From positions 1 through 25,134 of IMG/VR virus record IMGVR_UViG_3300042301_000115: a stretch of 25,134 nt of DNA. One strand, given 5' to 3'. Position 1 is the stretch's first letter, and each line of letters begins with the position of its first letter. Below the pieces are notes generated by a model. That model did no database searches, had not been told where the DNA came from, and saw only the letters and a program-made list of their open reading frames with translations. This stretch comes from a virus. Below are positions 1 to 25,134 of this stretch, one piece after another. Both the position numbers and the translations under genes were made by a program.

Positions 1-29
1 ACCTTAGCCATTACGCTTTTTAAACTCAT
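1..29 (-). CDS. 5' end of a downstream gene, cut by the left edge
   Basis: An ATG read on the minus strand at 29-27 opens a frame of nine full codons (beginning MSLKSVMAK) that runs off the window. It lies about 50 nt after the stop of the preceding gene and continues the same transcriptional direction. In phages of this kind head or portal genes could follow, but nothing here identifies the product. The call rests only on position and an open start. Confidence 0.3.
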
Positions 30-80
30 CTTTTTGCTTTTATACGTCTTTAACTATACTTGTTTTAATTTGTTGCGTTT

Positions 81-272
81 TTATCCGTTTACTCCGGTAA
101 TTGTTCTGGGAGCATTAGTATTATTTACTGATCCGGATCCTTGCTCAACCAAAGAACCTACGCCTTGATTTTGTAGATCTCCGTTGCAACATTCTTTTGA
201 GTATTTACCGTCATCGCATAAGCATCCACGCTTGCCACCTCTTGGGCTTGATTTACTTGGTGTCTTTTTCAT
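81..272 (-). CDS. Small cysteine-rich phage protein (RGCLC motif)
   Basis: This 63-residue protein starts MKKTPSKSSPRGGKRGCLC and contains CLC and CC cysteine pairs in its first half, then a Gly/Asn/Ser-rich tail. I placed the start at 272 rather than at the upstream ATG at 314. The 272 start follows the TAA of the protease gene by one base and begins the basic, conserved-looking part. From memory, similar RGCLC/CC mini-proteins sit beside XkdF-like proteases in Bacteroidota phages, so it is probably a head-region accessory protein. Its function is unknown. Cysteine spacing could allow metal binding, but this is not shown. Confidence 0.6.
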   Translation of the reverse strand: MKKTPSKSSPRGGKRGCLCDDGKYSKECCNGDLQNQGVGSLVEQGSGSVNNTNAPRTITGVNG

Positions 273-273
273 A

Positions 274-852
274 TTACTTAAGTAGTTCTTTAAGTTGGTT
301 AATAATTTCCTCATTTACGCTTTGTTTTAATGACATTTCATATTTATCCGCAAAGTAGCCCTCAATAGAAAAGCCTTTTACTTCTCCAGCTTTTACTCTC
401 TTCCAGATATCATCGTTGTTTACTTTCATACTAATCATCCAAGTTCCCTTTGGTAAATCAAAGCCATATAATCGGCTTTTATCCGATTTGGGATCATCAA
501 TAATCCAACTTTCAACAACAGACATTCCGTCAATTTCCTTAGCGTGTTCTAACGTAGCATTGTTTTGGTTAGATCTCATTAGGAATAATTCAGATGCTTT
601 ACGTACCGTGTTTTCAGAAAAGAATATTTCCCACTCACGTTTTGTTTTCTCATCGTTACGGTAAATCTTTTTGTTAGGCGTTAATGCTGGCCCCATCAAA
701 ATACGTTTCTCTTGATCAACTTCTTTAAGCTGAACTTGCTGCTTATTTAAAGCAATAAAGTTTTCCTCAATAGCTGGGTATTCTACAACGCTCACAGCAT
801 CTATCCCGTGATGCGGATTTTTCTCGTCAATAATTAGTTCAATTAATTCCAT
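274..852 (-). CDS. XkdF-like putative prohead serine protease
   Basis: A 192-aa protein with the features of the phage XkdF-like serine protease family, expected to cleave scaffold or capsid precursor during head maturation. Visible hallmarks are an LMGPAL...IYR segment (about 52-65), NNATLEH with a candidate catalytic His103, an ESW motif with Ser115, a GTWMISMKV strand (136-144) and GFSIEGYF (160-167). His103 and Ser115 are assigned by pattern only. Such proteases normally sit next to portal and capsid genes; here the gene lies downstream of the tape measure candidate. That suggests the head genes lie just beyond the left edge. It starts 21 nt after the tape measure stop. Confidence 0.75.
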   Translation of the reverse strand: MELIELIIDEKNPHHGIDAVSVVEYPAIEENFIALNKQQVQLKEVDQEKRILMGPALTPNKKIYRNDEKTKREWEIFFSENTVRKASELFLMRSNQNNATLEHAKEIDGMSVVESWIIDDPKSDKSRLYGFDLPKGTWMISMKVNNDDIWKRVKAGEVKGFSIEGYFADKYEMSLKQSVNEEIINQLKELLK

Positions 853-873
853 ATTCCGTAAACTTAAAATGTG

Positions 874-2631
874 TTATAATGTTGCGTTTTCTATTCGGTT
901 CCTATCTAAACTCTGAGCAGTTGTTACTGATCCGGAAACTACATATGCTTGAACCGGAGTTTGTTGAAGCTGAGCTAACTGATTTACTCCAGAATTTCCA
1001 ACTACGTTAAAACTTGGTGCTTGCGTTTGCATTGTTCCTCCAAAATTATTTCCACTCGGAACGCTTGGCTCTGTTCCTCCTCCGCCCGGAGCTGGAACTG
1101 ATGCAATAGCTTTTATGTTTTTAATACCAGCAGCAATAGCAATACCAGCATTAATAGGAGCTAATACCGGCCCAACAATTGGAATACCTATCGTTGCTGA
1201 GTATGCTTTTTGAGCAGATAAATACGTGTCAATAGTTGCTTGAGCAATAGCTGCTGCTTTACCAGCTGCAGTTTGTTCTCCAAATAAGTTAGCAATTTCT
1301 CCAAAGGTATCTGATAATGCTTGCGCTGCTTCTAAGCGATCTTGCTGTTTTTGTTTATCTAAATTCTTTAGCCATTCAGCGTGAGCATATTCAGCATCTT
1401 GCTGCTCTGATAAACCAGCATTTGTTGCATCCACAATTGCTTGTTGGTAATCCTTTTCAGCTTGAATATCTGCCAAATCTCTTTCGTGAGCTTTATCAAA
1501 ATATTCTTGATCAACAATATCAATTTCCATAGCAGCCTCATTAAAGGCTTGTACTGAAAAGTCGAGTACTTCTTTTTGATCTTTAGCAGCTTCTTTCTGT
1601 TGTTGCTTCCGTTCTTGAATACGTTGGTAACTTATATCAGCTTCTTTTTCATCTAAAGATAGTCTGGCATCAATTAACTTCTGAGATGTTTCTAACCAAG
1701 CAGCAGATGCGGCCTCATATTCTTTTGTGCTTCCGGTTTTAGATTTTTGAAGATAGATTTGTTTTAACTTCTTTTCTTCTTCTTCTAATAGCCTAATCCT
1801 ATCTTTAGCTCCTTCTGCTTGGATTCTATTTAACTCAGCTTCGGATGCTCCCCTTTTCTTAGCATCAATTAATTCTCTACGTACTCTGTTGTCAAGTGTT
1901 TGGCTTACCGTTTCAGTTAGGTTCTTTTGATCTTCTAATCTTTTATTCGTCTTTTCTAACTGAGCATCAAGTTGCTTTTGTTTTTCTTCTGCATCTTCAC
2001 TTGAATCTCCAAACAATCCCATAGCGTTAGCAGCGAATCCTAACGCAACAACTAAGGCACCAATACCCGTAGTAATTAATGCTCCTTTTAAAGTTGATAT
2101 AGCCGCAATAGCTTGAGTTTTTATAGCAGTACCAAAAGCAGTAATTGCTGGGATTGCTTCTTTGAATCCTTGAACTCCTTGAGCAATAGCCATAGCTGAT
2201 TGCACTTTAAGCAACTGTTTTTCTATCTCAGCAGATTCAGCTCCAAAAGTACCTAATACTCCTTGCATTAATTCAAATCCAGCAGTAGCACCTCCTAATG
2301 CTCCTCCGAGTTTTTGAGCCATAGTTGTAGCAGCAGCATCTACCGCCATATCCGTTTGGATCTGCACCTTGCGATATCTGGAAACCGTTTCTAAGAGATC
2401 TTGATATTCTTTTGATGCAGTTTCTCCAGCGTTAGCTAATTCATACAACCTATCTTCAGCTTCTCCCATTCGGGTAGTAAGCGGTTGCAGTTCTTCTCCG
2501 TAACGTTCAGCAAACGTAGCGGCGTTATTAAATTCTTGAGCTACTTCTTTAGTTGCTTGAGATAAATTATCCATTGCCTTTACAGCTCCGGAAGTATCGC
2601 CTTCTATTTTTACTTTCTTAACTTCTGCCAT
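874..2631 (-). CDS. Tape measure protein candidate
   Basis: A 585-aa protein, Ala/Gln/Lys-rich and largely helical. An N-terminal helical region (to about 150) is followed by a hydrophobic Gly/Ala-rich segment (about 170-205, including ALITTGIGALVVALGFAANA). A long charged coiled coil comes next (about 210-350). A second hydrophobic segment (about 480-505, IPIVGPVLAPINAGIAIAAG) precedes a Gly/Pro/Gln-rich tail. This pattern and the phrase GKAAAIAQATIDTYLSAQKAY are typical of siphophage tape measure proteins in Bacteroidota. If so, it sets tail length and sits in the tail lumen. It is short for a tape measure, implying a modest tail. A structural protein of other kind cannot be excluded. Confidence 0.7.
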   Translation of the reverse strand: MAEVKKVKIEGDTSGAVKAMDNLSQATKEVAQEFNNAATFAERYGEELQPLTTRMGEAEDRLYELANAGETASKEYQDLLETVSRYRKVQIQTDMAVDAAATTMAQKLGGALGGATAGFELMQGVLGTFGAESAEIEKQLLKVQSAMAIAQGVQGFKEAIPAITAFGTAIKTQAIAAISTLKGALITTGIGALVVALGFAANAMGLFGDSSEDAEEKQKQLDAQLEKTNKRLEDQKNLTETVSQTLDNRVRRELIDAKKRGASEAELNRIQAEGAKDRIRLLEEEEKKLKQIYLQKSKTGSTKEYEAASAAWLETSQKLIDARLSLDEKEADISYQRIQERKQQQKEAAKDQKEVLDFSVQAFNEAAMEIDIVDQEYFDKAHERDLADIQAEKDYQQAIVDATNAGLSEQQDAEYAHAEWLKNLDKQKQQDRLEAAQALSDTFGEIANLFGEQTAAGKAAAIAQATIDTYLSAQKAYSATIGIPIVGPVLAPINAGIAIAAGIKNIKAIASVPAPGGGGTEPSVPSGNNFGGTMQTQAPSFNVVGNSGVNQLAQLQQTPVQAYVVSGSVTTAQSLDRNRIENATL

Positions 2632-2779
2632 TTCGCTTGCTTATTATTTCTCGTTTCGCTTGTTTGATCGCCTTTCTAAAAGACGTATGTAATTTATGCT
2701 TTCCTTTAGCTATATCTATATATTCTCCTTTTCCGTAGAACTCATCTATCTGGAGCATTGCAATTATCTGTTGTATCAT
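2618..2779 (-). CDS. 53-aa basic protein ahead of the tape measure
   Basis: This short gene fills the gap between the 802-aa tail protein and the tape measure candidate. Its ATG (2779-2777) overlaps the TGA of the upstream gene as ATGA. Its TAA (2620-2618) lies 14 nt inside the tape measure gene, so both ends fit translational coupling. The product starts MIQQIIAMLQIDEFYGKGEY and its second half is strongly basic (many Lys/Arg). I do not recognise the family. Position suggests a tail assembly accessory role, possibly a chaperone, but this is inference. Confidence 0.6.
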   Translation of the reverse strand: MIQQIIAMLQIDEFYGKGEYIDIAKGKHKLHTSFRKAIKQAKREIISKRNGRS

Positions 2780-5184
2780 TGTACTACTATGTTTATGGTT
2801 TCACCTTGTGCAGTTCCGTCTTCCATTATGTACCTAACTCCTACACTATAAACCGTGTTTGCGGATGCTGGAGGAACTGTGATTGTTACGTTTGAGCTTT
2901 GCGTTAAACTTGTTTGGCTTACCGTAATGTCAGAACTTGCTGGAGTAATTAAAGCACTTGTTGCTCCGTTAAGTAAGTTGATTGCAGTTGCTACGCTTCC
3001 TCCGCTTGTAGGCACAATGTAGAAAGGAACTTTATTAATCATTGGTCTGAAATCTAAATATAGCGAAAGCATAACTTCACCGCTTGTTAGGTTAGATTGC
3101 ATATCGTTAATGATATAACGCTTGTCCCTAATTATTACCCTATCGTTTAGCTTCAATCCAGTAAGTAAGCTAATTGGCAAAATGGTTTTGACGGTGATTA
3201 GCCTTTGCTTTAGGTTGTAAAGGTTGTATAGATATGAAAAGTAATACTGAGCAAAGAGCGTCTGCTGGATTGGCACAAGTAATAAGCTCGAAGTTTCTGG
3301 AGCAAAGTTCAAAGTTAAGTCCGTGTTATTGTATCTCAAGTCTTGACCAAATGGCGTGTAGCTTGTAATCGTAACGTGCGAACCTACTTGCAACTTAAAA
3401 TTACAATCTTGGTTGTCATACTGATACAAAAGGATTGGCTTCGGTGTGTATGGAGCAAACTCGTTATTTAGAGCGTAACCTACTTGCAACTCAGTACCGT
3501 CAAATTTTTGTTGTAAGATATTCTCGAAAGGTAAATCAACTGTATATTCCCCACCATCGTAATCGTACTGGTAAGTCATATCTCCGTAGCCTCGTGAGTA
3601 AACTTGGCTAAACTGTTTATTTAAAAAGCACTCAGAATCTTGAAACTTAAACGTAATCTTTTTGTAAAGTGGTATACGAGAAACATCAATTGAATCTACA
3701 TCCGTAAACTTAGTGATATCAACAATTGCTCCTTGTCCATACCAATCATCTAAAGGTGCAAGTTGGTACGTGTTTTCATCCGTGCCAATGCAAACCATAT
3801 TAAACGCTTTGAGGATTCCAGTAAAGAAATCTGCAATCTTCATCTGAGGAGCATTAGCCGCAAGGTTTTGGTCAACCGTCATTGACAAAGCAGATACTGA
3901 AATGGCAACTTGGTCTTGAAGCAATGAAGTACCAGAGAAAAAGTTTACTGCATAACCTACATTGAGCGTAATGTTATTAGTTCCGTTAGGCCTAATCTTG
4001 AACGTGTAAGTAGATTGTAAACCTTGTGTGTTTGCGATTATCTCAGAGTGAATAACTCCAGTTCCGCTACCTAAAATTGAGTTAACTAAGTTTCCGTTTT
4101 GATACACGTCAACGTAATACGTGTTTGATGTAGATGCAGTTAGCACGCTTACGCTAACTCTTTGCAGAACTACGTTTGGTATGTAAGCTACATTTACTTC
4201 GTTTGTAGTAAGGTCAACTTGAGGTGTAAGGTCATACGTTGTGAACGTTGGAGTTATACTTGTAAAGTCAAGGTCATAGCTCCCTCCAGTTATGCTAAAC
4301 TCTCCTTTGTTTTTATACAATAGGAATAGCTTTGTAAAGCGGTCATCATCTAAAAACGTGCCCTCAAATGTAATTCCGTATTTTGCTTGGATTAAGTCAA
4401 AGATTCTTGCAACTCTGAACGCTGGAAAAAGCTCATCGTATTTAATTGCACCACTTGTAGAATGGATGTTGTTATTTGATATAGAAGTAATATTAAGCCA
4501 GTTTGGTGTAGTGGCGTTTACATAATTTGATTGATAGTGCCAAATTCGCTTAGAACTAATTAAAGGATATTTAACATCGTATTGGTTTGTTGCATCCGTA
4601 ATTCGGTTGGCTACTTCAGTTCCGTTGAAAGGATGATTGTAATCAATGTAATCCAAATCAGAGAGTAAGTCCTCGCCGAAGTAATCTTTGAGCGTTCTGC
4701 CATCTCCGTAGAATGTTACCGTGTAGCTATGTGGTCTTCCGTTTTTAAGGTTAGCCTTTTCAATCTGCAACTTTCCTCTGCGGAAAAACGAAAGGTCAAC
4801 TTCAATGAATGAATCTAATCTGAGATTGTAATCAATCAACGCATTAACATCCGATTGATAGAAGTGCTGAAATATTCCGTTGTTATGATCATTAGCTGGT
4901 ATCGTAAAGCTCTGCGAAAAGTCCGTAAAGGTTTTAGATATGTCTTGAACGTTTTGAACCGTGCTTGTTATGTTGATTTGTTCGTCATCGAAAAGCTCTA
5001 ATTTTTCAGCAGTTGATAAATCTCCATACAAACCCCCTAAGTCCTCAAGGTAATTAAGTAAGCATTGCCCAGATTCACAAGTTCCACCAGCAGCAGTTAC
5101 GTTAGTAAAAAACGTATTTACAACTGATTGAGTTATGTTCTGATAGCTCTTGGTGCTTACGTATAAATGTACTTTTCTTTTCAT
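2776..5184 (-). CDS. Large tail/baseplate-like structural protein
   Basis: An 802-aa beta-rich protein with many Thr, Asn, Tyr and Val residues. The N-terminal part contains NITSTVQNVQDISKTFTDFS (about residue 70-90) and FTIPAND, a segment I recall from conserved Bacteroidota phage tail proteins. The last 60 residues (SDITVSQTSLTQSSNVTITV onward) look like an Ig-like or fibronectin-like adhesive domain. The protein is probably a distal tail or baseplate component contacting the host surface. Its ATG overlaps the stop of the preceding tail gene by one base (TGATG) and its own stop overlaps the next start, so it sits in a coupled tail module. Confidence 0.6.
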   Translation of the reverse strand: MKRKVHLYVSTKSYQNITQSVVNTFFTNVTAAGGTCESGQCLLNYLEDLGGLYGDLSTAEKLELFDDEQINITSTVQNVQDISKTFTDFSQSFTIPANDHNNGIFQHFYQSDVNALIDYNLRLDSFIEVDLSFFRRGKLQIEKANLKNGRPHSYTVTFYGDGRTLKDYFGEDLLSDLDYIDYNHPFNGTEVANRITDATNQYDVKYPLISSKRIWHYQSNYVNATTPNWLNITSISNNNIHSTSGAIKYDELFPAFRVARIFDLIQAKYGITFEGTFLDDDRFTKLFLLYKNKGEFSITGGSYDLDFTSITPTFTTYDLTPQVDLTTNEVNVAYIPNVVLQRVSVSVLTASTSNTYYVDVYQNGNLVNSILGSGTGVIHSEIIANTQGLQSTYTFKIRPNGTNNITLNVGYAVNFFSGTSLLQDQVAISVSALSMTVDQNLAANAPQMKIADFFTGILKAFNMVCIGTDENTYQLAPLDDWYGQGAIVDITKFTDVDSIDVSRIPLYKKITFKFQDSECFLNKQFSQVYSRGYGDMTYQYDYDGGEYTVDLPFENILQQKFDGTELQVGYALNNEFAPYTPKPILLYQYDNQDCNFKLQVGSHVTITSYTPFGQDLRYNNTDLTLNFAPETSSLLLVPIQQTLFAQYYFSYLYNLYNLKQRLITVKTILPISLLTGLKLNDRVIIRDKRYIINDMQSNLTSGEVMLSLYLDFRPMINKVPFYIVPTSGGSVATAINLLNGATSALITPASSDITVSQTSLTQSSNVTITVPPASANTVYSVGVRYIMEDGTAQGETINIVVQ

Positions 5185-6224
5185 CAGATAACTGAGTTAA
5201 TAACATCGTAAGCGTATTCAAATTCAAGTTGGTAGTTGATCATCTTAGTATTGATTGATTTAAAGAGATCAGTTGACTTCGTGTTTATCTTAGCTGCCTT
5301 TTCGTTAACTAAAACTTTTTCGCTTAATAATAATTGCTTTATTGTTTCTGAGTAACTTTCATCAACCCAGTCCGTGTTTAATCTAATTGTTTGCTTTCCA
5401 TTAGCATTGAATATTTCTCTTTGTCCCTCTGTTTGTAGGTAATTAGGATATTGGGATTGCATTACATTATATTCCGTGTTTTCTACATTCAAAGTATCAT
5501 AAGAAGCTCCGAACATCCATTCACGTTGCCACGCTCCAAACTTGTTAACGAAGTCAATTTGTACTGGAGTATATTTACATTTTACGTAAGGATAAAAATA
5601 AGCAGTCCACATAACGCCATTTGAAGAATCCAAAAGCTCAAGTTTATTTCCTACTGATTCCCAACCAGAATAAACTCTGCTTATATCCCTTACCGTGTTC
5701 AAAGATAGGTTGATAGTTTGCGTTGAGTTGGTGCTTAGGTTTGTCCATTTGGCTTTTGCTACCGTACCCGTGATTGCGGTAACCCACCCAACGTTATTGA
5801 TAGGATTGTAATAGTAATTTCCTTGACCTAAAAGCACATCGGTAAATGTAGGATTATAACCATCCGTGTAATAACCAAATCCCTCAAATCCATAGGCTTC
5901 AATATCTGATCCTACTTGAGTGAACGCAGTACCTACTCTTTTGTATTTTCTGATTAACACATTGCAATACTGAGCAGTTGGGTTAGCTGCTTGGGTAGTC
6001 ATTTGCGTTTGTAAGCTATTATGCGATATAAACTCACGTATGTAAGGAGATACATCGTAATATGTAGCCGGAGCATTTGTAGCCGGAATTAACTTATTTA
6101 AAATGTACTGAGGAGCACTTGGCATTGATCCAGAGTTCCAAAGGTAAATTTCAATCTTAGTTTCTACTTGTCCAGTTTCGTTTATTTCTACGATATATGG
6201 GCTTCTTGCAAATATGTTAGCCAT
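5184..6224 (-). CDS. Conserved Bacteroidota phage tail protein
   Basis: A 346-aa beta-rich protein with N-terminal FARSPYIVEIN and YDVSPYIREFISHN segments, a central aromatic-rich region, and a C-terminal part with KYTPVQIDFVNKFGAWQREW and LLLSEKVLVNEKAAKINTKS. This pattern matches, from memory, a family of uncharacterised structural proteins in Bacteroidota phages that sits directly upstream of the large tail protein, as here. It probably forms part of the tail tip or baseplate hub. The ATG overlaps the end of the previous gene by 8 nt and its stop overlaps the next start. Confidence 0.55.
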   Translation of the reverse strand: MANIFARSPYIVEINETGQVETKIEIYLWNSGSMPSAPQYILNKLIPATNAPATYYDVSPYIREFISHNSLQTQMTTQAANPTAQYCNVLIRKYKRVGTAFTQVGSDIEAYGFEGFGYYTDGYNPTFTDVLLGQGNYYYNPINNVGWVTAITGTVAKAKWTNLSTNSTQTINLSLNTVRDISRVYSGWESVGNKLELLDSSNGVMWTAYFYPYVKCKYTPVQIDFVNKFGAWQREWMFGASYDTLNVENTEYNVMQSQYPNYLQTEGQREIFNANGKQTIRLNTDWVDESYSETIKQLLLSEKVLVNEKAAKINTKSTDLFKSINTKMINYQLEFEYAYDVINSVI

Positions 6225-6729
6225 TTTCTAAATTGTATAATGTTTCATTAAATAGTTTGATTGCTTCTAATCCGTATTTTTCAACAAGATCTTCCGGCAA
6301 TTTCTTATAAGCATTTTCAAACGGTCTGGTAAAAAACAAACTTGGCTTTATCCCGTTTTTAAATATGAATCTTGACAAAGCAAACTGCAAACTCTTTCTG
6401 CTTGTAAATTGCCCCGCACTATTTCTTGGCGATATTCCTTTTCTTACTATCCACTTGTCAAATGCTCTTGGCGGTGGCGGTTCTTGTTTATAAGAGAAAG
6501 GTGTATTATATTTCTTTTCGGTTCCGGAAACCCCTTGATCTTGAAAGATCCCATATTTCTCCATCCAGAACTCAAGCTCAAAACTGTTTTTATTTACTTT
6601 CAATCGGCTATCTAAAGAATCTTCTAAGTTACCTCCACCCTTTCCGTATTTACGTAGGTTTTTCTTTGATTCGTTTATTACGAATTGCCGGAACTTATTT
6701 AATTCTTGATATACCTCAGTATTCTCCAT
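6217..6729 (-). CDS. HK97 gp10-like tail completion protein candidate
   Basis: A 170-aa protein, basic at both ends, starting MENTEVYQELNKFRQFVINE. I chose ATG 6729 over the TTG two codons upstream because it forms a TAATG overlap with the preceding gene. Its size, the central GIFQDQGVSGTEKKY loop, and the C-terminal FTRPFENAYKKLPEDLVEKY helix resemble HK97 gp10-like head-tail connector/tail completion proteins. The match is weak and based on pattern and context only. Expected role: joining tail tube to head or stabilising the tail end. Confidence 0.45.
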   Translation of the reverse strand: MENTEVYQELNKFRQFVINESKKNLRKYGKGGGNLEDSLDSRLKVNKNSFELEFWMEKYGIFQDQGVSGTEKKYNTPFSYKQEPPPPRAFDKWIVRKGISPRNSAGQFTSRKSLQFALSRFIFKNGIKPSLFFTRPFENAYKKLPEDLVEKYGLEAIKLFNETLYNLENG

Positions 6730-7181
6730 TAACAAATAGTCATTTCGTTAGGAACAACAATCTCAAATGTCATAGCCCATCCAGCCAAGTTATTCTCAAA
6801 ACGCTCTGAAAAAGGCTCTAATTCAGCAGTATCCTCAATTTGTACCTTAGCATCCCAGATACTCCCAGCTTTCATTAACTTAAAAGCTCTGATCAGCACA
6901 TCGTGCATTGCATTTAATACATCCGTTTCATTATCCATTCCGTAGAATAACTCAGTATCAATTTGCTTGCTTAGATCAACTATATCCATTGCCATAATAG
7001 TTAGATTGTAACGAACTACAAACTCCTCAGCTGTGCTTGAGTTAACCATTATGTGAACTAAAGGAAATATTGTTTTCTTATTTAGATCAACAGAAAAGAT
7101 ATCCCCTTGCGTTACTTCGTTAACTATTGGATCCGAAGCAAAGTGAGCTCTTAATGTATCTACGGTGGTAAAATAATTCAT
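6729..7181 (-). CDS. Tail terminator-like/minor tail protein candidate
   Basis: A 150-aa protein beginning MNYFTTVDTLRAHFASDPIV. A segment resembling phage head-tail joining or tail terminator proteins follows: KKTIFPLVHIMVNSSTAE, then NLTIMAMDIVDL, then a NVLNAMHD-like helix (DVLNAMHDVLIRAF) and a C-terminal strand WAMTFEIVVP. This alternation is usual for tail terminator folds. The gene starts inside the TGA of the -1 frame of the preceding gene (ATGA overlap), which supports that reading frame. The assignment is by pattern and neighbours; direct evidence of function is lacking. Confidence 0.5.
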   Translation of the reverse strand: MNYFTTVDTLRAHFASDPIVNEVTQGDIFSVDLNKKTIFPLVHIMVNSSTAEEFVVRYNLTIMAMDIVDLSKQIDTELFYGMDNETDVLNAMHDVLIRAFKLMKAGSIWDAKVQIEDTAELEPFSERFENNLAGWAMTFEIVVPNEMTIC

Positions 7182-7947
7182 CTTCTTAATTGTCTTTCAA
7201 GTTGTCTTTTTTCAATTTCGTTTTTTTGCTTCTCAAACGTGAGAAACGTGAGGCATTTAGTAAGTCGGAGCTTTGTAACTTCATCGAATCTTCCAACATC
7301 GCCCTTAGAGAGTGCATATAGCGATTGATACCATCCCCATCGTTTTCCAAATTGAGTTGTTTCTGAAAAGTCTTCAAGATGGTTGGATTCTTCTTGATCT
7401 CCCTCTCCAAATAATTCAGTATAGCTGGCAATAATTCGTTTCCTAAATTCCAAAAAAAAAGCGATGCTGCAATACAAACATCCAACGGAGCGAATCTCAT
7501 CAACTCTTGCATATCTTGGTTAGGGTTGTACTCTGCTATTTCGTATTTATCTCCTTTGCGTTTTTTTATAGGGCGATATAAAACTGCCATTGCCTTATGG
7601 AATGTATGCCAATTACTCAAACTGGATTCCAGATCTACATATTCGCCAAAAGTAATTTCTTCTAACTCCGGAATAAATCCAAATTCCATATCCTTAATCT
7701 TAAACGTAGGTTGAAACTTTGGCTTCTCTGAAAACAGTTGAGTAAAATGCCCCACAAGCTCATTTAAAGAGCTTAGCTTAATCTTTACTATATCCTTGAG
7801 GGTAACATCACAAAAGATCTCAATCATCTTCTGAGCGACAAATTCATCGTCATTACTATTTTCTTGCATAGCAACGTAAGTTTGATAGCGTTTTAAGCTG
7901 ATCTCACTTAATGAAGTTGGTACATTCAAGTCAATTTCCATACTCAT
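7178..7947 (-). CDS. Predicted -1 frameshift fusion of the chaperone gene
   Basis: If the ribosome slips back one base on the T run, the first 165 residues of the zero-frame product join 91 residues of the -1 frame, giving about 256 aa. The -1 frame part looks like true protein: FGKRWGWYQSLYALSKGDVG, then RFDEVTKLRLTKCLTFLTFE, then a charged Lys/Glu/Arg helix. Its TGA (7180-7178) overlaps the ATG of the next gene as ATGA. This mirrors the G/GT arrangement of lambda-type tail assembly chaperones. The alternative is that the -1 frame is a separate gene starting near 7477. Frameshift efficiency cannot be told from sequence. Confidence 0.6.
7186..7947 (-). CDS. Tail assembly chaperone candidate, zero-frame product
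   Basis: A 253-aa protein with an N-terminal segment IDLNVPTSLSEISLKRYQTY, a MIEIFCDV motif, and an ITFGEYVDLES motif that I recall from proteins of Bacteroidota phage tail modules. It has no membrane segment. At codon 163 the gene runs through nine Ts (7460-7452), where ribosomes could slip into the -1 frame. The zero frame continues another 88 residues and ends in a Lys-rich tail. It follows a 55-aa gene by a few bases. The tail assembly chaperone role is inferred from the slippery site, position near tail genes and product size. Confidence 0.65.
   Translation of the reverse strand: MSMEIDLNVPTSLSEISLKRYQTYVAMQENSNDDEFVAQKMIEIFCDVTLKDIVKIKLSSLNELVGHFTQLFSEKPKFQPTFKIKDMEFGFIPELEEITFGEYVDLESSLSNWHTFHKAMAVLYRPIKKRKGDKYEIAEYNPNQDMQELMRFAPLDVCIAASLFFWNLGNELLPAILNYLEREIKKNPTILKTFQKQLNLENDGDGINRYMHSLRAMLEDSMKLQSSDLLNASRFSRLRSKKTKLKKDNLKDN
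7452..7460 (-). other. Slippery heptamer T_TTT_TTT (candidate -1 frameshift site)
   Basis: Nine consecutive Ts on the coding strand, read in the zero frame as CTT TTT TTT TGG, contain the X_XXY_YYZ pattern T_TTT_TTT. Both tRNAs can re-pair after a -1 slip, after which the frame reads TTG GAA. I did not identify a clear downstream stimulatory hairpin or pseudoknot. A homopolymer could also cause RNA polymerase slippage. Confidence 0.6.
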
Positions 7948-7952
7948 ATAAC

Positions 7953-8120
7953 TTATTTTTTTAATTGTTGTTGCGCATAATTATAAGCAGCTCTTAACAT
8001 CGTCAAGTGTACTCGTAACTTTTCTGGGTTATTAAAGATTATTTGTATTCGTTTTCCGGTACGCTGAAATATGTACATCTCTACGTACACGCACATTGCC
8101 TTAGTGTAATCCTCAGACAT
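7953..8120 (-). CDS. 55-aa protein between terminase and tail genes
   Basis: This gene fills the gap after the large terminase. Its ATG (8120-8118) overlaps the terminase stop as TAATG and its TAA (7955-7953) lies 5 nt before the next start. The product, beginning MSEDYTKAMCVYVEMYIFQR, has a Tyr/Met-rich first half and ends in a Gln/Lys-rich helix (AYNYAQQQLKK). I do not recognise a family. Tight coupling on both sides supports it as real. A role in packaging or tail assembly would be only positional inference. Confidence 0.6.
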   Translation of the reverse strand: MSEDYTKAMCVYVEMYIFQRTGKRIQIIFNNPEKLRVHLTMLRAAYNYAQQQLKK

Positions 8121-9280
8121 TAACGTATGTTGTAATTACCGGCGTTTTTCCTTAATCCTAAGGTTTCCATTTCGTGATATCTTAACGCATCAATAGCGTG
8201 GTTATATCCATCAATAGGGCGGTTTGTTTTGGTTCCGTCTTTTGTTCTATCCCAGCAGTAAGCTCTAAGCTCCTTAATTAGATTTGTGCTTTGCTTAGTT
8301 ACAAAATACTCTTGTTGCTGCATTACATCAATCCCGTACTTAATTGAATCATTGCCTTTCGTTGCTCCTTTAATCGTCTTTCCGTATCTACGGATCTCAT
8401 CAATTGACTTCGGTTCGGAACTATCCGCAAATATAGTAACGCCACTCGGTAGCCTTTTGGCTATATCTGAGTTTAACATTCCGGTTTGGTAAACAAGTTC
8501 GTTTACTATTCGCTTACCATTCCAGTTATATATTTCAATTGCTGCTGTTGGATCATTCGAATAACCAAAGTCAAGCCCTATTCCAATCAATCTTGCTTCA
8601 TCTGGAATCTTGTCAATCTCTTTCCAGTTTTCAAATATTACGCCCTCTAAAGATCCGACTTCTCCTAAGCCATAAACTTTCCACCAGTTAGCCCAATAAT
8701 TGCTTGTAGCTGCTTTCTCCCGATTCTTTTCAATTTGTTGAACTATTCCATTATCTAAAGCCTCGTTGTCCTTGTACGTCAAGATTATGAAATCAGCATC
8801 TGGTTCGTCTTTTAGTTCCTTATGTACCCAAAACTCATTCGCCGGGTTAAAGTCCAAATATACTTCTCTGTTTGTACGGATTGCAAGCTCATTGTAAGAT
8901 TCAAAAGTTACATTATTGCACTCGTTGATATAAAGAATATCCCTCCTTGCTCCTCTGAGCTTACTGGAATCATCTGCTGAGAAAAATTCAATATAACTTC
9001 CGTTCTTGAATCTGTATATTCTATCTGATTTGTTAAACTGATCATCCGTGTAACGATTAGTCCAACGCATAATCTTAATGAAGTCTTTTAATGCACCACG
9101 CTTCAAATGCGGTATGCTTTCAGATACAACGCTGATCTCTAAGTTAGGAATCTTTACTGCTCGGTCAATTAATATCGGTAGGATTCCAAAGGTTTTTCCG
9201 GCTGAGGTTCCTCCTTGAATAATCTTAATCCGTTTTTTAAGATCAAGAATCTTGTTTATTGAGGTTGTCCGTTTGAACAT
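8120..9280 (-). CDS. terL: Terminase large subunit (ATPase and nuclease)
   Basis: A 386-aa DNA packaging motor protein that cuts concatemeric DNA and pumps it into proheads using ATP. The N-terminal ATPase shows Walker A GGTSAGKT (23-30) and Walker B DILYINE (114-120), with the acidic Glu120. A motif like the coupling segment lies near YLDFNPAN (141-148). The C-terminal RNase H-like nuclease shows acidic positions in GLDFGYSNDPTA (Asp237), IFADSSEP (Asp286) and DGYNHAIDALRY (Asp364). Length is slightly short for TerL but complete. The start overlaps the small terminase gene by 38 nt. The next genes are tail genes, not portal. Confidence 0.92.
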   Translation of the reverse strand: MFKRTTSINKILDLKKRIKIIQGGTSAGKTFGILPILIDRAVKIPNLEISVVSESIPHLKRGALKDFIKIMRWTNRYTDDQFNKSDRIYRFKNGSYIEFFSADDSSKLRGARRDILYINECNNVTFESYNELAIRTNREVYLDFNPANEFWVHKELKDEPDADFIILTYKDNEALDNGIVQQIEKNREKAATSNYWANWWKVYGLGEVGSLEGVIFENWKEIDKIPDEARLIGIGLDFGYSNDPTAAIEIYNWNGKRIVNELVYQTGMLNSDIAKRLPSGVTIFADSSEPKSIDEIRRYGKTIKGATKGNDSIKYGIDVMQQQEYFVTKQSTNLIKELRAYCWDRTKDGTKTNRPIDGYNHAIDALRYHEMETLGLRKNAGNYNIR

Positions 9281-9584
9281 CTGGGAATAGTGGTTGCTCT
9301 AATATTGTTTGTTCTACTTGCTGAAGTGGTGCTCCATATCCGGAATCCATCAATGCTTTGTAAGCTGATACATCGCCCTCACGAGCTTTCTTAATTAATG
9401 CTAAGGTCATTAAATCCTCTTGGCTCATCGTTTCGCTTTCTCCGGTTAACGGGTTCTTTAGCGATTGATTAACTTCTAACCATTTGCGAGCTATCGTGCT
9501 TCTGTTCTTGCTTCCTTTTGGCCTACCGTTATTTTTAGGCTGATATTCGGAAGTAAATTTCTTTAAATTATCTTCTCTTGCCAT
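9243..9584 (-). CDS. terS: Terminase small subunit candidate
   Basis: A 113-aa protein with a basic N-terminal segment of the DUF5681 type (YQPKNNGRPKGSKNRSTIAR, about residues 14-33). A helical segment and SGYGAPLQQVEQT, typical of small proteins placed directly before TerL in Bacteroidota phages, follow. TerS usually recognises the packaging site and regulates TerL. The recognition part here would be the basic N-terminal region, but no DNA-binding fold is proven from sequence. It overlaps the TerL start and follows the dioxygenase gene by 18 nt. Confidence 0.75.
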   Translation of the reverse strand: MAREDNLKKFTSEYQPKNNGRPKGSKNRSTIARKWLEVNQSLKNPLTGESETMSQEDLMTLALIKKAREGDVSAYKALMDSGYGAPLQQVEQTILEQPLFPDVQTDNLNKQDS

Positions 9585-9602
9585 AATCTCGTTTGTTTCA
9601 CG

Positions 9603-10388
9603 TTACTTTAATCCTTTAAAAGCCTTAAGAGGATAAAATACCAAACTATTTCTGTAACCTCCATCGTGTGTTGGAATAATAGGAGTAACTCCATGAACGT
9701 TTCTCCAAGCTGGGTAAACTAAAATAGAATTATCAACTTGACCTATTGTAGCATTGTAATCTGGTATATGAAGATCTCCTCCTTTTGAGTTTAATCTTTT
9801 GCATATTATAACATTAACTGCTCCTTGCATATTTAATCCGTCTTTATGGAATGCTGCTGAAATATTATAGTTTGAGATAGAGCTGGTAAATAGCTTTCCA
9901 ATTTTCCATTTATCCAAAGTATCCTCAAATAATTCAAGCTGTTTATAATATTGATCTGGTATTATTTCTTTTATAAGATCTTCGCTTTCTTTAGCGAGCA
10001 TGATCATTGCTTTTATAAATGTTTGGCAAGATTTTACTCCGTGATTTGAATGTTTATTAGGATAGTTACGCCCTAAATGAGGTTTAGGCGCAGTGCTTCC
10101 GATTATTGTAGACATTTGCTTAACGGTTTGGACTCCTCTGCTTTTCATTGTTGCCGGCTCTCCATTGGTTCTTAACATCTCTTGCTTTGGAACTCTTTTG
10201 CTTAAAAACTCAGCATTGGCTAAATTTGCCAACTTACACATTTTTTCTGGCATCTTGGACATATAAAACCCAATAGGCTCTCCATCTGCGTAAAATATGC
10301 AATCTTCAGTTATATTTGGCTCTATATATTCACAAAAATCTCCAATTTTTCTTTCGTGTTTTATTTCAATGAGATCTACCCTTTTCAT
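9603..10388 (-). CDS. TET/JBP-like 2-oxoglutarate/Fe(II) DNA dioxygenase candidate
   Basis: A 261-aa protein whose C-terminal half has the double-stranded beta-helix dioxygenase signature. AAFHKDG gives the Fe(II)-binding HxD (His181, Asp183). It is followed by GGDLHIPDYNATIG and NVHGVTP with the distal His232. YRNSLVFYPL follows with Arg246 as candidate 2-oxoglutarate ligand. The order and the GGDL/HG.TP/R.SLVFY phrases resemble phage TET/JBP enzymes, which oxidise 5-methylcytosine or thymine in DNA. The N-terminal half is unassigned. Its ATG overlaps the glycosyltransferase stop as ATGA, so the two are coupled. Substrate (5mC or T) cannot be told. An unrelated prolyl-hydroxylase-like role is the main alternative. 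Confidence 0.75.
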   Translation of the reverse strand: MKRVDLIEIKHERKIGDFCEYIEPNITEDCIFYADGEPIGFYMSKMPEKMCKLANLANAEFLSKRVPKQEMLRTNGEPATMKSRGVQTVKQMSTIIGSTAPKPHLGRNYPNKHSNHGVKSCQTFIKAMIMLAKESEDLIKEIIPDQYYKQLELFEDTLDKWKIGKLFTSSISNYNISAAFHKDGLNMQGAVNVIICKRLNSKGGDLHIPDYNATIGQVDNSILVYPAWRNVHGVTPIIPTHDGGYRNSLVFYPLKAFKGLK

Positions 10389-11116
10389 TTTACAGATTTT
10401 TTGTAATGTAATGCTAAAGATTTTATGTCAGTTTTCATATCTATACGATTACCTTTTCTTTTTAATGTTACAAATGGATTCCATTCAATGCACATTTTCA
10501 TTGCTGAATCTTCATCCTTTTTCAATTTATATTCATTTTGCAATCCACCAAAGTTTGATCCAACATCTGGGCATGCAAACCAATAATGATTAAAACGAAG
10601 TATTCCATTTCCATTTTTAATTGTTTGCAACGCAAAATCCCTATCTTCTTTCAGATTGAATTCTGGCCGGTAATTCCATTTTATCTTAGGCACATTCATT
10701 AATATACAAACTTCAGCAAACTTTTTGTTAATTGAATATTTTGTTTTTTCGTGCCATGCGTGTTGAGTATAGTTAATTCCAATAAGTTCAAAAGGAAGTT
10801 TGTTTGCCTTTTCTAATATATCAAACCAGATTGAAGCATCCTTTTTAACTGTTTTACCATTGTAGATACCAAATGAAGTAACGTCATCGTCGCAAATTAA
10901 AACCCATTTATAATTGTTGTGCCTTGCAAATTCCAACATAAAGTTGCGCACGTATCCTATGCCTTTATTGTTTTCTTTAATGCTGATTTTGTTAGGTACA
11001 TTATAATTATCAATTTCTTGCGGCTCAATAAAATGATATACCTCAATACCTACTTCTTCAAATAGCTTATACGTTTTTGTACTGGGCCTTCCTTTTGTTG
11101 GTATTAAACAAATCAT
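10385..11116 (-). CDS. Glycosyltransferase, TET-associated type candidate
   Basis: A 243-aa protein starting MICLIPTKGRPSTKTYKLFE, as in GT-A-like nucleotide-sugar transferases. A GIGYVRNFML motif (52-61) precedes LICDDDVTSF (73-82), whose Asp triplet is a candidate metal-binding DXD. A later KEDRDFALQT segment resembles a catalytic acidic region. I moved the start from an upstream codon at 11185 to ATG 11116, because this ATG overlaps the ParB-like gene stop (ATGA). Its place directly before a TET/JBP-like dioxygenase fits the TET-associated glycosyltransferases that glycosylate hydroxymethyl bases. Sugar donor and DNA target are unknown. Confidence 0.7.
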   Translation of the reverse strand: MICLIPTKGRPSTKTYKLFEEVGIEVYHFIEPQEIDNYNVPNKISIKENNKGIGYVRNFMLEFARHNNYKWVLICDDDVTSFGIYNGKTVKKDASIWFDILEKANKLPFELIGINYTQHAWHEKTKYSINKKFAEVCILMNVPKIKWNYRPEFNLKEDRDFALQTIKNGNGILRFNHYWFACPDVGSNFGGLQNEYKLKKDEDSAMKMCIEWNPFVTLKRKGNRIDMKTDIKSLALHYKKSVK

Positions 11117-11691
11117 AACTTTTCCTTTTCGTCTTTTAGCTTCTCCATAATAAAGCCACCAATATACAGTTCTTTTTGTCGCCAAAACTTGATAAGCTCT
11201 GCTGCTTCTTCGTAATGCTCTGCTTCAAACTCAATCTGTATGGCTTTCTTTACTCCGCCAGCCATATCGCTTAACTGGCCGTCAAGATCCTCATCATCCA
11301 ATATAGAATAATCAACTTCTTCCGGCATCATAGGTACGTTTAATCCCCACTCATCCAGCTTTTCAGTATCCCATTCATTAGCTAACATATCCCAATCCCA
11401 TTCTCCGAAGCCTACATTGTCCTTAACTATAAACTCCTGCTTCTGTTCTTCTGTTAAGTTTTCTGCTTTGACTATGAATACGTCTTTTAATCCAGCTTCT
11501 TTGCTGGCTTTTAAGCGCATATTACCACCTAAGACAATGTTATTCTCATCCACTACAATTGGGCGAAGCTCAAGCATCTGTGGAAAGTCTTGGATTGACT
11601 TAACTAACTTGCGGAATTTATCATCTTTGATTAATCTTGGGTTGCTTGGGTTGTTCTTAACCTCGCTGATCTTTACCTTTTCAACTTTCAT
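11113..11691 (-). CDS. ParB-like nuclease-domain protein
   Basis: A 192-aa protein with a ParB N-terminal domain. KISEVKNNPSNPR (about 7-19) is followed by KFRKLVKSIQ, LRPIVVDENNIVLGGNMR (about 42-59, with the GG.MR motif) and a LTEEQKQEFIVKDN segment. Helical tail sequences rich in Asp/Glu follow. No partition helix-turn-helix is visible, so it is not a classical plasmid ParB. Phage proteins of this type often accompany DNA methyltransferases or other base-modifying enzymes. Here the next two genes are a glycosyltransferase and a dioxygenase, coupled by overlaps. The role, such as targeting or nucleotide binding, is inference. Confidence 0.75.
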   Translation of the reverse strand: MKVEKVKISEVKNNPSNPRLIKDDKFRKLVKSIQDFPQMLELRPIVVDENNIVLGGNMRLKASKEAGLKDVFIVKAENLTEEQKQEFIVKDNVGFGEWDWDMLANEWDTEKLDEWGLNVPMMPEEVDYSILDDEDLDGQLSDMAGGVKKAIQIEFEAEHYEEAAELIKFWRQKELYIGGFIMEKLKDEKEKL

Positions 11692-12569
11692 AAAGGAAAT
11701 TTATGTGAATCAATGTTTTTATATACTTTTCTTTCTCCGTTTTTTTCTATCCTTTCAGATTCAAAAACTAATATTCGCCCACCGGTAGGCTTAACTGGAG
11801 CTCCTCTTTCAACGTGCCATCCTTTTGAGCCATCTTCATACTCCTCTTTGTAGGTACCGGTGAGCATCATATGGATTTGTTTTTGTTCGTGTCTATATCC
11901 AATTTTAGGGCTATAATTAACGGTATCTCTGGCATCATTACGAGCAGCGTTTTCGTGAATGTGGCCCATACTAAACACATCAAAATCTTCATACATTTCC
12001 AAAGCACGAGTTAAATTCAAAGCTCCCTTTGTAACTACGCCTCCGCCTCCAGAGCCGTGAAAGTATTTTATTTTGAATGAACTTTCAGAGCCAAAACCCA
12101 ATTCTTGCCTTACTATAATCCATCCGCCATAACCTCCCGTTTGTATCTGAGTGCCGCATTTGTAATTAAGTAAGTCAACAAACCTTTGTAAGATGTCCGT
12201 TTCTTGCCATTTGATAATAGCAGTTTCGTGGTTTCCGTAACCGATCACAGTAAGAATATCTGCATAAGGCGTAAAGAATTGTACCGCAGTTTCTACAATT
12301 GAATCCAGATACTTTGAGTTGTTATGCTCTGGTCTGATATCTGATTTGTTTCCTCTGCGATCTCCGCGACCCTGCATGAGGCAGAAGAAGTCGCCATTAA
12401 CCATAACCGGAATATCATTCGTCTTGCAGTAATCAAGATCTCTTTTTAATAGATCCCAATCGCATTTAGGATTGTCCCAATGTATATCGGAAAGCATTGC
12501 AATCTTTACACGTTTGCCCTTGAGCATTATCTCGTGTATATTTTTTGCGTGTTTTTTTACGTGAATCAT
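11688..12569 (-). CDS. Calcineurin-like metallophosphoesterase
   Basis: A 293-aa protein carrying the dinuclear-metal motif series in order: SDIH (Asp28, His30), NGDFF (Asp60), GNHE (Asn113, His114), HGSGGGG (His171) and MGHIH (His203, His205). This pattern is diagnostic of metallophosphoesterases, which hydrolyse phosphomono- or diesters, including nucleic acid ends and cyclic nucleotides. The insertion between the second and third motifs is basic and Asp-rich (RGDRRGNKSD). It overlaps the ParB-like gene by 4 nt. Its substrate is unknown. A DNA processing role is plausible from the neighbours, but a housekeeping phosphodiesterase is equally possible. Confidence 0.85.
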   Translation of the reverse strand: MIHVKKHAKNIHEIMLKGKRVKIAMLSDIHWDNPKCDWDLLKRDLDYCKTNDIPVMVNGDFFCLMQGRGDRRGNKSDIRPEHNNSKYLDSIVETAVQFFTPYADILTVIGYGNHETAIIKWQETDILQRFVDLLNYKCGTQIQTGGYGGWIIVRQELGFGSESSFKIKYFHGSGGGGVVTKGALNLTRALEMYEDFDVFSMGHIHENAARNDARDTVNYSPKIGYRHEQKQIHMMLTGTYKEEYEDGSKGWHVERGAPVKPTGGRILVFESERIEKNGERKVYKNIDSHKFPL

Positions 12570-12922
12570 ACTTCGTATGAGCTATAAACTCGTTGTAAGT
12601 CCTTAATAATCTGGATCCAGCAGCTTGAGCAAGTGCTTGGCTCTTTTCTTTTATTGAATACTCTGGCGTAAATAGTCAACAGTTGACGTTGCTCCGTAGG
12701 ACTTACGCTTGTCTTAGTCATTAATCCTATTTCAGTAAGGTAATTGTATTCTTCTTCTGATAGGCATTGAACGTACGGGAATAACTGATTGAGTTTTTCC
12801 TTTCTTTCATTGCATCCGCAATCTTCTCCAGCTACAAATTCAACTAACTTCTTGATGCCAGTTGCTTCTGTAATCTGTTCGATTGTATCTCCTAATCCTT
12901 TTGCTTTTCTTGGTCTTGCCAT
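12566..12922 (-). CDS. Cysteine-containing conserved phage protein
   Basis: A 118-aa protein beginning MARPRKAKGLGDTIEQITEA, with a basic start, a CGC pair near residue 35-37 in a GEDCGCNERKEKLNQLFPY segment, and a second CSSCW motif near residue 98-102. The two cysteine pairs could make a zinc site. I recall similar sequences in Bacteroidota phages near terminase or ParB genes, always uncharacterised. It overlaps both neighbours (GP88-like before, phosphoesterase after) by one to four bases, so it is in the same operon. Function is unknown. Confidence 0.6.
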   Translation of the reverse strand: MARPRKAKGLGDTIEQITEATGIKKLVEFVAGEDCGCNERKEKLNQLFPYVQCLSEEEYNYLTEIGLMTKTSVSPTEQRQLLTIYARVFNKRKEPSTCSSCWIQIIKDLQRVYSSYEV

Positions 12923-13512
12923 TATTTCTTATAATTATCAATTAAATAAAAATTTACATTTGGTTGCCTTGCTATATCGTCATTGTAATCAATAAGACCT
13001 CCATTAGTTTCTAATATATCTTTTACAACTTTGACGTGTTTTAAGTTGTACTGATCAATAAGTTCATCGTTTCTGCCTCCATAAGATGCAGTTAAAACTA
13101 AGTTATTAGGTATTTTATCAATTCTATTTACCCAATATTTAAGCGACTTAGTATAAGCCCAAAATTCTACGTTTGAATTTTCTTTAGCTACTTCAAGCCA
13201 CATATCAAAATAATCTTGATTAAAGAAATCTCCAGATGCGTGGATTCTAACTGCATTGCATCCTTTAGGAATTTCTGGCTTATTTCCGTTAATTACGTGC
13301 TCATAATTGTTCCATCTGTGGTTTCTTACTGCTGGAAATCTTTCCGGAGCTGCTGCATAACATCTGTAAGCATTTGATTTATTTTCAAACTTACCAGTTT
13401 CTCTGTTTACTTTTACTAAACATTCCAAAGCAAAAGGGCAAGTATGTCCGGTAGGTAAATTCCATTCATATACAGTTCCGGTATAATATTTTGTATTCTT
13501 AACAAACTTCAC
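12922..13512 (-). CDS. Gene product 88 (GP88)-like protein
   Basis: A 196-aa protein with GHTCPFALECL near the N-terminus, YRCYAAAPERFPAVRNHRW in the middle, and RIHASGDFFNQDYFDMWLEV then FWAYTKSL (about 90-120). This succession matches the GP88 family first named in mycobacteriophages. The family is a conserved Cys-containing phage protein of unknown function. The invariant-looking Cys residues could bind a metal or iron-sulfur cluster, but this is inference. It overlaps the preceding 61-aa coiled-coil gene and the next gene by 1-4 nt. Confidence 0.75.
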   Translation of the reverse strand: MKFVKNTKYYTGTVYEWNLPTGHTCPFALECLVKVNRETGKFENKSNAYRCYAAAPERFPAVRNHRWNNYEHVINGNKPEIPKGCNAVRIHASGDFFNQDYFDMWLEVAKENSNVEFWAYTKSLKYWVNRIDKIPNNLVLTASYGGRNDELIDQYNLKHVKVVKDILETNGGLIDYNDDIARQPNVNFYLIDNYKK

Positions 13513-13694
13513 TTTTTCAGTTTTAATAGTTCTTTTGAATATTCAGCTAAATCATTTCTAAGTATTTCGTTTTCGTGTTTTAGCTTCTTGTTTTCCTTTT
13601 CTATTTTGCAATACATTCCGTAAAACTCTTTTGATCGTTCTTTACGTCTTTCAAGTTCCGCCTCCACTAATTCAAGTATATTTCTAAACATCAT
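13509..13694 (-). CDS. Short coiled-coil protein
   Basis: A 61-aa, almost entirely charged protein (ELVEAELERRKERSKEFYGM then a Lys/Glu/Leu heptad run to the end). It looks like one continuous alpha-helical coiled coil with no cysteines in the helix except one near the middle. It overlaps the sigma-like gene end by 4 nt and the next start by 4 nt, consistent with coupled translation. No family is recognised; a dimerising accessory protein is likely. Confidence 0.5.
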   Translation of the reverse strand: MMFRNILELVEAELERRKERSKEFYGMYCKIEKENKKLKHENEILRNDLAEYSKELLKLKK

Positions 13695-14230
13695 ATCAAT
13701 TCAAAATCCTCATTTATGTAATCTTGCCAATCTTCTCCGATTGCTTCGTTTATTTTAGTCTTGCAATTGTTTATAGTTCTCCAAACAGAACTGTGATCAA
13801 TGCCAACTTCTGCTTCAATTTTACGCATACTGAATCCGGAATTTCTATAAAGAATAAATAATTGGCGGTCATATTCCTCCCAGTTTTGCATTTCAGCTTT
13901 TATTTTTAGTTCAATGCGTTCTAATGCTTGCAATCTTTGCGTGTTTTCGTGCGTTTTAACAACGTTTTTCACTACTTCATATGGTATTAACTGCAAAGAT
14001 TCTTTTTTGTTGATTGTGAAGAACATATTGCGAAGCGTTACCCACATCAAAGCTCGGTTAATTTCTCCGTTTTCAAAGTATTTTTGCGGATCTCCAATCT
14101 TCATTAGCTTAATATAGCACTCTTGAACTATATCCTCTGGATGATCAGTACCGAATAAACGAACAATGGCCACCCATTCTTTGTGATGAGCGGCCAGTGC
14201 AGTAATCCAGTTGTTCTTATTTATTTCCAA
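13691..14230 (-). CDS. Sigma-factor-like transcription regulator
   Basis: A 179-aa protein resembling small phage RNA polymerase sigma factors. A region-2-like segment (HPEDIVQECYIKLMK, about 30-44) is followed by helices. A C-terminal region-4-like helix-turn-helix comes later: YDRQLFILYRNSGFSMRKIE, then a GIDHSSVWRTINNCKTKI recognition helix (about 143-160). The start is TTG at 14230, because in that frame a TGA lies three codons upstream and no ATG is near. It stands at the head of the block leading to the terminase and tail genes, so it may direct late transcription. It could instead be a DNA-binding activator without polymerase contact. Confidence 0.65.
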   Translation of the reverse strand: MEINKNNWITALAAHHKEWVAIVRLFGTDHPEDIVQECYIKLMKIGDPQKYFENGEINRALMWVTLRNMFFTINKKESLQLIPYEVVKNVVKTHENTQRLQALERIELKIKAEMQNWEEYDRQLFILYRNSGFSMRKIEAEVGIDHSSVWRTINNCKTKINEAIGEDWQDYINEDFELI

Positions 14231-14352
14231 TCTATTTCAAATATAATGTTGAAAAGCATTAATCCGATGCCTCCGGTGGAAATCAGTAAGCCAAAACCCC
14301 AATTGTCGTCAATGTGAATCTTGGCTTTGACGTTCTTAAATATTCGTTTCAT
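14221..14352 (-). CDS. 43-aa single-pass membrane protein
   Basis: A short gene with ATG at 14352-14350 and TAA at 14223-14221. It overlaps the end of the zinc-motif gene by 17 nt and the TTG start of the sigma-like gene by 10 nt. The first 18 residues are basic (MKRIFKNVKAKIHIDDNW). They are followed by a hydrophobic Gly/Leu/Ile/Phe helix (residues 19-39), giving a likely one-helix inner-membrane protein. A match to the TAnnTTTG promoter box lies inside its codons (14238-14245), which may be coincidental. Function is unknown. Confidence 0.55.
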   Translation of the reverse strand: MKRIFKNVKAKIHIDDNWGFGLLISTGGIGLMLFNIIFEIDWK

Positions 14353-14749
14353 AAGTAGAAAGTATTTGTTTGTACTGCTTTATTCTTTCGATACCTCTGT
14401 TAATGGTATTCATTCTATTGTGCCATCTTTCAAAAAGCTCAGATTGTAAGCCCATTTGTCGTAAAGCATTAATTGAAAACAAAACCATTTCTTTTCGTTT
14501 TTGCATACCGGCAAGTAAATGATCAGCATCAGCTATAAAAGCCAATTCGTTATTGTATTCAAGTCCGTAAGTGTCCTCAAGTTTAAATAACATATTATCC
14601 AGATCAACTATCTTTCCTTTTCCGTTACAATCATCGCATTGCAGCTCAATATGATTCTGAGCATACGGTTCATAGTTTCCGGTTGTTTCTTCTGTTATGT
14701 AACCCTTACCATCGCAGCAGTTACATTCTAAATAATCAATTGCAATCAT
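14336..14749 (-). CDS. Protein with two DnaJ-type CxxCxGxG zinc motifs
   Basis: A 137-aa protein with CNCCDGKG (near residues 9-16) and CDDCNGKG (38-45), which together can form one zinc site as in DnaJ-type zinc domains. The rest is helical and charged (LFERWHNRMNTINRGIERIK). No J-domain is present. It is the first gene after a promoter whose -7 box ends 26 nt upstream of its ATG. It overlaps a 43-aa membrane protein gene. Role unknown; a nucleic acid or protein binding zinc protein is the most likely. Confidence 0.6.
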   Translation of the reverse strand: MIAIDYLECNCCDGKGYITEETTGNYEPYAQNHIELQCDDCNGKGKIVDLDNMLFKLEDTYGLEYNNELAFIADADHLLAGMQKRKEMVLFSINALRQMGLQSELFERWHNRMNTINRGIERIKQYKQILSTYETNI

Positions 14750-14774
14750 CGTTTTTTGTTTTAATGTTATAGGA

Positions 14775-14782
14775 CAAATATA
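14775..14782 (-). promoter_or_regulatory. Bacteroidota-type -7 box TATATTTG (promoter)
   Basis: Minus-strand TATATTTG matches the Bacteroidota -7 consensus TAnnTTTG. A TTG lies upstream with an 18-nt spacer, close to the expected -33 position. It sits in the gap before the zinc-motif gene, whose ATG is at 14749, so the leader is short. It probably drives the long block towards the terminase and tail genes. Confidence 0.6.
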
Positions 14783-14795
14783 ATAATATTTTTAA

Positions 14796-15008
14796 TTATA
14801 CAACATTTTTTAAATAATTTGCCAATTTTTGTAATGTTGGTGCGCTGAGGTTCTTCCCCCTCAAGAATAAAAATAAATTTGATTGATACATTTTAGCTTC
14901 TACGCTAAATGCAGTTAATGTCATTCCGCTTTTTTCTAAATACTGGATCAGAGCAGCACGAACAATCTCCGTGCCGCTTCCGATAATTTCTAACTGTTTT
15001 CTGCTCAT
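14796..15008 (-). CDS. XRE/lambda-repressor-like HTH regulator
   Basis: A 70-aa protein with a helix-turn-helix region in the second half: SGMTLTAFSVEAKMYQSNLF then a FLRGKNLSAPTLQKLANYL segment. This is the layout of XRE-family DNA-binding domains. It is a minimal domain with no effector part. It follows the SSB-like gene by 4 nt and ends just before the promoter at 14782, so it may act on that promoter. This autoregulatory link is inference. Confidence 0.65.
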   Translation of the reverse strand: MSRKQLEIIGSGTEIVRAALIQYLEKSGMTLTAFSVEAKMYQSNLFLFLRGKNLSAPTLQKLANYLKNVV

Positions 15009-15011
15009 ATC

Positions 15012-15257
15012 TTAAAAAGGTAAATCGTCATTAATGCTATCTCCAATTGGAACGTTTGAAATTACGTTATTTGCTGGAGCTACATAAGGCTCGCTGAATG
15101 AAGCTGAAAAGTAACTTCCGTTCTTACCTTGCTTTACCCATAACGCAACCTCCATTTCTTTACCGTTTACGTTTACCTTTCCTTTGTAGTCTGGATGGTT
15201 CTCAGCTTTCTTGTTCGTGTTTTTGAAGATTGCTCCCGTGTTTAATTTGTTTTCCAT
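15012..15257 (-). CDS. DUF736-like small ssDNA-binding protein candidate
   Basis: An 81-aa beta-rich protein with TGAIFKNTNKKAENHPDYKG and VNVNGKEMEVALWVKQGKNG (to about residue 65), which fits the DUF736 pattern. Its last residues NDDLPF resemble the acidic tip by which bacterial SSB recruits partners. It lies in the block containing the ERF annealing protein and an exonuclease, where an SSB would be expected. It is shorter than standard SSB (about 110-180 aa). Single-strand binding is inferred and not shown. Confidence 0.6.
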   Translation of the reverse strand: MENKLNTGAIFKNTNKKAENHPDYKGKVNVNGKEMEVALWVKQGKNGSYFSASFSEPYVAPANNVISNVPIGDSINDDLPF

Positions 15258-15389
15258 TTAAAATATATTAAAAATTACTGATAAAGTTAGTGCTATCAGT
15301 ATTGCACTTATTAAAATCATTGTACCGTATGCAGATAGTTCGTTTCTGTTTCTATCTTGGCGGCTTGGCTTCCATTCTTTTTGCTTCAT
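15258..15389 (-). CDS. 43-aa single-pass membrane protein
   Basis: A small gene with ATG at 15389-15387 overlapping the TGA of the preceding gene (ATGA) and TAA (15260-15258) abutting the SSB-like ATG. The first 19 residues are charged (MKQKEWKPSRQDRNRNELS). The rest is a hydrophobic helix rich in Ile/Leu/Ala ending in NIF. It is likely a tiny inner-membrane protein with its N-terminus in the cytoplasm (positive-inside). No family is recognised. Confidence 0.6.
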   Translation of the reverse strand: MKQKEWKPSRQDRNRNELSAYGTMILISAILIALTLSVIFNIF

Positions 15390-15577
15390 ATCTTTTTGTA
15401 GTTATCAGCGGTGTCCAAATATATCTCCCATTCTTTGGGTGTGTAGGTTGACATTACATTGAACTCTGCCTCGGTTAATCTATCGGTTCTGTACTTTTCA
15501 ATTCCTTTGGTGTACTTCAAACGGATAGTGAATGTCCTATCCCAAGTGTTTGGTTTAGCTATTAGTTCGTAACTCAT
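15386..15577 (-). CDS. Small hypothetical protein
   Basis: A 63-aa protein starting MSYELIAKPNTWDRTFTIRL with a mixed charged and aromatic composition and a C-terminal EWEIYLDTADNY segment. No cysteine and no membrane segment. It follows the MazG-like gene by 11 nt and overlaps the next mini-gene by ATGA. No family is recognised; it belongs to the early block by position. Confidence 0.5.
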   Translation of the reverse strand: MSYELIAKPNTWDRTFTIRLKYTKGIEKYRTDRLTEAEFNVMSTYTPKEWEIYLDTADNYKKI

Positions 15578-15588
15578 CTTATTCTGAT

Positions 15589-15846
15589 TTATTTAGTTCG
15601 TGTTTTACTTGCTTCTCGGTAGCCATCGCTGAAGCCTTTGACTTCTATTAAAGCAATATCTTTTTTAATTCGCTCCAGATACAAAGTTGCATCCATTAAT
15701 TCCTCTTGCAAATGGTTAATCCAATCATCCAGAGTTAAATCATTTCTATCCAAAGTTGTTTTGTACTTTTCAATTCCAACTCTTGAGCGTTCAGCATATT
15801 TTGCTAGTACGCTTAAAACTATCTGATCTGTTATTTCTTGTTCCAT
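15589..15846 (-). CDS. MazG-like nucleotide pyrophosphohydrolase candidate
   Basis: An 85-aa protein whose middle carries RSRVGIEKYKTTLDRNDLTL then DDWINHLQEELMDATLYLE. The EE..DA pattern and the preceding KY.TTLDR segment recur in the phage MazG-like or dATP/dGTP pyrophosphohydrolase-type domains, which hydrolyse NTP or dNTP to the monophosphate. The EE and D residues (about 49-53) would bind the metal. It is short and may be a partial domain. It follows a small unknown gene by 2 nt in the recombination block. Nucleotide-pool control is inferred. Confidence 0.6.
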   Translation of the reverse strand: MEQEITDQIVLSVLAKYAERSRVGIEKYKTTLDRNDLTLDDWINHLQEELMDATLYLERIKKDIALIEVKGFSDGYREASKTRTK

Positions 15847-15848
15847 AA

Positions 15849-16046
15849 TTAATTTAGTGGTGCTAATGAATCCAAGTATTCGTCTTTCGTTACTTCTGTT
15901 AGCGTTACATCTAATCCGTTATTAAAGTGAACCATATAATGTACATTCATAATTTCTAAAAGATCTTCAAATGTGTCCGCTATTAATTCAAAGTGCTTGT
16001 TTTTAATGCCAATTGTTCCTAAAAAGTAACGATCGGTTTTCTTCAT
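15849..16046 (-). CDS. Small hypothetical protein
   Basis: A 65-aa protein starting MKKTDRYFLGTIGIKNKHFE with an alternating beta-like pattern (VTLTEVTKDEY near the end) and no membrane segment. It overlaps the stop of the exonuclease gene by 4 nt, so it is probably co-translated with it. No family is recognised. Confidence 0.5.
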   Translation of the reverse strand: MKKTDRYFLGTIGIKNKHFELIADTFEDLLEIMNVHYMVHFNNGLDVTLTEVTKDEYLDSLAPLN

Positions 16047-16708
16047 TTCATTAACTGGTTATAATATACTTTTGCTATTTCAATCTTTTCTTTTGCTTGT
16101 TCAATTCCTTGCTCATCGTAATCAATCTCAAATACTTTTACCCTTTCGTTTTTTGGTATGTGATCAAAGTTATGCTGGGCTTCTACGTAATCCCGAACCT
16201 CTTGGCTTTCCCCAATCAGATTCTGTTTCCAATGTTCTCTGCGAATCTCATCCTCAAGAAGTAAGTAAGGCGTATTTACTAAGCAGTAAGTAACTAAGGC
16301 TTTTTTTCTGCCAGTCATCCACATATACGCTTGCATTTGCCAGTAGTAATCTTTGTTTGGTAATTCAGATTCAAAGAACGGAAACGTATGTGCGCTCCAG
16401 CTTACTTTAGTATCAATTATCAAATCCGTAGTAACTACATCCGGAGTTCCTTTGATCCAATCGTTAGTGTATTTATCTTCATTCTTGTAAATAAAGCCAA
16501 GATCCAAAACTTGAGCAACTAACTGGATTGCTTCATCTTCTGTTTGGTTACCTTTATCCGTATATCTGGAATTAAATTCTTTGTAAATTCCGTATTTGTC
16601 TTGCAATACGACTTCTTGAATATAACTCTTTGCAGTTTGAGAAAGTACCTCCCCAGCTTTTCGTGAGGAGGTCATTAACTTTCCTAAAGCACTTGCTCTA
16701 ACTTTCAT
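16043..16708 (-). CDS. PD-(D/E)XK exonuclease
   Basis: A 221-aa protein with a PD-(D/E)XK nuclease core. WIKGTPDVV carries Asp90, IIDTKVSW carries Asp99 and Lys101, and YYWQMQAYMWMTG (121-133) supplies the Gln-rich motif typical of lambda exonuclease/YqaJ-like enzymes. The N-terminus (ALGKLMTSSRKAG) also fits YqaJ-like proteins. The gene overlaps the ERF annealing protein gene by 4 nt, so the two form a Red-type recombination pair. It likely resects 5' ends of linear DNA to expose single strands for ERF. Confidence 0.8.
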   Translation of the reverse strand: MKVRASALGKLMTSSRKAGEVLSQTAKSYIQEVVLQDKYGIYKEFNSRYTDKGNQTEDEAIQLVAQVLDLGFIYKNEDKYTNDWIKGTPDVVTTDLIIDTKVSWSAHTFPFFESELPNKDYYWQMQAYMWMTGRKKALVTYCLVNTPYLLLEDEIRREHWKQNLIGESQEVRDYVEAQHNFDHIPKNERVKVFEIDYDEQGIEQAKEKIEIAKVYYNQLMK

Positions 16709-17232
16709 AACGCATTAAGGATATCAATTTGCCCCTCAGTTAGTAAGAAAGATGCTTCGAGCTTTTCTCTTGTATATTCGCCTTTTGATATGGCAGTTAC
16801 TGCTGCTTGGAAACGCTCTTTATTAATTGCTGGTAATTGCTTTTCTTTCTTTACTTGTTCTCCGGCTGCATCCGTGTCTTTGTCCGTTACTAATCCCAAA
16901 GCTGAGCTGAGTGCGTAGCGGCGGAAATAAGTAACCCCAGATCCGAAGCTCTGATAGTCATTCATACCTTTTAAAGATACCGTTGGAATCTCAGTGCGGC
17001 TTTCAATGCTTTCTCCAGATTCAATATGGTAAATAATAGTATCAAGATAGTTTACTGATTCTTTTGAGTTAAGGAGTTGAGTAAATCCTAATCCGTGTTT
17101 CTTTAATAACGGGTTAATCTTGTCAAAGATTGCTGGTAAATCAGCGTATGAATAGCCGAATCCTTGCGTGCCTTTGTAAATTACCGGTACCTCTTGCTGA
17201 AATGCTGCCAGCGACTTAAATAGATGTTTCAT
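16705..17232 (-). CDS. erf: ERF-family single-strand annealing protein
   Basis: A 175-aa protein with the ERF signature. GTQGFGYSYADLPAIFDKIN (about 21-40) is followed by PLLKKHGLGFTQLL, SFGSGVTYFRRYALSSALGL (95-114) and VTDKDTDA. ERF proteins anneal complementary single strands during phage recombination. It has a short C-terminal tail rich in Lys/Glu. It overlaps a small upstream gene and its stop overlaps the exonuclease start by 4 nt. This pairing supports a two-gene recombination module. The length is usual to slightly short for ERF. Confidence 0.85.
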   Translation of the reverse strand: MKHLFKSLAAFQQEVPVIYKGTQGFGYSYADLPAIFDKINPLLKKHGLGFTQLLNSKESVNYLDTIIYHIESGESIESRTEIPTVSLKGMNDYQSFGSGVTYFRRYALSSALGLVTDKDTDAAGEQVKKEKQLPAINKERFQAAVTAISKGEYTREKLEASFLLTEGQIDILNAL

Positions 17233-17446
17233 TTTGTTTTGTTTTTAGGGTTATTATTTGTTTTAATTCTTTTTCAATTAGCTCTGTTCTTTCTGATCTT
17301 GCTTTCATTATCAATCTAACGATTATAGGCAGATCATTGTAGAAATTTTCGCAGTTAATAATTACTGTTTTCTCATCTGATACCAAATGAAGTTCTCCGT
17401 TTTCTTCAAAGATGGTATGCGTATCGTCTAAATAAGTATATTCCAT
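17216..17446 (-). CDS. Small hypothetical protein
   Basis: A 76-aa acidic protein starting MEYTYLDDTHTIFEENGELH, with an all-beta-like first half and a helical, Arg/Lys/Glu-rich second half (RSERTELIEKELKQIITLKT). It overlaps the ERF gene by 17 nt and follows the previous gene by 3 nt. No family is recognised. Confidence 0.5.
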   Translation of the reverse strand: MEYTYLDDTHTIFEENGELHLVSDEKTVIINCENFYNDLPIIVRLIMKARSERTELIEKELKQIITLKTKQNETSI

Positions 17447-17449
17447 AGC

Positions 17450-17725
17450 TTAAATGTTTTGGTATGCTTCTTCGTAAGTGTCAAAGAATCCTTCTTCTCC
17501 AGTTTCAAAATTGTAGGTAATGTAATCTACATCTTGACCAAAGCAAGAAGCAATTGAAATTCCGTTTTCTAATGCGATATAAACGTAACCGGATTGCTTA
17601 TTAAATCCACATTCCATAATATCCTCATCAGCAGCATAATCCTTGTATGCTCTTTGTACTAAGATCCAGCTTTCTAAATCTGATCCGTGTAATTGTTGAA
17701 TTAAGTCTTTTGTTTCCATTTGCAT
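17450..17725 (-). CDS. Small acidic hypothetical protein, first gene of its operon
   Basis: A 91-aa protein beginning MQMETKDLIQQLHGSD, acidic overall with two Cys. The start could also be the second ATG (17719), which then reads METKDLI. The promoter box at 17748-17755 ends 22 nt before the first ATG. The beginning METKDLIQQL resembles METNELIDYL of the gene at 22266-22460, and the control regions of the two are also similar. No family is recognised. Confidence 0.55.
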   Translation of the reverse strand: MQMETKDLIQQLHGSDLESWILVQRAYKDYAADEDIMECGFNKQSGYVYIALENGISIASCFGQDVDYITYNFETGEEGFFDTYEEAYQNI

Positions 17726-17747
17726 TTGTTTTTAGTTGTTTATTGAA

Positions 17748-17755
17748 CAAATATA
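17748..17755 (-). promoter_or_regulatory. Bacteroidota-type -7 box TATATTTG (promoter)
   Basis: Minus-strand TATATTTG in the gap between the NinG gene and the next operon. It shares a 23-nt identical stretch (17743-17765) with the gap upstream of 22460. No good TTTG lies at -33, so the evidence is the -7 box, the position and the repeat. Confidence 0.55.
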
Positions 17756-17795
17756 ATATTAATTTTCAATATAAAAAACATTCCGAAAAAAAATT

Positions 17796-18317
17796 TTAAC
17801 TTTTTTCCAGCTCTTTAATCTTTGCCTTGTAAGTAGCAATTAGATCTTTCAATTCTTCCTTACTCCAACGCTTCTCTAAATGAGCCCGACCTTGTAATTC
17901 AATCAATCTATCTGCTCCAATCCTCTTTTCAATTCCTATCTGATAATTTAATAAGTTTCCAGACAAGTATGTATTGCAGTGTTCGCATTGTAAATGGCAA
18001 TTATCTTCATCAAATCTTACGTTTGAGTGCCCGCCTTGACTGTAATAATGCCCGCAGTTTTCTTTTTTAGCCGGTTTATCGCAACTGATGCAATTTAATC
18101 CTTTATCTCTTAGTCTGATATATTTATTAAAAATTAACTGAGCTGCCTTTAATACATCTTGAGTTGTTTCTAAGTTGGATTGCATTTTCTTTTTCGTCTT
18201 TTTCCAGTTCTGATCCTTAGCTTCAGCAACCCATACTTTTACGCACTCCGCTTCTAAGCAGTATTTTTGATTCCAACGGATCTTTGTAAATATTTGTTTA
18301 CAGTTTTTACAACGCAC
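17796..18317 (-). CDS. ninG: NinG/Rap-like recombination protein
   Basis: A 173-aa protein with an N-terminal CKNC ... YC...C cysteine set, then the NinG core: AQLIFNKYIRLRDKG, CISCD (Cys76, Cys79), CGHYYSQGGHSNVRFDEDN (about 88-106), and QCEHCNTYLSGNLLNY (110-125) with Cys111 and Cys114. This combination matches lambda NinG (Rap), a DNA-branch nuclease with zinc sites that acts in phage recombination. It lies in the replication operon after the PP-loop gene and overlaps the preceding gene by 11 nt. Confidence 0.88.
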   Translation of the reverse strand: MRCKNCKQIFTKIRWNQKYCLEAECVKVWVAEAKDQNWKKTKKKMQSNLETTQDVLKAAQLIFNKYIRLRDKGLNCISCDKPAKKENCGHYYSQGGHSNVRFDEDNCHLQCEHCNTYLSGNLLNYQIGIEKRIGADRLIELQGRAHLEKRWSKEELKDLIATYKAKIKELEKS

Positions 18318-18603
18318 AATCTTTGTATTTTAATTCGTCTTTCAATATCCTTAGCTGCTCCAAAAGTAAAATATTTCTACGTGCCAGTTCTGAGTTTTCA
18401 CGACTTAAAGTTATAATGTGATCGCTAAGATCAGTAAAGCTATCATATGCTTCTAAAAGTTCTTCTTCTGATTGCTTTGCTCCGTTGATATAATCCAAAG
18501 CAGTAGGTTTATCTTTTTCAATCTTTTCTCTACCGAACTTAATGCGTTGGTAAATGCTCCAGAGATTAGCTTTTGTTTTTATTATTCTTAGTGTTAAGTC
18601 CAT
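18307..18603 (-). CDS. Coiled-coil hypothetical protein
   Basis: A 98-aa protein with charged helices: MDLTLRIIKTKANLWSIYQR at the start and a Leu/Glu/Arg-rich run (ITLSRENSELARRNILLLEQ) in the second half that looks like a coiled coil. It follows the PP-loop gene by 9 nt and overlaps the NinG start. No family is recognised. Confidence 0.5.
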   Translation of the reverse strand: MDLTLRIIKTKANLWSIYQRIKFGREKIEKDKPTALDYINGAKQSEEELLEAYDSFTDLSDHIITLSRENSELARRNILLLEQLRILKDELKYKDCAL

Positions 18604-18612
18604 AATTTTAAT

Positions 18613-19446
18613 TTATAATCCACAATATCCCGAATCGCAATCTGTAAAATCTTCATCAAACAAATCTAATTGCAATTTATGGTTTTTAATCTTTTCATAA
18701 GTAACTCCTTTTTTAAATGTGCTTCCGTGTTTTTGTTCCATACTTATAAACCAATCAAATTGCTTTTGATCTCTTTGGCTCATATACTTTAAAAATATCT
18801 CAGAGCGATGAAAGCAACCAACGCAATTATTTTTGTAGGAAAATCTAACGAATTTATCTTTCCAGTAGTTCTCAATGGTATCTTTAAATATTCCGTCTTC
18901 AATTAGTGGAAATCTTGCAGATCTGTATGGCAGTTCTTTCCATTTATTACGCCCGTTCTTTTCTCCAACCTTAAACTTAAAACTTTCAATGCCGTCAACT
19001 GCTCTTTCAATCATTGTTTTAGCTCTGATCATTTCATTAGCTCTAAATCCTATTCTCATTTCTACGGGTAATTCCGTATTATCATAGCACCATTGAGCAA
19101 TAGGTTTAACTTTCATATCTACTGTGCAATATCTTGTCATTAAATTTGGTAAGTATCCAGAACGTTTTTCAATAATATCTTCAAATGTTTTATCTGAAAG
19201 CCAAATAATTTCTTGGCCTATATACTGCTCTAAATCAAGCATTGTGTAAATGATAGTATCCTCTTCAAGTGTACCTATAAATTCGTGTCCTATTCTATCG
19301 CTTACAATTTGACGAATTTTAGCATCTGGAAAAAGAACGTTTTTGTCATTTGTACGAACTAAAGAAAAGATATTATAATCAGCGGGATAATTTGCAGCTA
19401 TGTAGCTTGATGTTTTACCACCGCTTAGCGAGTTTACTGTTTTCAT
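18613..19446 (-). CDS. PAPS-reductase-like PP-loop protein
   Basis: A 277-aa protein with the PP-loop SGGKTS (8-13) of the adenine nucleotide alpha-hydrolase fold and a RYCTVDMKVKP motif characteristic of the PAPS reductase family. A CVGCFHRSEIF segment with two Cys and a terminal DCDSGYCGL follow. The classical enzyme reduces phosphoadenylylsulfate. Phage relatives of this family have unclear roles, and the Cys pairs could bind a metal or cluster. A sulfur-transfer or nucleotide-modifying activity is possible but not shown. The ATG overlaps the stop of the helicase gene by one base. Confidence 0.75.
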   Translation of the reverse strand: MKTVNSLSGGKTSSYIAANYPADYNIFSLVRTNDKNVLFPDAKIRQIVSDRIGHEFIGTLEEDTIIYTMLDLEQYIGQEIIWLSDKTFEDIIEKRSGYLPNLMTRYCTVDMKVKPIAQWCYDNTELPVEMRIGFRANEMIRAKTMIERAVDGIESFKFKVGEKNGRNKWKELPYRSARFPLIEDGIFKDTIENYWKDKFVRFSYKNNCVGCFHRSEIFLKYMSQRDQKQFDWFISMEQKHGSTFKKGVTYEKIKNHKLQLDLFDEDFTDCDSGYCGL

Positions 19447-20333
19447 TAGAAAGGTGTTTTTAGTTGTACCGGTGGCTTTACTCTGAAATTCTTTAACGGA
19501 TCAACCGCATTAATTTCAAAGCCAATTCCGGAGTTAAAATTACAAATAATAGGTTCATTCAATAACGTATGCTTTCCTCCCGTTTCCGTATCCTTGACTT
19601 TTTCTACGTTAATCCAAGTTGAATATTTCCACTCTGGATGCTTAATTAATCTGTGAATAACAAACATATCATCGCATCGGTTTAGGAACGCTTTACCGCC
19701 CTCAATGTGATCCTTTAAAGGCGGCTTTAAATGTCCTTTCCAATCTCCGTCTTGATATAAGTTTGCATTACGACCGGATTCCGTATTAGGATGCGTGTTT
19801 ATGTAGATAGTTTTACCTGTGCTATTTACAAACTGGCGAGCAGCGTTCATAAAGTTATAATTACCCTCAAAGCTCATCTGCCTATCAAGTCCAGTAAATG
19901 GATCAATCAGACAAACATCCGCCTCTGATTCTACAAATAAATCAAATAACTGCTCCGGTTTATAAAGTCTTGAATTGTCAATGAATGTGAAAAACTGCTC
20001 AAGGTAGGCTGTATGTCTGTGGATCTCATCGTAACTTAATTGTCTGAATGGCTTTCCGGAATACATCTGCACCATATCTCTGAGTATTTGCCCCTTTTGG
20101 TTTTCTCCAGACCATAAGCAGAATGTTAATCCGTGTTGTAATGCGAGGTTTAAAAAGTACCAGTTGATCCAATAGGTTTTTCCTACGTTGTCGTGGCCTA
20201 AAATAATATTTACTTGCTTTGGTTTAAACTTTAAATGCTCATCCAAAAAGCAACCGATTCCTAAACCTTGTTTAATATTTCCATCTTTGTAATCCAGTAA
20301 ATACTGAATAGCATCACCCTTGTTTTTTAGCAT
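19446..20333 (-). CDS. DnaB/RecA-like replicative ATPase
   Basis: A 295-aa RecA-fold ATPase. The Walker A motif is GHDNVGKT (46-53) and a Walker B-like DVCLIDPFTG lies at 139-148. TIYINTHPNTESGR in the middle fits the sensor or catalytic loop of DnaB/RecA-like ATPases, and the late segment (KHPEWKYSTWINVEKVKD) fits a DnaB C-terminal domain. It lacks an N-terminal primase-interaction domain. It overlaps the replication-initiator-like gene by 20 nt, so it is probably the phage's replicative helicase or a RepA-like ATPase. Confidence 0.75.
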   Translation of the reverse strand: MLKNKGDAIQYLLDYKDGNIKQGLGIGCFLDEHLKFKPKQVNIILGHDNVGKTYWINWYFLNLALQHGLTFCLWSGENQKGQILRDMVQMYSGKPFRQLSYDEIHRHTAYLEQFFTFIDNSRLYKPEQLFDLFVESEADVCLIDPFTGLDRQMSFEGNYNFMNAARQFVNSTGKTIYINTHPNTESGRNANLYQDGDWKGHLKPPLKDHIEGGKAFLNRCDDMFVIHRLIKHPEWKYSTWINVEKVKDTETGGKHTLLNEPIICNFNSGIGFEINAVDPLKNFRVKPPVQLKTPF

Positions 20334-20889
20334 ATTTTCTTAGTATTTGTAATTCCTTAGGCTCGGAATCATCGCTAAAATTACCAAACTTATTTTTATT
20401 CTTGTCCCAGTTTAATAATCTTCTTTCAATACCAAATGCCTTTTCCTTTTCAAATCTCATCTTGCGATCATTCTCTGCGTGCTCAGTCCAATACAGATAA
20501 AAATCATTAAGCATTTGCTTTCCGTAAGTATCTAAATAAGGTTTAAGTGATGCAGCAAACTTCTGTTTGCGTTCTTCTATATTATATTCTTTTACTTTCT
20601 CTTTCTCTTTTACTTGTACCAAAGGGCCTTTAATACCCCCTTGCTTACCCCCTTGCGTAGGGGCTTGTAAAGGTGTTTTAGTTTTATCCTCAAAACCTTT
20701 TACTTGAGCATCAATCGAATGCTTTTGACTTATATAAGCAAACTTCGCCATACCAGTTAATTCTGGCTCAGCTCCGGTAAACTGCCTCATCATTAATGCA
20801 TCATAAAATGCAAGGCGATCCTTGTCATTTAACTCCATTGCTACCTCCCAATAGCTTCGATAAAATTTTACTGCTTTTCTTTCACTCAT
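20314..20889 (-). CDS. Replication-initiator-like protein (DUF6291-type N-terminus)
   Basis: A 191-aa protein with an N-terminal domain, RKAVKFYRSYWEVAMELNDK then FYDALMMRQFTGAEPELTG, like DUF6291 proteins. A Gly/Gln/Pro linker (about 74-92) and a C-terminal helical domain follow (FYLYWTEHAENDRKMRFEKE, AFGIERRLLNWDKN). In Bacteroidota phages such proteins precede a helicase, as here, and could load it onto the origin. The start is 12 nt downstream of the U-run of a terminator hairpin, which suggests expression by read-through. Origin position is not seen. Confidence 0.65.
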   Translation of the reverse strand: MSERKAVKFYRSYWEVAMELNDKDRLAFYDALMMRQFTGAEPELTGMAKFAYISQKHSIDAQVKGFEDKTKTPLQAPTQGGKQGGIKGPLVQVKEKEKVKEYNIEERKQKFAASLKPYLDTYGKQMLNDFYLYWTEHAENDRKMRFEKEKAFGIERRLLNWDKNKNKFGNFSDDSEPKELQILRKYAKKQG

Positions 20890-20900
20890 CTTACTGCCTT

Positions 20901-20954
20901 AAAATAAAAAACCCCTTTCAGTTTTCACGAGGCAGCGCTACTAACCGAAAAGGG
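20901..20954 (-). terminator. Rho-independent terminator in the replication operon leader
   Basis: On the minus strand a 12-bp stem (arms 20943-20954 and 20912-20923, with two G:U wobbles) encloses a 19-nt loop and is followed by a U-rich run (20901-20911). It lies between a promoter and the replication-initiator-like gene, so it could attenuate that operon or end a small RNA. Confidence 0.75.
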
Positions 20955-20987
20955 CTTCAATAATGTTTTATGCGGGTCTGCCTACCC
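20901..20987 (-). ncRNA. Candidate structured leader or small RNA
   Basis: From a start predicted near 20987 to the terminator U-run, the transcript would be about 85-90 nt. It would carry a first hairpin GGGU-AGGCAG-ACCC (20974-20987) and the terminator hairpin. The first loop (AGGCAG) is complementary to CUGCCU in the terminator loop (20930-20935). The two could pair as a kissing loop or compete with termination. No ORF is seen. Function is inferred from structure only. Confidence 0.45.
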
Positions 20988-20992
20988 AATGA

Positions 20993-21000
20993 CAAATATA
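20993..21000 (-). promoter_or_regulatory. Bacteroidota-type -7 box TATATTTG (promoter)
   Basis: TATATTTG lies a few bases after the stop of the preceding gene. A TTTTTG lies 23 nt upstream, a little farther than the usual spacing. It precedes the structured leader and terminator and the replication block. Confidence 0.6.
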
Positions 21001-21006
21001 ATAATT

Positions 21007-21297
21007 TTATTCCAATAACTTGTCAAAAACAAAGTTTTCTTTTACCCACTGGCGAAATGCTCTTTGGATATCTACTTGCTGATTCATAGCATCGCTAACT
21101 GCTGAGTCAATGATCAACCTATCCGTTTTTCTGATCTCATCCAGAAACATATTTGCTTTACGCTTGATGTTATGTTTGAAGATATTTGAATCATTCAGAT
21201 CTTCAATATAATCTCCTAAGACCGGAAGTATTGCAGTTAATACTATTAGCTTTTCTAAGTTGCGTTTTACTGCTTCTGTGTACTGTTCTTGTTCCAT
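21007..21297 (-). CDS. Small hypothetical early protein
   Basis: A 96-aa helical, charged protein beginning MEQEQYTEAVKRNLEKLIVL. One hydrophobic stretch (LTAILPVLGDYI) lies near the N-terminus but is short. It is the last gene of the early block before the promoter of the replication operon. No family is recognised. Confidence 0.5.
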   Translation of the reverse strand: MEQEQYTEAVKRNLEKLIVLTAILPVLGDYIEDLNDSNIFKHNIKRKANMFLDEIRKTDRLIIDSAVSDAMNQQVDIQRAFRQWVKENFVFDKLLE

Positions 21298-21304
21298 TTT
21301 TTAT

Positions 21305-21502
21305 TTATTTAAGTTTTTCAATATACCACCATTGCGGATCTATTTCCGTGTTTAATCTTGGATCTTCTTCATCTATTTCTCCACTCCAAACAATCTTGGT
21401 AAGTAGGTACTTAGTAACTCTGCCATCTATAATCTCGGTAACTTTACCCTCGTACCAGCAATCTCCATCTTCAAAATCTTGTATTATATCTCCTAACTTC
21501 AT
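21305..21502 (-). CDS. Small acidic hypothetical protein
   Basis: A 65-aa protein starting MKLGDIIQDFEDGDCWYEGK with a beta-rich pattern (GKVTEIIDGRVTKYLLTKIV) resembling a small SH3-like barrel. It overlaps the stop of the upstream gene by 4 nt. No family is recognised and no functional motif is seen. Confidence 0.5.
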   Translation of the reverse strand: MKLGDIIQDFEDGDCWYEGKVTEIIDGRVTKYLLTKIVWSGEIDEEDPRLNTEIDPQWWYIEKLK

Positions 21503-21756
21503 AAATTACTAAATTGAATTTGTACCATAAATAAAGTTTGCTGATCAATATGTAATTGTTCTTGCATTTTATCCAGAGCTTCTTTGTAAGTTAACTGTAT
21601 TGATCCCTCAGCAAAACAATAAAATGGTATCATTTCTCCTTTTTTATGATTGCTTTTAAACCTTTGAATATCATCTAATTTACGCTCAATCCGGTAATCT
21701 AATTCTTGCATCTGAGAATTTAACTCCATAGCTTTTCTAAATGTTTCTTCTGTCAT
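21499..21756 (-). CDS. Small coiled-coil hypothetical protein
   Basis: An 85-aa charged helical protein (MTEETFRKAMELNSQMQELD, later EALDKMQEQLHIDQQTLFMV). Two helices are separated by a PFYCF segment. It overlaps neighbours by 4 nt on each side, so it is coupled in the early operon. No family is recognised. Confidence 0.5.
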   Translation of the reverse strand: MTEETFRKAMELNSQMQELDYRIERKLDDIQRFKSNHKKGEMIPFYCFAEGSIQLTYKEALDKMQEQLHIDQQTLFMVQIQFSNL

Positions 21757-22034
21757 ATCCTTGATTTAATTAATTGATATTTTACTCCGTCTTTTATTTC
21801 AACTTTAAACTCACGTTGATTCCGGTAGGTTTGTTCTCCGTAAATCAAAAAGCACTTTGCCGCATATTTTACCGTGCGATCAATTTTTTCTGATCCAGAT
21901 AAAAGCTCCTCACGTAACTCCAGAAGCATCGCATCTAAGTTAGCTTCATTATGGTAATCAAAAGTAACCTTAACTCGCTTGAGCGTATTGCTTACCTTTT
22001 CTGAATAATTGTATTTGTAGTCAATTGATCTCAT
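21753..22034 (-). CDS. Small hypothetical early protein
   Basis: A 93-aa protein, basic near the start (MRSIDYKYNYSEKVSNTLKR) with a VKVTFDYHNEANLDAMLLEL helix and a KFKVEI-like end (EFKVEIKDGVKYQLIKSRI). It overlaps the preceding membrane protein gene by one base (22034). No family is recognised. Confidence 0.5.
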   Translation of the reverse strand: MRSIDYKYNYSEKVSNTLKRVKVTFDYHNEANLDAMLLELREELLSGSEKIDRTVKYAAKCFLIYGEQTYRNQREFKVEIKDGVKYQLIKSRI

Positions 22035-22279
22035 TACTTGAATTTTCTATTATAAACGCCCTCAGCATACTTTGCCCAATCTCCTTTTAACTCGTAGGTT
22101 TGTTTTTGAAGTTGGGTATTTTCCGTCTTTACATCGAAAACTGGGGGTGTATTGGTGGAACAAAGCCACACAATAACGGATGCAATAGGTAAAAAGAAAA
22201 TTAAAATGTGCTTAAAAAAGTCCTTGTCCTCTTGCTCAAGTTCTTTCCATTCTGCTCTGATGTTGTTAATTGTTTTCAT
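22034..22279 (-). CDS. Small single-pass membrane protein
   Basis: An 81-aa protein with a charged N-terminal segment (MKTINNIRAEWKELEQEDKD). A hydrophobic helix HILIFFLPIASVIVWLC (about 24-40) and a polar, Gln/Lys-rich C-terminal part follow. It is predicted to span the inner membrane once. It overlaps the preceding gene by 14 nt. No family is recognised. It is too far from the lysis genes to be called a holin. Confidence 0.5.
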   Translation of the reverse strand: MKTINNIRAEWKELEQEDKDFFKHILIFFLPIASVIVWLCSTNTPPVFDVKTENTQLQKQTYELKGDWAKYAEGVYNRKFK

Positions 22280-22460
22280 CGTTATTTTTTTTAGTTAATT
22301 CAATTACTTCATTTAATATTTCTTCAGCAGTTGCCCACCTTGCAGATGCTCTTGCTTTTGCTACTGAATCAATACCGAAAACTAATTCAACCATTTTCAT
22401 ATGGCCCCAAAGTTTCTCCTCTTTTTTGCGTAAATAATCAATTAATTCATTTGTTTCCAT
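22266..22460 (-). CDS. Small hypothetical protein, first early gene
   Basis: A 64-aa protein beginning METNELIDYLRKKEEKLWGH and helical, ending in Lys/Asn/Glu. An in-frame ATG farther upstream (at 22571) would place the start before the promoter box and within the terminator, so I use ATG 22460, 23 nt after the box at 22484-22491. Its start resembles that of the gene at 17450. No family is recognised. Confidence 0.6.
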   Translation of the reverse strand: METNELIDYLRKKEEKLWGHMKMVELVFGIDSVAKARASARWATAEEILNEVIELTKKNNDENN

Positions 22461-22483
22461 TGTGTTAGTGTTAAATATTTGAA

Positions 22484-22491
22484 CAAATATA
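22484..22491 (-). promoter_or_regulatory. Bacteroidota-type -7 box TATATTTG (promoter)
   Basis: TATATTTG in the gap between the lysis block terminator and the first early gene. A TTG lies 23 nt upstream. The surrounding 23 nt (22479-22501) are identical to those at 17743-17765. Confidence 0.6.
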
Positions 22492-22534
22492 ATATTAATT
22501 TCTAATATAATACTCAAGAAACAAAAAAAAGTTT

Positions 22535-22574
22535 CAAAAAATAAAAAAGGGCTACCGCTTTCAACTGGCAACCC
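22535..22574 (-). terminator. Rho-independent terminator after the lysis genes
   Basis: On the minus strand GGGUUGCC and GGUAGCCC form an 8-bp stem around a 10-nt loop (22549-22556 with 22567-22574), followed by a U-rich run. Two pairs are G:U wobbles only in the minus-strand RNA and would be mismatches on the other strand, so the element is directional. It ends transcription from the lysis genes. Confidence 0.8.
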
Positions 22575-22607
22575 TTTCTCAATAACACTAAAAACAATTA
22601 TGCTCTA

Positions 22608-22639
22608 CAAAGATATATTTTAAAATTCATTAAGCAAAC
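22608..22639 (-). promoter_or_regulatory. Bacteroidota-type promoter at the end of the lysin gene
   Basis: TTTG, a 19-nt spacer and TATCTTTG (22608-22615) match the full Bacteroidota -33/-7 consensus. The -33 lies inside the last codons of the lysin gene. The terminator at 22574 is only about 25-30 nt after the likely start, so the transcript would be about 60 nt. Function is unknown; it may be a small RNA. Confidence 0.45.
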
Positions 22640-23195
22640 AATAGGAAACAAATTTTTCGTTTTTCAATAGCTTAATCATTATTTTATAGTTAGGAATATT
22701 GTTTACAACTTGGCAACCAGCAGACCACCAGCCAATGTTTGTGCCGGATCCTTTAGTTAAGTCGTATGTGTTTGGATGAAAGTTAATGCCGAAGTAACCA
22801 GTTTGCAGTTTGCCTTGTTCCTCAGCTTTGAGATCTTTATCCGTATCTCTGAATACCGTTACTTTGTTACCTAACTGTAAAAGAGCTTCAACTTTACCGT
22901 TGTGCTTTCCGTACTTCCAAACGTTGTAGTACCACTCATCAGCTTTTAATACTGCTGCTCCGTCTTTATTTATCTTTTCAAATTGCTTCAAAGTATTAAT
23001 GCCCGGATTAGTAGTCGCTGAAGTAACCAATACGAACTCCTCGCCTTTGAATAAGTATATTTTGTCATCAAACGTATTCGGAATGTCATCCAGAGATCTT
23101 ACACCAAGCAGCCAATATCCACTTGGTATTTTGCTAAAAGACGAAAGGCTCCGTGCCTTTTCTAATAGTTGTTTATCCGTGTAAGGTCTTACCAT
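22620..23195 (-). CDS. L,D-transpeptidase-like putative phage lysin
   Basis: A 191-aa protein whose C-terminal region holds GYFGINFHPN (His140) and, 18 residues later, GWWSAGCQV with Ser158 and Cys161. This fits the YkuD-type His...S.GC catalytic arrangement of L,D-transpeptidases and related peptidoglycan hydrolases. The N-terminal two-thirds is beta-rich with no signal peptide. It lies in the lysis block after the spanin-like and holin-like genes, so it probably cleaves peptidoglycan. It could instead be a cross-linking transpeptidase. The active-site call is by pattern. Confidence 0.65.
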   Translation of the reverse strand: MVRPYTDKQLLEKARSLSSFSKIPSGYWLLGVRSLDDIPNTFDDKIYLFKGEEFVLVTSATTNPGINTLKQFEKINKDGAAVLKADEWYYNVWKYGKHNGKVEALLQLGNKVTVFRDTDKDLKAEEQGKLQTGYFGINFHPNTYDLTKGSGTNIGWWSAGCQVVNNIPNYKIMIKLLKNEKFVSYCLLNEF

Positions 23196-23216
23196 TTGTC
23201 CAGTTTTTTGTCCGTT

Positions 23217-23705
23217 TTACTGGACATTATTCAATCCTAAATACTTACTGATCTTAAATAATACAATAATCAGCAATAACAGAAACAAACTGATGGTGAT
23301 AAACTTCATTGTATCAGTAAAAGTTTTTCCGTTAGTTACCTTTTGTTGCTTTAAATCAGTTTTAAGCGTTGTTTTCTTTGATTTAAGCGCATATCTTAGC
23401 GAATCTGAGTAAACACTTCGGATGTGTTGTAAACTATCGTTAAAACGCTTTAAATCGAATCTTTGAATTATTCGTGTTTTCGGGATATATTCCTTTTGGA
23501 TCTGGATAACAGTATCTTTTGTCGTTATAAACTTCTCCCAAACAATAGAATCTCGGATAATTACCGGAAAAGAATCCATCTTTGTGATCTGAATAGTATC
23601 GTATACCGGAACCTTATAACCTTTCTTGATTGCTTTATTCAAGTGCCAGTTAGCTGAGCAACTCATTAGAATAAATATAAGGCTATAAGCTGAAAGTATT
23701 TTCAT
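23217..23705 (-). CDS. u-spanin-like lipoprotein with C-terminal membrane helix
   Basis: A 162-aa protein with a lipoprotein signal whose lipobox LMSC ends at Cys16, expected to be lipidated and anchored in the outer membrane. The middle is charged and helical. The C-terminus carries a hydrophobic helix ISLFLLLLIIVLF (about 138-150) suited to the inner membrane. An outer-membrane lipid anchor plus an inner-membrane helix in one chain is the unimolecular spanin design, which fuses the two membranes at lysis. It sits between the holin candidates and the lysin, as expected. Lipid sorting cannot be read from sequence. Confidence 0.65.
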   Translation of the reverse strand: MKILSAYSLIFILMSCSANWHLNKAIKKGYKVPVYDTIQITKMDSFPVIIRDSIVWEKFITTKDTVIQIQKEYIPKTRIIQRFDLKRFNDSLQHIRSVYSDSLRYALKSKKTTLKTDLKQQKVTNGKTFTDTMKFITISLFLLLLIIVLFKISKYLGLNNVQ

Positions 23706-23729
23706 TTTGTAAGGATATAACTTTAAATT

Positions 23730-23951
23730 TTATTGATCAGTATTTTTAATTGACTTGTTCCAGACCGTTAGCCCGATCGCAGTTGCTGAATAAGTTAACA
23801 ATCCTACAAAGACAAACTCGTGAACCTTGAATGTACGGAAAAGCGGAAGCAAAGCATATAAAATAGCCGCAAAGAAACTTGTAAAAGCTCCTAAGCGTTT
23901 AATTGACCACTTACCGTTAGGCCTTAAGGTTTCGTTTATTAGTTTCTTCAT
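23730..23951 (-). CDS. Two-helix holin candidate
   Basis: A 73-aa protein starting MKKLINETLRPNGKWSIKRL, with two hydrophobic helices (AFTSFFAAILYALLPLF and FVFVGLLTYSATAIGLTVW). A basic N-terminus and a polar tail (NKSIKNTDQ) flank them. I moved the start from an upstream ATG at 23966 to 23951, which shortens the overlap with the preceding gene and starts on a basic segment. Size, helices and place in the lysis block suggest a class II-type holin. Holin activity is inferred. Confidence 0.6.
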   Translation of the reverse strand: MKKLINETLRPNGKWSIKRLGAFTSFFAAILYALLPLFRTFKVHEFVFVGLLTYSATAIGLTVWNKSIKNTDQ

Positions 23952-24144
23952 TAGGCAGTATTGCAATTAATCTTTCTGGGATCCTAATTTGATTGCTTGC
24001 TGATCCTTGTTTAAAGCTCTGCTCCTTATAACAATCGTATAAAGCATCTTCAACTTTATTTAACCGGTTGTCAGTATGCCAAAGCCATAAGGCTAAAACT
24101 CCAGTAACTCCGTATTTTTTTATGATCGCAACAAACTCCGTCAT
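23917..24144 (-). CDS. Small single-helix membrane protein (holin-like)
   Basis: A 75-aa protein beginning MTEFVAIIKKYGVTGVLALW with one N-terminal helix (GVTGVLALWLW) and a polar, charged rest including DNRLNKVEDALYDCY. This arrangement (short helix then charged coiled region) resembles BhlA/XhlA-like holin partners. Its ATG overlaps the stop of the preceding gene as TAATG. It may be a holin, an antiholin or an accessory protein to the two-helix protein next to it. Confidence 0.55.
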   Translation of the reverse strand: MTEFVAIIKKYGVTGVLALWLWHTDNRLNKVEDALYDCYKEQSFKQGSASNQIRIPERLIAILPNEETNKRNLKA

Positions 24145-24500
24145 TACTCCTCAGTCAATAATTGTGGCTCGTAAGGAAACTCCTCCGTAGTAGCGTGGCC
24201 AGCAAATGCGTGTTTCGGGTTCTTTGGTTCTACCAAGTTTGCTCCGAAGTCGTATGTCTCGGAACTCATAACGTCATAGTGGTAACCGTCAGCGTAAACT
24301 GGTGGGGTTACTATTTCCATTCCATCCATTTCGGGTGGGGTTACCATAATCAACCCAATTTCAACAACTGCTTGCACTCCGTTTCCGTATGCTTCGTGTT
24401 TCTCTCCGTTGAACTCAACCTCTACAAGTATGCCTTTGGCTTTAAGGTCTGCGAGTGCTTGTTCTTTATCCGAATAAGTAAGTTTATATATGTTCGTCAT
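24144..24500 (-). CDS. Conserved phage protein downstream of the fibre gene
   Basis: A 118-aa acidic protein starting MTNIYKLTYSDKEQALADLK with a VQAVVEIGLIMVTPPEMDGM segment and VYADGYHYDVM. I take ATG 24500 as the start, because it overlaps the TGA of the fibre gene (ATGA); an upstream start at 24548 lies inside the fibre gene. The sequence resembles, from memory, uncharacterised Bacteroidota phage proteins that follow tail fibre genes. A tail-associated role is inferred; function is unknown. Confidence 0.6.
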   Translation of the reverse strand: MTNIYKLTYSDKEQALADLKAKGILVEVEFNGEKHEAYGNGVQAVVEIGLIMVTPPEMDGMEIVTPPVYADGYHYDVMSSETYDFGANLVEPKNPKHAFAGHATTEEFPYEPQLLTEE

Positions 24501-25134
24501 ATCGTTGTAAGTTGTGCGAGTTGAGTATTTGTAAGGCGAGTTTTCCAAAGGGCTACTGCTTTGTTATTTGAAGTTGCGTAAGTGTCAGCACCTGGAAAAA
24601 TGTTTGCCACATCTAAACGAGAACAAGTAGGTACATTTCCGCTTGTATGTGTTATTACTTGAACTCCGTCAATGTACAAGGCAAAATCATTTGCTTTATA
24701 TGCAAAAGCCACTTTGTGAAAATCATTTGAAATTTGCGTGCCGTAAATACTGAATTGATTAACGCCACCTACATTACAATAAATTCTTGGTAAATTGTTA
24801 AATTCAATACCTACAAAAAGCCAATCATTTGTACTGCTATTTGATATACTTAAACGCACATCGTTTTCACCTAATTGCTTACTGACTTCCCAAAAGATAG
24901 TCCCCTCTGTTTGCCCTATAAGCGAACTAATACCCGTCTTTGATATTACATCAGCGTTGCGTGTTACACTTGCAGAGGTTGTTGGAATGTATGAAGTGGC
25001 GTAGCTGCCCGCTTCGAGTTGTGCACCGTAAGCGTATATGTATTGGTCTCCCGTATTTACAAGGTCAATCCTTGCAGTAATATTACCACCCGTGTTTGCA
25101 AAAGTAGCATCAAATTCATATCGAGTAGGTGTTG
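24497..25134 (-). CDS. 3' part of a tail fibre-like protein with LamG/ConA-like domain
   Basis: The frame is open from the right edge to its TGA (24499-24497), giving 211 residues of a longer protein. It begins near TPTRYEFDATFANTGGNITA and contains AYGAQLEAGSYATSYIPTTS then ASVTRNADVIS, a phrase typical of phage fibre proteins. GTIFWEVSKQ and FNNLPRIYCNV follow, then AFAYKANDFALYIDGVQVI and ALWKTRLTNTQLAQLTT. The latter part has the LamG/ConA-like jelly-roll pattern, likely binding surface glycans. An internal GTG at 24859 is not the start. It ends with an ATGA overlap with the next gene. Confidence 0.7.
   Translation of the reverse strand, partial: TPTRYEFDATFANTGGNITARIDLVNTGDQYIYAYGAQLEAGSYATSYIPTTSASVTRNADVISKTGISSLIGQTEGTIFWEVSKQLGENDVRLSISNSSTNDWLFVGIEFNNLPRIYCNVGGVNQFSIYGTQISNDFHKVAFAYKANDFALYIDGVQVITHTSGNVPTCSRLDVANIFPGADTYATSNNKAVALWKTRLTNTQLAQLTTI

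Follow-up and report, generated by a model that had tools for sequence, protein, structure and literature searches.

Base J of kinetoplastids is formed by the thymidine hydroxylases JBP1/JBP2 and the glucosyltransferase JGT (PMC10057400). In another known pathway, a DNA kinase first phosphorylates the 5hmdU of DNA, after which an amine is added (PMC6449724), and the gene set of Rhodococcus phage Tonitrus was described as a thymidine hypermodification system (PMC11955845). TET-associated glycosyltransferases (TAGT) of T6-type (T-even) phages transfer a second sugar onto glucosylated hydroxymethylcytosine; many TAGTs occur in phages lacking alpha- or beta-glucosyltransferase and have no function assigned (PMC13216743). 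Phage sets combining TET/JBP with glycosyltransferase genes, as well as ParB–TET–kinase sets, are already known. In the actinobacteriophages Tonitrus, Wooper, LittleMunchkin and Prince, the order of genes is ParB, TET/JBP, ADDT (aGPT-PPlase2), 5-hmU DNA kinase and terminase. The pathways of Burke 2021 and Pyle 2024 reportedly combine a phage C5-methyltransferase, TET and a glycosyltransferase acting on 5hmC. In Prochlorococcus phages MED4-117 and MED4-184, ParB is followed by the genes of an FkbM methyltransferase and TET, a small gene and terminase. Arthrobacter phage Altadena carries the set ParB–TET–TAGT–PIG-L deacetylase, and Nonlabens phage P12024L carries TET–TAGT–N6/N4 methyltransferase.

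The window considered here, i.e., the whole stretch of 25,134 bases that was analysed (IMG/VR virus record IMGVR_UViG_3300042301_000115), is a linear fragment without end repeats and contains genes of a ParB-like protein, a TAGT and a TET/JBP dioxygenase. Gene order and position are the same as in MED4-117 and MED4-184, the TET of which is 49% identical to that of the window, but their slot between ParB and TET is occupied by the FkbM methyltransferase (PF05050, 4e-11) and that of the window by a glycosyltransferase. In Altadena and P12024L, TET/JBP adjoins TAGT as in the window, but the gene order is different in both; Altadena has an additional sugar deacetylase, and P12024L has an additional DNA methyltransferase and a TET of a distant branch, next to which no ParB was found. 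The pathways of Burke 2021 and Pyle 2024 share with the window a TET and a linked glycosyltransferase on phage DNA, but their C5-methyltransferase is found neither in the window nor in most relatives that have the same gene frame. As in the actinobacteriophage set, genes of the ParB-like protein and TET/JBP lie near terminase, and the TETs cluster in the best tree (PMC11955845), but the decorator of the window is a TAGT located between ParB and TET, and the scanned genes of the window gave no match to 5-hmU DNA kinase or ADDT, which were found only in relatives. The base J pathway is similar in its proposed logic, namely, thymine hydroxylation in DNA followed by glycosylation (PMC10057400), and its enzyme classes are present in the window; in contrast to it, the window has no visible J-binding domain and has a ParB-like partner instead.

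Organization of the cassette

Table 1. Features of the cassette and adjacent genes in the window.
Feature	Coordinates	Strand	Characteristics
Terminase large subunit (TerL)	8120..9280	-	PF04466/PF17288, ~2e-13; constant downstream neighbour
DUF5681 terminase-small-subunit-like gene	9243..9584	-	PF18932, 1.1e-7; downstream neighbour of the cassette, directly before TerL
TET/JBP 2-oxoglutarate/Fe(II) dioxygenase, predicted base (thymine) hydroxylase, 261 aa	9603..10388	-	HKD 181-183, H232, R246; Pfam Tet_JBP, 9.3e-9
ATGA stop/start overlap, glycosyltransferase to TET	10385..10388	-	4 bases; sequence
TAGT (TET-associated glycosyltransferase), 243 aa	10385..11116	-	DDD 76-78; Pfam TAGT, 3e-15; fills the exchangeable slot
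ATGA stop/start overlap, ParB to glycosyltransferase	11113..11116	-	4 bases; sequence
ParB-like protein, 192 aa	11113..11691	-	ParB_N (NPSNPR, GGNMR) and a tail of ~100 aa; constant first gene of the frame; Pfam, 1e-6
ATGA overlap, metallophosphatase/ParB	11688-11691	-	upstream junction; sequence

The three genes had been presented in the initial annotation as a coupled base-hypermodification cassette, and the sequence bears out their minus-strand arrangement, the two ATGA overlaps inside the cassette, and the motifs listed for the dioxygenase, glycosyltransferase and ParB-like protein. The start of the glycosyltransferase gene was placed at the ATG at 11116, replacing the TTG at 11185 of the mechanical ORF list. 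The closest named relatives of the TerL are found in Flavobacterium phages.

Upstream of ParB and coupled to it lies a metallophosphatase-like gene (11688-12569, minus strand); the relatives surveyed first yielded no homologue of it, and thus it is probably not a part of the cassette. The genes for a 118-aa protein (12566-12922, minus strand; phrog_32048) and a GP88-family protein (12922-13512, minus strand) are also located upstream of ParB in several relatives. A small protein encoded at 14336-14749 (minus strand) has a DnaJ-type zinc-finger match below the cut-off (1.9e-5), and a PAPS-reductase-like protein (phrog_424, 4.6e-19) is encoded in the replication region (18613-19446, minus strand).

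Families and predicted structures of the proteins

All three proteins scored above the curated Pfam cut-offs for Tet_JBP, TAGT and ParB_N, the profile check that had been proposed for them. The margin is narrow for TET (PF12851; 35.2 bits at a cut-off of 34.9). The metal triad and the 2-oxoglutarate-binding arginine (H181, D183, H232 and R246) are invariant in the alignment of 55 TET sequences; in the subclade of the window, HKDGLNM replaces HRDTGNI, and several residues around the active site that are conserved elsewhere differ from those of most relatives. Searches of PDB with sequences and profiles were uneven: the single sequence gave no meaningful match, the profile of 55 rows was without a match at E 0.01, and that of 14 rows matched TET2 at 8e-5. 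The question was settled by structure comparison. For the AlphaFold2 model built from the alignment of relatives (pLDDT 91.6), Foldseek against PDB placed TET2 first (E 7e-13, TM 0.68 by query length); the 26 best matches are human TET2, fungal CcTet, Naegleria TET1 (NgTET1) and CMD1, followed by FTO and AlkB-type enzymes, so that the double-stranded beta-helix of the model is nearest to known TET enzymes. Alignment with prolyl-hydroxylase-like proteins, named in the initial annotation as an observation that would speak against the cassette, was not found; a prolyl hydroxylase was rejected on the basis of the fold, and none is named among the top 50 Foldseek matches. The family and the modelled fold suggest that the enzyme would oxidise the 5-methyl group of a pyrimidine in DNA.

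TET/JBP genes of phrog_6059 are called ‘queuine tRNA-ribosyltransferase’ in NC_020847.1 (17129-17914) and in many Mycobacterium phages (gene 2). The same name is given to TET in MED4-117 and MED4-184, in the annotations of which ParB is a ‘DNA methylase’. Both names, for phage TET/JBP and for cyanophage ParB, look wrong.

The glycosyltransferase matches PF20691 (‘TET-Associated Glycosyltransferase’) with 57.1 bits at a cut-off of 27.5. Two aspartates of the DDD motif, D77 and D78, as well as the downstream D158, are invariant among 34 aligned glycosyltransferases. The AlphaFold2 model, also built from the alignment of relatives (pLDDT 92.5), is most similar in PDB to metal-dependent UDP-sugar glycosyltransferases, e.g., B4GALNT1, at a modest TM-score of 0.4-0.5. 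The profile score, GT-A-type fold and acidic metal motif place the protein in the TAGT family, and sugar transfer onto a hydroxymethylated DNA base is its predicted activity. NCBIfam contained no model matching the TET or glycosyltransferase of the window.

The ParB-like protein scored 29.1 bits with ParB_N (cut-off 26.3), and its best PHROG is phrog_498 (3.7e-27), comprising the ParB part of ParB–DNA-methyltransferase proteins. A role as a partition ParB in chromosome or plasmid segregation was rejected, since the score with TIGR00180 (25.1 bits) is far under the cut-off of 58.45. This score, the match to phrog_498 and the constancy of ParB among the relatives point indirectly to a putative role in recruiting or loading modifying enzymes on phage DNA.

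Fixed gene frame and exchange of the slot gene

Scans of IMG/VR with TET revealed at least 598 relatives in the first scan, to which further scans were added. When loci that shared the final 200 residues of TET without any difference had been removed, 198 TETs were left, 182 of them with ParB inside the fetched DNA. Since the ADDT query found close copies only, slot diversity was sampled via TET queries. In the genome collection, matches were found only in four contigs, all from metagenome-assembled genomes, and hence no cultured prophage host was found.

ParB is present in all 101 relative loci with at least 3 kb of upstream sequence. A recognised TerL is located within 2.5 kb of TET in 102 of the 125 relatives with at least 2.5 kb downstream; in most of the exceptions inspected (earlier set) a large open reading frame, possibly a divergent terminase, is found in its place. 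The slot between ParB and TET is occupied by TAGT in 83 and by FkbM methyltransferase in 82 of the 182 non-identical loci. ADDT and/or P-loop kinase genes are present in seven loci, other genes in four (an unassigned 301-aa protein in three and a different unassigned protein in one), and the slot is empty in six. ParB and the slot gene overlap by 4 bases in 124 of 162 non-identical relatives, and the slot gene and TET overlap by 4 bases in 85 relatives.

The TET tree (163 rows) requires at least 29 changes of slot state, compared to a mean of 63 after shuffling, and well-supported branches force no fewer than 11 changes for FkbM and no fewer than 11 for glycosyltransferase. In one relative (L003), TET is 86% identical to that of the window, and the slot glycosyltransferase just 21%. 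Accordingly, the frame ParB–[slot]–TET is fixed, as a rule with terminase genes after it, and the slot gene is exchanged. The glycosyltransferase of the window is one of several interchangeable occupants, ParB and terminase being constant, which the initial annotation of the single locus had not seen. As far as the literature shows, such a ParB–slot–TET–terminase frame across Bacteroidota-type phages and cyanophages, with frequent exchange of the decorator, is new.

Several unusual slots were also observed. In L079 (947-2247), the glycosyltransferase gene is followed by a sulfotransferase gene (PF03567, 4e-16), and the mark is possibly a sulfated sugar on DNA. The slot glycosyltransferase of L044 (2984-3696) is broken into two overlapping frames by a frameshift or sequencing error. 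The 301-aa protein of L025 (2358-3263), L032 and L063 has no significant match in Pfam or PHROG; a GT-B glycosyltransferase would be our guess. The slot of L289 (5075-6004) encodes a protein of 309 aa.

Probable base substrate and alternative explanations

ADDT genes in the slots of relatives match PF18724 (‘Amino acid:DNA transferase’; 2.6e-12, 1.1e-10 and 1.3e-9). Slots with ADDT or P-loop kinase adjoin TETs ~70% identical to that of the window (L046, L062, L080 and L222), and three of these modules also carry amidotransferase and acetyltransferase genes; the slot kinases of Bacteroidota type match kinase profiles below the Pfam cut-offs. In the actinobacteriophages LittleMunchkin, Wooper and Prince, the order is ParB–TET–ADDT–kinase–terminase, and Kharcho has the kinase alone; the neighbours of ParB and TET in actinophages match ADDT (1.3e-27) and P-loop nucleotide kinase (5e-58). 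The TET of the window groups with actinophage TETs (support 100/99), apart from those of P12024L, HTVC112P, Cr30, DLP6 and S-CBWM1, in the best tree, the root of which was not inferred and the long branches of which caution against over-reading. A gene of the thymidylate-synthase family (nucleotide hydroxymethylase) was found in none of 39 records; hydroxymethylation at the nucleotide level was rejected on this ground, and it is probably TET that forms the hydroxymethyl group, within DNA. The ADDT/kinase modules in the slot, which are components of thymidine hypermodification acting on 5-hydroxymethyluracil, the actinophage sets with TETs grouping with that of the window, the scarcity of C5-methyltransferase and the lack of a thymidylate-synthase homologue make thymine the likelier substrate of TET, by about three to one over cytosine as judged from this context. 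Thymine is disfavoured by the altered loop following HxD in the TET subclade of the window, the sub-cut-off matches of the Bacteroidota-type kinases and the ten records that do match C5-methyltransferase. For the TET clade of the window, the assignment to thymine is new as far as the literature shows.

It is possible, although rather unlikely, that the cassette acts on cytosine, with TET oxidising 5-methylcytosine that a methyltransferase of the host, or an unseen one of the phage, has produced, and with the glycosyltransferase modifying 5hmC. Phage TET–glycosyltransferase pathways on 5hmC reportedly exist (Burke 2021, Pyle 2024). The structural neighbours of known activity (TET2, NgTET1, CcTet and CMD1), which are the closest solved structures, act on 5-methylcytosine, which counts against thymine; the matches included no thymine-specific JBP catalytic-domain structure for comparison. 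In T-even phages, TAGT members add glucose to modified hydroxymethylcytosine (PMC13216743). Of 95 TET-bearing records, however, just 10 matched the C5-cytosine methyltransferase profile; it was missing from the other 85 and from all 14 named phage genomes, two of which belong to cyanophages sharing the frame. The initial annotation had seen no cytosine methyltransferase in the window, and likewise no C5-cytosine or N4/N6 methyltransferase was found across the 25.1-kb fragment, outside of which such a gene may lie. Cytosine is further opposed by the thymidine-pathway modules which fill the same slot beside TETs ~70% identical to that of the window.

Two other explanations concern the linkage of the genes and the nature of the dioxygenase. 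The slot enzyme might decorate cell-surface or virion glycans, and TET alone might act on DNA; in favour of this, glycans are common substrates of FkbM enzymes and GT-A glycosyltransferases, and ParB and TET occur with an empty slot in six loci. Such separate pathways are very improbable, since the slot gene is always located between ParB and TET, mostly with the conserved 4-base overlap, the glycosyltransferase matches specifically the TET-associated family, and ADDT, a DNA-base enzyme, occupies the same slot. The functional diversity of 2OG oxygenases and the Tet_JBP score barely above the cut-off would agree with a prolyl-hydroxylase-like or RNA-directed dioxygenase and a cassette unrelated to base modification; the TET enzymes filling all 26 best Foldseek places, with FTO/AlkB only next, and the recurrence of DNA-modification partners in synteny make this the least credible of the explanations considered.

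Proposed mechanism and its significance

The most probable reading, to which we assign a probability of about 0.65, is that ParB–TAGT–TET is a cassette of post-replicative DNA hypermodification with thymine as the likeliest substrate and with a decorator exchanged in relatives. The coupling of oxidation to glycosylation proposed in the initial annotation is supported by protein families, fold, invariant sites and synteny; the substrate, which it had left open, is narrowed here in favour of thymine. The ParB-like protein would bind phage DNA and help to bring or load the modifying enzymes. TET/JBP would then hydroxylate a pyrimidine of replicated DNA at its methyl group, most likely converting thymine to 5-hydroxymethyluracil. 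Onto the hydroxyl thus formed, TAGT would transfer a sugar taken from a nucleotide-sugar of the host, and the product would be an O-glycosyl-hydroxymethyluracil resembling base J. In relatives, FkbM methyltransferase, ADDT/kinase modules or glycosyltransferase with sulfotransferase take the place of TAGT alone, while ParB, TET and terminase stay, which suggests that the frame may serve as a platform on which the last modification varies. The phage would presumably escape restriction and other defences that recognise DNA, as assumed from other modified phages.

A broader proposal, which we regard as speculative and doubtful in its entirety, is that the frame serves tailed phages generally as a platform for thymine modification, in which ParB loads the hydroxylase, the swapped decorator changes the mark, and linkage to terminase reflects a packaging mark; the mark would be base-J-like glycosyl-hydroxymethyluracil in the window and 5-methoxymethyluracil in relatives with FkbM.

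The results argue that the label ‘queuine tRNA-ribosyltransferase’ is wrong on many phage TET/JBP genes. The frame provides testable genes for new DNA-modifying activities, namely, thymine-directed glycosyl, methyl, aminoacyl and possibly sulfated-sugar marks. If the proposed reading is true, viruses of bacteria would possess base-J-type chemistry, and a single conserved frame of genes would illustrate the way in which phages exchange the decorations of their DNA against the defences of the host.

Follow-up and report, generated by a model that had tools for sequence, protein, structure and literature searches.

A putative leader RNA with covarying complementary loops ahead of replication genes in phages of Bacteroidota

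Described RNA controls and the layout of the locus

Kissing loops with a fully paired contact of 6-7 nt are known from ColE1 RNA I/RNA II and from TAR/TAR*, and the packaging RNA of phi29, likewise small, exposes two loops that are complementary and vary together in sequence from phage to phage. The c4 antisense RNAs of phages P1 and P7 are located upstream in their operon and pair, by short, separated stretches, with their own transcript near the start site. Satellite phage P4 has an immunity system that silences the prophage in lysogens through a separate, processed CI RNA acting in trans. As far as the accessible text of PMC4825925 describes it, premature termination keeps the P4 replication genes off, the partners of the CI RNA are seqA on its upstream side and seqC on its downstream side, and the control is presented as antisense-driven termination.

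The window analysed here, a stretch of 25,134 nt of viral DNA, contains a putative leader RNA with a loop A near its 5′ end, a complementary loop B at the tip of a terminator and a third, C, in the start-codon region of the first gene. The closest known design appears to be the P4 seqA-seqB(CI RNA)-seqC control of replication genes. As in P4, the leader RNA lies before phage replication genes (the window genes here; 72 of the 153 first genes found behind leaders fall in one replication-protein cluster), and B, like seqB, is complementary to an upstream element (A/seqA) and, in the window clade, to a downstream one (C/seqC). Unlike the P4 system as the accessible text presents it, it is the loop of an intrinsic terminator that carries B, the complementarity is one of 6-10 nt between hairpin loops, most leaders have A:B only and lack C, the C element overlaps a start-codon hairpin, and the carriers include phages reported as only lytic (accessible text of PMC7077304). 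Like the c4 RNAs, the leader is an upstream phage RNA in the same operon with pairing near the start site; it differs from them in host phylum, in having no Rfam match and in pairing loop to loop. The phi29 packaging RNA differs from the leader in genomic place, number per genome, terminator and C, and unlike ColE1 and TAR/TAR* both leader loops lie in one transcript.

By analogy, the leader may work like the P4 system, while kinship with P4 is without Rfam support. Searches of Rfam 15 with the window returned no match at the gathering threshold, and none up to E 5 on 20800-21100; the leaders of eight related loci gave none up to E 0.5. At these thresholds descent from P4/c4-type RNAs is not supported by a match to any described RNA family. 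A transcript-level account of these leaders was likewise not found in the literature searched, which included the accessible text of PMC4825925, PMC12197685 and PMC7077304, with subscription journals and preprints outside its scope. As far as found, the leader system is new, with neither an Rfam family nor a published account.

The leader is encoded on the minus strand, between the stop of the upstream gene (21007) and the ATG of the DUF6291 gene (20889), the latter 11 nt past the U-run (Table 1). A preliminary description had reported a promoter box, a hairpin and a terminator with a U-run ahead of a replication operon, and all of these elements were found. The box conforms to TAnnTTTG, which we take to be the Bacteroidota -7 motif. 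ERF and NinG genes are located farther along behind the leader operon, and a phosphoadenosine phosphosulfate reductase-like gene (18613-19446) and, more weakly, a sigma-factor-like gene (13691-14230) lie farther on along the same strand. The first protein had no match in PDB or NCBIfam, and tblastn against plasmids gave no match to it.

Table 1. Coordinates of the elements and genes at the window locus
Feature	Coordinates	Strand	Basis or remark
TTGACA, -33/-35-like hexamer	21021..21026	-	Inside 3′ end of upstream gene; absent from some relatives
TATATTTG, Bacteroidota-type -7 promoter box	20993..21000	-	Sequence match
5′ hairpin A, GGGU[AGGCAG]ACCC	20974..20987	-	Sequence, fold; loop A 20978-20983; covaries with B
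AU-rich linker	20959..20973	-	Alignments: AAA..ATTATT part kept in relatives though unpaired
Intrinsic terminator hairpin	20908..20958	-	Stem 20943-20958/20908-20923; fold; helices covary
Terminator internal loop AGUA/GAA	20939-20942/20924-20926	-	Fold
Terminator mini-stem	20936-20938/20927-20929	-	Fold
Loop B, CUGCCU	20930..20935	-	Complementary to A and C; fold, comparison
Terminator U-run	20901..20911	-	Sequence
Hairpin C, read-through RNA	20885..20908	-	Loop AGGCAG 20894-20899; fold; B:C covariation
First gene, DUF6291 protein	20314..20889	-	phrog_19415; some relatives annotated as replication protein
Second gene, primase/helicase-like ATPase	19446..20333	-	phrog_239, phrog_19
Upstream gene, no assigned function	21007..21297	-	TTGACA hexamer inside its 3′ end

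Folding of the leader (MFE -27.8 kcal/mol, z -2.24) returned exactly hairpin A and the terminator hairpin, the latter with a stem of 16 pairs, both 6-nt loops being open and fully complementary. The perfect match of loop A to CUGCCU that had been claimed is exact (20983-20978 against 20935-20930). CUGCCU had been placed within a 19-nt loop and is present there, but it is really the sole content of the 6-nt loop of a mini-hairpin, GCG[CUGCCU]CGU, at the terminator tip, below which the AGUA/GAA internal loop is presumably loop-E-like. The two-element layout of the preliminary description had also overlooked loop C: folding of the read-through RNA adds a third hairpin (20908-20885) in which AGGCAG (20899-20894) is again a 6-nt hairpin loop, 4 nt ahead of the ATG, on a 9-bp A/U-rich stem that includes the start codon and takes the U-run of the terminator as its 5′ arm.

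Taken by itself, the window sequence is weak evidence for designed A:B pairing. When the 5′ region was dinucleotide-shuffled, an A:B match of at least 6 nt arose in 8% of cases (P 0.08), so that the earlier estimate of a few tenths of a percent applies to random letters alone. AGGCAG has 12 matches in the window against 8.2 expected, three of which are A, B (as the complement) and C.

Nested folding of the window, a method that leaves kissing and pseudoknot folds aside, produced separate hairpins only. A classical attenuator or riboswitch with mutually exclusive hairpins is not supported, as no alternative antiterminator fold was found by this method; from the earlier suggestion of an attenuator worked by loop pairing, the terminated leader before replication genes fits. 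A leader peptide was rejected, an ORF being readable by eye in some relatives and not in most.

Loop pairing across related leaders

A protein search with the first gene yielded 80 loci, and the leaders found there share the layout of the window. Their A/B/C letters form the sets AGGCAG/CUGCCU/AGGCAG, AUGCAG/CUGCAU/AUGCAG, GUGCAG/CUGCAC/GUGCAG, AAGCAG/CUGCUU/AAGCAG and GAGCAG/CUGCUC/GAGCAG, and more distant leaders have A:B pairs of 7-10 nt and other sequence. A detector found a leader within 1500 nt at 46 of the 76 protein loci examined and none within that distance at the other 30, among which are at least three missed leaders of the window clade (L008, L009, L013), whose A:B contains one G-U and falls below the detector limit. 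The promoter box is also present in the leaders reached via proteins, where the detector required TAnnTTTG; in the type-2 alignment described below TATATTTG is unvarying, but is itself part of the search pattern. A scan with an exact 14-mer, GGGTAGGCAGACCC, was set aside: it gave 45 stretches, mostly by chance, with a few true clade members (such as L087, L100, L115 and L124).

Viral contigs were scanned with two patterns, each made of the promoter box and the flanks of the terminator tip (type 1, GAGTAG..CGAAA; type 2, TGAA..GGATTT plus four further tip letters) and each giving at least 120 rows; an A:B match was not a criterion. Among the matches listed, type 1 comprised 83 unique ones, 52 of which run into a terminator, and type 2 comprised 54, with 44 running into one. 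Every terminator-bearing leader among these matches had a perfect A:B of at least 6 nt (52/52 type 1 and 44/44 type 2, 96/96 together), against 12 of the 41 listed matches without a terminator (6/31 type 1, 6/10 type 2). When loops were swapped between unlike type-2 leaders, a pairing of at least 8 nt occurred in 0 of 902 pairs, compared with 50 of 54 true pairs among the matches listed. The same control was less clean for type 1, with at least 7 nt in 108 of 5850 swapped pairs and in 45 of 83 true ones, again among the matches listed.

Across 145 unique leaders, A starts a median of 10 nt past the box, the base of the terminator comes 24 nt after A, and B lies 21 nt beyond the terminator base, giving an RNA of about 91 nt if transcription is assumed to start 5 nt after the box. 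Loop A falls within a 5′ hairpin in 113 of these leaders by MFE folding, the remaining 32 having no hairpin there, and 59 distinct A strings occur among the 145. No correlation between spacing and stem length, considered as a sign of cis pairing, was detected (Spearman -0.12, p 0.14). Additional copies of the loops in the phage contigs were not enriched (A, 17 against 20.3 expected; B, 10 against 17.5; 117 leaders). A small RNA with many phage targets is not supported on this basis; a terminated leader fits the trans-acting small RNA proposed earlier, whose only evident partners are A and, in the window clade, C.

Three alignments were scored for covariation, counting both-side cells against shuffled alignments. 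The type-2 alignment (A1) holds 29 sequences from 30 candidates, L262 being left out; the whole structure was 94.4% paired with 169 both-side cells against 46.4 shuffled, and A:B alone 91.4% paired with 41 against 12.5, both sets of figures being weakened by three of the 29 rows (the GAGTCTCA class) that are out of register. The type-1 alignment (A3), consisting of the window and 28 of 46 deduplicated type-1 leaders (29 sequences; L002, a near-copy of the window, is filed under 'other' in the deduplicated set), was 88.7% paired with 172 both-side cells against 45.6. In the window clade (A2, 19 sequences), A:B was 100% paired with 15 both-side cells against 3.8, and B:C 97.4% paired with 14 against 3.4. 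Coarser measures (pairs with both-side change, further pair types) were not above shuffles for window-clade A:B and B:C or for type-2 A:B. Diversifying selection on the loops, which immunity typing would lead one to expect, was not seen, A:B in type 2 varying no more than the other leader helices.

A check of loop complementarity in related phages had been proposed, and the complementarity was found to be conserved with compensatory changes. Taken together, the comparative data put A:B pairing far beyond chance, the pairing letters differing between phages but shifting in step. Comparison at the level of sequence across many phages shows a promoter-like box, an A element, a terminator tip presenting B and compensatory conservation of A:B; by the same kind of evidence, the letters of the predicted loop C, located at the start codon in the window clade, vary in concert with those of A and B.

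At least six changes of the A/B/C variant were counted on a tree built from 15 genes downstream (85 codons). Part of these changes is exchange of the leader as a block, because L012 has the upstream DNA of L004 and the leader of L011. The mosaic joint in L012 is at the leader: the DNA before it, promoter included, is of L004 type, and the leader itself of L011 type.

Loop C, carriers and the genes behind the leaders

Loop C is limited to 19 of 152 unique leaders and one further leader found by model R2 in record G012 (L399, GGTGCAG/CTGCACC/GGTGCAG). The count follows a 5-nt rule that 23 rows pass, four of them matches inside genes, with a control rate of 3.7%. The stem closing C has at least 5 bp in 17 of the 19 leaders and 7-9 bp in 15.

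Cultured carriers, reached via the replication protein or via the pattern, are Flavobacterium phages 11b, elemoA and elemoD, Croceibacter P2559S, Cellulophaga phi19:3 and phi13:2 (two leaders each), Olleya Harreka_1 and five Moomin phages. No leader was detected in Riemerella CRP5, nor around the replication protein in LoVEphage, MD05 and MT839942. In 84,980 species genomes the type-2 pattern gave five matches, none of them a real leader. The authors of the Moomin phages report no lysogeny genes and an only lytic life (accessible text of PMC7077304); the annotations of phi19:3 and phi13:2 include a tyrosine recombinase and a repressor, and therefore the carriers are not all virulent.

The term 'replication operon' proved too narrow, as leaders also occur ahead of HNH endonuclease, methylase and KilA-N genes. 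Ten proteins were scanned, eight of them other first genes and two replication proteins of leader-bearing phages; they include DUF6291, NUMOD4-HNH, N6/N4 methylase with helicase or ParB, Prim-Pol/DUF3987, KilA-N, DUF559 and an HTH protein.

Two or three leaders that differ in A:B are found on several contigs. This orthogonality is indistinguishable from chance: one of 15 same-contig pairs shares A, in that case the same leader counted twice, and random leader pairs share A in 6.4%. All five Moomin phages, from two genera and two hosts, have one identical A:B. The second leader of phi19:3 (L369:23509) and of phi13:2 (L370:23461), with A = CCTTCAC, is identical and followed by different downstream sequences, which suggests that the leader moves as a unit. 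A second leader with A = GTTACGG is found repeatedly, on L070, L128, L158, L174, L220 and L264; on L220 the gene behind it encodes a NUMOD4-HNH endonuclease, which hints that this endonuclease travels with its own leader.

The AAA..ATTATT stretch of the unpaired linker is common to both leader types and resembles what we take to be an RNase E-type site (window 20959-20973 and relatives); one gene of Croceibacter P2559S is annotated RNase E. A below-threshold Rfam match to Plastid-ycf2 (43 of 65.7 bits) at L432:1866-1940, antisense to a phage tRNA-Met, suggests an overlap of this family with a tRNA antisense strand.

Proposed mechanism and alternatives

Judged from the comparisons, the leader is very probably a real RNA switch that occurs in numerous viruses of Bacteroidota bacteria. 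The reading that we favour, with a probability of about 0.5, is that loop-loop pairing in a conserved leader RNA of these phages controls the downstream operon, as an RNA-only negative feedback. Most transcripts would end at the terminator, giving an RNA of about 80-95 nt, and a minority would read through and express the DNA-metabolism genes. Loop B would be the active loop: it would kiss A at the 5′ end and, in the window clade, also C in the read-through mRNA, where the AUG lies within the C hairpin. Contact of B with A would favour or stabilise the terminated RNA, contact of B with C would block the start of translation, and, as the short RNA accumulated with template number, the output of the operon would fall. 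The target of B may be its own transcript, other transcripts, or both. Three points favour negative feedback: the same leader holds the only evident partners of B, the genes that follow the leader are ones whose expression should track template number, and a start-codon hairpin that repeats the loop of A offers a direct translational target. A broader proposal is less likely than not: that the terminated RNA of about 90 nt, with its self-complementary loops, acts as a dosage sensor within and between transcripts and throttles the replication genes both of its own phage and of co-infecting phages that match it in loop type, the start codon providing a second lock in the window clade, and that such RNA-only systems are widespread in Bacteroidota phages, reportedly only lytic ones among them, P4 immunity being one case of a broader, independently arisen strategy.

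Kissing leaves the terminator stem intact, and therefore A:B could be purely structural. A leader that acts in cis only, with A:B as an intramolecular kissing contact whose letters drift freely while they remain matched, is nearly as likely as the feedback reading; the contact would shape or protect the terminated RNA, or provide a platform on which RNA polymerase, an RNase or an antiterminator protein of the phage (put/nut-like) could act. The per-pair variability of A:B in type 2, no greater than that of other leader helices, is consistent with this, as are the fixed spacing, the conservation of the unpaired linker AAA..ATTATT as if something bound it, the resemblance of the internal loops AGUA/GAA or UGAA/GGAU to a protein or structural motif, the absence of other loop targets in phage contigs and the private A:B pair of each leader on multi-leader contigs. 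What a cis-only contact by itself leaves unexplained is loop C, the repeat of A at the start codon that covaries with B, although competition of A and C for B in cis would account for it. The same modest variability of A:B argues against the terminated RNA being an RNA-encoded superinfection exclusion that silences replication genes in a co-infecting phage of identical A:B type, in the way that CI RNA acts for P4. The A-B-C logic, as in P4 (accessible text of PMC4825925), and the many distinct A strings noted above would suit such a function, but the five Moomin phages share one A:B and would therefore exclude each other, and the sharing of A by same-contig pairs (1/15, against 6.4% of random pairs) contains no orthogonality signal; we consider exclusion improbable.

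In having two loops that are complementary and covary, this small RNA also recalls the phi29 packaging RNA, with A and B pairing between molecules to build a ring or dimer. This is very improbable for leaders that precede replication and DNA-metabolism genes, not packaging genes, that occur several to a contig with different pairs, and whose linker, roughly estimated, has the length needed for intramolecular pairing. The reading as an ordinary terminator with a coincidental hexamer match, to which the shuffle P of 0.08 lent some weight for the window alone, is refuted by the comparative data, namely the A:B pair of all 96 terminator-bearing leaders among the matches listed and the covariation in type 1, type 2 and the window clade.

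Little is known about how Bacteroidota phages, whose hosts are major bacteria of gut, soil and aquatic habitats, time and limit their replication. At least six groups of cultured phages carry the leader ahead of replication operons, and it provides a compact handle that can be tested in the laboratory, as it contains two or three loops of hexamer to decamer size whose pairing can be disrupted and then re-established. Action of the RNA in trans would extend P4-type RNA control beyond a single satellite group to a large number of phages; with action in cis, the leaders would constitute a new kissing-loop class. In cis or trans alike, the loop code, with its 59 A strings in 145 leaders, may yield ready-made matched RNA parts.
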